Assembly: GCF_012044895.1 (NCBI RefSeq)
Contig: NZ_CP050695.1
Location: 3,068,501-3,132,500, forward strand
Direction: 5' to 3'
Length of the DNA stretch: 64,000 nucleotides
Origin: Aquisalimonas sp. 2447
GTDB lineage: Bacteria > Pseudomonadota > Gammaproteobacteria > Nitrococcales > Aquisalimonadaceae
Positions 1-64,000 of the stretch are shown piece by piece (position 1 is the first letter of the stretch; each line of letters starts with the position of its first letter). Position numbers and translations under genes: made by a program. The notes below the pieces were generated by a model. The model was given only the letters and a program-made list of their open reading frames with translations. It did not search any database and was not told the DNA's origin.

Positions 1-318
1 ACCATTCCTCTGGGACGCGCGTCACCGCGCGCCTCAAGCGACCTACCCGGGAGCGATGCGGGCCACATCATGGCTCCCCTATTTGGTCTTGCTCCGGGTG
101 GGGTTTACCGTGCCGCGGCGTGTTGCCACCCGCGCGGTGCGCTCTTACCGCACCTTTTCACCCTTGCCTGTGCCCTGACGGGCCATCGGCGGTCTGTTTT
201 CTGCGGCACTTTCCGTAGGCTCACGCCTCCCAGGTGTTACCTGGCACCCTGCCCTGTGGAGCCCGGACTTTCCTCCGCCGGTGGAAACACCGGCAGCGAT
301 TGCCTGGCCGACTCCACG
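1..318 (-). ncRNA. rnpB: RNase P RNA, bacterial type A (3' end cut off)
   Basis: This is the catalytic RNA of ribonuclease P, which matures tRNA 5' ends. Reading the minus strand, the conserved blocks appear in the expected order: GAGGAAAGTCCGGGCTCC (about 260-280), AGGGCAGGGTGCCAGGTAA, the ACAGA-type region with GCCGATGGCCCG, AGGGTGAAAGGTGCGGTAAGAGC-like sequence, GGTAAACCCCACCCGGAGCAAG and CCAAATAGG. The 5' boundary (about 318) is set by analogy with the E. coli GAAGCTGACCAG start, here GGAGTCGGCCAG. The last few tens of nucleotides, including the P1 closing strand, lie outside the window. TTGACG at 342-347, overlapping the rsmI stop codon, could be its -35 box, but no good -10 box follows. 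Confidence 0.95.
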
Positions 319-343
319 AACAGGGTAACACGGTGACGGGCCG

Positions 344-1189
344 TCAATCGCGCTGCAGTTCCAGCAAGCGCTGATAACAGGCATTGCGGGGCAGCCCCAG
401 GATACGGGCACCCAGCGCCGCGGCCTGCTTGACGGGCAGCTCCGCAAGAAGCACGCCGAGGACGCGGTCGCGCTCGGCGTCGTTCACCGTCGTCGGCGGC
501 GCACCGGCAACCACCAGGACGAACTCGCCACGGCGCTGATCCGGATCGTCCCGGACCAGCGTCAGCAAATCAGCCAGGGAGCTGGCGCGGACGGTTTCAT
601 ACGCCTTCGTCAACTCCCGGGCCATGACCGCCTGGCGCTCACCGCCCAGGGCAGCAACCATGGCCTCCAGGGTCGCCTCGATGCGGTGGGATGACTCCAG
701 GAACACCAGTGTCCTGGCCTCGCCGGCCAGCCCCTCCAGCTGACGGGCCCGCGGCCCGGAGCGTGCCGACAGGAAGCCCTCGAAGCAGAAGCGATCCGTG
801 GGCAGACCGGAGACCGACAGCGCGGCCACGGGGCTGCTCGCCCCGGGCACCGGAATCACGCGAATGCCCTCCCGGTGGGCCCGGCGCACCAGCTGATAGC
901 CGGGATCACTCACCAGCGGCGTGCCGGCGTCACTGATCAGCGCCACACTCTCACCACCGAGGAGGCGCCGGATGATGACCTCTACCCGCTCGTCCTCGTT
1001 GTGCTCATGGAGGCTCAGCAAATCGCAGGCACGCACGCCAAAGTGTGCCAGAAGCCGGCCGCTGTGCCGGGTATCCTCCGCGGCCACGACGTCCACCGCC
1101 CCCAGGACCTCCAGCCCCCGCGGGGTCATGTCCCCGAGATTGCCGATGGGCGTCGCCACGATATGAAGTGTGCCTGCTGACGGCGACAC
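344..1189 (-). CDS. rsmI: 16S rRNA (cytidine-1402-2'-O)-methyltransferase
   Basis: RsmI uses S-adenosylmethionine to 2'-O-methylate C1402 in the ribosomal P site of 16S rRNA. The 281-residue protein has the family motifs VATPIGNLGD (11-20), AAEDTRHSG (37-44), ISDAGTPLVSDPG (85-97) and VIPVPGASS (111-119), all part of the tetrapyrrole-methylase fold that binds SAM. The C-terminal helix-rich tail (LPRNACYQRLLELQ) is also typical. The start is GTG with a G-rich Shine-Dalgarno. It is divergent from lpoA, as yraL is from yraM in E. coli, and lies just upstream of rnpB. Confidence 0.95.
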   Translation of the reverse strand: MSPSAGTLHIVATPIGNLGDMTPRGLEVLGAVDVVAAEDTRHSGRLLAHFGVRACDLLSLHEHNEDERVEVIIRRLLGGESVALISDAGTPLVSDPGYQLVRRAHREGIRVIPVPGASSPVAALSVSGLPTDRFCFEGFLSARSGPRARQLEGLAGEARTLVFLESSHRIEATLEAMVAALGGERQAVMARELTKAYETVRASSLADLLTLVRDDPDQRRGEFVLVVAGAPPTTVNDAERDRVLGVLLAELPVKQAAALGARILGLPRNACYQRLLELQRD

Positions 1190-1308
1190 GTTCCCCCCTG
1201 AATCCGGTACCTGCTAGACTCGTTCGACCTTTTCCAGGTTGTTGCGGGCGCCATGACGGCCCCACCCGACCTGGCGTTGAGACAGGCCGCCATAGTGACG
1301 GAATCCTC

Positions 1309-3234
1309 ATGCCGATGCACCACCCGCTCCCGCGGCACCTGCGCCGCCTCCTGCTGATCGCCGCCATTGCCCTCACGGCGGCCTGTGCGCCCACACCTGA
1401 GGAACCGGAGCGCCACCCGGCGGTGGACACCGCCGAAGAGGCGCTTGCCGAGGGTGACTACGACAGCGCGGTGGACGCGTTCCTGGAGGCGGCGGAGGCA
1501 GAGGAACCGCCCTTGCGGCACGAATACGTGCTGCGCGCCAGCTCCGCGCTCGTCGACGCCGGGGATCTGGGGCGCGCGGAGCAACTCGCCGGGGACGTAC
1601 CCATCGACGAGGACACACCCGCATCGCTGGTGGATTTCCGCACCGCGGTACTGGCCCGGATCGCCCTGGAACGGGGGGAGTACGAACGGGCGCTGGAACA
1701 GGTGAGTGATCGCCTGCCCAGCGATACGCGCCGTGCGGCGGACCTGATCGAAGTGCGTGCCGACGCCGAGTACCGCCTGGGGCGGCTGCTGGACAGTGCC
1801 GAAACCCGGGCAAGCCTGGAAGCCCTGCTCCCGGAGGGCCCACGACTGGACCGGAACCGGAATCAGTTACGGCAGAGCCTGGCCGAAGTCCCCATGCAGA
1901 GGCTGCGGGAAATCATGCCACCGGCCCCGGATATCTTCGGTGGCTGGGTGGAGCTGACCTTCCTGATCCGCAACTACCGGCTGGACCCGGCCGAAATGGA
2001 AGAAGCGGTGGCGCTCTGGCGGGACCGCTACCCCGATCACCCGGCAGTCGGCGAGATCGCCGACGACATCATGGCCCAGTATCGCGAGGAGGTTCTGCGC
2101 CCGGAAAAGGTGGCGTTACTGTTGCCGCTGTCCGGCTCGCTGGCGGATTCCGGCCGCGCCGTCCGTGATGGCTTTCTCGCGGCGAGGCTGAGCGCCGCGG
2201 ACGACGGCACCGAGGTCACCATCCACGACATCGGCGAGGACGGTGACGATCCCTGGGCCGCATACATGACCGCCGTCCAGGCCGGTGCCGACCTGGTGGT
2301 GGGCCCGCTGACCCGTCCGGCGGTGTCCGTGTTTGCCGACACCGGCTCACTTCCGGTCCCCATGCTGGCCCTGAACAGTGCCTCCGCTGATGCCTCCCTG
2401 CCCGGCAACCTGTTCCGCTTCGGCCTGCTGCCAGAGCACGAGGCACGCCAGGCGGCTCGCCATGCCCTTGCCAGCGGCCAGCGGCACGCCGTGGTCCTCG
2501 TCCCGGGAAACGATTGGGGCGAGCGTGTCGCCACCGCGTTCCAGGAGCAGTATGAATCGGGTGGCGGGGCGGTGCTGGCCCGCGAGCGCTACCGCGACGA
2601 TCAGAGTGACTTTTCCCTGCCCATCCGGCGAATGCTCGGTCTGGACCGCAGCAGCCAGCGTGAACAGCGCCTGCGTCGCACCATCAACCGGTCGGTGGAG
2701 TTCGAACCTCGCCGTCGCCAGGACGTGGACGTGGTGTTCGTCGGCGCTTTCCCGCGCCAGGCACGGCTGATCCGCCCGCAACTGCGTTTCCATCACGCCC
2801 TGGACCTCCCGGTCATGGCCACTTCTCACGCCTGGGGCGGCCGGGATGAGGTCGCGGCCGACAGGGACATGGCCGGCGTGGTCTTTTTCGACATGCCGTG
2901 GATGCTCGGCGAAGGGGACCGACTGGCACCGCGGCGCTCCGAACTCGCCACCATCTGGGATGGCGAACTCGACCGCAATGCGCCCTTGTATGCCCTCGGG
3001 GCCGATGCCTACCGGCTGATCCCCTATCTCGCCACCATGCGCACCAACGAGGGTGAGCGCCTGGAGGGCGCCACCGGACTACTGCGCATCGACGACACCG
3101 GTGCAGTGCAGCGGGAGGTTCTGCCGGCGCGCTTCCACCGTGGCCGCGTGGAACGACTGGAGCCCGACGAGGACCGGCAGCAACTGCCCGGACTGGACAG
3201 CGCGGCTGACGAGACGGAGGCGAACGAACGGTGA
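1309..3234 (+). CDS. lpoA: Penicillin-binding protein activator LpoA, outer-membrane lipoprotein
   Basis: LpoA is an outer-membrane lipoprotein that reaches through the periplasm to stimulate the peptidoglycan synthase PBP1A. The ATG at 1309 was chosen because it is followed by a basic, hydrophobic signal sequence and a lipobox (LTAAC, Cys at residue 26). The open frame runs further upstream but without homologous sequence. Of the 641 residues, about 30-260 form an Asp/Glu-rich TPR-like solenoid. About 265-620 form a periplasmic-binding-protein-like domain beginning at KVALLLPLSGSLADSGRAV. It is first in the block lpoA-yraN-diaA-dolP and overlaps yraN by GTGA. A ten-residue second ATG (1315) is an equally possible start. 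Confidence 0.93.
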   Translation: MPMHHPLPRHLRRLLLIAAIALTAACAPTPEEPERHPAVDTAEEALAEGDYDSAVDAFLEAAEAEEPPLRHEYVLRASSALVDAGDLGRAEQLAGDVPIDEDTPASLVDFRTAVLARIALERGEYERALEQVSDRLPSDTRRAADLIEVRADAEYRLGRLLDSAETRASLEALLPEGPRLDRNRNQLRQSLAEVPMQRLREIMPPAPDIFGGWVELTFLIRNYRLDPAEMEEAVALWRDRYPDHPAVGEIADDIMAQYREEVLRPEKVALLLPLSGSLADSGRAVRDGFLAARLSAADDGTEVTIHDIGEDGDDPWAAYMTAVQAGADLVVGPLTRPAVSVFADTGSLPVPMLALNSASADASLPGNLFRFGLLPEHEARQAARHALASGQRHAVVLVPGNDWGERVATAFQEQYESGGGAVLARERYRDDQSDFSLPIRRMLGLDRSSQREQRLRRTINRSVEFEPRRRQDVDVVFVGAFPRQARLIRPQLRFHHALDLPVMATSHAWGGRDEVAADRDMAGVVFFDMPWMLGEGDRLAPRRSELATIWDGELDRNAPLYALGADAYRLIPYLATMRTNEGERLEGATGLLRIDDTGAVQREVLPARFHRGRVERLEPDEDRQQLPGLDSAADETEANER

Positions 3235-3584
3235 CGGACAGCAGCCGCAGGGAACGCGGCCGGACTCAGGAAGAGCGGGCACGGCGATATCTGGAAGGCC
3301 AGGGCCTGCACCTGCGCGAACGCAATTTCCTCGCCCGCGGTGGTGAACTCGACCTGATCATGGACCACGGTGACACACTGGTGTTCGTCGAGGTGCGGTT
3401 TCGCGCCGACGCACGCCACGGGGGCGCCCTGGCCAGCATTGGCCGGGGCAAGCAGCAACGGATTATCCGTGCAGCGCTCGCCTACCTGCAGCAGCGACGC
3501 CTGGACCGACCGTGCCGCTTCGACGTGGTGGCCCTGGATGACGATAACCTGGAGTGGATTCGCGACGCGTTTCAGGCAGACTGA
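3231..3584 (+). CDS. yraN: YraN family (UPF0102) nuclease-fold protein
   Basis: A 117-residue member of the UPF0102 family, which has a restriction-endonuclease-like fold but no firmly assigned function. The visible family core is ERNFLARGGELDLIM (32-46) and LVFVEVRFR (51-59), which supply the acidic and basic residues of a PD-(D/E)XK-like site, followed by GRGKQQRI. The GTG start overlaps the lpoA stop (GTGA), so translation is probably coupled. Its position between lpoA and diaA matches E. coli yraM-yraN-yraO. Confidence 0.92.
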   Translation: MTDSSRRERGRTQEERARRYLEGQGLHLRERNFLARGGELDLIMDHGDTLVFVEVRFRADARHGGALASIGRGKQQRIIRAALAYLQQRRLDRPCRFDVVALDDDNLEWIRDAFQAD

Positions 3585-4259
<675 letters not shown>

Positions 4260-4262
4260 GCG

Positions 4263-4847
4263 GTGGCGGCAAGAGCGCGTGACCTGGCCGTGACACTGGT
4301 GCTCGGACTCGCCCTGGGTGCATGTGCCGGGCCCACAGGCAACGGCGATGACAACGCGGCGTCCGCCCTGGAAAGCCGCTCCCTGAACGAGCGCCTGGCC
4401 GATCAGCGCATCCGTTCCGCGATCATGGCGGAACTGCTGAGTGACGAAGAACTGCGCCACGAGTCCAACATCTCCGTGACGGTCTTCGACGGCATCGTGC
4501 TGCTCACGGGGGAAGTGCCCGATCGCGAGGCGGGGCAACGCATGGCCCGCCTCGCACGCGACGAGAGCGACGCGCGCCACGTCTTCAACGAACTGGTGAT
4601 CGCGCAACTGAGTTCCGTCTTCTCACGCACCCGGGACCGCATGCTCGTCGGCCGGGCCGCGACCCGGCTGCTACCGCTGGACGATCCGGAAACCCTGGAT
4701 CGGGCGCGTTTCCACATCGTCGCCGAGCGGCAGCGGCTCTACCTCATGGGCCGGGTCACCCGGGAGGAGGCCGAAGCCATTACCGAAGAGGTCCGGCGCA
4801 TCAGCGGTGTTCGCGAAGTGGTTCGGCTGTTCGAGTACCTGGAGTAG
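4263..4847 (+). CDS. dolP: Dual-BON-domain lipoprotein DolP (YraP)
   Basis: A 194-residue predicted outer-membrane lipoprotein. The N-terminus is a short signal peptide with lipobox LGAC. Two BON domains follow, roughly residues 42-110 (ISVTVFDGIVLLTGEVPD) and 118-190 (HIVAERQRLYLMGRVTREE), each with the typical G-hyd-V strand pattern that binds anionic phospholipid. DolP supports outer-membrane integrity and BAM function in E. coli. The GTG start lies 3 bp after the diaA stop, which suggests one transcript. The next sequence downstream is a REP-like pair, so the operon probably ends here. Confidence 0.92.
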   Translation: MAARARDLAVTLVLGLALGACAGPTGNGDDNAASALESRSLNERLADQRIRSAIMAELLSDEELRHESNISVTVFDGIVLLTGEVPDREAGQRMARLARDESDARHVFNELVIAQLSSVFSRTRDRMLVGRAATRLLPLDDPETLDRARFHIVAERQRLYLMGRVTREEAEAITEEVRRISGVREVVRLFEYLE

Positions 4848-4877
4848 CAGGTCGCTGAAGCAGCAACCGGAGCGATC

Positions 4878-4968
4878 GTAGGGTGGACCTTCAGGTCCAC
4901 CATTTCAGGCTCGACCAAGCCGCCTTGGCCTGCACAGCGGGGACGGCGGACCTGAAGGTCCGCCCTAC
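4878..4968. repeat. Inverted pair of REP-like palindromes (pair 1)
   Basis: Two 24-nt units face each other: 4878-4901 and 4945-4968. Each reads GTAGGG then a near-perfect palindrome around ACCTTCAGGT. Unit 2, reverse-complemented, differs from unit 1 at only two positions (T/C and A/G), and these two pair with each other inside the hairpin (GTGGACC/GGTCCAC versus GCGGACC/GGTCCGC). Flanking TTTCAGG (4903-4909) and CCTGAAA (4970-4976) extend the symmetry. The pair lies between the convergent dolP and sspB ends, the usual REP location. Confidence 0.85.
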
Positions 4969-5034
4969 GCCTGAAAAGTTAGTCACGTGGCTCCGTGCCC
5001 AGCGCCCCTCAGGACGCGAATTGTTCCGCCTACC

Positions 5035-5457
5035 CTACTTCACCACCCGGAGGTTCGGCCGGCGGGAGGTCTGCGCCTGGTTATCCGTGGACTGCTCACC
5101 ATCTCCACCGGACGGCGGCGGATCATCGTCGGTGTCGTTGAACAGCATGCCCTGACCGTTTTCCCGGGCGTAGATGGCCATCACCGCACGCACGGGAACC
5201 TCCACATCCAGGGCGTTACCGCCGAACCGCCCACTGAAGGCGATGATGTCATTGCCCAGTTCCAGGGCACGCACCGCCCGCTGGGAGATGTTGAGCACCA
5301 GCCGCCCGTTGTCGGCATACTCCATGGGGGCGTAGATCCCCTCCTTGCTGACGTCCACCAGCAGATAAGGGGTCAGTCCGTTATCGATGATCCAGTCGTA
5401 CAGTGCCCGGATGAGGTAGGGACGACTTGAGGTCATCGGGGCATCCATCACGCTCAT
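5035..5457 (-). CDS. sspB: ClpXP protease specificity-enhancing factor SspB
   Basis: SspB tethers ssrA-tagged proteins from stalled ribosomes, and some other substrates, to the ClpXP protease. The 140-residue protein has the conserved substrate-binding fold (RPYLIRALYDWIIDNGLTP, 12-30; MEYADNGRLVLNIS; ARENGQGMLF), then a flexible acidic linker. The C-terminal tail RPNLRVVK matches the XB motif that docks on the ClpX zinc domain. It follows sspA by 38 bp on the same strand, the usual order. A GGGGAG Shine-Dalgarno precedes the ATG. Confidence 0.96.
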   Translation of the reverse strand: MSVMDAPMTSSRPYLIRALYDWIIDNGLTPYLLVDVSKEGIYAPMEYADNGRLVLNISQRAVRALELGNDIIAFSGRFGGNALDVEVPVRAVMAIYARENGQGMLFNDTDDDPPPSGGDGEQSTDNQAQTSRRPNLRVVK

Positions 5458-5495
5458 AACTCCCCGGTGCAGCTCTGATTGAGTGTGTCACGGCT

Positions 5496-6119
5496 TCAGC
5501 CGCGCATGGTACGTTCCACGTCGGTGAGGCTCGCCTGAAAGGCGTCCAGGGCGAACAGCCGTTCGCTGTAGGACTGCAGCGCCGGAGCCTGTTCCCCGGG
5601 ATCGGCGCCGAAACGGTTCAAGCGCCACAAAAGGGGACCGAGGGCGATATCCATCACCGTGCGCTCCTCGCTCAGGAACCACTGATCCTGGGCGAACAGT
5701 TCATCCGCGGCAATGAGTTCCTCCCGCAGGCGAGCACCGGCGGAGTCACGCACGCCGGGATCCCCGGCTTCCAGTTCCCCCAGCAGCCCGTACCAGTCAC
5801 GCTCGATGCGATACTGGACCAGCCGCGCCTTGGCCCGGGACACCGGATCCACGGGCATCATGGGCGGATGCGGAAAACGCTCGTCCAGATACTCGACGAT
5901 GATCTTCGGCTCGTACAGGCACAGATCCCGGTCCACCAGGGTCGGCACTCCGCCGTACGGATTGAGCTCCATCAAGTCTTCCGGGATGGCATCGGCATCC
6001 ACGTTGTGGACTTCTGCCTGGATCCCCTTCTCGGCGAGAACAAAGCGTACCCGATGGCTGAAGGGGCAGTGCGCCCCGGAGAAAAGAGTCATGATGGAGC
6101 GCTTGTTCACTGAGGCCAT
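5496..6119 (-). CDS. sspA: Stringent starvation protein A, GST-fold RNA polymerase-associated protein
   Basis: SspA binds RNA polymerase and acts as a transcription co-factor in stationary phase and acid stress. The 207-residue reading starts at MASVNKRSIM, preceded by GGGAG. A longer in-frame upstream extension (to 6215) overlaps petC and lacks family similarity. Residues 8-85 form a glutaredoxin-like GST N-domain (TLFSGAHCPFSHRVRFVLAE; GGVPTLVDRD; IVEYLDERFPHPP) and the remainder a helical GST C-domain. It lies 52 bp after petC, as in Pseudomonas where petABC-sspAB are adjacent. Confidence 0.95.
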   Translation of the reverse strand: MASVNKRSIMTLFSGAHCPFSHRVRFVLAEKGIQAEVHNVDADAIPEDLMELNPYGGVPTLVDRDLCLYEPKIIVEYLDERFPHPPMMPVDPVSRAKARLVQYRIERDWYGLLGELEAGDPGVRDSAGARLREELIAADELFAQDQWFLSEERTVMDIALGPLLWRLNRFGADPGEQAPALQSYSERLFALDAFQASLTDVERTMRG

Positions 6120-6171
6120 TCGGCACTCCCGCTTGCAGCGGGTTGCCGGACAGCGCCCGGCAACCCGCGGA

Positions 6172-6897
6172 TCAATGCACGTCCTTCCAGAACTCTTTCT
6201 TGAGGAAGTAGGCAAGCACCGTGAAGATGATGAAGAACAGAATCACCCACTTGCCAAGACGCTGCCTTTCGCCCTTGACGGGCTCTGCAACGTAATCGAG
6301 GAAATTGGTGAGATCCCGCGTCGCCGCCTGATACTCGCTCGGGCTCATGGTGCCGGTGCCTTCCTCGATCTCGAAGTCCACCAGCACCTGTTCGCCGTTG
6401 CGCTCCTCGTAGACCGGGTGCTGGCGCCCCTGCAGGACCTCCAGCACATGCGGCATAGCGGTCCCGCTGATCACCGTGTTATCGAACCCGGTGGCGGCGT
6501 CTTCGTCCACGTGGTAACGGTTCAGGAAGGTATAGATGTACTCGGGACCATGACGGCGCGCCGTGAGTGACAGATCCGGAACCGGCACCCCGAACCATTG
6601 TTCGGCATCGGCCTCGGTCATGGCATTGGTCATCGTCTCATGCACCTGGGTCTCGGGCTTGAAGATCAAGTACTCCTCGACCAGATCCTCATCGATACCC
6701 AGATCCTGAGCGATGCGGTTGTAGCGGATCAGCGATGCTTCGTGGCACGCCATGCAGTAATTGGCGAACAGTTGCGCACCACGTTGCAGCGAATTCTTGT
6801 CATGCGGATCCGTATCCACATCCATGCGATCCGGCAAACCGCTCCAGGCCACCGCCGGCAGAAGTGACAGCGCCAGTATCAGTGCAATTTTTCTCAT
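6172..6897 (-). CDS. petC: Ubiquinol-cytochrome c reductase cytochrome c1 subunit
   Basis: Cytochrome c1 takes electrons from the Rieske protein and hands them to soluble cytochrome c. The 241-residue precursor has a Sec signal peptide (1-19), the covalent haem site CMACH (48-52), an axial Met in GTAMPHV (Met148), and a C-terminal membrane anchor (about 217-236: KWVILFFIIFTVLAYFLKKE). The ATG overlaps the petB stop as TGATG, so this gene is translationally coupled to petB. The open frame extends upstream inside petB, but only this start gives a signal peptide. Confidence 0.96.
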   Translation of the reverse strand: MRKIALILALSLLPAVAWSGLPDRMDVDTDPHDKNSLQRGAQLFANYCMACHEASLIRYNRIAQDLGIDEDLVEEYLIFKPETQVHETMTNAMTEADAEQWFGVPVPDLSLTARRHGPEYIYTFLNRYHVDEDAATGFDNTVISGTAMPHVLEVLQGRQHPVYEERNGEQVLVDFEIEEGTGTMSPSEYQAATRDLTNFLDYVAEPVKGERQRLGKWVILFFIIFTVLAYFLKKEFWKDVH

Positions 6898-8129
6898 CAG
6901 GACGTCACCCTCTCCGGAACCGGCTTGGTTCGCTCCAGCCCGAAAGCCGTGTAGACGAACAGGAAGATGAAGTAGCCGAAGTACAGCACGGAGCCAAGCC
7001 GCGACAGGATCACGTTCCAGTCCGTGGCCGGCTGCGTGCCCAGATACGTCAGCAGGACGAACCCGGCCGCGAACAGCCCCAGGGCGATCTTGAAGCTCAG
7101 CCCACGGTAGCGGATGGAGCGGACCTTGCCGCGGTCGAGCCACGGCAGGACGAACAGGATCATCACCGCCAGCCCCATCATCAGGACGCCGCCAAAGGTG
7201 TCAGGCACCGCCCGGAGGATGGCGTAGTAGGCCGCGAAGTACCACACCGGGGCAATGTGGTCCGGCGTCACCTGCGGGTTCGCTTCCTCGAAATTCGGGT
7301 GTTCGATGAACAGACCCCAGAAATCCGGAATGTAGAACACCACCACCGAGAACAGGATGAAGTAGACGCCGACACCGATGAGGTCCTTCACCGTGTAGTA
7401 CGGGTGGAAGCGAATGCCATCCTTCGGCAGGCCATTGGCATCCTTGTTCTTCTTGATGTCGATGCCGTCGGGATTATTGGACCCCACCTCATGCAGCGCC
7501 AGGATGTGCGCCACCACCAGGAAGATGATCACCAGTGGCACCGCCACCACATGCAGGGCGAAGAACCGGTTCAGGGTCACCTCGGAGATGACGAAGTCAC
7601 CGCGGATCCACAGCGCCAAATCCGGGCCGATCACAGGGATGGCGCCGAACAGCGAGATGATCACCTGGCCGCCCCAATAGGACATCTGCCCCCAGGGCAG
7701 CATGTAGCCCATGAAGGCCTCGGCCATGAGTGCGACGAAGATCAGGCAGCCGAAGATCCACAGCAGCTCCCGCGGCTTCTGGTAGGAGCCGTACATGAGC
7801 GCCCGGAACATGTGCAGATATACCACCACGAAGAACGCCGAGGCGCCGGTGGTGTGAATGTACCGGATCAGCCACCCCCAGTTGACGTCGCGCATGATGT
7901 ACTCGACGGACTCGAACGCGCGATCCCCGGAGGGGATGTAGTTCATGGTGAGGAAAATTCCCGTCACCACCTGGATAACCAGTGTGAGCAGCGCCAGTGA
8001 CCCGAAGTAGTACCAGAAGTTGAAATTCTTGGGCGCGTAGTACTCGCCGACGTGCTCATTCCACATCTTGGTGAGCGGGAAACGGTCATCGATCCAGCCG
8101 ACCAGCCCCCCTGATCTGGTCTCGCTCAT
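6897..8129 (-). CDS. petB: Ubiquinol-cytochrome c reductase cytochrome b subunit
   Basis: Cytochrome b is the membrane core of the bc1 complex, carrying two b haems and both quinone sites. The 410-residue protein has His92/His106 and His193/His208 as haem ligands and at least eight hydrophobic helices. The Qo-site motif is PVWY (294-297) rather than the mitochondrial PEWY, and the second His pair is 15 residues apart. To my knowledge both are typical of beta/gammaproteobacterial cytochrome b. The gene overlaps petA upstream and petC downstream by TGATG, giving a tight petABC operon. Confidence 0.97.
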   Translation of the reverse strand: MSETRSGGLVGWIDDRFPLTKMWNEHVGEYYAPKNFNFWYYFGSLALLTLVIQVVTGIFLTMNYIPSGDRAFESVEYIMRDVNWGWLIRYIHTTGASAFFVVVYLHMFRALMYGSYQKPRELLWIFGCLIFVALMAEAFMGYMLPWGQMSYWGGQVIISLFGAIPVIGPDLALWIRGDFVISEVTLNRFFALHVVAVPLVIIFLVVAHILALHEVGSNNPDGIDIKKNKDANGLPKDGIRFHPYYTVKDLIGVGVYFILFSVVVFYIPDFWGLFIEHPNFEEANPQVTPDHIAPVWYFAAYYAILRAVPDTFGGVLMMGLAVMILFVLPWLDRGKVRSIRYRGLSFKIALGLFAAGFVLLTYLGTQPATDWNVILSRLGSVLYFGYFIFLFVYTAFGLERTKPVPERVTS

Positions 8130-8725
8130 CAGGCTGCTCCTTCTTCGTCTTCGCCCACCAGGACGGTGTCGTCATCGATGAAGTAATAGGGCGGCACTTC
8201 CAGGTTCAGGTTGGCGGGCACCCCCTGATACACCCGGCCCGCGAGGTCGAAATACGACCCGTGACAGGGGCAGAAGAAGCCCCCGACCCATTCACCACCG
8301 AAACCCTGCGGCGTGCTGTCCGGCCGGAACAGCGGCGAGCAGCCCAGGTGGGTACAGATGCCGACCATGACCATGACCTCGGGCTTGATGGAGCGATGCC
8401 GGTTGCGGGCATACTCCGGCTGCTGCGGATCGCTGGAATCCGGATCGCGGAGACGGTCCTCGATGCGCTCCAGATCCTCCAGGTTCTCCTCCGTACGCCG
8501 GAACAGCCATACCGGGTTGCCGCGCCACTTGACGTTGATCAGCTGCCCTTCCTCAAGTCTGGATACGTCCACTTCCACCGGGGCGCCCGCCGCCTGGGCG
8601 CGGGCGCTGGGCCGCCAGTAGGAGATGAAAGGTACCGCCAGAAACGCGGCGCCAACACCGCCCACCACGGTGGTTGCCGCGGTCAGAAAGCGGCGCCTGC
8701 TGTTGTCCGCACCTTCCTGATTCAT
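8129..8725 (-). CDS. petA: Ubiquinol-cytochrome c reductase iron-sulfur (Rieske) subunit
   Basis: The Rieske subunit carries electrons from ubiquinol to cytochrome c1. The 198-residue start was chosen at MNQEGADNSRRRFLTAAT, which gives a twin-arginine signal (SRRRFLT, 9-15) followed by the uncleaved transmembrane anchor. A longer upstream frame has no family similarity. The [2Fe-2S] ligands are in CTHLGC (124-129) and CPCHGS (152-157), with the disulfide cysteines in the same loops. It is first in petABC, and a GGGGGCAGGA Shine-Dalgarno lies upstream. Confidence 0.96.
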   Translation of the reverse strand: MNQEGADNSRRRFLTAATTVVGGVGAAFLAVPFISYWRPSARAQAAGAPVEVDVSRLEEGQLINVKWRGNPVWLFRRTEENLEDLERIEDRLRDPDSSDPQQPEYARNRHRSIKPEVMVMVGICTHLGCSPLFRPDSTPQGFGGEWVGGFFCPCHGSYFDLAGRVYQGVPANLNLEVPPYYFIDDDTVLVGEDEEGAA

Positions 8726-9063
8726 TCCTGCCCCCTGTTGGGTTACACCAACCGACTCGGTGATTTCCTGCGAATATGACGTGCCTGAGCGTCGTGGTCG
8801 GCGGCAACGCCTGATCAGGCGCACTCCGCGCATTACCGGAACCCGGCCCGGGGCAGCGTTTCCAGAATGCATCCCACCAACGCGCAGACATCGCGCACCC
8901 CGGCTGGCACGGCGCACAAGGATCGGACATCCGGCCGGTCAGGTCAAGGCCGAACCCCCTCGTGGCGCCGGGCTCCGGGGTCTGCCGACCACCCGGGCAA
9001 TGTCGACACAATGTTGGACAACAAGCGTTTAGCAGAGTGTCACCACCCTGCACCGTTCCGGCT
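8726..9063. other. Gene-free stretch between nif3-like gene and petA
   Basis: These 338 bp carry no convincing coding sequence in any frame. The part next to petA must hold the petABC promoter. On the minus strand CATATT near 8775 is a weak -10 candidate without a matching -35. A short tandem CAATGT-CGACA-CAATGT lies near 9000-9014. No terminator hairpin with a T-run is visible after the nif3-like gene, so read-through into petABC is possible. Confidence 0.5.
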
Positions 9064-9819
9064 TCAGGCAGGGCTGTTGATATCGACGAACGTATGCTCC
9101 AGGCCGAACCGGTGGGCCAGGTGCTCACCAACGGCCTGAACGCCTCCGCGCTCGGTGGCATGATGACCGGCTGCGAGATAGTGCAGCCCGCACTCGCGGG
9201 CCGTGTGCACGGTGGGCTCGGAGATCTCGCCGGAGAAGTAGAGATCCACGCCCAGGGTGGCGACGTGATCGATGAACCCCTGGGCACCACCGCTGCACCA
9301 CGCCAGGCGGCCCACGGCATGATCGCCCCCGGGCACCGTCACCGGTTCCCGCCCCAGCGCCACGCCCAGGCGGGTGGCGAACGCCTGCAGCGGCTCCGGC
9401 TCAGGCAACTCGCCCAGCATGCCCAGGGGGCGATGGGTCCCGGTCTCGAAACTGCCCGTCACGGCAATACCCAGCGCCCGCGCCAGGGCAGCGTTATTGC
9501 CCAGTTCCGGGTGAGCGTCCAGGGGCAGGTGGTAGGCAAACAGACTCATGTCGTGCCCCAGGAGCACCCGCAGCCGATCGGCCTTCATGCCGTCAATACG
9601 GGGATCCTCGTTCTTCCAGAAGTAACCGTGATGCACCAGTACGGCGTCGGCGTCACGGCGCACCGCCTCGTCCAGCAGCGCCCGGCAGGCAGTGACTCCG
9701 GTCACCAGCCGCCGGACCGGGCGCCGTCCGGCCACCTGCAGACCGTTGGGGGCATAGTCCGTAAATGCCGGGGATTCCAGCAGTTCATCCAGATATCGCC
9801 TCAGTTCCACGGGTTGCAT
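9064..9819 (-). CDS. Nif3-like dinuclear metal-centre hexameric protein (YbgI family)
   Basis: A 251-residue Nif3/YbgI protein. Members form toroidal hexamers with a dinuclear metal site, and some are reported as GTP cyclohydrolase I type 2; the cellular role is unsettled. Metal-ligand motifs are visible: VLVHHGYFWKNEDP (His63-His64), LPLDAHPELGNN, and the C-terminal SGEISEPTVH and AAGHHATERGG. The N-terminus SPAFTDYAPNGLQVAG is also characteristic. The ATG at 9819 aligns with family N-termini; the frame is open further upstream without homology. It is divergent from the AlgW-type protease, as in Pseudomonas. Confidence 0.93.
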   Translation of the reverse strand: MQPVELRRYLDELLESPAFTDYAPNGLQVAGRRPVRRLVTGVTACRALLDEAVRRDADAVLVHHGYFWKNEDPRIDGMKADRLRVLLGHDMSLFAYHLPLDAHPELGNNAALARALGIAVTGSFETGTHRPLGMLGELPEPEPLQAFATRLGVALGREPVTVPGGDHAVGRLAWCSGGAQGFIDHVATLGVDLYFSGEISEPTVHTARECGLHYLAAGHHATERGGVQAVGEHLAHRFGLEHTFVDINSPA

Positions 9820-9843
9820 GACTGTCGCCTCCGGCGAACGTGC

Positions 9844-9873
9844 GTAGAATGGGGTTTTCGGGCAGCATTCTAC
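9844..9873. promoter_or_regulatory. Symmetric divergent -10 boxes between nif3-like gene and algW
   Basis: GTAGAAT at 9844-9850 and its reverse complement ATTCTAC at 9867-9873 lie in the 76-bp divergent spacer. Each gives a TAGAAT box on one strand, with a predicted start about 40 nt upstream of each gene's start codon. The -35 regions are poor, so this is a position- and symmetry-based suggestion. The same inverted repeat could also be an operator. Confidence 0.4.
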
Positions 9874-9895
9874 ACGTGCGGAGATCACGACCGAC

Positions 9896-11083
<1,188 letters not shown>

Positions 11084-11086
11084 CGC

Positions 11087-12190
11087 CTAGACCGACGCCA
11101 GCGCGTTATCCAGGGCGTCCAGGAAACGGGTGTTCTCGTCCGGAGTGCCCACGGTGACCCGCAGGCAATCCCCCAGCATGGGGTGGCTGCCGTCCAGGCA
11201 CTTGATCAGCACGCCCTGCTCCCGCAGCGAGGCGTGAATGGACCGCGCCCGTCCGGCGGGCGTCCGGAAGGTGATGAAGTTGGCATCGCTGGGCCAGACG
11301 GTGAGTCGGGAGCGCGCAATCAGGGCGTCGAACAGCCGGCCGCGCTCGGCCCGTAGTGCCTCGGTCTGCCGGTGTAGCAGGTCCGCGTGATCCAGGGCGA
11401 ACGCCGCGCTGACCTGGGTGAGCACGTTGATGTTGTACGGCAGCCGGCACTTCTCGAACTGCTCCAGCCAGTCCGGGTGGCCGGCCAGGTACCCCAGCCG
11501 CAGGCCCGCCAGACCCATCTTGGAGACAGTCCGCATGACCAGCAGGTGGTCGTAGTCCGCCAGCGCGGCCATCCAGGTGCGGCCGCAGAAGGGCGCGTAG
11601 GCCTCGTCCACCACCACCAGCCCCGGCGCGGCCTCGATCACCGCGCGCACGGCGGCATCGTCAAAGGCGTTGCCGGTAGGGTTGTTGGGATAGGCCAGAT
11701 AGATCAGCGCCGGCTCATGCTGCGCGATGGCCGCCAGCACGGCCCCCTCGTCCAGCGCGAAATCACCGTCCCGCAGCGGCACCTCGTGGAAGGCCATGCC
11801 GGTGAACCCGGCGATCAGGCGGTACATGACAAAGCCGGGTCCCGGCGCCAGCACGGTGCGGTCCGCCCCGCCCAGCGCCAGCCCCAGCAGCTGGATGAGT
11901 TCGTCCGAACCGTTGCCCAGCAGGAGTTCGGCCCCGTCCGGCACGTCCGCCTCCCGGCGCAGCCGCTCTTTCACCGCGCCGGCAGTCGGGTCCGGGTAAC
12001 GGTTGGCATGGACGTCGCCCAGGCACTGCAGCCACGCTTCCCGCAGCTCGCCCGGCCAGGGATAGGGATTCTCCATGGCGTCCAGCTTGACCATGCCGCT
12101 GGCCGGCGGCACGTGGTAGGCCTGCATGGCCTGCACCGCCGGACGCACCAGACGCCGGATCAGCGCCTCGCGATCATCCGTCCTGGTCAT
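11087..12190 (-). CDS. hisC: Histidinol-phosphate aminotransferase
   Basis: HisC transfers an amino group from glutamate to imidazole-acetol phosphate in histidine synthesis. The 367-residue fold-type I PLP enzyme shows ENPYPWP (40-46), GNGSDELIQ (92-100), AYPNNPTGN (166-174), VVDEAYAPF (193-201) and the PLP lysine Lys224 in [15 protein letters not shown]. The ATG at 12190 overlaps the end of hisD by 17 bp. It is last in the hisG-hisD-hisC order on the minus strand. Confidence 0.95.
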
Positions 12191-13490
12191 GGTCGCGAAT
12201 ACGGTAGCTGGCCGACTCGGCATGGGCGGTGAGACCTTCGGCGTGGGCCATGGCGGCGGCGACACGGCCATGCCGCGCCGCACCCTCCGGCGTGGCATGG
12301 ATCAGGCTGCTGCGCTTCTGGAAGTCGTACACCCCCAGCGGCGAGGCGAACCGGGCGGTTCGCGATGTCGGCAACACGTGATTGGGGCCGGCGCAGTAGT
12401 CACCCAGGACCTCGGGGGTGTGGCGGCCAAGGAAGATGGCCCCGGCATGGCGAATGCGTTCCGCCATCTTGCGCGGCTGCGCCACGGACAGCTCCAGGTG
12501 CTCGGGGGCGATGAAATTGGTCACCTCCTCCGCCTCCACCAGATCCCGCACGCAGATCAGGGCCCCGCGATTGGCCAAGGCGGCGCGGATGATCTCCGAC
12601 CGCTCCATGCCGGGCAGCAGGCGCTCCATGGCCTGCTGCACCTGGTCCAGGTACATGGCATCGGGGCAGACCAGCATCGCCCGGGCAACTTCGTCATGCT
12701 CTGCCTGAGAGAACAGGTCCATGGCGATCCACTCGGGATCCGTCTGGCCGTCGCAGATCACCAGAATTTCCGAGGGGCCGGCAACCATGTCGATGCCCAC
12801 CCGTCCGAACACCCGACGCTTGGCCGCGGCCACGTAGGCGTTGCCGGGACCGACGATCTTGTCCACCGCCTGGATGGTCCCGGTGCCGTAGGCCAGCGCA
12901 GCCACAGCCTGGGCGCCACCGATGGTGTAGACCCGGGTGACACCGGCCAGGTGCGCGGCCGCCAGCACCAGATCCGCCACTTCGCCGTCCGGTGCCGGCA
13001 CCACCATGACAATGTCACTGACGCCGGCAACACTGGCCGGCACGGCGTTCATCAGCACCGATGATGGATACGCCGCCCGACCGCCGGGCACGTAAAGGCC
13101 CACCCGGTCCAGCGGCGTCACTTTCTGGCCCAGCACCGTGCCGTCGTCCTCGGTGTATTCCCAGGAGTCCATCCGCTGGCGCTCAGCATAAGCACGAATG
13201 CGTTTGGCAGAGTGCTCCAGGGCCTGGCGCTGCTCCGCGTCGAGGCCCTCGAAGGCGCTCCGCAGCCGCTCCGGCGGAATCTGCAGATCCGCGACACGGT
13301 CCGCCTGCAGCCGATCAAACTTCTGCGTATACCGCAGCACGGCGGCATCGCCCTCACGGCGTACGGCGCCGAGAATCTCGGTGACCGCCTGCTCCACGGC
13401 GGCATCGCCCTCGGTGTCGTCGCTGGTGAGCCGGTCCAGGTTCTCCCAGAAATCCGGCTGGGTGGTGCTCAATCGCGTAATTTCCAGCAT
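12174..13490 (-). CDS. hisD: Histidinol dehydrogenase
   Basis: HisD is a zinc enzyme that oxidises L-histidinol to L-histidine in two NAD-dependent steps. The 438-residue protein has the family motifs [54 protein letters not shown] (zinc/active-site region) and the catalytic IAPEHLEL. It begins 11 bp after hisG and its 3' end overlaps hisC, so the three genes are one transcription unit. Confidence 0.97.
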
Positions 13491-13501
13491 GGCGCCTCCC
13501 G

Positions 13502-14143
13502 TCAGGCCGCCTTTCCGCCGACGGCGTCGGCGAGGTGTTCGGTGAATGCCTTGATCCGGCGGTGCTTCATCTTCATGGCCGCCTTGTTGACGATCAGCCG
13601 CGAGCTGATATCGGCGATGTGCTCCAGCGGCTCCAGGCCGTTGGCGCGCAGGGTGTTGCCGGTGTCCACCAGATCGACAATGAGATCCGACAGGCCGGCG
13701 ATGGGTGCCAGTTCCATGGAGCCGTAGAGTTTCACGGTCTCCACCTGCCGGCCTTGCTCGGCGAAGTAGCGCCGGGCGATATTGACGAACTTGGTGGCCA
13801 CGCGCACCTTGCCGCGCCCCTGGTTGGCACCGGGAAACCCGGCAACCATCATGCGGCAGCGCGCGATCCCCAGGTCCAGCGGCTCGTAGAGCCCGTCGCC
13901 GCCGTGCTCCAGCAGCACGTCCTTGCCGGCCACGCCGACGTCGGCGGCACCGTACTCCACGTAGGTGGGCACATCGGTGGCGCGCAGGATCACCAGCTTG
14001 ACGCCGGGATCACTGGTGTCCAGCACCAGCTTGCGGCTCTTGTCCGGGTCGTCCACGGGCCGGATGCCCGCGGCGGCCAGCAGCGGCAGCGTGTCTTCGA
14101 GTATCCGCCCCTTGGACAGGGCTATGGTCAGGGTCTCGGCCAT
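13502..14143 (-). CDS. hisG: ATP phosphoribosyltransferase catalytic subunit, short form
   Basis: HisG condenses ATP with PRPP, the first step of histidine synthesis. At 213 residues this is the short form, which lacks the C-terminal ACT-like regulatory domain and works in a hetero-octamer with HisZ; no hisZ lies in this window. Motifs: [15 protein letters not shown] (8-22), [14 protein letters not shown] and the PRPP loop [14 protein letters not shown]. The ATG at 14143 ([13 protein letters not shown]) fits the family; the upstream extension runs into the murA end. It is 13 bp downstream of murA. Confidence 0.95.
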
Positions 14144-14156
14144 GAATGGTTTCCCG

Positions 14157-15711
<1,555 letters not shown>

Positions 15712-15770
15712 GGCGGCCGTGACTCCTGGTTGACCAACACGGGCAACCACCGCCGCACTCTGCCACACCC

Positions 15771-16103
15771 CTACGATGGCCCGCTGTCGGCGCCGCCCGG
15801 GGAAACCAGTGGCAGGATGGCGTCAACACCACTGACGCCGGCGATGGCCTGCATTTGGGCGGGTATGTTAACAAACTCGATGCGTCCGCCGAGACGTTGC
15901 TGTTCTCTGGTCCAGTGAATCAGCAACGCCACACCGGCACTGTCGGCCCGGGTAACACCCGCCAGGTCAACAGAGACAGGATGGTTGCGCGGCAACAGTG
16001 ACCCCGCCTGCTGCCAGAGAGCGCGTATGGAACCGAACCCCAACTCGCCCTCCAGGCGGAGCTGCCCGGCGCCGTTCGCGGCCGACAATCGCGCCTGCGT
16101 CAC
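15771..16103 (-). CDS. mlaB: STAS-domain lipid asymmetry protein MlaB
   Basis: MlaB is the cytoplasmic STAS subunit of the MlaFEDB complex and stabilises the MlaF ATPase. The 110-residue protein has the STAS core VSVDLAGVTRADSAGVALLI, with the DSAG loop that contacts the ATPase. The GTG start overlaps the mlaC stop (GTGA), so it is translationally coupled to mlaC. Similarity is modest, as is usual for MlaB; the call leans on its position after mlaFEDC. Confidence 0.88.
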   Translation of the reverse strand: MTQARLSAANGAGQLRLEGELGFGSIRALWQQAGSLLPRNHPVSVDLAGVTRADSAGVALLIHWTREQQRLGGRIEFVNIPAQMQAIAGVSGVDAILPLVSPGGADSGPS

Positions 16104-16723
16104 AGCTCGGTCTCGCCGCGGCGGTTGCGCTCCCGCAACCGCTCCAGCAGGCCGTCAACGCCGCTGCGGCGGATTTCGCTGCTGAAACCGTCACGGTAGT
16201 TGGTGACCAGGCTAACGCCCTCCACCACAACGTCGTAGACCTGCCAGCCGTCACGATCATGCTTGCGGAACTGGTAGGTCAGCGGAATGGCCGGGCCATC
16301 GCGCTGCTCCACTTCCACCCGCATCGAGGCCCGGCCACGGTCCTCGTCCACCCGCGCCGAGCGATAGGCCACTTCCTCGCCACCGTACTCCAGCAGTGGC
16401 TGGGAATAAGTGCGGATCAACAGCGTCGTGATTTCCTCGCGGATGTCCTCGCGCTGCTCCTCGCTGGCGTCGTTCCAGTGCCGCCCCAGGGCAAACCGGG
16501 TGACCAGCTGCATGTTGATCCGCGGCAGCACCTCGCGGCGCACCAGATCGTGGACAAAATCCGGATCATCGGCGATATCGCCGTCATAATCGCGCAACTC
16601 CTGCAGCACCGTCTCGGTGGTCTCCTTGACGATGGTCTCCGGATCCCGCTCCTCGGCACCGGGCACCGCCGGAACCAGCAGGAACGCCAGCAGGACTGTC
16701 GCGGCCAGGGCCTTGATGCTCAT
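16100..16723 (-). CDS. mlaC: Periplasmic phospholipid-binding protein MlaC
   Basis: MlaC ferries phospholipids across the periplasm between the outer-membrane MlaA-porin complex and the inner-membrane MlaFEDB complex. The 207-residue precursor has a signal peptide (1-23, ending VPGAEE) followed by the MlaC/Ttg2D domain (PDFVHDLVRREVLPRIN; FALGRHWNDASEEQREDI; YRSARVDEDRGRASMRVEV; DGWQVYDVVVEGVSLVTNYR). It sits between mlaD and mlaB with a 20-bp gap to mlaD. Confidence 0.95.
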   Translation of the reverse strand: MSIKALAATVLLAFLLVPAVPGAEERDPETIVKETTETVLQELRDYDGDIADDPDFVHDLVRREVLPRINMQLVTRFALGRHWNDASEEQREDIREEITTLLIRTYSQPLLEYGGEEVAYRSARVDEDRGRASMRVEVEQRDGPAIPLTYQFRKHDRDGWQVYDVVVEGVSLVTNYRDGFSSEIRRSGVDGLLERLRERNRRGETEL

Positions 16724-16743
16724 CGCGGTGCCTCCTCGGTATC

Positions 16744-17208
16744 TCAGTCGTCCCGGTCACCCATCTGATGCAGGAACTGGCCGATCAGCCGCTCCAGCAC
16801 CAGTGCTGACTGGGTCAGGGTAATCTCGTCGCCTTCCTGGAGGTAGAAGTCCATGCCGCCGGGGTCCAGGGCAATGTACTGCTCGCCGAGCAGCCCGGAG
16901 GTGTAGATGGCGGCGCTGGTGTCCTCGGGGAGTTGGTACTGCTCGCTGATCCGCGCCTGGACCACTGCCTCGTAGGTATTGCCGTCCAGAGTGATCTCCG
17001 TAACGCGCCCCACGCGCACCCCGCCCACGGTGATCGGCGCCCGCGTCCGCAGACCCCCGATATTCTCGAAGCGCAGTTCGACCTCGTAGCCGTCGGCACG
17101 CTCGAACACGGGCACATTACTCACCTGGATGGCCAGGCCGAACAGGGCCGCAAAGCCCAGAGCCACGAACACGCCCACCCAGATCTCCGTCAATCGCCTG
17201 TTACGCAT
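16744..17208 (-). CDS. mlaD: Outer membrane lipid asymmetry protein MlaD (MCE domain)
   Basis: MlaD forms the hexameric MCE ring anchored on the inner-membrane transporter that exchanges phospholipid with MlaC. The 154-residue protein has an N-terminal transmembrane helix (about 8-28, WVGVFVALGFAALFGLAIQV), then one MCE domain (YEVELRFENIGGLRTRAPIT; GGVRVGRVTEITLD; YTSGLLGEQYIALDPGG). A 74-bp spacer separates it from mlaE, the largest gap inside the mla block. Confidence 0.95.
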   Translation of the reverse strand: MRNRRLTEIWVGVFVALGFAALFGLAIQVSNVPVFERADGYEVELRFENIGGLRTRAPITVGGVRVGRVTEITLDGNTYEAVVQARISEQYQLPEDTSAAIYTSGLLGEQYIALDPGGMDFYLQEGDEITLTQSALVLERLIGQFLHQMGDRDD

Positions 17209-17282
17209 GCGGCTTCTCCGCCGGTTTTAAAAGACCCCGAACAGAACGCGCAGCGGTACGCGCGACCTGTCCGGCGCCGCCT

Positions 17283-18059
17283 TTATCCAAACATCAGTGC
17301 TGTCAGCACGAAATCAAGGCCGAGCACCGCCAGGGACGTGTTCACCACTGTACGGGTGGTGGCGCGACTGACCCCGGCCGAGGTGGGCTCGGCATCGTAG
17401 CCCTCGAACACCGCGATCCAGCCGGCGACGAAACCGAACGCCAGGCTCTTGATCACGCCGTTGAGGATATCCTCGCGGAATTCCACCGCGTCCTGCATCT
17501 GTCCCCAGAACGCACCGGCGTCCACGCCCAGCAGGCCGACCCCGATGAGATAGGAACCGAAGATGGCAACGAAACTGAAAATCGCTGCCAGCAGCGGCAT
17601 GGCCAGGAAGGCGGCCAGCAGCCGCGGCGCGATCACCCGACGCATGGGATCCACCGCCATCATCTCCATGCCGGAGAGCTGCTCGGTGCTTTTCATCAAC
17701 CCGATCTCGGCGGCCAGAGCCGAACCGGCGCGACCGCCGAAGAGCAGCGCGGTGACCACCGGCCCCAGTTCGCGGACCACCGACAGCGCCACCAGCACAC
17801 CCAGGGACTGGTCGGCGCCGAAGTTCACCAGGGTGGTATAGCCCTGCAACCCCAGCACCATGCCCACGAACAGGCCGGAGACGAGGATGATCACCAGGGA
17901 CAGCACACCCACGGAGAACAACTGCTGCACCACCAGCCCCGGTCGCAGCACCAGGGCGGGCATCCCCGCCAGCGCCCGCAACAGGAACATGAAGCCCCGC
18001 CCCAGGCGTGCCACCGAGTGCAGGGTCACGGCCCCGATCTGCTGCAGTCCCCCGAGCAT
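17283..18059 (-). CDS. mlaE: Lipid asymmetry ABC transporter permease MlaE
   Basis: MlaE is the inner-membrane permease of the phospholipid transporter. The 258-residue MlaE/YrbE-family protein has five or so hydrophobic segments and family motifs RELGPVVTALLFGGRAGSA, EIGLMKSTEQLSGMEMMAVD and a conserved SLAFGFVAGWIAVFEGY. Its ATG overlaps the mlaF stop (TGATG). Confidence 0.96.
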   Translation of the reverse strand: MLGGLQQIGAVTLHSVARLGRGFMFLLRALAGMPALVLRPGLVVQQLFSVGVLSLVIILVSGLFVGMVLGLQGYTTLVNFGADQSLGVLVALSVVRELGPVVTALLFGGRAGSALAAEIGLMKSTEQLSGMEMMAVDPMRRVIAPRLLAAFLAMPLLAAIFSFVAIFGSYLIGVGLLGVDAGAFWGQMQDAVEFREDILNGVIKSLAFGFVAGWIAVFEGYDAEPTSAGVSRATTRTVVNTSLAVLGLDFVLTALMFG

Positions 18060-18895
18060 CAGCGGCCGCCACTCCCCGTTGCCCCCAGGAGGTCCTCGGC
18101 GAAATCAGCCTTGGCCGGATAATGGAACGGCACAGGCCCGTCCGGCAGACCGTGCATGAACTGACGCACCCAGGCCGAACCGGACTCATACAGCGCCTGG
18201 GGCGCCCCCGACTCGACAATACGCCCGCCGGAGAGCACATGGATCCGGTCGGCAATGCGGGCCGTTTCCGCCACGTCGTGGGAGACGATGATACTGGTCA
18301 GCCCCAGGGCATCATTGAGCCGGCGAATGAGTTCCACCAGAACACCCATGGAGATGGGATCCTGGCCGGTGAACGGTTCGTCGTACATGACCATCATCGG
18401 GTCCAGGGCGATGGCGCGGGCCAGCGCGACCCGACGCGCCATACCCCCGGAGAGCTCCGCCGGCAGCAGATCCCGGGCACCCCGCAGCCCCACCGCCTGC
18501 AGTTTCAGCAGCACCAGGTCACGCAGCACCGGCTCCGGAAGGTCCGTGTGCTCGCGCAGAGGAAAGGCGACATTCTCGAACACGGTGAGATCGGTGAGCA
18601 GCGCGCCGCTCTGGAACAGCATCCCCATGCGCCGACGCAGCCGGTACAGCTCCCGGGTGGACACGGCGTGAACATTCTCGCCATCCACGTGTACCGTGCC
18701 GTGGTCGGGCTGAAGCTGGCCCCCGATCAGCTTCAGCAGCGTGGTCTTGCCGGTGCCGCTGGGCCCCATGATGGCCGTCACCTCGCCGCGACGGATGGAC
18801 AGATCCACGCCGCTGAAGATCGGGCGCTCACCGCGGGCAAAGTGCAGATCGCGCACTTCCACCAGGCTGTCAGGGGCGGCGGACGCATCAGGCAT
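18059..18895 (-). CDS. mlaF: Lipid asymmetry ABC transporter ATP-binding protein MlaF
   Basis: MlaF powers phospholipid movement through MlaE. It has Walker A GPSGTGKTTLLK, signature LSGGMARRVALARA, Walker B MVMYDEPFTGQDP and a switch His in IIVSHDVAE. The ATG at 18895 (MPDASAAPDS, 278 residues) was chosen because the core begins soon after. ATGs at 18931 and 19009 are in frame but add a low-complexity leader. No start has a strong Shine-Dalgarno. The gene is divergent from the antiporter gene and opens the long minus-strand run to hisC. Confidence 0.94.
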   Translation of the reverse strand: MPDASAAPDSLVEVRDLHFARGERPIFSGVDLSIRRGEVTAIMGPSGTGKTTLLKLIGGQLQPDHGTVHVDGENVHAVSTRELYRLRRRMGMLFQSGALLTDLTVFENVAFPLREHTDLPEPVLRDLVLLKLQAVGLRGARDLLPAELSGGMARRVALARAIALDPMMVMYDEPFTGQDPISMGVLVELIRRLNDALGLTSIIVSHDVAETARIADRIHVLSGGRIVESGAPQALYESGSAWVRQFMHGLPDGPVPFHYPAKADFAEDLLGATGSGGR

Positions 18896-19038
18896 GGTTT
18901 CGGGGGTCCGGGGAGTTGTGCATGGGCGCATGATCGACGCCGGATGAGTATCGAGCAACCCCCGCGGCGAGTCAATGACCGAGCGGTCAGCGCCCACGGT
19001 TGCTACCATGGCGGCCCCGAATCGACTGCGGAGTTGTC

Positions 19039-19992
19039 GTGACCCTGGCCCTCGCCGTCATCACCCTGGCAATCGGCTTTCCGGTCCTCGCCTGGAGCGC
19101 GGACCGGCTGGTGGCAACCGCCTCGGTGCTGACCCTGCGTCTCGGCCTTGCGCCCCTGCTGGTGGGCCTGTTCGTGGTGGGCTTCGGCACATCGACGCCG
19201 GAGCTGCTGGTGTCGGCCCTGGCGGCGATAGAGGGAAAACCGGAGCTTGCCCTGGGCAACGCCCTGGGCTCCAACATCGCCAATGCCGGCCTGATTCTCG
19301 GGCTCACCCTGCTGTTCATTCCCCTGGGCCGGCACCGGGAGCGGGAACGCGTCACCCTGGGCCTGCTGGTACTCGCCACCTTCGGCACTCTGCTGCTGCT
19401 GGGCGACTTGCGCCTCAGCCGCGGCGAAGGCATGGCCATGCTCGGTCTGCTGCTGGCGGCGATGCCGCTCATCGCCTGGGCCAACCGAGGCAATCCCGCC
19501 GCTACCGCGGCGCCTGGCCGTGCCGGGCAACCACTGCGGGGCACGGCCCTGGGTCTGGCCGGTAGCCTGGTGCTGTTGCTGATCAGCGCCCGCGCGCTGA
19601 TCTGGGGAGCAGTGACCCTGGCCGAGGCCGCAGGGGTCAGCCAGTTGGTCATCGGCCTCAGCATTGTTGCCGTGGGCACCAGCCTGCCGGAACTGGCCAC
19701 GGCCATCGCGGCCGCCCGCCGGCAGGAACGCGCCCTGCTCTACGGCAACCTGATCGGTTCCAACCTGTTCAACCTGTTGGCCGTGCTCGGCGTCACCGTC
19801 CTGATTCATCCCCTGGCGGTATCTTTGCCGGTGCTTCTGCGCGACGGCGTCATCATGGCGGGCCTCACGGTACCGCTGGTGCTACTGGCGCGGGGAGCCA
19901 TCGGTGGGACACGCTCCCTGGGCGCAGCCTTGCTGGTTACCTTCGCGCTGTACCAGCTCGGCCTGTTCCTGTTCGCGCAGGGGTCACCGTGA
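19039..19992 (+). CDS. yrbG: Calcium/sodium antiporter (YrbG/CaCA family)
   Basis: A 317-residue inner-membrane protein with about ten hydrophobic segments and the two inverted alpha-repeat motifs of the CaCA superfamily: GFGTSTPELLVS and ALGSNIANAG in the first half, AVGTSLPELATA and LIGSNLFNLLA in the second. The acidic residues in both GTS-PE motifs bind the cation. GTG at 19039 with GGAG five bases upstream is preferred over an ATG at 19000, which would add thirteen charged residues. Divergent from mlaF, as yrbG is in E. coli. Confidence 0.9.
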   Translation: MTLALAVITLAIGFPVLAWSADRLVATASVLTLRLGLAPLLVGLFVVGFGTSTPELLVSALAAIEGKPELALGNALGSNIANAGLILGLTLLFIPLGRHRERERVTLGLLVLATFGTLLLLGDLRLSRGEGMAMLGLLLAAMPLIAWANRGNPAATAAPGRAGQPLRGTALGLAGSLVLLLISARALIWGAVTLAEAAGVSQLVIGLSIVAVGTSLPELATAIAAARRQERALLYGNLIGSNLFNLLAVLGVTVLIHPLAVSLPVLLRDGVIMAGLTVPLVLLARGAIGGTRSLGAALLVTFALYQLGLFLFAQGSP

Positions 19993-20080
19993 TGGCCTCT
20001 GGCCATCCGCCGCGGGCGACGGTGCCCCCACCGCGGGCAACTCAGGCATAATACGGGGGTTTCCGCCAGGAGCAGCCAGC

Positions 20081-21085
20081 ATGTGTAGCAGCGAAACCGC
20101 TTCGGCCAGCCAGGTCACCGACGAACGCCTGCAGTCCCTGGGGCGTGCCGTGCTGGAGACGGAGGCCGCGGCCATCACGGACATGCTGGCGCGGGTGGAC
20201 GCGGACTTCGTCCGCGCGTGTCACCTGATGCTGGCCTGTCAGGGACGCATCGTTGTGCTGGGCATGGGCAAGTCCGGCCATATCGGCGGCAAGCTGGCGG
20301 CCACCCTGGCCAGCACCGGCTCACCCGCCTTCTTTGTCCACCCCGGCGAAGCCAGCCACGGCGATCTCGGCATGATTACCGCCCGCGACGTGGTGGTGGC
20401 GCTGTCCAACTCCGGCGAGACGGACGAGCTGATCACCATCCTGCCGCTGATCAAGCGCCTGGGCGTGCCGCTAATCGCCCTCACCGGCAAGCCCGAGTCC
20501 ACACTGGCGCGGGCAGCCTCGGTGAACATCCACGTTGGCGTTGCCCAGGAAGCCTGCCCGCTCAACCTGGCACCCACGTCCAGCACCACGGCAGCACTGG
20601 CCATGGGCGACGCCCTGGCGGTGTCTTTGCTGGAGGCGCGCGGCTTTACCCGCGAGGACTTCGCCCGCTCGCACCCCGGCGGCAAGCTGGGTCGGCGACT
20701 GCTGCTGCTCATCGATGACATCATGCACAGCGGCGAGGACATTCCCGTGGTGGCACCGGACGCGCCTCTACGGGATGCCCTGGTGGAGATGTCACGCAAG
20801 GGGCTCGGCATGACCACGGTGCTGGATGACCAGCAACGGTTGCTGGGGATCTTCACCGACGGCGACCTGCGCCGCAGCCTGGACCAGGGCATCGACCTGC
20901 ACAGCATCTCGGTTCGCGAAATCATGACCGCCGGGGGCCGCACCATGCGCCAGGGCAGCCTCGCAGCGGAAGCGCTGCACACCATGGAGGAGCACAAGAT
21001 CAATGCGTTGCTGGTGGTGGATCAGTCGGACCGCGTGGTGGGCGCACTGAACATGCACGACCTGCTACGCGCGGGGGTGGTATGA
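20081..21085 (+). CDS. kdsD: D-arabinose 5-phosphate isomerase
   Basis: KdsD converts ribulose 5-phosphate to arabinose 5-phosphate for Kdo synthesis. The 334-residue protein has an N-terminal SIS domain (VVLGMGKSGHIGGKLAATLA; ALSNSGETDEL; TSSTTAALAMGDALA; RSHPGGKLGRR) and two C-terminal CBS repeats (about 215-330). The ATG at 20081 has AGGAG upstream. CATAAT at 20047-20052 is a possible -10 box. The stop overlaps kdsC by ATGA. Confidence 0.96.
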   Translation: MCSSETASASQVTDERLQSLGRAVLETEAAAITDMLARVDADFVRACHLMLACQGRIVVLGMGKSGHIGGKLAATLASTGSPAFFVHPGEASHGDLGMITARDVVVALSNSGETDELITILPLIKRLGVPLIALTGKPESTLARAASVNIHVGVAQEACPLNLAPTSSTTAALAMGDALAVSLLEARGFTREDFARSHPGGKLGRRLLLLIDDIMHSGEDIPVVAPDAPLRDALVEMSRKGLGMTTVLDDQQRLLGIFTDGDLRRSLDQGIDLHSISVREIMTAGGRTMRQGSLAAEALHTMEEHKINALLVVDQSDRVVGALNMHDLLRAGVV

Positions 21086-21645
21086 GCGCCGGCGGCGACA
21101 GCCTGGCACCGGAGCCCACCGGCGAACTCCGGGAACAGGCGGCGGCGATCCGGTTACTGGCCCTGGACGTGGACGGCGTCCTCACGGACGGCACCGTGTT
21201 CTACAGCGAACACGGAGAGACGCTGAAGGCCTTCAACATCCTTGACGGCCTCGGCCTGCGTCTGCTTCGCGAGGGCGGTCTGGCGACCGCCATTATCAGC
21301 GCCCGGGACTCGGCACCGCTGCGGCGCCGCGCCAGCGACCTGGCCATCGACCACGTTTTTCTCGGTTGCGATAACAAGATCACCGCCTGGGACGAGCTGC
21401 TGGCGCGCACCGGTTTGTCTGCGACGGAGGCGGCATTCGTGGGCGACGACCTGATCGACCTGCCGCTGCTGCGCAGGGCGGGATTCGCGGTGGCGGTGGC
21501 CAATGCGCACCCGGCGGTGCAGCGGCGCGCCCATTACGTCACCCGGCAGGCCGGCGGCGGCGGTGCGGTGCGCGAAATCGCCGATCTGCTGCTGAGCGCC
21601 CGGGGGACTCTCCAGGAGGCCATCGCCCGGTATGCTTCCGGATAG
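21082..21645 (+). CDS. kdsC: 3-deoxy-D-manno-octulosonate 8-phosphate phosphatase
   Basis: KdsC removes the phosphate from Kdo-8-phosphate, the step before CMP-Kdo formation. The 187-residue C0-type HAD phosphatase has motif I ALDVDGVLTDG (26-36), motif II ISARD, the motif III lysine in GCDNKITAW and motif IV VGDDLIDLPLL, with a C-terminal YVTRQAGGGGAVRE gate. The commonly seen FNVRDGYGIR segment is here FNILDGLGLR. It overlaps kdsD (ATGA) and lptC (14 bp). Confidence 0.95.
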   Translation: MSAGGDSLAPEPTGELREQAAAIRLLALDVDGVLTDGTVFYSEHGETLKAFNILDGLGLRLLREGGLATAIISARDSAPLRRRASDLAIDHVFLGCDNKITAWDELLARTGLSATEAAFVGDDLIDLPLLRRAGFAVAVANAHPAVQRRAHYVTRQAGGGGAVREIADLLLSARGTLQEAIARYASG

Positions 21646-22207
21646 GAAATGGACGTTCCGCGTTGTCGCCCTGATCCTTCTGGTGGCAGTGGGCTGGTGG
21701 GTGCTGGACGAGGACACGCATGATCCAGTGCCAGCGGATCCCGAGGAAATGGCGGAGCGGCCGGACTACTTCATGGAAACCTTCACGCTGAATGCCACCG
21801 GCGACGACGGGATACGCCGCTACCGCCTGGAGTCTCCGCGCATGGAGCACTTCACCGGCGAGGATGTCTGGCTGCTGGAGAGACCCGAAATCACCTACTT
21901 CGTGGACTCCGGCGCCCCCTGGCACCTGCGCGCGGAGCGCGGGCGGGCGTGGAACGATGTCGAGGACGTTCATCTACAGGGTGATGTGGCCATTCGCCGC
22001 AGCCGCACCGACGACAACCTGCCGGCGAACGTGGACACCAGCGAAGTCTTTCTGCAACCGGAACAACGCTATGCCGAAACCGACGAACACGCGGTCTACT
22101 GGCGCGAGGATGCCCGCCTGGAGGGCGTGGGCCTGCGCGCATGGCTGGACCGGGAATACCTGGAACTGCTCTCCGAGGTCCGTGGCCGTTATGAAACACC
22201 TGACTGA
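21632..22207 (+). CDS. lptC: LPS export ABC transporter periplasmic protein LptC
   Basis: LptC is a bitopic inner-membrane protein that passes LPS from LptB2FG to LptA. The 191-residue protein has one N-terminal transmembrane helix (about 9-25, FRVVALILLVAVGWWVL), then a beta-jellyroll domain (YFMETFTLNATGDDGIRRYR; ITYFVDSGAPWHLRAERG; VHLQGDVAIRR). It overlaps kdsC upstream by 14 bp and lptA downstream by 17 bp. Confidence 0.93.
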   Translation: MLPDRKWTFRVVALILLVAVGWWVLDEDTHDPVPADPEEMAERPDYFMETFTLNATGDDGIRRYRLESPRMEHFTGEDVWLLERPEITYFVDSGAPWHLRAERGRAWNDVEDVHLQGDVAIRRSRTDDNLPANVDTSEVFLQPEQRYAETDEHAVYWREDARLEGVGLRAWLDREYLELLSEVRGRYETPD

Positions 22208-22727
22208 ACGCCCTGGCGGCCTTGGCGTCGGTCTGGCGTGCGTGCTGCTGCTCGCCACTTCGGTCGCCATGGCCGAGCCCATCGACCTGGACGCGGATCA
22301 GGCGGAGATCGACAACGCCCGCGGTGTCAGCGTGTACACCGGCAACGTCGTCCTCACCCGGGGTTTCCGCCGCATCACCGGTGACCGCATGACTGTGCAT
22401 CTCAGCCGCGACGACGCGGGCGATCAGGCACTGGATCACGTGGTAGTCGAGGGCGAGCCGGCCGTCTACAACCAGCAGGCCACGGAGGATCGTCGCGCCG
22501 TGGAGGCGGAGGCGCCACGCATGGAGTATCACGCCGCCGGGCCGGAGCGCATCATTCTCCTGGAAGGAGCGCGCCTGGTGCAGGGGCGCAACACCTTCTC
22601 CGGCGAACGCATCGAGTACGAGGTCGCCGCCGACGTGGTGCAGGCCCGCGGCGAGCCCGATACCGGCCGCCGCGTGCAGATCACCCTTTTCCCGGACGAC
22701 GAGGACGAGGAAGGAGACGACCAGTGA
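22191..22727 (+). CDS. lptA: Lipopolysaccharide transport periplasmic protein LptA
   Basis: LptA polymerises into the periplasmic bridge that carries LPS to LptDE. The 178-residue precursor has a signal peptide (1-28, ending AMAEP) and the LptA/OstA domain ([57 protein letters not shown]). The ATG at 22191, inside lptC, was chosen over a longer frame because it directly precedes the signal peptide. The acidic C-terminus [10 protein letters not shown] overlaps lptB by GTGA. Confidence 0.94.
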
Positions 22728-23449
22728 GCCTGCTGCGGGCGGAGGAGCTGACCAAGGTCTACCGGCGCAAGACGGTGGTCCACGGCGCGACCATCGACGT
22801 GGCCAGCGGCGAGGTCGTCGGGTTGCTCGGACCCAACGGCGCCGGCAAGACCACCTGCTTCTACATGGTGGTGGGGTTGGTCCAGGCCGACGGTGGCCGC
22901 ATCCTGCTCGACGACAACGACATCACCGACCTGCCCATGCATGTGCGCGCCAGACGCGGCGTGGGGTATCTACCCCAGGAAGCATCCATTTTCCGCAAGC
23001 TCACGGTGATGGACAACCTGTTGGCGATCCTGGAGACGCGCCCGGAACTGGACCGCAAGCAGCGTCGCGAGCGCGCCCAGGAACTGCTCGAGGAGTTCAG
23101 TGTTGCCCACCTGCACGACCAGACCGGCATCAGTCTCTCCGGGGGTGAGCGCCGCCGGGTGGAAATCGCCCGCGCCCTTGCAGCCAACCCGCGCTTCATC
23201 CTGCTGGATGAACCCTTCGCCGGTGTCGACCCCATCTCGGTGCTGGATATCCAGGCCATCATCCGCCACCTGGCGGAGCGGGACATCGGCGTCCTGATTA
23301 CCGATCACAACGTGCGTGAAACCCTGGGCATCTGTCAGCGCGCCTATATCCTCGCGCAGGGAGAAGTCATTGCCAGGGGCAGTTCCGAAGAGGTCCTTGC
23401 CAACCGCAAGGTGCGCGAAGTGTACCTGGGGGAGGAGTTCCGGCTGTAG
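22724..23449 (+). CDS. lptB: LPS export ABC transporter ATP-binding protein LptB
   Basis: LptB is the cytoplasmic ATPase of the LptB2FG extractor. The 241-residue protein shows Walker [13 protein letters not shown], a Q-loop at [15 protein letters not shown], signature [17 protein letters not shown], Walker [14 protein letters not shown] and the switch His in [11 protein letters not shown]. It starts with GTG overlapping the lptA stop. lptF and lptG are not in the window, as is usual. Confidence 0.97.
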
Positions 23450-23614
23450 ACGCGACCCGGGTCCCGCTGAGACAACATGCCGTCACGCAAGTATCGCGCC
23501 AATGTTCTAACGCGGGCCTGAGTCGGTTACGATGGGAGACATGGATAACACCAGCATTCACCGAATCCGGTCCGAGCAGCTGCCCACGACGGCGGCGGGA
23601 GACCCGCGTTGTCG

Positions 23615-25198
23615 ATGAAACAGTCGCTACAACTCAAGCTCGGACAGCAGCTCACCATGACCCCCCAACTGCAGCAGGCCATCAAGCTGCTGCAGCTCTC
23701 CACGCTTGAGCTACGCACGGAAATCCAGCAGGCGCTGGACTCCAACCTGATGCTGGAACCCGCCGACGATCTCGACGAGTCCGACGATGCCGAACTCGAC
23801 AGCAGCGGCAACGCGGACGGCGAAGACAGCCAGAACAACGCCGAAGACGGCGGCGAGCGCACGGAGGCTGCCGAGAACCGGGAGCATGCGGAGTCCACAG
23901 AGGCTGCCGCAAGCGAGGCTACCGGCGCGGAGATAACCACCGACAGCGGCGAACCGGAGCTGAGCACGGAAAACCAGCAGAGCGATATCCCCGAAGACCT
24001 GCCGCTGGACTCCGACTGGAACGACATCTACGACGGCAGCACCTCGTACAGTGCCGCCGGCAGCGACGATGAACAGCGGGAAACCTGGGAAAACCGTACC
24101 GCCGGTGACGGTGGTGGCCTCCACGAGCACCTGTTGTGGCAGGCCCAGCTCTCCCATTTCAGTGATCGCGACATGGCCATTGCCGAGGCCATCATCGACG
24201 GCGTCCGCGACGACGGTTATCTCGGCGTCAGCATCGAGGACATCTGCGCCTCGGTGTCTTCGGACGAGCCGGTGGAGGCCGATGAAGTCGAGGCGGTGCG
24301 CCACCTGATCCAGCGCTTCGACCCGGTCGGCGTGGCCTCTTTGGACCCCCGCGAGGCGCTACTGGTCCAGCTGGACCAGTTTCCCGACGACACGCCCTGG
24401 CTGAACGAAGCACGGCTGCTCGTGGACCGCCACCTGGATCTGCTCGGCAGCCGTCAGGTCAGCCAGCTGACCCGCAAACTGAAGATCAGCGAGGGCGAGC
24501 TGGGCGAGGTGCTGGCCCTGGTTCGCTCGCTTGACCCGCGCCCCGGCTCGCAGATCAGTAGCGCACCGGCTGAGTACGTCATCCCCGACGTCTATGTGCG
24601 CAAGGAGCGTGGTGCCTGGCGGGTCGAGCTCAACCCCGAAGCCGCCCCCAAGATCCGGGTGAACAGCTACTACGCCGGGCTGGTGAAGCGCGGCGACCAG
24701 GGCAGCGACAACTCCACCATGCGCCAGCACCTGCAGGAGGCCCGCTGGTTCATCAAGAGTCTACAGAGCCGCAACGAGACCCTGCTCAAGGTCGCCACCT
24801 GCATCGTCAACCACCAGCAGGAGTTCCTGGAGCACGGCGAAGAGTCCATGAAACCTCTGGTGCTGCGGGAGGTGGCCGAAGAGGTGGAAATGCACGAATC
24901 CACCATCTCGCGCATCACCACCCAGAAGTACATGTACACCCCGCGGGGCACCTTCGAGTTCAAGTATTTCTTCTCCAGCCATGTGCACACCGTCGACGGT
25001 GACGAGTGCTCGGCGACCGCCATCCGTGCGCGCATTCGCCGCCTGATCGGCGACGAGGATCCGCGCAAGCCGCTCAGCGACAGCAAACTTGCGGAGATTC
25101 TCAAAAACGAGGGAATCGATGTGGCGCGACGGACCGTAGCCAAGTATCGTGAATCCATGTCCATTGCCTCGTCCAACGACAGGAAACGCATCGCCTGA
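23615..25198 (+). CDS. rpoN: RNA polymerase sigma-54 factor
   Basis: Sigma-54 directs RNA polymerase to -24/-12 promoters that need AAA+ activators. Region I is present (MKQSLQLKLGQQLTMTPQLQ), then a long Asp/Glu/Ser-rich region II (about 50-160), the core-binding domain, an HTH, and the C-terminal RpoN box ARRTVAKYRE. Length is 527 residues against 477 in E. coli, the excess being in region II. ATG at 23615 matches homologues, but an in-frame TTG at 23609 has the better spacing to GGGAG. 165 bp separate it from lptB. Confidence 0.97.
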   Translation: MKQSLQLKLGQQLTMTPQLQQAIKLLQLSTLELRTEIQQALDSNLMLEPADDLDESDDAELDSSGNADGEDSQNNAEDGGERTEAAENREHAESTEAAASEATGAEITTDSGEPELSTENQQSDIPEDLPLDSDWNDIYDGSTSYSAAGSDDEQRETWENRTAGDGGGLHEHLLWQAQLSHFSDRDMAIAEAIIDGVRDDGYLGVSIEDICASVSSDEPVEADEVEAVRHLIQRFDPVGVASLDPREALLVQLDQFPDDTPWLNEARLLVDRHLDLLGSRQVSQLTRKLKISEGELGEVLALVRSLDPRPGSQISSAPAEYVIPDVYVRKERGAWRVELNPEAAPKIRVNSYYAGLVKRGDQGSDNSTMRQHLQEARWFIKSLQSRNETLLKVATCIVNHQQEFLEHGEESMKPLVLREVAEEVEMHESTISRITTQKYMYTPRGTFEFKYFFSSHVHTVDGDECSATAIRARIRRLIGDEDPRKPLSDSKLAEILKNEGIDVARRTVAKYRESMSIASSNDRKRIA

Positions 25199-25250
25199 GC
25201 TCCGGGATGCACGATATCCCGGCCCGAGCGGGCGCCATCAAGGAGGCCTT

Positions 25251-25589
25251 ATGCAGATAGACGTCACCGGGCACCACATCGATCTCACCGACGCCCTGCG
25301 GGATTACGTGCAAGCGAAGATGGACAAACTGGAACGCCATTTCGACAATGTCGTGGATGTCCACGTCATCCTGACCGTGGAGAAGCTCGTCCAGAAGGCC
25401 GAGGCCACCATGAAGCTCAGTGGCGCCAAGCTGTACGCTGACGCCAGCGCCCAGGACATGTACGCTGCCATTGACGGTCTGGTGGAGAAGCTCGACCGCC
25501 AGGTGAAGAAGCACAAGGAAAAGGTCACCGATCACCGCCGCAACGAAGGGGCTCAGGCCAAGGCGGCGGGTGAAGGCGACGAGGACTGA
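25251..25589 (+). CDS. hpf: Ribosome hibernation-promoting factor, short form
   Basis: A 112-residue HPF/YfiA-family protein that binds the 30S subunit in stationary phase and promotes 100S dimers. Motifs: ITGHHIDLTDALRDYV-like N-terminus, KMDKLERHFDNVVDVHVIL, and YAAIDGLVEKLDRQVKKHKEK. It lacks the C-terminal dimerisation domain of long HPF, so it is the short enterobacterial type. AAGGAGG lies eight bases before the ATG. It is directly downstream of rpoN, a conserved linkage. Confidence 0.95.
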   Translation: MQIDVTGHHIDLTDALRDYVQAKMDKLERHFDNVVDVHVILTVEKLVQKAEATMKLSGAKLYADASAQDMYAAIDGLVEKLDRQVKKHKEKVTDHRRNEGAQAKAAGEGDED

Positions 25590-25596
25590 CACCCTG

Positions 25597-25623
25597 CGCC
25601 GGTGGCCTTTCCGGCCACCGGCG
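25597..25623 (+). other. Intercistronic hairpin between hpf and ptsN
   Basis: A perfect 11-bp stem (25597-25607 with 25613-25623) closes a TTTCC loop. It starts 8 nt after the hpf stop and ends 38 nt before ptsN. No T-run follows, so it does not look like an intrinsic terminator; it may instead protect the hpf 3' end or adjust the hpf:ptsN ratio. Confidence 0.7.
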
Positions 25624-25661
25624 ATAACGGACGCCGCAGCCATGACCCTGCGTGGAACAGC

Positions 25662-26135
25662 ATGATCAAGATTGCCGACCTGATCACTCCGGACCGTGTC
25701 GCCTGTGACGTCGACGTCACCAGCAAGAAGCGCGGGCTTGAAGTCCTCAGTGACCTCGTTGCCGCCTCCGACCCCGCGCTGTCCGCTCAGACCATTTTCG
25801 ACAAGCTCATCAACCGCGAGAAACTCGGCAGCACCGGTCTCGGGCACGGTGTTGCCCTGCCCCATGCGCGCATGGACGGCAACGAAGCGGCGGCAGCGGC
25901 ATTCATCCGCACCGGCGATGCCATCGACTTCGACGCCTTCGATGGTGAACCGGTGGATCTCCTGTTCGCCCTTGTGGTGCCGGAGCACTTCACCGACGAA
26001 CACCTGCAGATCCTGGCGCGGCTGGCGGAAATGTTCAGCGACGCGTCGTTCTGCAACCGGCTTCGGAATGCACCCGACGCCCAGGCCCTGTTCCAGTTGC
26101 TCACGGAGTGGGAGTCGGGCGCAGGACAGGCATGA
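25662..26135 (+). CDS. ptsN: PTS IIA-like nitrogen-regulatory protein PtsN (EIIA-Ntr)
   Basis: EIIA-Ntr is the terminal acceptor of the nitrogen PTS; its phosphorylation state tunes potassium, carbon and nitrogen processes. The 157-residue protein has the phosphorylated histidine in GLGHGVALPHARMDG (His68) and the family tail LQILARLAEMFSD. The ATG at 25662 aligns with homologues; a longer frame from 25602 runs through the upstream hairpin. It overlaps hprK by ATGA. Confidence 0.95.
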   Translation: MIKIADLITPDRVACDVDVTSKKRGLEVLSDLVAASDPALSAQTIFDKLINREKLGSTGLGHGVALPHARMDGNEAAAAAFIRTGDAIDFDAFDGEPVDLLFALVVPEHFTDEHLQILARLAEMFSDASFCNRLRNAPDAQALFQLLTEWESGAGQA

Positions 26136-26632
26136 CCCGCACCGGGAACACCACCACCATTCCGGGCGTGCTGGTCGCCATCCATGGGGACGGCATCCTG
26201 CTGCAGGGCGACAGCGGCATCGGCAAGAGCGAACTGGCTCTGCAACTGCTGGACCGCGGCCACCAGCTGGTGGCGGACGACAGCGTCACCGTGGCCGTTC
26301 GCAACGGTGTCCTTAGCGGCCATGCACCGAGCAGCCTGGCGGGGATGCTGGAGATCCGCGGCCTGGGCCCCTGCCCGGCGGACGTTCTGTTCGGGCACAA
26401 TGCCATCCGCCCGTCGGCGGCGATCACCCTGGTGGTCGGTCTCTGCCGACCCAAGGACTGGCTGGACTGGCCCCGGCTCGCCCCCGTCCGTGACGCCATC
26501 ACCCTGGCCGGCATCCTGGTCCCCCGGGTCCGGCTGCCGGTGGCACCGGAACGGCCTCTGGCGCTGGTGGTCGAGGCCCTGGCCCGACTGCATGGCAGCG
26601 GCCATCTGCAGAGCGAGACCGAGCATGCATGA
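26132..26632 (+). CDS. hprK: HPr kinase/phosphorylase, short proteobacterial form
   Basis: HprK phosphorylates and dephosphorylates HPr on a serine. At 166 residues this protein consists only of the C-terminal kinase domain found in the second half of the Firmicutes enzyme. It has P-loop GDSGIGKSELAL (26-37), VADDSVTV and the HPrK signature LEIRGLGPCPADVLFG. It overlaps ptsN (ATGA) and rapZ (8 bp). Its likely substrate is the HPr encoded three genes downstream, which keeps Ser46. Confidence 0.92.
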   Translation: MTRTGNTTTIPGVLVAIHGDGILLQGDSGIGKSELALQLLDRGHQLVADDSVTVAVRNGVLSGHAPSSLAGMLEIRGLGPCPADVLFGHNAIRPSAAITLVVGLCRPKDWLDWPRLAPVRDAITLAGILVPRVRLPVAPERPLALVVEALARLHGSGHLQSETEHA

Positions 26633-27494
26633 GCAGACACGCCTGATCATCGTCAGCGGCCTCTCGGGCTCAGGCAAGACCGTGGCGCTGCATACGCTGG
26701 AAGACAACGGCTGCTACTGCATCGACAACCTCCCCGTGACCATGCTCGCCGCCTTCGGCGACCATGTCACCAGCCTGGCACCGGAGGCTCTGGGCCATTA
26801 CGCTGTGGGCGTTGACGCCCGCAACCGCATGAACGATCTGGAAGCGTTTCCGGAGATCCTTGCGAAGCTGAAGCGGGTCACCGGCATCCAGCCGGAGATC
26901 CTGTTCCTCACCGCCGACGAGAGCACGCTGATCAAGCGCTTCTCCGAGACCCGGCGCCGGCACCCGCTGAGCAGCGGTGACGTCCCCCTTGCCGACGCCA
27001 TTGCCCGGGAGCGCGCCCTGCTGGTGCCGATTCAGTCGCAGGCGGATCTGGTCATCGACACCACGGAGACGACCCTGCATCAGCTCCGGGATCTGGTGCG
27101 CCAGCGGCTCACCCGCAACTCGCGCAAGCTGTCGTTGCTGTTCCAGTCCTTCGGCTTCAAGCACGGCGCCCCCACCGATGCGGATTTCGTCTTCGACGCC
27201 CGGGTCCTGCCCAATCCGCACTGGGAACCGGCGCTGCGCGCCCTGACCGGTCAGGACGAACCGGTGGCGCGGTACTTGTCCTCCCACGAGAGTGTGGAGA
27301 CCATGTACACCGATATCCGCGATTTTCTCGACCGCTGGGTCCCGGCATTCAAGGTCGAGAACCGGAGTTACCTGACGGTGGCCATCGGCTGCACCGGAGG
27401 GCAGCATCGTTCGGTCTACCTGTGCGACCGGCTTGCCAGCCATTTCGACGACGGCACACAGGACGTGAGCGTACGACACAGGGAGCTTTCATGA
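26625..27494 (+). CDS. rapZ: RNase adapter protein RapZ
   Basis: A 289-residue P-loop protein. In E. coli RapZ delivers the small RNA GlmZ to RNase E and so sets GlmS levels and UDP-GlcNAc supply. Visible: Walker A GLSGSGKT (12-19), CYCIDNLPVTML, FLTADESTLIKRFSETRRRHPL, a QSFGFKHGAPTDADFVFD block and the C-terminal AIGCTGGQHRSVYL, part of the RNA-binding domain. It starts inside hprK and overlaps the EIIA gene by ATGA, so it is within the PTS operon. Confidence 0.95.
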   Translation: MHEQTRLIIVSGLSGSGKTVALHTLEDNGCYCIDNLPVTMLAAFGDHVTSLAPEALGHYAVGVDARNRMNDLEAFPEILAKLKRVTGIQPEILFLTADESTLIKRFSETRRRHPLSSGDVPLADAIARERALLVPIQSQADLVIDTTETTLHQLRDLVRQRLTRNSRKLSLLFQSFGFKHGAPTDADFVFDARVLPNPHWEPALRALTGQDEPVARYLSSHESVETMYTDIRDFLDRWVPAFKVENRSYLTVAIGCTGGQHRSVYLCDRLASHFDDGTQDVSVRHRELS

Positions 27495-27901
27495 GCGTCA
27501 GCATTCTGCTGGTCACTCACAACCGGATTGGTCACGAACTCCTGGAAACGGCCCGGGAGACGCTGGGATTCTGCCCGGTGCAGACACGCACCCTGGAAGT
27601 CACTCCCGACGGCGAGCCCGCCGAGCTGATCGAGCGGGCCATGGACCTGGTGGGACTCCTTGATGACGGCGACGGCGTGCTGGTGCTCACCGACTGCTAC
27701 GGTTCCACGCCCAGCAACGTGTGCTCGCAGCTGGCCCGGGATCACCGCATCGTCGTCATTGCCGGGGTCAATCTGCCCATGCTGCTGCGGGTGTTCAACT
27801 ACCCGGGGCTGACCCTGCCGGAACTGGCGGACAAGGCCCGCACTGGTGGCCGCGACGGCGTGATTCTCGTGGAGACGTTCCACGCCACAAGGGAGTGCTG
27901 A
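27491..27901 (+). CDS. PTS EIIA component, mannose (fructose-specific IIA) family
   Basis: A 136-residue EIIA-Man-type domain. The phosphorylated histidine is His10 in SILLVTHNRIG, and the DGVLVLTDCYGSTPSNV loop is characteristic. No membrane EIIC/EIID permease is encoded nearby, so this is probably a regulatory rather than a sugar-uptake PTS protein, as known for similar proteobacterial operons. Overlaps rapZ (ATGA) and precedes the HPr gene by 4 bp. Confidence 0.92.
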   Translation: MSVSILLVTHNRIGHELLETARETLGFCPVQTRTLEVTPDGEPAELIERAMDLVGLLDDGDGVLVLTDCYGSTPSNVCSQLARDHRIVVIAGVNLPMLLRVFNYPGLTLPELADKARTGGRDGVILVETFHATREC

Positions 27902-27905
27902 CGGC

Positions 27906-28175
27906 GTGGCTCAACGGGATGTCACCATCATCAACAAGCTCGGCCTGCACGCCCGGGCCGCGGCGAAGTTCGTAGCCCTGGCCGGCCGCTTTCAGGCGGA
28001 GATCCAGGTTCACCGCGAGGGCAAGACCGTCAACGGCAAGAGCATCATGGGCATGATGATGCTGGCCGCCGGGCGTGGTACCACCATCACCGTGGAAGCC
28101 AACGGCGACGACGCGGAGGCCGCGCTGGACGCCCTGGAAGGGCTGGTGAATGAACGCTTCCAGGAGAGCGAATAG
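27906..28175 (+). CDS. HPr family phosphocarrier protein
   Basis: An 89-residue HPr. It has the phosphoryl-accepting His15 in KLGLHARAAAKFV and the regulatory Ser46 in NGKSIMGMMML, so both Enzyme I-type and HprK-type phosphorylation are possible. The start is GTG, four bases after the EIIA stop. Enzyme I (ptsP/ptsI) is not in the window. Could be called ptsO (NPr) or ptsH. Confidence 0.94.
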   Translation: MAQRDVTIINKLGLHARAAAKFVALAGRFQAEIQVHREGKTVNGKSIMGMMMLAAGRGTTITVEANGDDAEAALDALEGLVNERFQESE

Positions 28176-28255
28176 CCCGGCCCTCAGCCCCCACAATACC
28201 GCCGCCGGCGATGGTAGACTCGATGCAGGTTCCAGTGATCGGGAGGTGGGAGACC

Positions 28256-28594
28256 ATGCAGGTAAAGAAACTGGTCGAGCTCTGGGAACAGAACGCCGCC
28301 GAAGTACGCACGGCGAAAACCTACGAGGTGCGCCTGCCCGTCCACGACGCGGCCAAGCTCGCGGCGCTGCGGGACATGTTCCCCGGCCGCTCGGAACAGG
28401 ACCTGATCACCGATCTTCTCTCGGCGGCCCTGGACGACCTGGAAGCCTCGTTCCCCTACATTCAGGGCAAGCGCGTGGTCGCCGAGGACGAACAGGGCGA
28501 CCCCATCTACGAGGACGTCGGCAGCACGCCGACATTCAACGAACTTACGCGTAAGCACCTGGAACGTATCAAGCGCGAGAGCGGGACGCCCTGA
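28256..28594 (+). CDS. Small conserved protein, annotated in relatives as pili/pilin-assembly component
   Basis: A 112-residue soluble protein with no signal peptide or membrane segment. It has a basic N-terminus, a helical core (TYEVRLPVHDAAKLAALRDM; SEQDLITDLLSAALDDLE) and a C-terminal GDPIYEDVGSTPTF motif. I recall similar pseudomonad proteins named type 1 pili tip component, but nothing here shows a pilus role, and the cytoplasmic look argues against it. The helical core resembles a ribbon-helix-helix partner region. ATG at 28256 is preceded by GGGAGGTGGGAG. It lies 80 bp after the HPr gene, so its own promoter is possible (TAGACT at 28215-28220). Confidence 0.6.
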   Translation: MQVKKLVELWEQNAAEVRTAKTYEVRLPVHDAAKLAALRDMFPGRSEQDLITDLLSAALDDLEASFPYIQGKRVVAEDEQGDPIYEDVGSTPTFNELTRKHLERIKRESGTP

Positions 28595-28643
28595 CGTGGT
28601 CACCCCCGGCCGGCTCCGCCACCGGGGCTGGCGTCATGCGCCA

Positions 28644-29999
28644 CTACTGTCCTGCAACGGTGACATCGTCCAGCAGCAGCGAGCCCGTACGGACGCTGCC
28701 ACGGGTGTCCATGTCACTGCCCACGGCCCGCAGATTGCGGAACATGTCGCGGAGGTTGCCGGCGACGGTGATCTCCTCCACCGGTTCGCCCAACTCGCCG
28801 TTCGTCACCAGGAAGCCGGCCGCGCCCCGGGAATAGTCGCCGGTCACGGCGTTGACCCCCTGGCCCATGAGTTCCGTGACGACCAGCCCGTTGCCCATCT
28901 CCCGCAGCAGGCCCTCGAAGTCGTGCTCTCCGGGGTGGACGGTGAGGTTGTGTACGCCGCCTGCATTGCCGGTGGTGGTCATGCCCAGCTTGCGCGCCGA
29001 GTATGTGTCGAGCACGTAGCCCTGCAGTACCCCGGCGTCCACGAGCGTCCGGTCCCGGGTGGCCACGCCTTCATTGTCAAAGGCGGCGCTGCCTAGCGCC
29101 CGGGGCAGATGCGGATACTCGGTCATGGTCACGTGCTCCGGAAACACGCGCTCGCCCAGATGGTCCAGCAGGAAGGAGGCGTGCCGGTACAGACTCCCCC
29201 CGCGCACCGCACCCAGGAAATGACCGATCATGCCCCGGGCCATTTCCGGCACATAAAGCACGGGCATGCGCCCGGTGGCGATCTGGCGACCGCCCAGCCG
29301 CCGCACCGCCCGGGCCGCCGCCTTGCGGCCCACGGCCTCCGGCGCCTCCAGTTCATCCGCGTGGCGGCCCACCGTATACCAGAAATCCCGCTGCATGCCG
29401 GCACCCTCACCGGCCACAACGACACAGTTCACGCCGTGACGCGTCCCCTCCGTGGCGCCGATGAAACCGTGGCTGTTGCCGTAGACACGCACCGAGCGCC
29501 CCGTACTGACCCCGGCCCCTTCGGAATTGGAAATCCGGGAATCCGCATCCAGCGCCGCCGCCTCGCAGGCCAGCGCCAGATCAATGGCCGCATCCGGCTC
29601 CAGATCCCAGGGGTGATCCAGATCCAGCTCCGGGAACTCGGTGGCCATGAGCTCCGGGTCAGCCAGCCCCTGCGCCGGATCCTCCGAGGTGTAGCGGGCA
29701 ATGCTGCACGCCGCGGACACCGTATCCCGCACCGATTGCGCGGAGAAATCCGCCGACGCTGCGGTCCCCTGCCGCTGGCCGAAATACACGGCCACCCCCA
29801 GGGAACGGTCCCGCTCGTGCTCCAGGGTGTCCACCTCGCCACGACGCACGTTGACGGATAACCCCGTGCCCACACTCACCGACGCCTCGGCCGCACTCGC
29901 CCCCTGCCGCTTCGCCTCGTCCAGCACCTGCTGGACGATCTTCGCCAGCTCATCCGTGGTGGGCAGCGCCGCACTGGCAGTGACGGTTGGTGTGGTCAT
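28644..29999 (-). CDS. pmbA: Metalloprotease PmbA/TldE subunit
   Basis: PmbA (TldE) pairs with TldD in a heterodimeric protease that trims unfolded peptides, known for maturing microcin B17 and degrading CcdA. The 451-residue protein has the TldD/PmbA fold (VNVRRGEVDTLEHERDRSLG; a glycine-rich PGEHDFEGLLREMGNGLVV region) but no HExxxH, as expected for the non-catalytic partner. GGAGGAAGAAC precedes the ATG. It is on the same strand as tldD, separated by a 529-bp palindromic stretch. Confidence 0.95.
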   Translation of the reverse strand: MTTPTVTASAALPTTDELAKIVQQVLDEAKRQGASAAEASVSVGTGLSVNVRRGEVDTLEHERDRSLGVAVYFGQRQGTAASADFSAQSVRDTVSAACSIARYTSEDPAQGLADPELMATEFPELDLDHPWDLEPDAAIDLALACEAAALDADSRISNSEGAGVSTGRSVRVYGNSHGFIGATEGTRHGVNCVVVAGEGAGMQRDFWYTVGRHADELEAPEAVGRKAAARAVRRLGGRQIATGRMPVLYVPEMARGMIGHFLGAVRGGSLYRHASFLLDHLGERVFPEHVTMTEYPHLPRALGSAAFDNEGVATRDRTLVDAGVLQGYVLDTYSARKLGMTTTGNAGGVHNLTVHPGEHDFEGLLREMGNGLVVTELMGQGVNAVTGDYSRGAAGFLVTNGELGEPVEEITVAGNLRDMFRNLRAVGSDMDTRGSVRTGSLLLDDVTVAGQ

Positions 30000-30083
30000 G
30001 TTCTTCCTCCGGCGTTGTGTTCAAGACTGGTCAATGGCGGAACACCGTACTCCATGGCACCCGAACGGTCGCCGGTGCCATGA

Positions 30084-30459
30084 GCGGGGCGGAGGGAGTC
30101 CGATCCCGGACCGTCTCCAGCCATGGATGGCTGGAGACGAGCCTACAGGGATGTACCAGTGTCCTGTTACCGAAGTTCGTCGCATTTTGCCTGTTCTCAG
30201 GGCCGTTGAGGCAAGGCCATCGGGCCGAAGGCGTAGCGCCACTACGTCGAGGGCTGATAACGCCGCCTCAGCGGCCCTGAGAACAGGCCCTGCGGGAGCA
30301 TCCGTGCGGCGCCAGGACTTCGTTGCGCCTCTTGCCAAGGGCGACAGCCATTGCCTGCGAGCCGCGCCTCGCCCTGACGCCGCACGGATGCTCAAAATGC
30401 GACGAAGTTCGGTAACAGGACACTCGGGCGTGTCCGGGATCGGACTCCCTCCGTCCCGC
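30084..30459. repeat. Large palindromic element with three internal hairpins (between tldD and pmbA)
   Basis: Outer arms 30084-30111 and 30432-30459 match over 27 of 28 bases. A second arm pair, 30158-30189 and 30393-30424, matches over 31 of 32. Inside are a 12-bp stem with a GG loop (30113-30138), a 23-bp stem (30190-30212 with 30265-30287, one mismatch), and a 16-bp perfect stem (30296-30311 with 30377-30392). No credible protein is encoded. The folded form would be a long stem carrying branched hairpins, like a MITE or a structured repeat. The flanking DNA (30000-30083 and 30460-30528) shows nothing else, and I could not find a target-site duplication. Confidence 0.85.
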
Positions 30460-30528
30460 GCCCCGGATCGAAAGAACCGCTCTCCGGCAATGCCGTGCGA
30501 GTCAGCTCCGGAAGCGATAATCAATACC

Positions 30529-31971
30529 TCAGGCCTCTGTCCCGCCCACGGTCAGCGCATCCACCTTCAAGGTCGGCTGCCCGACACCCACCGGCACGCT
30601 CTGCCCCTCCTTGCCACAGACTCCGATGCCGGTATCGAGCTTCAGGTCAGTACCCACCATGCTCACCTGCTTGAGCACCTCCGGCCCGTTGCCGATCAGC
30701 GTCGCCCCCTTCACGGGACGGGTGACACGGCCGTTCTCGATGAGATACGCCTCGTTGGCCGAAAACACGAACCGCCCCGAGGTAATGTCCACCTGGCCAC
30801 CACCAAAGTTCACCGCATAGATGCCGTGATCCACCGAACGGATGATCTCCTCCGGATCATGCGGCCCGGCCAGCATGTACGTGTTGGTCATGCGCGGCAT
30901 GGGCAGATGCGCATAGGACTCCCGGCGCCCGTTGCCGGTGGGCTGCATGCCCATCAGGCGGGCATTCATCCGGTCCTGCATGTATCCCGAAAGACGACCG
31001 TTCTCGATCAGCACCGTGCTCTCCGCGGGCACGCCCTCGTCATCGACGTTCAGCGAGCCACGCCGCCCCGGCACCGTGCCGTCATCCACCACCGTGCACA
31101 GCTCCGAGGCCACCCGCTCGCCCATGCGGCCGGCAAACGCGGACGTGCCCTTACGGTTGAAATCCCCCTCCAGACCGTGCCCCACCGCTTCGTGCAACAG
31201 CACCCCGGGCCAGCCCGGACCCAGCACCACCGGCATGGTCCCCGCCGGCGCGTCCACCGCCTCCAGGTTCAGCAACGCCTGACGCACCGCCTCGCGGGCA
31301 TACCCCAGGGCGCGGTCCTGCTCCAGGAAGAAGGCGTAACCGTGGCGACCACCACCGCCGGCCATGCCGTTCTCCCGGCGACCCCCCTGCTCCACCAGCA
31401 CGGAGACATTGAGCCGCACCAGCGGGCGCACATCGGCATTCAGGCGGCCCTCGTGATCGGCCACCAGCACCACGTCGTGGAGCCCGGACAGGCTCACCAT
31501 CACCTGCTCCACCCGCGGGTCCTGGCGCCGCGCCTCGGCATCGACGCGCCGCAGCAGATCCACCTTGTCCGCATCGGACAGACTCTCCAGCGGGTTGTCC
31601 GTGCCGTAGAGATCCAGCCCCCGGCCACGATGCCAGGCCTGGATGCGCCCGCCGACGCCGGACCGCGCAATGGCGCGGGCAGCTCCGGAGGCCTCCATGA
31701 GCGCCGGCATCACGATTTCATCGGAATAGGCGAAACCGGTCTTCTCGCCGCTGATGGCGCGCACGCCCACGCCCTGGTCGATGGCATAACCGCCCTGCTT
31801 GATGAGACCGTCCTCCAGCGCCCAGGTCTCGTGGCGACTGGCCTGGAAGTACAGGTCCGCTGCATCGATGCTCGGCCCCATGAGGCGGCCGAAGACATCC
31901 TCCAGCGCGGTCTCGCTGAGCCCTGCCGGGGCTAGCAGGCGTTCCGTGGCAATGGACAGACTCTGTTCCAT
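30529..31971 (-). CDS. tldD: Metalloprotease TldD
   Basis: TldD is the catalytic zinc subunit of the TldD/TldE protease. The 480-residue protein carries the metal site in [20 protein letters not shown] (HExxxH), plus the family C-terminal [20 protein letters not shown] and [20 protein letters not shown]. Downstream on the same strand lie the palindromic element and pmbA; upstream is the nitrilase-family gene, 55 bp away. Confidence 0.96.
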
Positions 31972-32026
31972 GGTTGCAACCTTCTCCGGTAGCGAATCGA
32001 TACGCCGGGGTGGACTCCCCGCGACG

Positions 32027-32911
32027 TCAGGTGTTCCGTGCCACGACGGCGTCAGCCGGCGCCGGCTGCACCGCGTCCGGGCAGCTTAGCCGCCGATGCG
32101 CCAGCGACGGAAAGCGCGCCCTGACATCGGCCAGCCGCACCGGGTCGAGCTCACCGATGACCACCCCGGAGCCCCGCGCAAGACTATCCTGCACGCTGCC
32201 CCACGGGTCCAGGATCAACGAGTCACCGTGGGTCTCGCGGCCGTTCATGTGATAACCACCCTGTCCGGCGGCGATGACGTAACTCTGGTTCTCGATGGCC
32301 CGCGCCTGCAGCAACGGTCGCCAGTGCACGGCGCCGGTGCGGGCGGTGAACGCTGAAGGCACCACGAAGAAGTCGGCACCGCGGTCCGCCATGACCCGGA
32401 ACTGTTCCGGGAAACGCAGATCGTAACAGACAGCCACCCCCATACAGCCGAAGGGGGTGGCCACCGTCACCACCTGGTCACCGGGTTCCAGGGTGGCGGA
32501 TTCCGCGTAGGCGGCATCACCGTCCACCTGGACATCGAACAAGTGCAGCTTGTCGTAACGGGCAACCCGTTGCCCCTGGTCGTCGAACACCAGGCAGGCG
32601 GCTCTGGCCCGCGCCGGGTCGCGACCGCACATGGGGATGGTCCCGGCCACCAGCCAGACACCATGGCGCGCCGCATGGCCGGCCAGCCGCTCCTGGATCG
32701 GGCCGCCGCTGTCCGGGTCCACATGGGCCAGCTTGTCGGTTTCGGCAAGGCCCATGATGGCCACGTTCTCCGGCAGCACCACCAGCCGCGCACCGGCGTT
32801 GGCGGCCATGCCGATCAACCGCCCCGCCTCGTAGAGATTGGCGTCCACACGAGGCCCCGAGGCCATCTGCACCGCAGCCACCCGCGCACCGCCATTACCG
32901 GATGCCGTCAT
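32027..32911 (-). CDS. Carbon-nitrogen hydrolase family protein (Nit1/NitFhit-like amidase)
   Basis: A 294-residue nitrilase-superfamily enzyme with the catalytic triad Glu48 (VLPENVA), Lys121 (YDKLHLFDV) and Cys162 ([11 protein letters not shown]). The LHLFDV and RFPEQFR features resemble deaminated-glutathione amidase (Nit1), so metabolite repair is a plausible role; the substrate cannot be read from sequence. The ATG at 32911 is preceded by GGAGG and is preferred over one seven codons upstream. It lies between yhdP and tldD, as in Pseudomonas. Confidence 0.9.
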
Positions 32912-32980
32912 ACCGCCGCCCTCCGCTACCATTCACACAGCCATTGTACGCGGGGCCGGAAGGCGGCGCCCAGCGCTGCA

Positions 32981-35900
32981 TTAACGCATGCCCGGGGAGT
33001 CCAGAACGTCACCATCCTCCTGCAGCACCGGCTCGAATTCCGGGTCCGCCCAGGAACCGGTGAGGTGGTAATGCATGCGGGCGACGCGGTCGAGCTGTGT
33101 ACTGAACATCTGCTGCGCCAGGAACATCGCGGCGGCACCCGGCGGACCACCGAACACCCCGCCCAGAATCGGCAGCGCCGACGACGCCCGGGGCATCACG
33201 GTTATACGCTGATCGTAACTGCGGCCCGCCAGGTCGATGGTACCGGCGGCATCCACGCGGGCCGACGGCCCCACCAGGGTGAAGGTCCGCGTCTCGGCCA
33301 CACCATCGGCAATACTGAAATCTGCGTCGATGCGGTCGAATGCGAACCCCTCCTCGTAGACGTCGGCGAAGTTCAGGGTCAGCCGGCGCGGCAGATTGGC
33401 CACGCTAAGCAGACCGAACACGCGCCCCGCACCAGGCTCCACCTGGGTGAGTGAACCGTCCCGTAGCGCCAGTTGCACCTCGCCTTCCAGGGTCTCCGGG
33501 GCCATGGGGAACGGCGCGGAGCGCGCCGTGACGGCCACACGCCCGTTGCCGTGCCCGCCGCGAATGACGTTACGGTAGCCAAGGCCCGCGAACAGCCCAC
33601 CCATATCGTCGCTGCGCACGTCCAACTCCACTTCCGTGCGCTCGTCCGGGTGGCGCATCCATGCCGCACGCCCGGTGACACTGTGGTGGTCACCGCGGAG
33701 CAGAATGTTCTCTACCGCATAGCCGCCGCCCACGGACTCTCCCAGAACCTGCAGATTGCCCAGCGGACGGTCGTCCAGTTCCAGCTCCTGAATACGGACC
33801 CGGAGACCGGGCAATGCTGCCGGGTCCACATCCGCCAGCAGGTCCTCGTCCAGTGCCAGGTCCGCGTCCTCGTCCACCACCGCCGCCGGCAACGACAGCC
33901 GCAGATGCTCCAGATCCGCCTCCACGGCCATGTGGGATCCGGCCGGCCAGAACAGGTGGCCGGCTATGTCAGGACCGTCCAGGTCCACCGACCAGCCGGT
34001 GACATCGCGTGTGCCCCGGGCACGCTGTCCGGAGAATTCCAGGTCGCCCAGCAGGAGCCTGTCGACGGCCAGATCGAAGCCGTCCACGGTGGCTGCGCCG
34101 GTATCATCGGCGATCTCCGGGGCGTGCTCGCGGAACCACCGCTGCCATGCCACCAGGTCCAGCCGCTCGGCGTGGCCATCCAGGCGGATACTGCCGGAAC
34201 CTGGCAGCACTGCCTGCTCGCCACCCAGACGCAGGCCGGCGCCGCGCAAACCGGTGTCCGGATGCAGGTCAAACAACGCATCCAGACGGTCACCATAGGT
34301 GACCCGCAACGGCTCCGGACCGCTTTCACCAATGCGCAGCCGGGCTGCCAGCGCCCGCTGCTGCGTCGACGCCTTGCCCATGGGTGCGGGCATGGCAATG
34401 CCAACACCCACCAGATCACTGTGCGCGCCGATATTCACGGCCATGTCGGCGGTGTCGGGCTCGGCGTCGAACACCGGGAAATCCGCCAGCACCTGCAGCC
34501 CCGCGCGCCCGTCCAGCACCGATCCACCACCACGCAGGGCCTCCTGCAGGGCAGCGGCGTCCAGTTCCGGGGCGTCAGCCCGCAGGCGAATCCGCGGTTC
34601 ACCGTTATCCCTGTCGGAACCGGTATTCACGGCCAGCGTCACCGGCCCGTCCAGAAAGCGGGCGCTGACATCCTCTGCGGTGATGCCGTGGCGGTCGAAA
34701 TCCACTGTGCCCTGCAACGCTTCCAGGGCCAGTACCGGTTGCCGCAGCTGCAACCGCCCCTCCCGCAGCTGCACCCGGCCATCCACATCCACCGGTGCGC
34801 CGTCGAAGGGAATGGTCAGTGCCAGTTGCAGGTCATGCTCGCCGTCCAGGCTCAGCGGCTCCAGCGGAGCCTCGAGCACCTCCCGGGCCAGCGGCATGGT
34901 CCGCAGGAAGTCGAGATAGGCATCCCCAGGTCCCTGCACGGACCCGGTGATGCGCAAGGGACTGCTCTGGAGATCCTCGATCCCGGCAGTGGCCTGCTGC
35001 ACCCTGGCACCACTGATCTCGGCGCGGTCCGCCTCGATGCGCATGGAGCGGCCATGGAAGCGCAGACGCCCGTCCATGCCCGTCAGCGGCGCCCATTCCG
35101 GCTGATAGGCCAGGGTGACGCCGGTGACATCGGCACGCACGTCGAACTCGCCGGTGCCGTCATCGAAGGGGAAATCGTCGGTACGCCCGTGGAACACCAC
35201 GTCCGCCCGCCGGGCGGTGCCGGCGATGATGCTCTCGTCCAGCCACTCCACCAGTTCCGGGAACATGATGCCCACCGGCAGGTAGCGGGACGTATTCACG
35301 GCATTCCCGGAGCGGCCATCGACGCTGGCGCGGATGTCCAGGAAAGGAGACTGATCGGGCTTCTTGTCCACTCTCACCCGGGCGTGGACTTCACCATCCT
35401 CGTTGTTCACCCGTGTCCGGTTGACGTTCACTACCCAGCCGTCGGGGCCGAAGCGCCACTCCCCCACCGCTTCAAGAGCAACGAACGGGATTTCCTCACG
35501 GAACAGATACGGCAGCGTGCCGGAGCCATCCCGGGCGCGCACCGCCATGTCGCCGTCGCGCTGCCGGCCGTCGGGCTGCGGCAGCCCCTCGGGGAAGTCC
35601 GCCCAGACATCCAGGGAGCCGGCCAGGGAGAGGTAGGGCGGCGCATCCGGCGCGCCCAGCAGACGCTCCATGATGCGCCCCCGGGCGTCCTCCGCCGAGG
35701 CATACAGTGACAGCGGACCCTCGCTGACCGGCTGCTCCGCATCCCGCGGCCAGCGTGCCGCGAATTCGGCACGGCCACCCCACTCCGTCGGCAACTGTCC
35801 GCTCCCGGCCAGACGGCGCCAGCCATCGTCGTCGTCCACGGCGGCATGGAGCCCCTGGAAGTGATACCGCTGGTCGTGAACCAGATCCAGCAGATCCATG

Positions 35901-36379
35901 CGCCCGTCCTCGACCCGCAGGCGGCCGGGCTGCGCCATGAGCAGATCCAGTTCCTCCAGGCCAGCGAAGCGCGGCTCACCGAACCCGACCACGCTCCAGG
36001 CACCATCCGATCCGCGCTGCACGGTCAGGGATGGTTCCACCAGCACGAGTTCACGTAAACGGGGCTCACGATCACGGACCGAGGCGTAGAGATCGAGATT
36101 CACCTCCAGCCGCGGCAGGCGCAGGCCGTCCTCGTCATCGCCCAGGCGCACGCCCTCCAGCACCACCCGCAGGTCGCGCCAGGCCCAGGCCGTCTCCAGC
36201 GCCTCGATGCGAATGGGCTGGCCCACCGCCTCACTCAAGCGCACCTCCACCTGGGCACGGTACTCCGGCAGGTAATGCACACCCAGCCGCACCAGCGACA
36301 GCGCCACTGCCAGCAGCACGATGGCCGCAGCCAGGCCACCCAGGGCGAGTCGTGCCAGGGAGCGCAGCACCGTCACCAT
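32981..36379 (-). CDS. yhdP: AsmA-family envelope protein YhdP (DUF3971, TIGR02099)
   Basis: A 1132-residue protein with one N-terminal transmembrane anchor (about 10-35, LALGGLAAAIVLLAVALSLV) and a very long periplasmic beta-rich domain. E. coli YhdP (1266 residues) is one of the AsmA-like bridges that move phospholipids to the outer membrane. Visible: an N-terminal chorein-like segment (VRLSEAVGQPIRIEALETAW) and a C-terminal ATGTIDLAGRSYDQRITVMP-like block with SALPILGGVFGGPPG. Repeated short strands (SGARVQQATAGIEDLQSSPL and similar) fill the middle. A GGGAGGGAGG Shine-Dalgarno precedes the start. It follows rng by 134 bp. Confidence 0.92.
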   Translation of the reverse strand: MVTVLRSLARLALGGLAAAIVLLAVALSLVRLGVHYLPEYRAQVEVRLSEAVGQPIRIEALETAWAWRDLRVVLEGVRLGDDEDGLRLPRLEVNLDLYASVRDREPRLRELVLVEPSLTVQRGSDGAWSVVGFGEPRFAGLEELDLLMAQPGRLRVEDGRMDLLDLVHDQRYHFQGLHAAVDDDDGWRRLAGSGQLPTEWGGRAEFAARWPRDAEQPVSEGPLSLYASAEDARGRIMERLLGAPDAPPYLSLAGSLDVWADFPEGLPQPDGRQRDGDMAVRARDGSGTLPYLFREEIPFVALEAVGEWRFGPDGWVVNVNRTRVNNEDGEVHARVRVDKKPDQSPFLDIRASVDGRSGNAVNTSRYLPVGIMFPELVEWLDESIIAGTARRADVVFHGRTDDFPFDDGTGEFDVRADVTGVTLAYQPEWAPLTGMDGRLRFHGRSMRIEADRAEISGARVQQATAGIEDLQSSPLRITGSVQGPGDAYLDFLRTMPLAREVLEAPLEPLSLDGEHDLQLALTIPFDGAPVDVDGRVQLREGRLQLRQPVLALEALQGTVDFDRHGITAEDVSARFLDGPVTLAVNTGSDRDNGEPRIRLRADAPELDAAALQEALRGGGSVLDGRAGLQVLADFPVFDAEPDTADMAVNIGAHSDLVGVGIAMPAPMGKASTQQRALAARLRIGESGPEPLRVTYGDRLDALFDLHPDTGLRGAGLRLGGEQAVLPGSGSIRLDGHAERLDLVAWQRWFREHAPEIADDTGAATVDGFDLAVDRLLLGDLEFSGQRARGTRDVTGWSVDLDGPDIAGHLFWPAGSHMAVEADLEHLRLSLPAAVVDEDADLALDEDLLADVDPAALPGLRVRIQELELDDRPLGNLQVLGESVGGGYAVENILLRGDHHSVTGRAAWMRHPDERTEVELDVRSDDMGGLFAGLGYRNVIRGGHGNGRVAVTARSAPFPMAPETLEGEVQLALRDGSLTQVEPGAGRVFGLLSVANLPRRLTLNFADVYEEGFAFDRIDADFSIADGVAETRTFTLVGPSARVDAAGTIDLAGRSYDQRITVMPRASSALPILGGVFGGPPGAAAMFLAQQMFSTQLDRVARMHYHLTGSWADPEFEPVLQEDGDVLDSPGMR

Positions 36380-36513
36380 GACCTCCCTCCCGGCACACGC
36401 CGGTGCGGCGACCGTGGCGGTCGCCCGGAGATAGCGAGATGGATGTCATGGCACATGGCGCGGAACTGTGAGCACTCGTACACCGCGGAGATTCACGGTG
36501 CATCGTTGACAGA

Positions 36514-37989
36514 TTACATCAGAACGACGTCGTACTGGTCCTGGGCGTAGAGCGGTTCGGCCTGGAAGGTGATCGGGCGGCCAATGAATTCTTCGAGCTC
36601 CGCCACACTCCGGCTCTCATCCTCCACCATCAGGTCGACCACCGGCCGGGCGGCGATCACCAGCAGCTGGTCTGCCTCGAACTGTCGGGCTTCGCGGATC
36701 AGTTCCCGGAATATCTCGTAACACACCGTCTCCGGCGTCTTCATGAAGCCACGCCCTTCACAGGTAGGACACGGCGCGCACAGCACATGTTCCAGGGACT
36801 CCCGGGTGCGCTTGCGAGTCATCTCTACCAGGCCCAGAGCGGACACGCCGCTGATCTGGGTCTTGGCGTGATCCTTCTCCAGGCTCTTTTCCAGGGCACG
36901 CAGCACCTGGCGCTTGTGCTCGGCATCCTGCATGTCGATGAAGTCGATGATGATGATGCCGCCAAGGTTACGCAGCCGCACCTGCCGGGACAGTGCCTGG
37001 GTGGCTTCCAGGTTGGTCTTGAAGATGGTCTCTTCCAGGTTGCGCCGGCCCACGTAGCCGCCGGTGTTCACGTCCACGGTGGTCATGGCCTCGGTCTGGT
37101 CGATAATCAGGTAGCCGCCGGACTTCAGCTCCACCTTGCGTGACAGTGCCCGCTGGAGCTCCTCTTCCACGCCGTAGAAGTCGAACAGCGGTCGCTCTCC
37201 GGGATAGGCCTCCACCCGCGCGCTCATCTCCGGGAAGAACTGCTCGCAGAAGGCGTGCACCTTGAAATAGTTCTCCCGGGAGTCGACGCGAATGCGTTCC
37301 ACCTCACTGCTCACGGTGTCGCGCAGCGAGCGCAGCACCAGCGGCAGATCCTCGTGCACGCAGGTGCCGGCCTTCGCCTCGCGGGCACCTGCGGCGATGG
37401 TCTCCCAGAGCTTGCACAGGAACCGGCGATCCGATTCCACGGCGGCTTCGCTGGCCCCTTCGGCGGCAGTGCGGATGATATAGCCACCGTCGTCACCCTC
37501 GTCCAGGAAGCGTTGCCCGATCACGCGCAGACGCTCCCGCTCGCCGGCATCCTCGATGCGTGCCGAGACGCCGAGGTTGCGGCTGCGGGGCAGCAGCACC
37601 AGATGGCGTGAGGGAATGGTCAGGTGGGTGGTCAGCCGCGCGCCCTTGCTGCCGATGGGGTCCTTGATCACCTGCACGATGACCTCCTGGCCATCATGCA
37701 GCAGCTCCTGGACGTCCGGGACCGGCCGGCGCGGACGCGTCTCGCCGGTCTCGCTGTCGGGGGCGACGGCAACGTCCGAGGCGTGCAGGAATGCGGTACG
37801 CTCCAGGCCGATCTCCACGAAAGCCGCCTGCATGCCGGGGAGCACCCGCTGCACACGCCCCTTGTAGATGTTGCCCACCAGGCCACGACGCCGGGCACGC
37901 TCCACGGCGATTTCCTGAAGCACGCCATTTTCCACCACTGCCACCCGCGTCTCCTGCGGCGTGCAGTTCATCAGGATTTCCTGGGCCAT
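36514..37989 (-). CDS. rng: Ribonuclease G
   Basis: RNase G is an endonuclease of the RNase E/G family that matures the 16S rRNA 5' end and cuts some mRNAs. The 491-residue protein has the S1 domain (GNIYKGRVQRVLPGMQAAFV), the catalytic aspartates in TTVDVNTGGYVG and IIIIDFIDM, and the zinc-link CPTCEGRG. It lacks the long C-terminal scaffold of RNase E. The ATG at 37989 (MAQEILMNCTPQETRVAVVE) fits the family. It lies 4 bp after maf. Confidence 0.97.
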   Translation of the reverse strand: MAQEILMNCTPQETRVAVVENGVLQEIAVERARRRGLVGNIYKGRVQRVLPGMQAAFVEIGLERTAFLHASDVAVAPDSETGETRPRRPVPDVQELLHDGQEVIVQVIKDPIGSKGARLTTHLTIPSRHLVLLPRSRNLGVSARIEDAGERERLRVIGQRFLDEGDDGGYIIRTAAEGASEAAVESDRRFLCKLWETIAAGAREAKAGTCVHEDLPLVLRSLRDTVSSEVERIRVDSRENYFKVHAFCEQFFPEMSARVEAYPGERPLFDFYGVEEELQRALSRKVELKSGGYLIIDQTEAMTTVDVNTGGYVGRRNLEETIFKTNLEATQALSRQVRLRNLGGIIIIDFIDMQDAEHKRQVLRALEKSLEKDHAKTQISGVSALGLVEMTRKRTRESLEHVLCAPCPTCEGRGFMKTPETVCYEIFRELIREARQFEADQLLVIAARPVVDLMVEDESRSVAELEEFIGRPITFQAEPLYAQDQYDVVLM

Positions 37990-37993
37990 GGCG

Positions 37994-38593
37994 CTACCAG
38001 TGCCGGCGGTAGTCGATGCCGAACTCATCCAGCAGGTCGGTGGTCTCGAACAGCGGCAGGCCCATGACTCCGGAATAGCTGCCTTCCAGGTGTTCGGCGA
38101 ACACGCCCCCGAGGCCCTGAATGGCGTAGGAACCCGCCTTGCCCTCCGGCTCGCCGGACTCCCAGTAGCGCTGCAGTTCGTAGTCGCTGAGCTCCCGGAA
38201 CTGGACCCGGTTGACACTCAGCCGGGTGGATTCGCGGTCATCCACCAGGGCCACCCCGGTCAGCACGCGGTGCTCACTACCGGACAGGGCGCGCAGCATG
38301 GCCAGGGCATCGTCCCGGTCCCGGGGCTTGCCCAGCACGGTGCCGTCCTGCACGACCACTGTATCCGCCCCCAGGGTGGGCAGCGGGTTGGCATTGGCGA
38401 CCTGTGCCCAGCCGGCCCGCGCCTTCTCCAGGGCAACCCGGATGACGAACACCTCGGGGCTTTCGTCCTCATCCCAGCTCTCGTCCACGCTCACGTCCAG
38501 GGGCGAGAACGGCAGGGCGATCTGGCCCAGCAGTTCCCGGCGGCGCGGGGAGTGCGAGGCCAGGTAGATATCCGGCTGCGTATCTCCAGGCAT
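37994..38593 (-). CDS. maf: Maf/YhdE-type nucleoside-triphosphate pyrophosphatase
   Basis: A 199-residue Maf-family protein that hydrolyses non-canonical or excess dNTP/UTP to monophosphates. Motifs: LASHSPRRRELL (11-22), GADTVVVQDGTVLGKPRD, and EGKAGSYAIQGLGG. The KAGSYAIQG signature points to the YhdE (dTTP/UTPase) branch rather than YceF. The ATG at 38593 precedes MPGDTQPDIYLAS. Clusters with rng, as in E. coli and Pseudomonas. Confidence 0.94.
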   Translation of the reverse strand: MPGDTQPDIYLASHSPRRRELLGQIALPFSPLDVSVDESWDEDESPEVFVIRVALEKARAGWAQVANANPLPTLGADTVVVQDGTVLGKPRDRDDALAMLRALSGSEHRVLTGVALVDDRESTRLSVNRVQFRELSDYELQRYWESGEPEGKAGSYAIQGLGGVFAEHLEGSYSGVMGLPLFETTDLLDEFGIDYRRHW

Positions 38594-38645
38594 AGCGATG
38601 CACCTCGAAGGCTGTGAAAATTCTCGGCGCCACCCGATGCCCGCA

Positions 38646-39113
38646 CTAGCGGTGGTACGGATGGCCGGCCAGCATGGTCCAGGCACGGTAGAGCTGCTCC
38701 GCGATCAGCACCCGCACCAGCATGTGCGGCAGCGTCAGCGGCGACAGCGACCAGCGTTGCTGCGCGGCGTCCAGACAGCCCCGATCCAGACCATCCGGCC
38801 CGCCCACCAGCAGGGCCACGTCCCGGCCCTCCTGCAGCCAGTCGCGCATGGCAGCGGCCAGCGCTTCGGTATCGACGCTGCGGCCCCCCTGATCCAGCGC
38901 GATCAACCGGGCATCCCGCGGCACGGCCTGCAGCAGCCGCTGCCCCTCGATTTCCCGGGCGCGCTCCGGGTTGCCACCACGGCCACGGTCGCCGGTGGGC
39001 AGCTCCCGCAGGTCCAGTCGCAGCTCGCGCGGCATGCGGCCAGCATATTCCCGGTAGCCGTCCGCCACCCAGCGGGGCATCTTCTGCCCCACGGCGGTGA
39101 GCTGAACCCGCAT
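38646..39113 (-). CDS. rlmH: 23S rRNA (pseudouridine1915-N3)-methyltransferase
   Basis: RlmH methylates pseudouridine 1915 in helix 69 of 23S rRNA using SAM. The 155-residue SPOUT-family enzyme shows QLTAVGQKMPRWV at the N-terminus, LIALDQGGRSVDTEALA, the knot-forming VALLVGGPDGLD and the C-terminal LVRVLIAEQLYRAWTMLAGHPYHR-type tail. Two bases separate its start from the rsfS stop, giving the usual rsfS-rlmH pair. Confidence 0.96.
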   Translation of the reverse strand: MRVQLTAVGQKMPRWVADGYREYAGRMPRELRLDLRELPTGDRGRGGNPERAREIEGQRLLQAVPRDARLIALDQGGRSVDTEALAAAMRDWLQEGRDVALLVGGPDGLDRGCLDAAQQRWSLSPLTLPHMLVRVLIAEQLYRAWTMLAGHPYHR

Positions 39114-39115
39114 GC

Positions 39116-39532
39116 TCAGCCCGGCACGCCGCCGCTCCGGGAGGCCTCGTCTTCGGACTCGTCGAAGCCCCAGATGCGCTCCAGGCGATAGAGTTCCCGC
39201 ATTTTCGGGATCATCACGTGGACGACCACGTCGCCCAGGTCCACCAGCACCCACTCGGCGCTGTCCTCGCCTTCGACACCCAGGGGCCGCATGTTGTGTT
39301 TCCTGGCATCCTCGCCGACGCGATCGGCAATGGCCTTGACGTGGCGACTGGAATTGCCCGAGGCCACCACCATGACATCGGTAATACCGGTCTTGCCGCG
39401 CACGTCCAGCACCACCGTATCCACGGCTTTCATGTCTTCCAGGGCGGCGAGGACCACGTCCCGCAGCTCCGCCCAGTCCAGCGTCTCGACGTTATCGGTC
39501 GCGCTGATGATCCACCTCCACGGCAGCTGCAT
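39116..39532 (-). CDS. rsfS: Ribosome silencing factor RsfS
   Basis: RsfS binds uL14 and blocks subunit joining when nutrients fall. The 138-residue protein contains LVLDVRGKTGITDVMVVASG-like and AEWVLVDLGDVVVHVM motifs, with the conserved GNSSRHVKAIAD helix. The chosen ATG (39532) gives a slightly long N-terminus (MQLPWRWIISATDN) compared with typical homologues that begin near ETLDWAEL, and its Shine-Dalgarno is weak, so the start is uncertain. It follows nadD by 19 bp. Confidence 0.94.
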   Translation of the reverse strand: MQLPWRWIISATDNVETLDWAELRDVVLAALEDMKAVDTVVLDVRGKTGITDVMVVASGNSSRHVKAIADRVGEDARKHNMRPLGVEGEDSAEWVLVDLGDVVVHVMIPKMRELYRLERIWGFDESEDEASRSGGVPG

Positions 39533-39551
39533 GCCGCCGACTCGTCCCCGT

Positions 39552-40205
39552 TCAACCGACCTGCCGGCCGGCACCGTACAAACCATGCTCGCGTATATAG
39601 TCCCACACCGGGTCGGGCAACAGGTAGCGGGGCGATCGCCCCGCACGCATGCGCGCCCGGACATCCGTCGCCGACACCGCCATGGGCGTCACCGGCTGGA
39701 ACAGCACCCGACCCGCCGGAGCCTCCCGCAGTTCCGTCCAGTTCTCCGCCCGCCGCCCCTGAAGCCAGGATTCCAGGGTCGACGGCATGTTCCCGACTGC
39801 GAAGGGGCGCTCCAGCACCACCACATGCGCCCACTCCACGAGTTCGCGCCACTGGTGCCAACGCGGCAGTGACAGGAAACTGTCGGTCCCCACCACCAGC
39901 ACCAGGTGGACACCGGCGGCATCGGCATGCAGGGAGCGCAGGGTGTCCACGGTGTAGGAGGGGCCATCACGTTGTAGCTCGCGATCGTCCACCAGGAACC
40001 GTGGCTCGCCGGCGGCGGCCCGTTTCAGCATGGCCAGGCGGTGTTCCGCAGTGACGTCGGGGTCACCCCGGTGCGGCGGTACGTGACAGGGAATCAGGTG
40101 CAGACGCTCCAGGTCGCCTGCCTCGACAACATCCAGGGCCACCCGCAGATGGGCATTGTGAACCGGGTCGAAGGTACCACCGAACATGCCCACCAGGCGG
40201 GTCAC
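39552..40205 (-). CDS. nadD: Nicotinate-nucleotide adenylyltransferase
   Basis: NadD adenylates nicotinate mononucleotide to deamido-NAD, an essential NAD synthesis step. The 217-residue protein has the nucleotidyl-transferase motif GMFGGTFDPVHNAHLR (6-21), HLIPCHVPPHRGD, and the C-terminal SATDVRARMRAGRSPRYLLP, matching the ISxTxIR signature. The GTG start is 30 bp after the proA stop. The order proA-nadD-rsfS-rlmH is common. Confidence 0.96.
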   Translation of the reverse strand: MTRLVGMFGGTFDPVHNAHLRVALDVVEAGDLERLHLIPCHVPPHRGDPDVTAEHRLAMLKRAAAGEPRFLVDDRELQRDGPSYTVDTLRSLHADAAGVHLVLVVGTDSFLSLPRWHQWRELVEWAHVVVLERPFAVGNMPSTLESWLQGRRAENWTELREAPAGRVLFQPVTPMAVSATDVRARMRAGRSPRYLLPDPVWDYIREHGLYGAGRQVG

Positions 40206-40235
40206 AATGCAGCTCCCTGCCGCGCTGTCACCGGT

Positions 40236-41516
40236 TCAACCCCGGACATGCCCATCCCCGAGCACGATCCACTTCTGTGAGGTCAGCCCCTCGAGGCCCA
40301 CGGGGCCGCGGGCATGGAGTTTGTCCGTGCTGATGCCGATTTCCGCGCCCAGGCCATACTCGAAGCCATCCGCAAAGCGGGTGGACGCGTTGACCATCAC
40401 CGAACTCGAATCCACTTCGCGCAGGAAGCGCTGAGCGCGGCTCCAGTCCTGGCTGACGATGGACTCGGTGTGGCCGGAACTCCAGTGGGCGATATGCTCG
40501 ATGGCCTCGTCCAGGCCGGCCACCACCCGCACGGCCAGCACCGGCGCCAGGTACTCAGCCGCCCAATCCTCGTCCGTGGCCGCGATCATCTCCGGCACCC
40601 AGCGGCGGCTCTGTTCACAGCCACGCAGTTCCACGCCGGCGTCGCGGAAGCGCTCGGCCAGCGGCGGCAGGAGCTGCGCCGCCACGCTTTCCGCCACCAG
40701 CAGCGTCTCCATGGTGTTGCAGGTGCCGTAACGCTGGGTCTTGGCGTTGAACGCCACCGCCAGAGCCTTTTCGGGGTCAGCAGCGTCGTCGATGTAGACG
40801 TGGCAGACCCCATCCAGGTGCTTGATCACCGGCACCGTGGCATCCCGGCTGATGCGCTCGATCAGGCCCTTGCCTCCCCGCGGGACGATGACGTCGACAT
40901 TGTCGGTCATGGTGATCAGGTCACCCACAGCAGCGCGGTCGGTGGTGTCGACCACCTGCACCGCATCCATGGGCAGTCCGGCACTGTCCAGGCCGGCGCG
41001 GATGCACTCGGCGATGGCGCGGTTGGAGTGCAGTGCCTCGGAACCACCCCGCAGGATGGCGGCGTTGCCGGATTTCAGGCACAGGCCGGCGGCGTCCGCC
41101 GTGACGTTGGGCCGCGACTCGTAGATGATGCCAACCACGCCCAGGGGTACGCGCATGCGCCCCACCTGAATCCCGGAAGGCCGCATGCGCAGATCGTCCA
41201 CCGCCCCCACCGGATCCGGCAGTGTGGCGATCTGGCGCAGGCCCTCGGCCATGGCGGCGATGCGCTCCGGCGTCAATTCCAGGCGGTCCAGCAGCGCAGC
41301 ATCCAGCCCGGATTCGCGACCCGCCGCCATGTCGCGCCCGTTCTCCTCGGCGATGCGCGCCGACTGGGCGTCAATGGCGTCAGCCATGGCAGCCAGGGCC
41401 AGGTTCTTCTCCGCGGTTTCGGCACGGGCCATGGCGCGACCGGCCGACCGCGCCTTGCGGCCCACGCCGGCCATGTACTCGTGCACGTTGGCAATGTTGT
41501 CGGCAATGGCACTCAT
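40236..41516 (-). CDS. proA: Glutamate-5-semialdehyde dehydrogenase (gamma-glutamyl phosphate reductase)
   Basis: ProA reduces gamma-glutamyl phosphate with NADPH in proline synthesis. The 426-residue protein shows [34 protein letters not shown], the catalytic cysteine in [11 protein letters not shown], and a C-terminal [20 protein letters not shown]. proB is not adjacent. The ATG at 41516 ([15 protein letters not shown]) is preferred to an ATG nine codons upstream. 34 bp follow the holA stop. Confidence 0.97.
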
Positions 41517-41550
41517 ATCGAATCCCTGGGTTATCGATGGCAACGACGCC

Positions 41551-42579
41551 TCACTGGGCCGCCGTGGCGGCGCGACGCCCGGCTCGCCCGCCGGCGATGG
41601 CTACACTCAATTGTAACAACTCGTCCCACACCCTTCCCGGGGCAACCCCCTTGCTGACCCGGTCCACCCGCGCACAGCGAGCCAGCAGTGCCTGCCAGCG
41701 GCGCGCACTGCCACGCCGCATGGCCTTCTGCACCTGCGCCTTGCGCGGCCCGAAAACACCGTTGCGCCGCAGGAGCTGCTCCTCCTGGCCGCGGGCGGAA
41801 TGGAGCTGACAGACCAGACGGACTTCCCGGGACAGCGCCCACAGCACCAGGGTGGGCTCGACACCCTCGTCGCGCAGGCCCTGGGTGATCCGCACGCAGC
41901 GGGCGACATTGCCCTCCAGGGCAGCGGCGGTGAGATCGAAGACATCGAACCGGGCGCTGTCGGCCACGGCGCGGCGCACGGCGTCGTCGTCCACCTGCCC
42001 GGCGGGCAGTAGCAGCCGCAGCTTCTCGATCTCCTGCACCGCGGCGAGGAGGTTGCCCTCGCTGCGCTCGGCGAGCAGGCGCACCGCATCCCGGGTGGGT
42101 TCCAGCCCGGCGGCGCGCATGCGCCGATCCAGCCACCCCGGCAGCTCACGCGACTCCAGCGGCCAGATCTGCACCACCGCGCCGGCCTTGTCCACGGCAT
42201 TGACCCAGGCCGCCTTCCGGGTACTGCCGTCCAGGCGCGGGGCGGTAATGATCAGCACGGTATCGTCCGGCGCCGTCGCGCAGTAGTCGGTAATGGCCTT
42301 GCCGCCGGCCTGCCCCGGCTTGCCGGTGGGCAGGCGCAGTTCGACGATACGACGATCGCCGAACAGTGAGAGATTGTCGGCGGCGGCGGTGAGGCGTTGC
42401 CAGTCGAACTGGCCATCGGCTTCCAGCACCTCACGCTCGGTATGCCCGGCCTCACGGGCGGCGGCGCGCACGGCGTCCACGGTTTCGCCCACCAGCAACG
42501 GCTCGTCGCCGGTGATCAGCCAGACCAGAGGCAGGCCCTTGGCCAGTGTCTGCGTCACGTCGTCGGGTTTGAGCCGCAT
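41551..42579 (-). CDS. holA: DNA polymerase III delta subunit
   Basis: HolA is the clamp-loader wrench that opens the beta clamp. The 342-residue protein starts at [20 protein letters not shown] and shows the delta pattern: [75 protein letters not shown] and a helical C-terminal collar. The clamp-contact LSLFGD segment is present (residues about 71-76). It starts 4 bp after lptE, the same order as in E. coli. Confidence 0.95.
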
Positions 42580-42583
42580 CCGC

Positions 42584-43072
42584 CTACTCGCCCAGGGTTG
42601 CCTGCACCCGCTCCGTGAGCAGGAAGGCGATGTCCCGGCGCAGCTCCTCCAGCAGGGCAGCCTCCCGGCTTTCGCCACCGAGGACCTGGCCCGGATCGCG
42701 CCGGTAGGTGCGCAATTGTTCGAAGGTATCCGGCCCGGCCACCGTGTCACCTTCGGCATCACGGATGGACCAGCGCACGCGGTAGCGCAGCTCGTACTCG
42801 TCCGGGCGGTCCCGGGAACCCACCACCAGCCGCTGGCGATCGGTGATTTCGTCCTCCAGCACCAGGCGCGGACCGTCGCCACCGTCACGCACATCCGCCC
42901 CGGCTGCGCCCAGGGCCCGACGCACTTCGCGCACCAGCTGACCCTCGCCCACGCGGGTATCCACCACCACGGCCATGCCGTCCAGCGATGCGGCGCCGGG
43001 CGCTGAACCGCGCAGGTGCCAGCCGCAGCCGGCCAGGGCAACAACGAGCATCAGAATCACGACCCGGCGCAT
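42584..43072 (-). CDS. lptE: LPS assembly lipoprotein LptE
   Basis: LptE plugs the LptD barrel and helps insert LPS in the outer membrane. The 162-residue lipoprotein precursor has a short signal and lipobox LAGC (Cys16), then the LptE domain (CGWHLRGSAPG; LVLEDEITDRQRLVVG; YELRYRVRWSIRD; RRDIAFLLTERVQ). It lies 16 bp after leuS and precedes holA. lptD is elsewhere. Confidence 0.93.
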   Translation of the reverse strand: MRRVVILMLVVALAGCGWHLRGSAPGAASLDGMAVVVDTRVGEGQLVREVRRALGAAGADVRDGGDGPRLVLEDEITDRQRLVVGSRDRPDEYELRYRVRWSIRDAEGDTVAGPDTFEQLRTYRRDPGQVLGGESREAALLEELRRDIAFLLTERVQATLGE

Positions 43073-43088
43073 TTGCGGCCTCCGCCGA

Positions 43089-45545
43089 TCAGTTGGCCAC
43101 CACGTTCACAAGCTTGCCGGGCACCACGATCACCTTGCGCACCGTCTTGTCGGCAAGAAACCGCTGCACATTGGGCTCCTCCAGTGCCGCCGCCTCGATG
43201 GCATCGCGATCGGCGTCGGCAGGCAGCTCGACGTTACCACGGAGCTTGCCGTTGACCTGCACCACCAGGCTGAGGGTGTCCTGCACCAGGGCGGTGTCAT
43301 CCCAGCGTGGCCAGGCAGCGTCCACCACCGGCTGGTCATGCCCGAGTTCCCGCCACAGGCGATGGCAGACGTGGGGCACGATGGGGGCGAGAATCAACAC
43401 CGCCGCCTCCAGCCCCTCCTGCAGCACGGCACGGCCGGCAGAGCTGTCGTCATCCGCCGCTTTGTAGAGGGTATTGAGCAGTTCCATCACCGAGGCCACG
43501 CCGGTGTTGAAAGTGTATCGCCGGCCGATGTCATCGGTGGCTTTGCGGATGGTCTCGTGAACCTTGCGCCGCACCTCGCGCTGGTCATCGTCTAGCGACG
43601 CCGCGTCCAGTGCCGGCGCAGCCCCCCGTTCCACATGGGCACGCACCAGGTGCCAGAGCCGCTTGAGAAAGCGGTAGGCCCCTTCGACGCCGGAATCGGA
43701 CCACTCCAGGGACTGCTCCGGCGGCGCGGCGAACATCGTGAACAGGCGCACGGTATCGGCGCCGAAGCGGTCGACGAGGTCCTGCGGATCCACGGTGTTG
43801 CCCTTGGACTTGGACATCTTGGCCCCGTCCTTGAGCACCATGCCCTGGGTCAGCAGGTTGGCGAACGGCTCGTCCGTCGCGGTGAGCCCCTCGTCCCGCA
43901 TGACCTTCTGGTAGAAGCGCGCATACAGCAGATGCAGGATGGCGTGCTCGATACCCCCGATGTACTGGTCCACCGGCAGCCAGTAGCCGGCGCGGTCATC
44001 CAGCATGGCACCGGCGTTGTCGGCGCAGGCGAAGCGCGCGAAGTACCAGGAGGACTCCATGAAGGTGTCGAAGGTGTCGGTTTCACGCTCGGCCTCGCCA
44101 CCGCACTCAGGGCAGGTGGTGCGATACCACTCGGGCATCTGCTTGAGCGGCGAACCGGCACCATCGAACGCCACGTCCTCCGGCAGCTCCACCGGTAACT
44201 GGTGGTCCGGCACCGGCACCTGACCACACTTCGGGCAGTTGATGATGGGAATGGGGGCGCCCCAATAGCGCTGGCGCGAGACCCCCCAGTCACGCAGGCG
44301 ATAGTTGGTCTGGCGCTCGCCAAGGCCCTGTTGCTGCAACCTGTCGGCAATGGCCTCGAAGGCCTGCTCGGAGGTCATGCCGGTGTAGTCACCGGAGTGG
44401 ATCAGCACACCCTTGTCGGTGAATGCCTCCCGGGTGACATCCACGTCGCTGCCGTCCGCCGGTGCAATCACCGGCAGAATGGGCAGTTGGTACTTGGTGG
44501 CGAATTCCCAGTCGCGCTGGTCATGCGCCGGCACCGCCATGATGGCGCCGGAGCCGTACGTCATGAGCACAAAGTTGGCGATCCACACGGGAATCTCGTC
44601 GCCGGTCAGCGGGTGGATCGCGCGCAGCCCCGTATCCAGCCCCCGCTTCTCCATGGTGGCCACCGTGGCCTCGGCCACGCCGGCCTTGTTGCACTCTTCA
44701 ACAAATGCGGCGATCTCGGAGTTGCTCTCCGCGAGCTCCCGGTTCAGCGGGTGCTCGGGCGCCAGACCCATGTAGCTGACCCCGAACAGCGTATCCGGAC
44801 GGGTGGTGTAGACATTCAGGGCCTCGTCCCGCCCCTTGACGTCGAACCGCAGTTCCACACCTTCGGAGCGGCCGATCCAGTTGCGCTGCATGGCGCGCAC
44901 CTGCTCCGGCCAGCCGGGCATGTTGTCCAGGGCCTCCAGCAGTTCATCGGCGTAGTCGGTGATGCGCAGGAACCACTGGGGAATCTCACGGCGCTCCACG
45001 GTGGCGCCGGAGCGCCAGCCCTTGCCGTCCACCACCTGCTCGTTGGCCAGCACGGTCTGGTCCACCGGATCCCAGTTCACCGTGGCGACAGCGCGGTAGG
45101 CCAGACCCTTGCGGTACAGCCGCGTGAATAGCCACTGCTCCCACTTGTAATAGGACGGGTCACAGGTGGCGAATTCCCGGGACCAGTCGTAGCCGAAACC
45201 GAGCTGCTTGAGCTGGCTGCGCATGGCAGCGATATTCTCGCGGGTCCAGCGCGCCGGCGGCACGTTGTTCTGCATGGCGGCATTCTCCGCCGGGAGACCG
45301 AAGGCATCCCAGCCCATGGGCTGGAGCACGTTGCGGCCTTGCATGCGCTGGTAGCGCGCCATGACGTCGCCGATGGTGTAGTTACGCACGTGCCCCATGT
45401 GCAGCTTGCCGCTGGGGTACGGAAACATGGACAGGCAGTAGAAGGTCTCCCGTCCGGGTTCCTCGGTCACGCGGAAGGTGTCGTTGTCGTCCCAGAAGCG
45501 CTGCGCTTCGGCCTCGATGACTTCGGGCTTGTAGGCGTGATCCAT
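43089..45545 (-). CDS. leuS: Leucyl-tRNA synthetase
   Basis: LeuS charges tRNA-Leu and edits mischarged norvaline/isoleucine species. The 818-residue class I enzyme has the HIGH region [20 protein letters not shown] (40-59), the CP1 editing domain ([20 protein letters not shown]), a zinc-binding TCPECGG segment, and KMSKS in [15 protein letters not shown]. The C-terminal anticodon and tail domains end with [15 protein letters not shown]. It is first in leuS-lptE-holA. Confidence 0.98.
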
Positions 45546-45595
45546 ACTTGCTTGCTCGGCTTGTGCGGTTGTGCTGCGTCGCGTGAAAACCGCGC

Positions 45596-45601
45596 ATTAT
45601 A
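45596..45601 (-). promoter_or_regulatory. leuS: Candidate -10 box for leuS
   Basis: A perfect TATAAT on the minus strand, about 50 nt upstream of the leuS ATG, inside the 157-bp divergent leuS/zinc-ribbon spacer. With 17-bp spacing the -35 would be CGGCAC, which is poor. AT-rich hexamers are rare in this GC-rich DNA, which gives the box some weight. Confidence 0.5.
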
Positions 45602-45702
45602 CGGCAATTGGCGGCCCCGTGCCGATGCCTGCCGCACGGGGCTTGTGGGCTGGGCGGGCAAGGCTGCAATCTAACGCAAAGCCACGGTGAACGGGAGCGG
45701 GC

Positions 45703-46224
45703 ATGAGCGACGATCAGGATCGCAAGGATCAGGAACAGCGGGAAGCCTACGAGAAGATGCTTCAGCGGGTGACCGAGTCACTGGAGCAGGCCGGCGGCGA
45801 GGCGCGTCCGCGGCTGCGTCAGGCCCTGGACTGGGCAAAGCAGAAGGCAGTGGAGTTCGAGGAGCTCACCGCGGAGGAGGCGGAGCGGATCAGTGAATAC
45901 CTGCGCCGCGACGTGGAGGACGCCGCCCGCTTCCTGGATCGTGACAATGACCAGGATCTCCGCGGCTGGTTCCGCATGGACATGCAGCTGCTGGGCAACT
46001 GGCTGTTCGATCGCTTCAGCACCATCGCCGACCGCACCCGTCTGGAGTGGCTCGAGCTCAACCGCCAGTGGGACGAGGCGGCCCTGTATCACACCGGCGA
46101 GATGACGGGCCCGGGCGAGCTGCGCTGCCTCAGTTGCAGCAAGACCATGCACTTTGAGCGGGCGGGCCACATCCCGCCCTGCCCGAGTTGCCGGGCGACA
46201 CGGTTCGAGCGGGTGACGGACTAA
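45703..46224 (+). CDS. Zinc ribbon-containing protein (YbeL/DUF1451 family)
   Basis: A 173-residue protein of unknown function. Residues 1-125 are strongly charged, mostly helical and coiled-coil-like. The C-terminus is a zinc ribbon with Cys142/Cys145 (CLSC) and Cys160/Cys163 (CPSC). No signal or membrane segment is present. It stands divergent from leuS, the position of ybeL in E. coli. Its 3' side is a long gene-free palindromic stretch. Confidence 0.9.
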   Translation: MSDDQDRKDQEQREAYEKMLQRVTESLEQAGGEARPRLRQALDWAKQKAVEFEELTAEEAERISEYLRRDVEDAARFLDRDNDQDLRGWFRMDMQLLGNWLFDRFSTIADRTRLEWLELNRQWDEAALYHTGEMTGPGELRCLSCSKTMHFERAGHIPPCPSCRATRFERVTD

Positions 46225-46287
46225 CAGAACATCTTGGCAGTAGTCCGGCCTCAGTCGGCGACCTGAGGCCTTCGACTTCCGGTGAGG

Positions 46288-46506
46288 GTGTTGTGGATGG
46301 CCGGGATCCGGTGAACGCTCCGGCGCTTCGCCTAACTTTCTTTCTTGCGAAGGAAAGTTTCCTCCACTCCGGCCTGGCCGGCTTACAGCGCATCCCTGCG
46401 CTGGGCGCCGGTGGCCGCATCCATGCGGCCACCCCTTCGGGGCCGGGCGGCCTGCGTTCCGGAGCTCCGCGAGTCGCTTTCACCGAATCCCGGCCATCCA
46501 CAACAC
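46288..46506. repeat. Palindromic element with internal hairpins (zinc ribbon-metY spacer, element 1)
   Basis: Arms 46288-46315 and 46479-46506 match over 27 of 28 bases. Inside are hairpins at 46334-46359 (AACTTTC/GAAAGTT), 46386-46403 (CAGCGCA/TGCGCTG), 46410-46433 (11-bp stem, CC loop) and 46432-46442 (CCCC/GGGG). The organisation, long arms closing several short stems, resembles the 30084-30459 element, but the sequences differ. Confidence 0.8.
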
Positions 46507-46682
46507 TGGGGCGCTCCCGAGTTCGTTGCCTTCGGAAACGCAGGAAACCGCCCCGCCTCATCGCTTGGGCACAACCGAAGGGCGCCTACCGCCAAGATCG
46601 GCGATTGAAGGGCAACAACGGCACCAGCGAGCGGCCCTCGAAAACCAGAAGCCCCCGGAAGCCCTACTGACTAGAAATGCTC

Positions 46683-46810
46683 GTCAAGGAGCGGTGGTGG
46701 GGAGTTCGTGCGAGCGACTTGCGCAGCGCCGGAGCGCAGGGTAGGAAGCGCCAGCTTCCGTAAGCGAAGCGTGCGGAGCCTGCACGAACTCCCCACCCCC
46801 GCTCCTTGAC
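46683..46810. repeat. Palindromic element (zinc ribbon-metY spacer, element 2)
   Basis: Arms 46683-46711 and 46782-46810 match over 28 of 29 bases. An inner hairpin GGAAGC-GCCA-GCTTCC lies at 46744-46759. The right arm ends 36 bp from the metY stop codon, so a metY transcript reading through would carry this structure in its 3' end. No T-run follows on either strand. Confidence 0.8.
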
Positions 46811-46846
46811 CCAACCGTAAACCCCACAGACGAGGCATAAACGGCC

Positions 46847-48121
46847 TTAACGCGCCGCTGCCAATGCCTGATCGATGTCGGCGAGGATGTCGTCGGCGTG
46901 CTCCAGGCCCACGGACAGGCGGACCATGTCGCGGGTGACGCCGGCCTTCTCCAGCTCCTCGTCGTTGAGCTGACGGTGGGTGGTGGTGGCCGGGTGGCAG
47001 GCCAGGGATTTGGCATCTCCGATATTCACCAACCGCGTGATCAGCTGCAGGGCGTCGATGAACTTCGCCCCCGCCTCGGCACCACCCTTGACCCCGAAGC
47101 TGAGAATGCCCGCCGCGCGGCCGTTCATGTACTTCTGCGCCAGGCGGTGATCCGGGCTGCTCTCCAGGCCGGCGTACTTCACCCAGGTCACCTGGTCCTT
47201 GGCCTCCAGATGCTTCGCCACCTTCAGACCGTTCTCGCAGTGCCGGTCCATGCGCAGCGGCAGGGTCTCAATGCCCTGCAGGATCTGGAAGGCATTGAAC
47301 GGCGACAACGCCGAGCCGGTGTTGCGCAGCGGGCCGACGCGGGCGCGGCCGATGAACGCCGCGGCACCCAGAGCCTCCGTGTAGACCACACCGTGGTACG
47401 ACGGATCCGGCTCGTTCAACAGCCGGAACTTCTTCGGGTAATCCGCCCAGGGAAAATGGCCCGAGTCCACGATAACGCCGGCAACAGTGGTCCCGTGCCC
47501 GCCCATGTACTTCGTCAGCGAGTGGATGACGATGTCCGCACCGTGCTCGATGGGGCGCCACAGGTACGGGCTGGGCACTGTGTTGTCCACCATCAACGGC
47601 ACCCCCCGTTCATGGGCGATCTGCGCCATGGCCTCGATATCGGCCACGTTACCGGAGGGATTGCCCACGGTTTCGCAGAACACCGCCTTGGTCCGGTCGT
47701 CGATCCGCGCCGCCATGCCACCCAGATCTTCATGGGAAACAAACCGCACCTCAATGCCGCGATTGGGCAGCGAATGGGCGAAAAAATTATAGGTGCCACC
47801 ATAAAGCTGACTGGTGGTGACGATGTTGTCCCCGACCTCGCAGATGGTCTCGATGGCGTAGGTAATGGCCGCCATGCCCGAACTGGTGGCCAACCCGGCA
47901 ATGCCGCCCTCCATCTGCGCGACCCGTTGCTCCAGCACCGCGTTGGTGGGATTCATGATGCGCGTGTAGATGTTGCCTTCCACCTTCAGATCGAACAGAT
48001 CGGCGCCGTGCTGGGTGTCGTCAAAGGCGTAGGACGTTGTCTGATAGATCGGGACCGCCACCGCCTTGGTTGTGGGGTCCGGGGAATAACCGGCGTGGAT
48101 GGCCTGGGTTTCCAGTTTCAT
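46847..48121 (-). CDS. metY: O-acetylhomoserine aminocarboxypropyltransferase (sulfhydrylase)
   Basis: MetY makes homocysteine (or methionine) from O-acetylhomoserine and sulfide. The 424-residue Cys/Met-metabolism PLP enzyme has Lys204 in IHSLTKYMGGHGTTVAG, plus VPIYQTTSYAFDD, YTRIMNPT, ATSSGMAAI and SLACHPATTTHRQL. The last motif and the length favour MetY over MetB/MetZ. GGAGGAG precedes the ATG. It is divergent from the amidoligase gene; metH lies 2 kb away, so homocysteine synthesis and its methylation are neighbours. Confidence 0.94.
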   Translation of the reverse strand: MKLETQAIHAGYSPDPTTKAVAVPIYQTTSYAFDDTQHGADLFDLKVEGNIYTRIMNPTNAVLEQRVAQMEGGIAGLATSSGMAAITYAIETICEVGDNIVTTSQLYGGTYNFFAHSLPNRGIEVRFVSHEDLGGMAARIDDRTKAVFCETVGNPSGNVADIEAMAQIAHERGVPLMVDNTVPSPYLWRPIEHGADIVIHSLTKYMGGHGTTVAGVIVDSGHFPWADYPKKFRLLNEPDPSYHGVVYTEALGAAAFIGRARVGPLRNTGSALSPFNAFQILQGIETLPLRMDRHCENGLKVAKHLEAKDQVTWVKYAGLESSPDHRLAQKYMNGRAAGILSFGVKGGAEAGAKFIDALQLITRLVNIGDAKSLACHPATTTHRQLNDEELEKAGVTRDMVRLSVGLEHADDILADIDQALAAAR

Positions 48122-48188
48122 GTCTCCTCCTTGGTCATTGGTCGTAGCAGCCGCCATCGGGGTGGAACCGCATGGTACGATTCGTCGC

Positions 48189-48198
48189 ATTGTAGAAT
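48189..48198. promoter_or_regulatory. Overlapping -10 candidates in the metY/amidoligase spacer
   Basis: In the 123-bp divergent spacer, TAGAAT on the plus strand (48193-48198) and TACAAT on the minus strand (reverse complement of 48189-48194) overlap. They would give transcript starts about 40 nt before the amidoligase ATG and about 60 nt before metY. The -35 regions are weak. If real, polymerase could not occupy both promoters at once. Confidence 0.35.
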
Positions 48199-48244
48199 CC
48201 CGCCCCACGGCGGATCACGCAACCCGTCCGCACTGGAGCGCCCC

Positions 48245-49240
48245 ATGCAGTTCCCGCTACCGGAGGAGCATGAGACTGAAGCCGGCGAACCGCGCCGGCT
48301 CGGCGTGGAGCTCGAGTTCGCGGGCCTCGACCTGCACACCATCTCGGCGAAAGTCGCGGCACTCTACGGTGGCACCGTAGTAGCGGACAGCCGCTTTGCG
48401 CACCGGGTCACCGGCACCCCGTGGGGCACGTTCAAGGCGGAGATCGACACTGCTCTGCTCAAGGACGGGGGCTACCTGGAGTTGCTGGAGAGCGTGGGGT
48501 TCAATGTGCGCGAAGCGCTCTACAGGGAGCGCATGGATGACCTGCTGGCCAGGGTGGCCGGTACCGTGGTTCCCCACGAGGTGGTCACACCACCCGTTCC
48601 CTTCGCGGACGCCCACCGCCTGGAAGAACTCCGCGCCGCATTGCAGGCGGAACAAGCCCAGGGCACACGGGTATCCCTGGTGTACGCCTTCGGGCTGCAC
48701 CTCAATCCGGAGGCCGCATCCCTGCAGCCGGATGCCCTGGCCCGGATTCTGCGGGCATTTTTCCTGCTCTACGACTGGCTGCACGTTGAAGGCGAGATCG
48801 ACTGGAGCCGGCGCGTCACCCCCTACATCAACGACTTCCCGCGCCCCTATCGCACCCTGGTGCTGAACCCGGACTACGCCCCGGATGAAGACCGCCTCGT
48901 CGACGACTACCTGCTCCATAACCCGACCCGGAACCGGGTTCTGGACATGCTGCCCATCCTCACCTACCTCGCTGGTGACCGGGCGCTGCGGGGCGTACCG
49001 GAAGCGCATCTGGTGAGCCCGCGGCCGGCGTTCCATTACCGGCTTCCGAACTGCCGCGTGGACGAACCGGAGTGGACCCTCGCCAGGGAATGGCAGGGAT
49101 GGGTGTGGGTGGAGTGGCTGGCAGCCCGCCCCGAGCGGATGCGGCCCATGGCCGAGGCGTACCTGAGTCGCCGGCCGCCGAGTCTTGCCCGTATCGATCA
49201 GGAATGGGCCGTGCAGACGCGGAGCTGGCTGCGGGCATGA
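48245..49240 (+). CDS. Putative amidoligase enzyme (Amidoligase_2 family)
   Basis: A 331-residue protein of the glutamine-synthetase-like COOH-NH2 ligase superfamily, predicted to form an amide bond using ATP. The N-terminal LGVELEFAGLDL (19-30) and FKAEIDTALL (about 63-72) supply the acidic metal ligands; HLNPEAASLQ and RRVTPYINDFPRPYRTLV are further family features. No signal peptide. Substrates are unknown. It overlaps the next gene by ATGA; that gene is a class I amidotransferase-like hydrolase, a pairing noted in comparative genomics (Iyer and colleagues' amidoligase survey). The ATG at 48245 was chosen because the frame further upstream is antisense to metY. Confidence 0.88.
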   Translation: MQFPLPEEHETEAGEPRRLGVELEFAGLDLHTISAKVAALYGGTVVADSRFAHRVTGTPWGTFKAEIDTALLKDGGYLELLESVGFNVREALYRERMDDLLARVAGTVVPHEVVTPPVPFADAHRLEELRAALQAEQAQGTRVSLVYAFGLHLNPEAASLQPDALARILRAFFLLYDWLHVEGEIDWSRRVTPYINDFPRPYRTLVLNPDYAPDEDRLVDDYLLHNPTRNRVLDMLPILTYLAGDRALRGVPEAHLVSPRPAFHYRLPNCRVDEPEWTLAREWQGWVWVEWLAARPERMRPMAEAYLSRRPPSLARIDQEWAVQTRSWLRA

Positions 49241-50013
49241 AACCGGTCATCGGCGTCACCGGGCCCAACCGGGGCGGCAGCGCGGCATGGCTGTGTGCGC
49301 GATTCGCCGTCTGGTGGGCCGGCGGACGGCCCGTGCACATCACCCCCGCCCGTCCACTCACCGCCGAGGCCCTGGACGGACTGATCATCGGCGGCGGCGC
49401 CGACGTTGCCCCCGAGTTATACGGCGAGGAACCGGCAACACCCAGCATGCGCTCCCTGCGGCGCAGCAGCCGCACTCTGCCGCGGTTCCTGGCCACGCTG
49501 CTCCTGTTCCCGCTGCTGTGGGTCCTGCGGCGGCTGCTCAGCACCAAGCGCTCCATGGGCGGCGATATCGACCGCGACGCTCTGGAGCAGCAACTCCTGC
49601 ACACGGCCCTGGAGCGGGGGCTACCCGTGCTCGGGATCTGCCGTGGGGCACAGCTGCTCAACGTGGTCTGTGGCGGCACTCTGCACCAGGACCTGAGCGC
49701 CTTCTACGCCGAAGCGCCGAACCTGTGGACCATCTGGCCGCAAAAGTCGGTCCGCATTACGCCCGACAGCCGCCTCGCCACGGCACTGAACCGGACGTAC
49801 TGCCACGTCAACTCGTTGCATCGGCAGGCCATCCGCACCCCGGCCGCCAACCTCCAGGCGGTCGCCCACGAGGACAACGGCGTGGTTCAGGCCATCGAAG
49901 ACCCGCGCGCCGCCTGCATCATCGGCGTACAGTGGCACCCCGAGTATCTGCCGCAGAAGCGCGAGCAACGCGCGCTGTTCCGCTACCTGGTCACTACCGC
50001 AGGCGCTGCCTGA
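49237..50013 (+). CDS. Class I glutamine amidotransferase-like gamma-glutamyl hydrolase (peptidase C26)
   Basis: A 258-residue PuuD-like protein. The triad is visible as Cys135 (LGICRGAQLLN), His234 and Glu236 (GVQWHPEYLP); the oxyanion GGGADVAPELYGE motif is at 52-64. Residues about 81-101 form an unusual hydrophobic, arginine-flanked insert (RFLATLLLFPLLWVLRR) that could be a membrane-contacting helix. Coupled to the amidoligase (ATGA), it may hydrolyse, edit or supply ammonia for that enzyme's gamma-glutamyl product. This is inference; the substrate is unknown. Confidence 0.88.
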   Translation: MKPVIGVTGPNRGGSAAWLCARFAVWWAGGRPVHITPARPLTAEALDGLIIGGGADVAPELYGEEPATPSMRSLRRSSRTLPRFLATLLLFPLLWVLRRLLSTKRSMGGDIDRDALEQQLLHTALERGLPVLGICRGAQLLNVVCGGTLHQDLSAFYAEAPNLWTIWPQKSVRITPDSRLATALNRTYCHVNSLHRQAIRTPAANLQAVAHEDNGVVQAIEDPRAACIIGVQWHPEYLPQKREQRALFRYLVTTAGAA

Positions 50014-50064
50014 ACACCTTGACCCCCACTGCCATTCCGGGGCCGACATCGGCACCACCGGCAG

Positions 50065-50111
50065 GAGAGTTGAGCATTACTCATGATTGAAATGATTAAT
50101 GCTCAACTCTC
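50065..50111. repeat. Long AT-rich inverted repeat upstream of metH
   Basis: Arms GAGAGTTGAGCATTA (50065-50079) and its exact complement (50097-50111). After one mismatch the symmetry continues with TCAT/ATGA, leaving a 7-nt loop. The arms and loop are strikingly AT-rich here. No T-run flanks it, so it is not a classic terminator. It sits 52 bp after the amidotransferase stop and about 95 bp before the metH -10 box, so an operator or a processing hairpin is possible. Confidence 0.7.
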
Positions 50112-50205
50112 TCTCAGCCCCCCTCAATGGCGGCTTCCCGGCCTGCCAGCCCCCGCATGGCGCGGGTTTCATCCACACACCCCTCGTACAAGTCTCAACA
50201 ACCGT

Positions 50206-50211
50206 TATAAT
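50206..50211 (+). promoter_or_regulatory. metH: Candidate -10 box for metH
   Basis: A perfect TATAAT 44 nt upstream of the metH ATG. With 16-17 bp spacing the -35 region (TCGTAC) is poor. The box is also why the frame upstream of 50255 is judged non-coding. Confidence 0.5.
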
Positions 50212-50254
50212 GGCGGGCTTTGATGAGCTTCCATCGCAACCACTTCGAGAACGA

Positions 50255-53944
<3,690 letters not shown>

Positions 53945-53970
53945 GGCGAGCGGATCAGTCGCCGTTTACA

Positions 53971-54001
53971 AGGGGGCTGCCGCTGCAGCCCCCTTTTTTT
54001 T
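53971..54001 (+). terminator. Intrinsic terminator of metH
   Basis: A perfect 10-bp stem, AGGGGGCTGC (53971-53980) with its complement (53985-53994), CGCT loop, then eight Ts (53994-54001). It starts 26 nt after the metH stop. This is the only textbook Rho-independent terminator seen in the window. Confidence 0.95.
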
Positions 54002-54029
54002 GAAGGACCTTGGGTTACAGCACACTAGC

Positions 54030-54090
54030 GGTGCATCAAGATGCACCCTACGCCGGGCTAGGGTATCCGTAGGCTGCATCTTGATGCACC
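54030..54090. repeat. Inverted pair of REP-like palindromes (pair 2)
   Basis: Two 22-nt units in inverted orientation: 54030-54051 and 54069-54090. Read outward-in, each is GTAGG(G/C)TG followed by a palindrome around CATCTTGATG and CACC. They differ at one base. The layout (GTAGGG head, palindrome, CACC end, tail-to-tail pair) equals pair 1 at 4878-4968, with a different palindrome core. Lies between the convergent metH terminator and the leucine dehydrogenase gene. Confidence 0.85.
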
Positions 54091-54108
54091 ACGCCTAGAG
54101 CGCAGACG

Positions 54109-55164
54109 TTACGGCCCCCGGAAACGCCGCTCGGCGATGCGGTCGGCAACAACCTCCGGCGGCTCCCCCGAGGACTCGGCCTCCCGGAACACTTGGTCCA
54201 GCGTCTCCCCGATGGCAAGCACCCGCTCCCGCACCCGCGCGGCGTCATACTCCCCCCACTGGGCGCCGACATCAATGACGCCCCCGGCGTTGATTACGTA
54301 ATCCGGCGCATAGAGGATGCCGCGGCGGTGCAACTCGCGCCCGTGATCCGGGCCCTGCAGCTGGTTGTTGGCAGCCCCGGCGACGATCCGGGCATGCAAT
54401 TCCGGCAGGGTATGGTCGTTGATGGCGGCACCCAGGGCGCAGGGTGAGTAGACATCCGCCTTGGCCGCGTGAATGGCGTCGACACTGGCAATCTCCGCGC
54501 CGAAGGCATCTCTCGCCTGCTCCACCGGCGCCGGATTGATGTCACTCACCACCAGCCGGGCCCCCGCCTCGTGCAGGTGTGCGGCAAGCCGGTAACCAAC
54601 GCTGCCCAGGCCCTGGATCGCCACCGTCAGGCCCTGCAGATCCTGCCGTTGCAGGGCGTGCCGCACCGCGGTACGAATACCGGTGAACACGCCCAGCGCC
54701 GTCGCCGGGGAGGGATCGCCGGTCAGCACTTCGCCGTCGGGGCCGCGATGCGCCTTCACACCGGTGACAAAGCGTGTGACCTCGGCCAGCGCCTGCAGGT
54801 CGTGGACACTGATGCCGGAGTCCTCCGCGGTGATGTAGCAGCCCGCCTGACGCTCGATGAACCGGCCCATGGCCCGCATCAGCTCCGGTGACTTGTGCCG
54901 ACGCGGATCGCCGATGATCACGGCCTTGCCGCCGCCGTGGGCCAGACCGGCCATGGCGTTCTTGTAGGTCATGCCGCGGGACAGGCGCAGGACATCGGTG
55001 ACCGCTTCCGCCTCGGAGCCATAGGGCCACATGCGCAGCCCTCCCAGCCCCGGGCCGAGTCGGGTGTTGTGCACGGCGATGATGGCACGCAGTCCGGTGA
55101 CCGGATCATGGCCGAAACACACCTGTTCGTGACCGTCGTACTCCACGTGCTCGAAGATACTCAA
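54109..55164 (-). CDS. Leucine dehydrogenase-family amino-acid dehydrogenase
   Basis: A 351-residue NAD-dependent Glu/Leu/Phe/Val dehydrogenase, predicted to deaminate branched-chain amino acids reversibly. The N-terminus GLRAIIAVHNTRLGPGLGG, the catalytic lysine in LAHGGGKAVIIGD, TAEDSGIS, the Rossmann loop IQGLGSVGYRLA and the SPCALGAAIND motif match leucine/valine dehydrogenases. The start is TTG, 3 bp after yihY, with weak Shine-Dalgarno; coupling to yihY is likely. Valine or phenylalanine specificity is not excluded. Confidence 0.9.
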   Translation of the reverse strand: MSIFEHVEYDGHEQVCFGHDPVTGLRAIIAVHNTRLGPGLGGLRMWPYGSEAEAVTDVLRLSRGMTYKNAMAGLAHGGGKAVIIGDPRRHKSPELMRAMGRFIERQAGCYITAEDSGISVHDLQALAEVTRFVTGVKAHRGPDGEVLTGDPSPATALGVFTGIRTAVRHALQRQDLQGLTVAIQGLGSVGYRLAAHLHEAGARLVVSDINPAPVEQARDAFGAEIASVDAIHAAKADVYSPCALGAAINDHTLPELHARIVAGAANNQLQGPDHGRELHRRGILYAPDYVINAGGVIDVGAQWGEYDAARVRERVLAIGETLDQVFREAESSGEPPEVVADRIAERRFRGP

Positions 55165-55167
55165 GGC

Positions 55168-56076
55168 TTAATCGTCCACCAGTTCGTTGTGTACCCGGAC
55201 TGCCATGTTACGCGGGATGACCCTGCCGCCTCGATGGAGCAACAGGGTCTTGGTGAACGCGGCACCGAACAACAGGATCAGGGACGAGTAATACACCCAC
55301 AACAGGAGTAGCACCAGTGACCCGGCCGCGCCATAGGCGGAGGCAGGCGCCGCCATGGTCAGGTAGGTAGCGATGAGGTAGCGCCCGAACACGAACAGCA
55401 GTGCCGTGACCAGCGCACCCGGGATGACCTCCCGCCAGCTGAGCACCACGTCGGGGAGAATGCGGAAGACCATGGCGAACAACAGCGTAATCAGGGCGAT
55501 GGACAGTGTGAGCTCGGTCAAACCGACCACGCTGGCGTGCACCGGCAGCCACTCCTCGGCGAACCGGATCACGGCGCGCAACATCACCGTCAGGAGCATC
55601 GAGACCAGCATGACGAACCCGATCACCAGCACCACGCTGAACGACAGCAGACGGTTCTTGAGCAGAATCAGCAGCCCGCTCCGGCTCGGGCGTGCCGCCA
55701 CACCCCAGATGGCATTCAGCGACAGCTGCATCTGCGCAAAGACCGTGGTCGCGCCGATCAGGATGGCGCCGACACCGATGACCGTGGGCAGCCAGCCCGC
55801 CTGTTCAAGGCGCGATGCGGCCACCGCCCCTTCCACCGCCTCGGCGGCATCGGCACCGATGGCCCCTTCCAGCTGATCCACGATCTGCCCCTGGGCCGCC
55901 TCCGGCCCGAGGACAACACCGATGATGGTGATGGCGATGATCATCACCGGGGCCAGTGAGAACAGGGTGTAGAAAGCCAGCGCCCCCGCGTAGGCAAAGG
56001 CATTGCGGTCCAGCCAGAGCTGGACCGCCCCCTTGAACACCTGGAACCACGTCTTCGCTGCTGCTATGACCGGCAT
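55168..56076 (-). CDS. YihY/virulence factor BrkB family inner-membrane protein
   Basis: A 302-residue integral membrane protein with about six hydrophobic helices. Family motifs: AYAGALAFYTLFSLAPVMII near the N-terminus, a periplasmic loop, WREVIPGALVTALLFVFGRY and YGAAGSLVLLLLWVYYSSLILLFGAAF at the C-terminus. It is the UPF0761/YihY family, once mislabelled RNase BN; function unknown, with proposals of transport. The ATG at 56076 overlaps the RND gene's end by 13 bp. Confidence 0.92.
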   Translation of the reverse strand: MPVIAAAKTWFQVFKGAVQLWLDRNAFAYAGALAFYTLFSLAPVMIIAITIIGVVLGPEAAQGQIVDQLEGAIGADAAEAVEGAVAASRLEQAGWLPTVIGVGAILIGATTVFAQMQLSLNAIWGVAARPSRSGLLILLKNRLLSFSVVLVIGFVMLVSMLLTVMLRAVIRFAEEWLPVHASVVGLTELTLSIALITLLFAMVFRILPDVVLSWREVIPGALVTALLFVFGRYLIATYLTMAAPASAYGAAGSLVLLLLWVYYSSLILLFGAAFTKTLLLHRGGRVIPRNMAVRVHNELVDD

Positions 56077-59000
56077 GTTGCCTCTTCGTCTCCAGCCACG
56101 GCGGCACCGGCGCCGCCGAGCAGCCACGCTTTCAGCCACTCCGCCGCGGCGCTCACCACCAGGTACAGGCAGGGTACCACCAGCAGGGTCAGCACCATGC
56201 CCATGAGCAAGCCGCCGATCACCGTCAGCGCCAGGGGCTGCATGATCTCGGTACCCGCCCCCATGCCCACGGCCAGCGGTGTCATGCCCAGCACGGTGGT
56301 CAGGGTGGTCATCAGAATGGGTCGGAGTCGCACGCCCCCGGCGGCGATCACCGACCGTGCAAGGCTCAATCCCTGACGACGGCGCCCGATCTCGATGTAC
56401 TCCAGCAGCAGAATGGCATTGTTCACGACAATGCCGATGAGCAGGATCATGCCGATGAGCACCGGCGCCGAGATCACGGTGCCCGTAGCCCAGAGGATAG
56501 CGGTCACGCCGACCAGGGACAGCGGTGCGGCACTGATGATCACCAGCGGATTGCTGAGCCGTTCGTACTGCACCGCCAGCACCACGAACACCAGGAACAC
56601 GGCCAGGGCGATGACCATGGCCAGCTCCCGGTTGGTCTCCTGGATGGTCTCCCACTGGCCACCGTAAAGCAGACTGTAGTGCTCCGGCAGTTCCAGGCCC
56701 TCCAGGCGATTGTCCACCGTCACCATGACGGTGCCTACATCGGTGAGCTCCTGGTTGATGTCGCCCACCACCCGCACGATGCGACTCTGGTTCTCCCGTT
56801 CGATGTGGGCGGGCCCCTCGCCCAGAGAGAACTCGGCCACGTCCCGCAGCTGCACGGGCTCGCCGTTGGGCCGGTAAAGCAGCATCTCGCCCAGAGTCTC
56901 CTGATCACCCACGGCGTCGTCGGGCAGGCGCACGCGGACGTCGTACTCCTGGTTGCGGGTCATGAACCGGGTGGGCACGGCACCATCCACCACCTGGCGG
57001 ATGGCCTCGCCCACCTGCGACACCCGCAGCCCATAGTCGGCGGCGCGCTCCCGGTCGACGCGCACGCTCAGCAACGGCGTCGCGTCCTCACGGTTGATTT
57101 CCACGCCCTCGAGACCGTGGATGTCCTGGAGGCGGGAGACGATTTCCCGGGCCACCCCCTGCATGGTGTCCAGGTCCTCGCCGACCACCCCGATGGAGAG
57201 ATCATCCCCACGGGTGGTGAACTGCAGGCCCTGAATGCCCGGCGGGCTCACGGTGATGCGCGCGCCCGGGATATCCAGGGCATCCAGTCGCGATTGCGCC
57301 TCGTCCACCCAGATCCCCGCCGGCATATCGGGACGCTGATCCGCCGGTGCCAGCTGTACCGAGCTCCGCGCCGTGCCCGGACGCTCGTTGATCACGCCGC
57401 CGCCCAGATGGCCGCCCACAATGGTGAAAACGCTCTCCACGTGGGGCATGTCCTGGATCACCGTTTCCACCCGGCGCTTGGCGGCATCGGTCTCCGACGG
57501 CGATGTCCCCGGGGGCAGGTGCAGGCGGACATTGATGTTGCCGTCGTCCACCTGGGGCAGGAACTCGTTGCCCAGGGTGCCGAACACCTGCGTTGCGCCG
57601 ATGAACAGCGCAGCGGCCAGCCCCAGCACGCCCCAGCGCCAGCGCACGACCCGCGGCATGAACCGCCGGTATCGCCGGCGCAGCCACGCCACCAGGGCAT
57701 TGAACCCACGCAGCAGGCGGGTCTCGTCCAGGTGGCTGCGGAAGCGAATGCCGCCCAGCAGCGCCGCCAGTGTCGGCACGAGGGTGAGCGCCGCCGCCAG
57801 GGTGGCCAGAATGGCGAAGGCAATGGTGAGAATCAGCTCCCGGAACACCAGCGCGGCCATCCCGGTAACGAGCAGGAACGGCAGCACGGCGGCCAGGTTG
57901 GTGGCCGTGCCCGCGGTAATGGCGGAGACCACTTCCCGGGCGCCGTCGTGGGCCGCCTGCCGGGGCGACTTGCCCAGCTGGTCGCGGTGCCGGTAGATGT
58001 TCTCCAGCATGACGATGCTGTTGTCCAGCAGCAGCCCCACACCCAGGGCGAGCCCGCCGAGGCTCATGAGGTTCAGGGTCAGGCCGCTCACGCCCATGAG
58101 GGCGAAGGTCGCCATCAGCGCAATGGGGATGGACAGGCCGATCACGAAGCCCTTGCGCAGACTCCCCAGGAACAGCAGCACCAGGAGCATGGCCAGCGTG
58201 CCCCCGAGCACTGCCGCGGTGCCCACGGCAGAGATGGCACCACGAACGAAGTAGGCGGGGTCGCGGGTGGCCTCGAACTCGATGTCCTCCGGCATGAACC
58301 CCGACCGGTCCAGGTGTCGCAGGGTGCTGTTGACGCTGTCCACCACGTCAACGGTATTGGCTTCGGGCAGCTTGAACACCGACAACTGCGCCGCGGAGGT
58401 GCCGTTCAGCCGCACCAGCACGCGCTGCTCACGATGGCCGTCGCGCACCTCCGCCACTTCGGTGACCGGGATCTGGCGTGCGGCATTGCCCGGCAACGGC
58501 AGCAGCACGTTGCGGATGTCATCGGCGGACGTGAACAGGCCGTCGGTCTTGGCCATGACGTCGAAGGTCTCGGAAGTCACCCAGCCGGCGGCGATGTCCA
58601 CGTTTTCGCCGGCCAGGGCGTCGGCAACATGGCCGAGGCCCATGCCGTAGGAACGCAGCCGCTGCTGGTCGACGATCACCTCCATCTCGCGCACCAGCCC
58701 GCCGGCGGCCTCGACCCCGGAGACGCCGTGGATGGCCACGAGCTGGGGCGCCAGCTCGTTCTCCATCCAGTCGCGCACCTCCACCTCGCTGCGTACGGTG
58801 GAGCTGAAACCGGCCTGCCAGACCGGATCCTGGGACGGGTCGAACTTGTACAGCCGCGGCGGCTCGATGTCCGGCGGGAGTTGGGTGCGTGCCAGCTCCA
58901 GGTGGCGCGAGGCGTCCTGCAGGGCGAGATCCAGGTTGGTGCCGTACTCGAAGTGGAGATTGACGTTGGTGCGGCCCTGTGACGCACGGCTGTCGATGGT

Positions 59001-59261
59001 CACCAGGTTCTCGGTGGCCGCCAGGTTCTGCTCCAGCACCCGGGTCACCTGCTCCTCCATCACCTCCGGCGCGACCCCGGGATAGTTCACGGTCACGCGG
59101 ATCTGCGGGTACTCGATGTGGGGCAGCAGGTCCACCGGCAGGCGGTCGATGAAGAACAGCCCCAGCACGAACACCACCGAGGCCAGGGCCAGCGTGCCCA
59201 CCGGGCGCCGGATGGCGGTATTCGCCAGGCTCCGGCGCTGCGGTTGCCGCTCATCGCTCAT
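56064..59261 (-). CDS. RND efflux transporter permease (AcrB/HAE1-like)
   Basis: A 1065-residue inner-membrane RND protein with TM1 at about 20-42, two large periplasmic loops, and twelve predicted helices. Motifs: RPVGTLALASVVFVLGL, LPVDLLPHIEYPQIRV, GLLLDNSIVMLENIYRH in TM4 and LIGMILLIGIVVNNAILLLE in TM10. In TM4 the proton-relay position is Asp413-Asn414 instead of the AcrB Asp-Asp pair; many HAE1/CzcA-like pumps have this DN. It follows its adaptor by 6 bp; no outer-membrane channel gene is nearby. Confidence 0.93.
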   Translation of the reverse strand: MSDERQPQRRSLANTAIRRPVGTLALASVVFVLGLFFIDRLPVDLLPHIEYPQIRVTVNYPGVAPEVMEEQVTRVLEQNLAATENLVTIDSRASQGRTNVNLHFEYGTNLDLALQDASRHLELARTQLPPDIEPPRLYKFDPSQDPVWQAGFSSTVRSEVEVRDWMENELAPQLVAIHGVSGVEAAGGLVREMEVIVDQQRLRSYGMGLGHVADALAGENVDIAAGWVTSETFDVMAKTDGLFTSADDIRNVLLPLPGNAARQIPVTEVAEVRDGHREQRVLVRLNGTSAAQLSVFKLPEANTVDVVDSVNSTLRHLDRSGFMPEDIEFEATRDPAYFVRGAISAVGTAAVLGGTLAMLLVLLFLGSLRKGFVIGLSIPIALMATFALMGVSGLTLNLMSLGGLALGVGLLLDNSIVMLENIYRHRDQLGKSPRQAAHDGAREVVSAITAGTATNLAAVLPFLLVTGMAALVFRELILTIAFAILATLAAALTLVPTLAALLGGIRFRSHLDETRLLRGFNALVAWLRRRYRRFMPRVVRWRWGVLGLAAALFIGATQVFGTLGNEFLPQVDDGNINVRLHLPPGTSPSETDAAKRRVETVIQDMPHVESVFTIVGGHLGGGVINERPGTARSSVQLAPADQRPDMPAGIWVDEAQSRLDALDIPGARITVSPPGIQGLQFTTRGDDLSIGVVGEDLDTMQGVAREIVSRLQDIHGLEGVEINREDATPLLSVRVDRERAADYGLRVSQVGEAIRQVVDGAVPTRFMTRNQEYDVRVRLPDDAVGDQETLGEMLLYRPNGEPVQLRDVAEFSLGEGPAHIERENQSRIVRVVGDINQELTDVGTVMVTVDNRLEGLELPEHYSLLYGGQWETIQETNRELAMVIALAVFLVFVVLAVQYERLSNPLVIISAAPLSLVGVTAILWATGTVISAPVLIGMILLIGIVVNNAILLLEYIEIGRRRQGLSLARSVIAAGGVRLRPILMTTLTTVLGMTPLAVGMGAGTEIMQPLALTVIGGLLMGMVLTLLVVPCLYLVVSAAAEWLKAWLLGGAGAAVAGDEEATCRS

Positions 59262-59267
59262 GCGGCG

Positions 59268-60338
59268 TCACCCCCGCCAGCCCACGATGCGCACGGACTG
59301 GCCATCGGTCATGTCCAGCGGATTGGTGGCCAGCACCACCTCGCCCTGCTCCAGGCCATCGAGGATTTCCGTCCACTCGCCCCGGGTGACACCGGGCTCG
59401 ACACCACGACGCCGCAGCTGTTCGTCCTCGACCACGTACACGTACCGGCCGTCGTCATCCTCGCCCAGCGCCCCCGCGGGCACCGCCAGGCTGTCCGGAC
59501 GACGATCAATGGCCATGCGAACACGGCCCAGGTAGCCCGGCCGCACGCCGCGCTCCGCCGCATCATCCGGGAGGGCGATCTCCACCGTCACCAGCCGACT
59601 GTCACTGGCGGCCATGGGAAAGATCCGGCGGATATGCCCCTGGAGCGCCTCGCCGGGCATGGCATCCAGGCGCAGGGGCACCTCCATGCCCTCCTTCAGG
59701 TGGGCCACGTCCAGCTCGCTCACGCCGGGGCGCATGACCAGCTCATCCATGGCTGCCAGCTCGAACAGGGTCTGCCGGGCATCCACCGCCTCGCCCGGCT
59801 CCACATGACGTGCCGTGACCACCGCATCCCGGGGCGCTTCCACCGCGCCGAACGCGACCCGGCTCTGCCACAGGCGCCGCTCGCTCTCGGCCACCTGCAA
59901 CAGGGCCTCGTCCCGCTGCAGGGCGGCGGCGCTGGCCACCCCCTGATCACGCAGCTCGCGGGTGCGCTGGTACTGCCGGCGGGCGTCGTCTTCCTGGGCG
60001 CGGGCGCGGTCGAGTTCGGCCTGTTCCTCCGAGACATCCAGGCGCGCCAGCACGTCGCCGGCACCCACGGCATCCCCCACCTCCGGTCGCACCTCGTCCA
60101 GGGTGCCATCGGCACGGCTCGCCAGGCGGATGCGAACCCGCGGCTCCACCGTGGCCGACACCGACAGCTGACGTGAGAGGTCCCGGGGCTGGATCTCCAC
60201 GGCGGCAATGGCCGTGCCGTGGTCCTCCACGGCGCCGCCGCCGTCGTCGCCGTCACCTTCCACGCACGCAGCCAGAAGCAGCGCGAGCACAACGGCGGCG
60301 GGCCACAGAAACAATGCCGAACAGCGTCCCGGAAACAT
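59268..60338 (-). CDS. RND efflux periplasmic adaptor subunit (lipoprotein MFP)
   Basis: A 356-residue membrane-fusion protein. It has a lipoprotein signal with lipobox LLAAC (Cys25), an acidic linker, a biotinyl-lipoyl half-motif (VRPEVGDAVGAGDVLARLD), a helical hairpin rich in Glu/Arg/Gln (about 105-155), the second half-motif and beta-barrel (DAVVTARHVEPGEAVDARQT), and a membrane-proximal domain. It is upstream of the RND permease in the same operon. Substrates cannot be predicted. Confidence 0.92.
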   Translation of the reverse strand: MFPGRCSALFLWPAAVVLALLLAACVEGDGDDGGGAVEDHGTAIAAVEIQPRDLSRQLSVSATVEPRVRIRLASRADGTLDEVRPEVGDAVGAGDVLARLDVSEEQAELDRARAQEDDARRQYQRTRELRDQGVASAAALQRDEALLQVAESERRLWQSRVAFGAVEAPRDAVVTARHVEPGEAVDARQTLFELAAMDELVMRPGVSELDVAHLKEGMEVPLRLDAMPGEALQGHIRRIFPMAASDSRLVTVEIALPDDAAERGVRPGYLGRVRMAIDRRPDSLAVPAGALGEDDDGRYVYVVEDEQLRRRGVEPGVTRGEWTEILDGLEQGEVVLATNPLDMTDGQSVRIVGWRG

Positions 60339-60428
60339 GCAGAGTGCGCTCTCCCGCGCGGTCAGATCATGAGGCCCGCCATGCCCGGGCAGGGCACGAA
60401 TCCTCCCGTGGACGCCTAGGCCCGGCCT

Positions 60429-61484
60429 TCAGTCCAGCACATCCACGGGTTCATCCTCCAGCAACTGCTGCACGTCCACGCGGGTGAGCTCCGGCTGACC
60501 GAGCTCATGGAGATCGTTGACCCGGATCATGCTCTGGATCTCGTCCACGTAGGCCTGCCCGCGCTCGGAGTAGCGCTCCAGTCCCTCCGCCAGGCGCAGG
60601 CCCGACAATCCCTCGTTCCCGGCGCGCTGCTGCGCGCGCATCTGGCGGAGATCGCTGTAGGCGTTGCCGACGTTGATGGTGTAGAGGTAGTTGCGAACCG
60701 AGGCGCGCAGATTCGGGAACACGCGCACGAAGTGCGTAGCCCCGGCAGCCCGTTGCTCGGGCACGATGCCCCGTTCCTCGTGCCAGGTCCAGACGCCGAA
60801 GAGGTTGTTGGCCTCGCGGGTGAAGCGGGACTGCCCCCAGCCGCTCTCGTTGGCCGCCTGGGCCAGGGCCATGCTCGGGGGCACGGCGTCCACCCGCCGC
60901 AGCAGTTCCTCCCGGAACGCGGCATCGTTGACGTCTCCCTCCACCCGGAAGCGCGCGCCCAGGGTCTCCAGCAACCGCTCCTCGCGGGAGTCCTCTGCCA
61001 CGGCGCCGTCGGCATAGGCCTCGCCAATGGCGGAGCGGGTCTCCAGCATGATCTGGTTCTCCGCCACGATCAGCGGCAGCAGGGTGCGGAAGAACAGGGA
61101 CTTGCGCTCGTCCACGCTGAGCTCACCCAGGGGCGGGAAGGCGCCCACGGACAGTGCCGGCAGGCTGTCGCCCGGCGGCCAGTCGTAGTCGAACACGGCG
61201 AACACGCGCTGGAGCTCCGCTGCCGACTCGGCCCGAAGCTCCACCATGGGCGGCAGGATATCCTGGCGCTCGCCGTAGGTGATATCGGCGGGCAGCTCCG
61301 GAATGTCCTCGGGCAGTTCCTCGTCCCGGTCCACCAGCGCAGCGGGCGACGGGGTTTCCTCTGTCTGCAGCAACGCCCAGCCGGCAACGGCCAGCACCAC
61401 TACCGCACCCACGCCCACCATTGCCACCAGCCGTAACCGCCGCGACTGCCATAGTGAAGCGCCGGTGGTCTCTGTCTCGCTCAT
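60429..61484 (-). CDS. Bax-like glucosaminidase domain protein
   Basis: A 351-residue protein with an N-terminal signal anchor (about 19-40, LVAMVGVGAVVVLAVAGWAL) and a C-terminal glucosaminidase domain (about 185-320). The catalytic-region motifs are SMALAQAANESGWGQSRFT and NNLFGVWTWHEERG; the Glu of NESGWG is the predicted acid. E. coli Bax has this architecture. Probably trims peptidoglycan in the periplasm. The GAGGAG Shine-Dalgarno supports the start. It lies 59 bp downstream of the lipoprotein protease. Confidence 0.9.
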   Translation of the reverse strand: MSETETTGASLWQSRRLRLVAMVGVGAVVVLAVAGWALLQTEETPSPAALVDRDEELPEDIPELPADITYGERQDILPPMVELRAESAAELQRVFAVFDYDWPPGDSLPALSVGAFPPLGELSVDERKSLFFRTLLPLIVAENQIMLETRSAIGEAYADGAVAEDSREERLLETLGARFRVEGDVNDAAFREELLRRVDAVPPSMALAQAANESGWGQSRFTREANNLFGVWTWHEERGIVPEQRAAGATHFVRVFPNLRASVRNYLYTINVGNAYSDLRQMRAQQRAGNEGLSGLRLAEGLERYSERGQAYVDEIQSMIRVNDLHELGQPELTRVDVQQLLEDEPVDVLD

Positions 61485-61543
61485 GCGTGTCCACTCCTCT
61501 GTCTCTCGCCCCTCAGGGCAGGCGTCCCGCCGGAGTTCGTCGG

Positions 61544-62722
61544 CTACGACCGCCCGCCAAGGGTGACCATCACGTGCCGGCGCTCGCCGTCACGCAACAC
61601 GATCAACTCGGCCCGGTCGCCGGGCCGGGTGGCCTCCAGGGTCGCCAGCAGTTCGGCGACATCGGTCACGGGCTGGCCGTTGACTTCCAGCAACACATCA
61701 CCGCCCTGAGGCACCCGGTGCGGCCCGAAACGCACAGTGCGCCGGGCATCACCCCCACGCAGGCCGGCGGCTTCTGCATGACTGCCCGGGACGACATCGG
61801 TAATCAGAATGCCGCGATTGACCGGCACGCCGCCGGCTGCGGCAAGGCGCGGCGTCAGAGCCACACCCTGAATCGCAATCCATCCCCGGCGCACACCCCC
61901 CTCGGCGAGGATCTGCGACACAATGCGGTCGACCGCATCCGCCGGGATGGCCATGCCGATCCCCACGCTACCATGGGACGGTGAAATCATCATGGTATTG
62001 ACCCCCACCACGCGGCCCCGGGAGTCCAGCAGCGGCCCGCCGGAGTTGCCCGGATTGATGGCTGCGTCGGTCTGGATCAGGTCACGCATGATGAAGCCGG
62101 ACGGAATCCGTACCGGCCGGTTCAATGCGGAAACCACGCCGCTGGTGAGGGTGCCCTCCAGGCCGAAGGGATTGCCCAGGGCGAATACGTCCTGCCCCAC
62201 CTGCAGGTGCGCGCTGTTGCCCCTGGGCAGCGCGGTCAGGCGGCGCCCCTGGGGATCAAAGCGAAGCACCGCCAGGTCCAGCTCGGGATCGGTTCCCACG
62301 ACGGTGGCGCGATAGTGACTGCCATCATGGAGCGTCACGATCAGCCGCTGGCCACCCTGGACCACATGGTGATTGGTCACCACGGTGCCCTCCTGATCGA
62401 TGATGAAACCACTGCCGGTGCCACCCCCTGGCAGCACACCGCCGAAGCGGGTGCGGAAGGCGCTGAGCGAGGTGATATTGACCACGCCGCGGATACTGTC
62501 GCGGTACAACCGCACCGCCCCGAGTTCCGCATCACCCAGGCCCTCGGTGCGCAACTCCGGCATGTCCGGCTCCACCGGCACACCCTCGGTGAACGGGATC
62601 CGCACCTGATCCAGCAGGTCGGGGGCCGGCGTGGTCTCCGGTCCGGACGCGCACCCGGCCACGGACAGCAGCACCAGGCAGCACGACAGCAATCGACAAC
62701 GAGCGCGAACCGGCATGGGCAC
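61544..62722 (-). CDS. Lipoprotein trypsin-like serine protease with PDZ domain (HtrA/S1C family)
   Basis: A 392-residue predicted lipoprotein (lipobox VAGC, Cys24). The S1C protease domain has His119 (TNHHVVQG), Asp149 (ELDLAVL) and Ser227 (NPGNSGGPLL); one PDZ domain follows (about 285-390), with a GGDARRTVRFGPHRVPQGGD insert before the usual DVLLEVNG. HtrA proteases are normally soluble or transmembrane-anchored, so lipid anchoring is less common. GTG at 62722 has AGGAGG six bases upstream; ATG at 62716 is the alternative. Divergent from the thioesterase gene. Confidence 0.9.
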   Translation of the reverse strand: MPMPVRARCRLLSCCLVLLSVAGCASGPETTPAPDLLDQVRIPFTEGVPVEPDMPELRTEGLGDAELGAVRLYRDSIRGVVNITSLSAFRTRFGGVLPGGGTGSGFIIDQEGTVVTNHHVVQGGQRLIVTLHDGSHYRATVVGTDPELDLAVLRFDPQGRRLTALPRGNSAHLQVGQDVFALGNPFGLEGTLTSGVVSALNRPVRIPSGFIMRDLIQTDAAINPGNSGGPLLDSRGRVVGVNTMMISPSHGSVGIGMAIPADAVDRIVSQILAEGGVRRGWIAIQGVALTPRLAAAGGVPVNRGILITDVVPGSHAEAAGLRGGDARRTVRFGPHRVPQGGDVLLEVNGQPVTDVAELLATLEATRPGDRAELIVLRDGERRHVMVTLGGRS

Positions 62723-62840
62723 GACTTCCCTCCTGGTGTCCAGTCACCCTGATATACGGACGGCCTATGCAGGACCGCCGACGCTGCAGGGTTCGTTACA
62801 ATGGCACGATAAAGCCATGAACAGTCACAAGGACAGCCCG

Positions 62841-63248
62841 ATGACCCCCGAAAGCCCCACCGGTGACCTGATGCTGCGCACCCTTGCCATGCCGGCGGAC
62901 ACGAACCCCTCCGGGGACATCTTCGGCGGCTGGCTGCTGTCACAGATGGACGTGGGCGGCAGCCTGCTTGCAGCCGAGCACGCAGGCAGCAGGGTGGCCA
63001 CCGTGGCCGTTGAATCCATGAAGTTCCACCTGCCCGTGTACGTGGGCGACGTGCTCTGCTGTTACGCCACCCTGCACCGGGTGGGACGCACTTCCATGAC
63101 GGTGGAAGTGCAGGCCTGGGTACTGCGCGGCGGCGGCGCCAGGGAGCGGCTGCTGGTGACCGACGGGCTGTTTACCTACGTGGCCATGGACGATCAGGGG
63201 CTGCCACGGCCGGTTCCGCCATTGGCAACCAGACACCTCGAAACCTGA
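62841..63248 (+). CDS. Acyl-CoA thioesterase, YciA family
   Basis: A 135-residue hotdog-fold thioesterase that hydrolyses acyl-CoA esters. Motifs: LMLRTLAMPADTNPSGDIFG, with Asp in the catalytic GDIFGGWLLSQMD, KFHLPVYVGDVLCCYA and GLFTYVAMDDQG. ATG at 62841 has AAGGA upstream and matches YciA length; an ATG at 62817 adds eight residues. TACAAT at 62797-62802 may be its -10 box. 13 bp separate it from the threonine dehydratase gene. Confidence 0.93.
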   Translation: MTPESPTGDLMLRTLAMPADTNPSGDIFGGWLLSQMDVGGSLLAAEHAGSRVATVAVESMKFHLPVYVGDVLCCYATLHRVGRTSMTVEVQAWVLRGGGARERLLVTDGLFTYVAMDDQGLPRPVPPLATRHLET

Positions 63249-63261
63249 GGGGTTCCCGACC

Positions 63262-64000
63262 ATGGCAGTCACCATTGACACCGTACGGCAGGCCGCAGCG
63301 GCGATCCGCGACGGCATCCAGCGGACTCGCTGCGATCGCTCGCACACACTTTCGAGCATGACCGGCTGCGAGCTCTATCTCAAGTTCGAGAACCACCAGT
63401 TCACCGCCGCGTTCAAGGAGCGCGGCGCGCTGAACCGGCTGCTGGCCCTGTCGCCGGAGGAGCGTGAACGCGGCGTGATCGCCATGTCGGCGGGCAATCA
63501 CGCCCAGGCGCTGGCCTACCACGCCCAGCGCCTGGGGATTCGCGCCGTCATTGTCATGCCCCGCCACACACCGAACCTCAAGGTCACCAATACCCGGCGA
63601 TTCGGCGCCGAGGTGCACCTGCACGGCAACGGTGTCGCCGAGGCGGGCAGCTACGCGGAGGAGCTTGCGGCAAAGCACGGCTACGTGTTCGTGCATCCCT
63701 ACGACGACGAGCATGTCATCGCCGGCCAGGGCACCGTTGCCCTGGAGATGCTGACCGAGGTTCCCGGTCTGGACACGCTGGTGGTTCCGGTCGGCGGCGG
63801 CGGCCTGATCGGCGGCATGGCCGTGGCGGCACGCGCCATCAATCCCGACATCGAGATCGTCGGCGTGCAGACGGAGCGCTTTCCGGCCATGCAGCAGGCG
63901 ATCGCCGGCGCGACCATCGCCACCGGGCCGCCCACCATCGCCGAAGGCATTGCCGTGAAGGTCCCGGGCACTCTTACCCTGCCGCTGGTGCGCGATCTGG
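63262..64000 (+). CDS. ilvA: Threonine ammonia-lyase (threonine dehydratase), 3' end outside the window
   Basis: The first 246 codons of a fold-type II PLP enzyme that deaminates threonine to 2-oxobutanoate. The PLP lysine is Lys52 in HQFTAAFKERGALNRL, followed by VIAMSAGNHAQALAYHAQ (substrate loop), and the phosphate-binding VVPVGGGGLIGG. The frame is open to the last base. Without the C-terminus, the short catabolic type (TdcB-like) and the type with an ACT domain cannot be told apart. Confidence 0.93.
   Translation, partial: MAVTIDTVRQAAAAIRDGIQRTRCDRSHTLSSMTGCELYLKFENHQFTAAFKERGALNRLLALSPEERERGVIAMSAGNHAQALAYHAQRLGIRAVIVMPRHTPNLKVTNTRRFGAEVHLHGNGVAEAGSYAEELAAKHGYVFVHPYDDEHVIAGQGTVALEMLTEVPGLDTLVVPVGGGGLIGGMAVAARAINPDIEIVGVQTERFPAMQQAIAGATIATGPPTIAEGIAVKVPGTLTLPLVRDL

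Follow-up and report, generated by a model that had tools for sequence, protein, structure and literature searches.

A conserved amidoligase and C26 hydrolase gene pair from Aquisalimonas that may make and cut a gamma-glutamyl amide

We analysed a 64,000-nucleotide stretch of DNA from Aquisalimonas sp. 2447 (genome of 3.97 Mb), the whole of which is called the window here. Two genes on its forward strand overlap. The first (48245..49240; coding sequence 48245-49237, stop codon 49238-49240) encodes an Amidoligase_2 protein of 331 aa, a predicted carboxylate-amine ligase of the glutamine synthetase (GS) fold, as assigned by Pfam, by a structure model compared with VIA-align and by alignments. 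The second (49237..50013; coding sequence 49237-50010, stop codon 50011-50013) encodes a Peptidase_C26 protein of 258 aa with a class I glutamine amidotransferase (GAT) fold, as assigned by Pfam, by PDB searches with both sequence and fold, and by alignment. The stop of the ligase gene and the start of the C26 gene share an ATGA overlap on the forward strand (49237..49240), which suggests that the two genes may be translationally coupled. A third feature, a predicted hydrophobic, Arg-rich helix at residues 81-102 of the C26 protein, is encoded at 49477..49542 on the same strand. The closest named relative, among the best 80 of 202 loci found, is an Aquisalimonas MAG whose ligase is 92% identical. 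An inverted repeat was also seen in the window at 46683-46810, past the metY 3' end, with two 29-base arms that are 97% complementary and lie 70 bases apart.

The ligase matched PF12224 with 204.9 bits (cut-off 22) over positions 1-245 of the 245 in the profile; up to E 1, no other Pfam family and no NCBIfam family matched it, and neither the single protein nor a profile found a convincing solved relative in the PDB by sequence. We then turned to its structure model (pLDDT 88.7, pTM 0.87). VIA-align matched the model to glutamine synthetase with Z 12.4 and rmsd 3.5 over 216 aligned residues at 12% identity, and GmaS and a 1-naphthylamine GS, both makers of gamma-glutamyl amides, were also among the matches. 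Foldseek ranked glutamine synthetase, YbdK and plant glutamate-cysteine ligase at the top, all of them weak matches (E 0.02 and above). On the model, the window ligase is predicted to be a glutamine-synthetase-fold enzyme. The sequence-only reading would have been undermined by loss of the acidic ligands of the amidoligase; instead, Glu22, Glu24, Asp68 and Glu112, as well as His264 and Arg266, were identical in 115/115 ligase sequences, and Glu66 was kept in 113/115. These conserved acidic residues would suit the binding of metal and ATP. A working alignment of 62 ligases (A2) was made from the window and 61 of the 80 named loci.

The C26 protein matched PF07722 with 151.5 bits (cut-off 20.5). 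In an alignment of 60 C26 sequences (A1: the window and 59 of 78 partners detected in L044-L123), Cys135, the nucleophile, His234 and Glu236 were invariant, and the triad was complete in 106/107 non-identical partners, the remaining one ending at a contig edge. Pfam, the sequence and the alignment thus bear out the earlier description of overlapping Amidoligase_2 and Peptidase_C26 genes with an intact triad. The triad cannot separate gamma-glutamyl hydrolases from GATs. The structure model (pLDDT 88.0, pTM 0.83) found its best matches in Lin1909, E. coli PuuD and SpuA, each with E 7e-15 or lower, while GMP synthetase and other ammonia-delivering GATs ranked weaker, from E 4e-11 upward. PuuD is a gamma-Glu-GABA hydrolase, and one of the SpuA entries is a trapped glutamyl-thioester. 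The same three proteins were recovered when a profile of the C26 set was searched against the PDB (cut-off 1e-20). Beyond the triad, R113, D114, N192 and H195 were invariant in A1 and Q197 was kept in at least 90%; the RD pair and the N-x-x-H-x-Q motif were present in all five PDB sequences aligned (Lin1909, PuuD and SpuA), of which Lin1909 alone shared Glu117 of A1. The window protein did not reach the PuuD equivalog of NCBIfam (NF008471; 67.4 bits, cut-off 266).

The search covered 59 genomes, among them that of the window; 22 carried the ligase, and each of these had a C26 match directly downstream on the same strand, that of G016 being in two pieces. The pairing therefore exceeds chance, and the absence of co-conservation in relatives, which would have counted against the sequence-only reading, was not seen. 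An even draw of 369 Gammaproteobacteria gave PF12224 in 20 genomes (21 matches), 18 of the 21 with C26; none of 14 control genomes carried PF12224. Among 194 genomes of the class of locus L122 there were 13 PF12224 matches, five with C26, three with a GGACT protein (below) and five with neither in the stretches examined. Pooling gave 116 loci with the ligase, 109 of them with C26 directly downstream; two of the 116 carried a ligase identical to another, and after their removal the count was 107 of 114. The two genes overlapped or had a gap of zero in 76 of the 107 non-identical pairs, with an exact 4-base overlap in 30; a script set the starts of the relatives' genes, which makes small gaps approximate. 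With 80 named loci taken as the best of the 202 found, the set is biased to close relatives, and since neighbouring C26, VTT and GGACT genes were identified from their similarity to a few queries, unlike partners can be missed. Judged by this arrangement, the ligase and C26 genes are a genuine two-gene unit, a compact one whose loci carry the labels of at least five phyla. Four non-identical loci (L127-L129 and L146) carried the ligase but neither C26 nor this GGACT. Both partners were also missing, in the stretches examined, from eight loci with divergent copies of PF12224 (L130, L147, L155-L157, L163, L164 and, once more, L146), which means that members of the ligase family can act on their own. 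L130 and L155-L157 make up a subgroup of divergent Amidoligase_2 proteins with no C26 in the stretch examined, in a neighbourhood that by eye looks mobile or phage-tail-like.

The helix at residues 81-102 of the window C26 was predicted with moderate confidence. Region 70-105 was filled in 77 of the 109 C26 partners and absent in 32. In 60 of the 78 insert-bearing proteins, the window's included, the insert held the 19-residue stretch of highest hydrophobicity; it reached 1.6 on the Kyte-Doolittle scale in 40/78 and stayed below 1.6 in 38/78, and Lys and Arg made up 18.7% of it, vs 12.2% elsewhere. On the ligase tree (92 of 117 sequences, with 25 near-copies removed beforehand), the insert-bearing pairs formed one clade with support 99/95, which suggests that the ligase and hydrolase genes have moved as a pair. 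A C26 tree of 51 of the 109 partners and two plasmid proteins, with most insert columns left out, gave the insert group weak support (75/77; recovered as a single group in 76% of bootstrap trees). Labels within the insert clade were Pseudomonadota, Thermodesulfobacteriota, Balneolota, Myxococcota and Verrucomicrobiota; one further protein was identical in contigs labelled Thermomicrobiota and Planctomycetota, for which misbinning is likely. The ligases of L093 (Thermomicrobiales label) and L094 (Phycisphaerae label) were separated by zero branch length, probably a misbinned contig. A helix that borders on transmembrane hydrophobicity within a soluble fold suggests contact with a membrane or lipid. 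Of the earlier proposal that the insert may put the reaction at the membrane, the insert itself proved real, clade-defining and mostly the most hydrophobic stretch, while the membrane contact is a prediction from its sequence.

We next considered neighbouring genes, using 89 of 100 loci after 11 repeats of the same contigs had been removed. A search for a third partner, also proposed in the sequence-only reading, brought up a VTT gene, a YqaA/DedA-type membrane gene, which among the neighbours listed was the only one to recur tightly, in insert-less pairs: it lay directly after C26 (less than 200 bases away, same strand) in 10/31 non-identical insert-less pairs, vs 0/76 insert-bearing ones. 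Loci of this kind include L116, L108, L101, L117 and L131, and Pfam confirmed the VTT domain in the members scanned. Three insert-less loci (L115, L133 and L134) had a VTT gene about 2.2 kb downstream, L142 had a partial one, and insert-bearing L064 had one just upstream. The adjacent state needs eight changes on the ligase tree, so the VTT association is not general. The statement that no partner genes lie nearby is thus true for the window, but VTT or GGACT genes adjoin the pair in some relatives. Neither an aldehyde dehydrogenase cluster (8/89 loci) nor an MsrA cluster (11/89) qualified as a conserved third gene, as distance or strand varied or few lineages were involved. An MsrA-like gene on the opposite strand lay beyond the unit in L119, L122 and Thioalkalivibrio loci (L065), two unrelated lineages, which may be chance. 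Among the neighbour clusters listed for the 89 loci, no oxidase or dehydrogenase was consistently adjacent to the pair, and no lipid or wall gene recurred next to it. A defence system and a phage origin were considered and set aside: PADLOC gave no match, tblastn of the window ligase against 50,697 phage records gave none at E 0.01, and a viral-contig scan matched four stretches by pattern, none of which was confirmed.

Either member of the pair was found with a different companion. L119 and L122 carried no C26; the next gene, which overlapped the ligase gene, encoded a protein of 153 residues that has a hydrophobic helix at its N-terminus and a domain of GGACT, the gamma-glutamylamine cyclotransferase family. 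The domain matches in L119 and L122 had E 6e-12 and 7e-12, and a gene of the same kind beside the ligase in L160 brought the overall range for the three loci to 7e-12 to 1e-13. These three loci formed one clade (100/100) within the insert-less group of the ligase tree; its sister was L162, with C26, and the next branch was L121, where C26 is accompanied by a divergently oriented upstream gene for a related GGACT with a hydrophobic N-terminus. L162 and L121 branch next to the GGACT clade in the order expected if GGACT was gained first and C26 lost later. The bacterial C26 thus appears to have been replaced by GGACT through an intermediate carrying both, in one clade and probably in a single event. 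A close relative of this GGACT occurred in 1/369 Gammaproteobacteria (E up to 1e-8), in a genome that is among the 20 with PF12224 and where it lies far from the pair, and in 3/194 genomes of the class of L122 (E up to 1e-6), these being L119, L122 and L160 themselves. Since close relatives come from one lineage, save L121 and that gammaproteobacterial genome, the statistics on GGACT are thin. Three further genomes, one of them that of the window, had weak GGACT matches at other sites (E 2e-6 to 3e-4), which look like ordinary family members. The replacing GGACT carries a predicted membrane anchor (two proteins computed), and its positive N-terminus suggests that the catalytic part lies outside, which mismatches a cytosolic C26.

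The ligase can also be exchanged. On plasmids of Phenylobacterium zucineum and Xanthobacter autotrophicus, an ATP-grasp gene is followed directly by a C26 gene of the same type (pairs at L168:3650-5750 and L167:3539-5720). The plasmid C26 proteins found their best matches within this C26 group at 38-45% identity. Between the two plasmids, the ATP-grasp proteins share 45% identity across 405 residues, and the ATP-grasp Pfam match was obtained for the Phenylobacterium protein only. On these two plasmids an ATP-grasp enzyme takes the place of the ligase.

We propose, with a probability of about 0.6, that the pair is a two-enzyme unit that makes and cuts a gamma-glutamyl amide. In an ATP-dependent step, the GS-fold ligase would activate a carboxylate, for which the gamma-carboxyl of glutamate is the likeliest candidate, and then join it to an amine; the fold suggests an acyl-phosphate route followed by attack of the amine. 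Cys135 of C26 would attack the gamma-glutamyl bond, so that glutamate and the amine are released. The overlapping genes would hold both enzymes at a fixed ratio, and the insert would probably set cleavage at the inner membrane face or cover a greasy substrate. The comparisons show how the genes are arranged, their families, predicted folds and conserved catalytic residues, their co-conservation and the exchange of either partner for an unrelated enzyme; from these we infer ATP use, the bond, the direction of the steps, the ratio and the membrane contact. The unit could serve storage, detoxification, salvage or envelope modification. We name a gamma-glutamyl amide chiefly because C26 and GGACT, unrelated cleavers of such amides, alternate in one slot: the PuuD/SpuA-type C26 enzymes and GGACT both target this bond, the former by hydrolysis and the latter by cyclisation. 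The GGACT exchange and its intermediate narrow the likely chemistry to gamma-glutamyl amides, a question testable with two purified proteins. The intact, co-conserved pair likewise lends support to the earlier suggestion that a ligase and a hydrolase add and remove glutamyl groups. Several points count against the make-and-cut proposal: C26/GAT enzymes also use glutamine, so a supply of ammonia is possible; the GGACT loci are one clade, with the topology mismatch described above; and there are ligases without either partner.

That C26 could be a glutamine amidotransferase feeding ammonia to a ligase that forms a primary amide, in the manner of MurT/GatD, is a reading we consider unlikely. It draws on the class I GAT fold and triad of C26, on a gene overlap that would suit a complex, and on the Gram-positive ligase and GAT pairs (MurT/GatD) that amidate peptidoglycan according to the accessible parts of that literature. 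However, the hydrolases PuuD and SpuA are closer to C26 than the ammonia-delivering GATs, ligases without C26 occur, and in three loci the C26 slot is filled by a GGACT cyclotransferase, which to our knowledge is not a glutaminase.

A role in envelope modification, compatible with a make-and-cut unit, seems rather doubtful. Here the pair would modify and unmodify a membrane-bound amine, with VTT/DedA-type proteins moving the lipid. The hydrophobic, Arg-rich insert in 77/109 C26 partners points in this direction, as do the VTT gene directly after C26 in 10/31 insert-less pairs and upstream in insert-bearing L064, and the predicted membrane anchor of the replacing GGACT. DedA proteins have been proposed as flippases of undecaprenyl phosphate and phosphatidylethanolamine in the accessible part of PMC11474028, and phage amidoligase/GGCT/GAT cassettes are predicted to alter peptidoglycan in that of PMC5498523. 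Yet no lipid or wall gene was recurrent next to the pair among the neighbour clusters listed, 38/78 inserts stayed below 1.6, 21/31 insert-less pairs lacked a directly adjacent VTT gene, and the search with the window protein did not find the phage amidoligases. A specific form of this role is more speculative again: a cycle at the membrane that gamma-glutamylates an amine of the envelope, either an aminolipid or a lipid-linked wall precursor. In it the ligase would cap the amine at the inner face, a VTT/DedA-type protein would move the lipid once capped, and the cap would be removed by C26 bound to the membrane or by an anchored, outward-facing GGACT. If true, this would represent a novel type of envelope modification. 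A role in methionine or sulfur metabolism, raised earlier as a sulfur or homocysteine link from the divergent metY, is highly improbable, as metY upstream on the opposite strand (8/89 loci) and metH downstream (10/89) were found in loci of one order only, other lineages keep the pair with different neighbours, and ordinary local synteny suffices.

We finally compared the pair with known systems. No characterised orthologue of the ligase, which would have spoken against novelty, was found in Pfam, NCBIfam, the PDB or the literature searched; no functional study of the pair was among the literature matches listed, most subscription journals being outside the search; and the accessible parts of the phage, membrane-vesicle, Rlo-protease, CDC123, GATD3A and planctomycete-phage literature gave no function for it. 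The gamma-glutamyl polyamine pathways of PuuA/PuuD and of the Spu type resemble the window pair in combining a GS-fold ligase with a C26 gamma-glutamyl-amine hydrolase. Unlike PuuA/PuuD, window-type pairs have no oxidase or dehydrogenase consistently beside them among the neighbour clusters listed, the window C26 scores 67.4 bits against the PuuD cut-off of 266, and the window ligase matches PF12224 only.

MurT/GatD is likewise a two-gene unit of a ligase and a class I GAT-fold partner; MurT resembles Mur ligases in the accessible part of its literature, whereas the window ligase is predicted to be of the GS fold, matches PF12224 only and is not of the Mur-ligase type. A podovirus cassette (LUZ24, RIO-1, PSA-HP1 and others) has an amidoligase beside a GAT, several with GGCT, and is predicted to change peptidoglycan in the accessible text of PMC5498523; phage amidoligase/GGCT/GAT/ATP-grasp cassettes are described as peptidoglycan modification in the parts seen of PMC5498523 and PMC11945000. 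In phage UFV-P2 the amidoligase is PF12224, as in the window, but its GAT is class II, according to the accessible part of PMC3890496, and the window ligase had no tblastn match among phages at E 0.01.

The term 'undescribed system', used in the sequence-only reading, was too strong. The Amidoligase_2 family and its neighbourhoods were reportedly predicted by Iyer et al. in 2009, and the Pfam text of PF12224, said to be based on that work, mentions neighbouring GAT-like thiol peptidases for proteobacteria and, for fungi, a cyclotransferase of the AIG2-like kind. As far as could be seen, the kind of pair is already known and is uncharacterised in the literature searched. For this ligase family, PF12224, which those neighbourhoods share with the window, the present analysis describes features for which we found no earlier description, in a search that left most subscription journals outside: a C26 clade defined by its insert, a bacterial hand-over from C26 to GGACT with its intermediate, a VTT gene as a third member, and ATP-grasp/C26 pairs.
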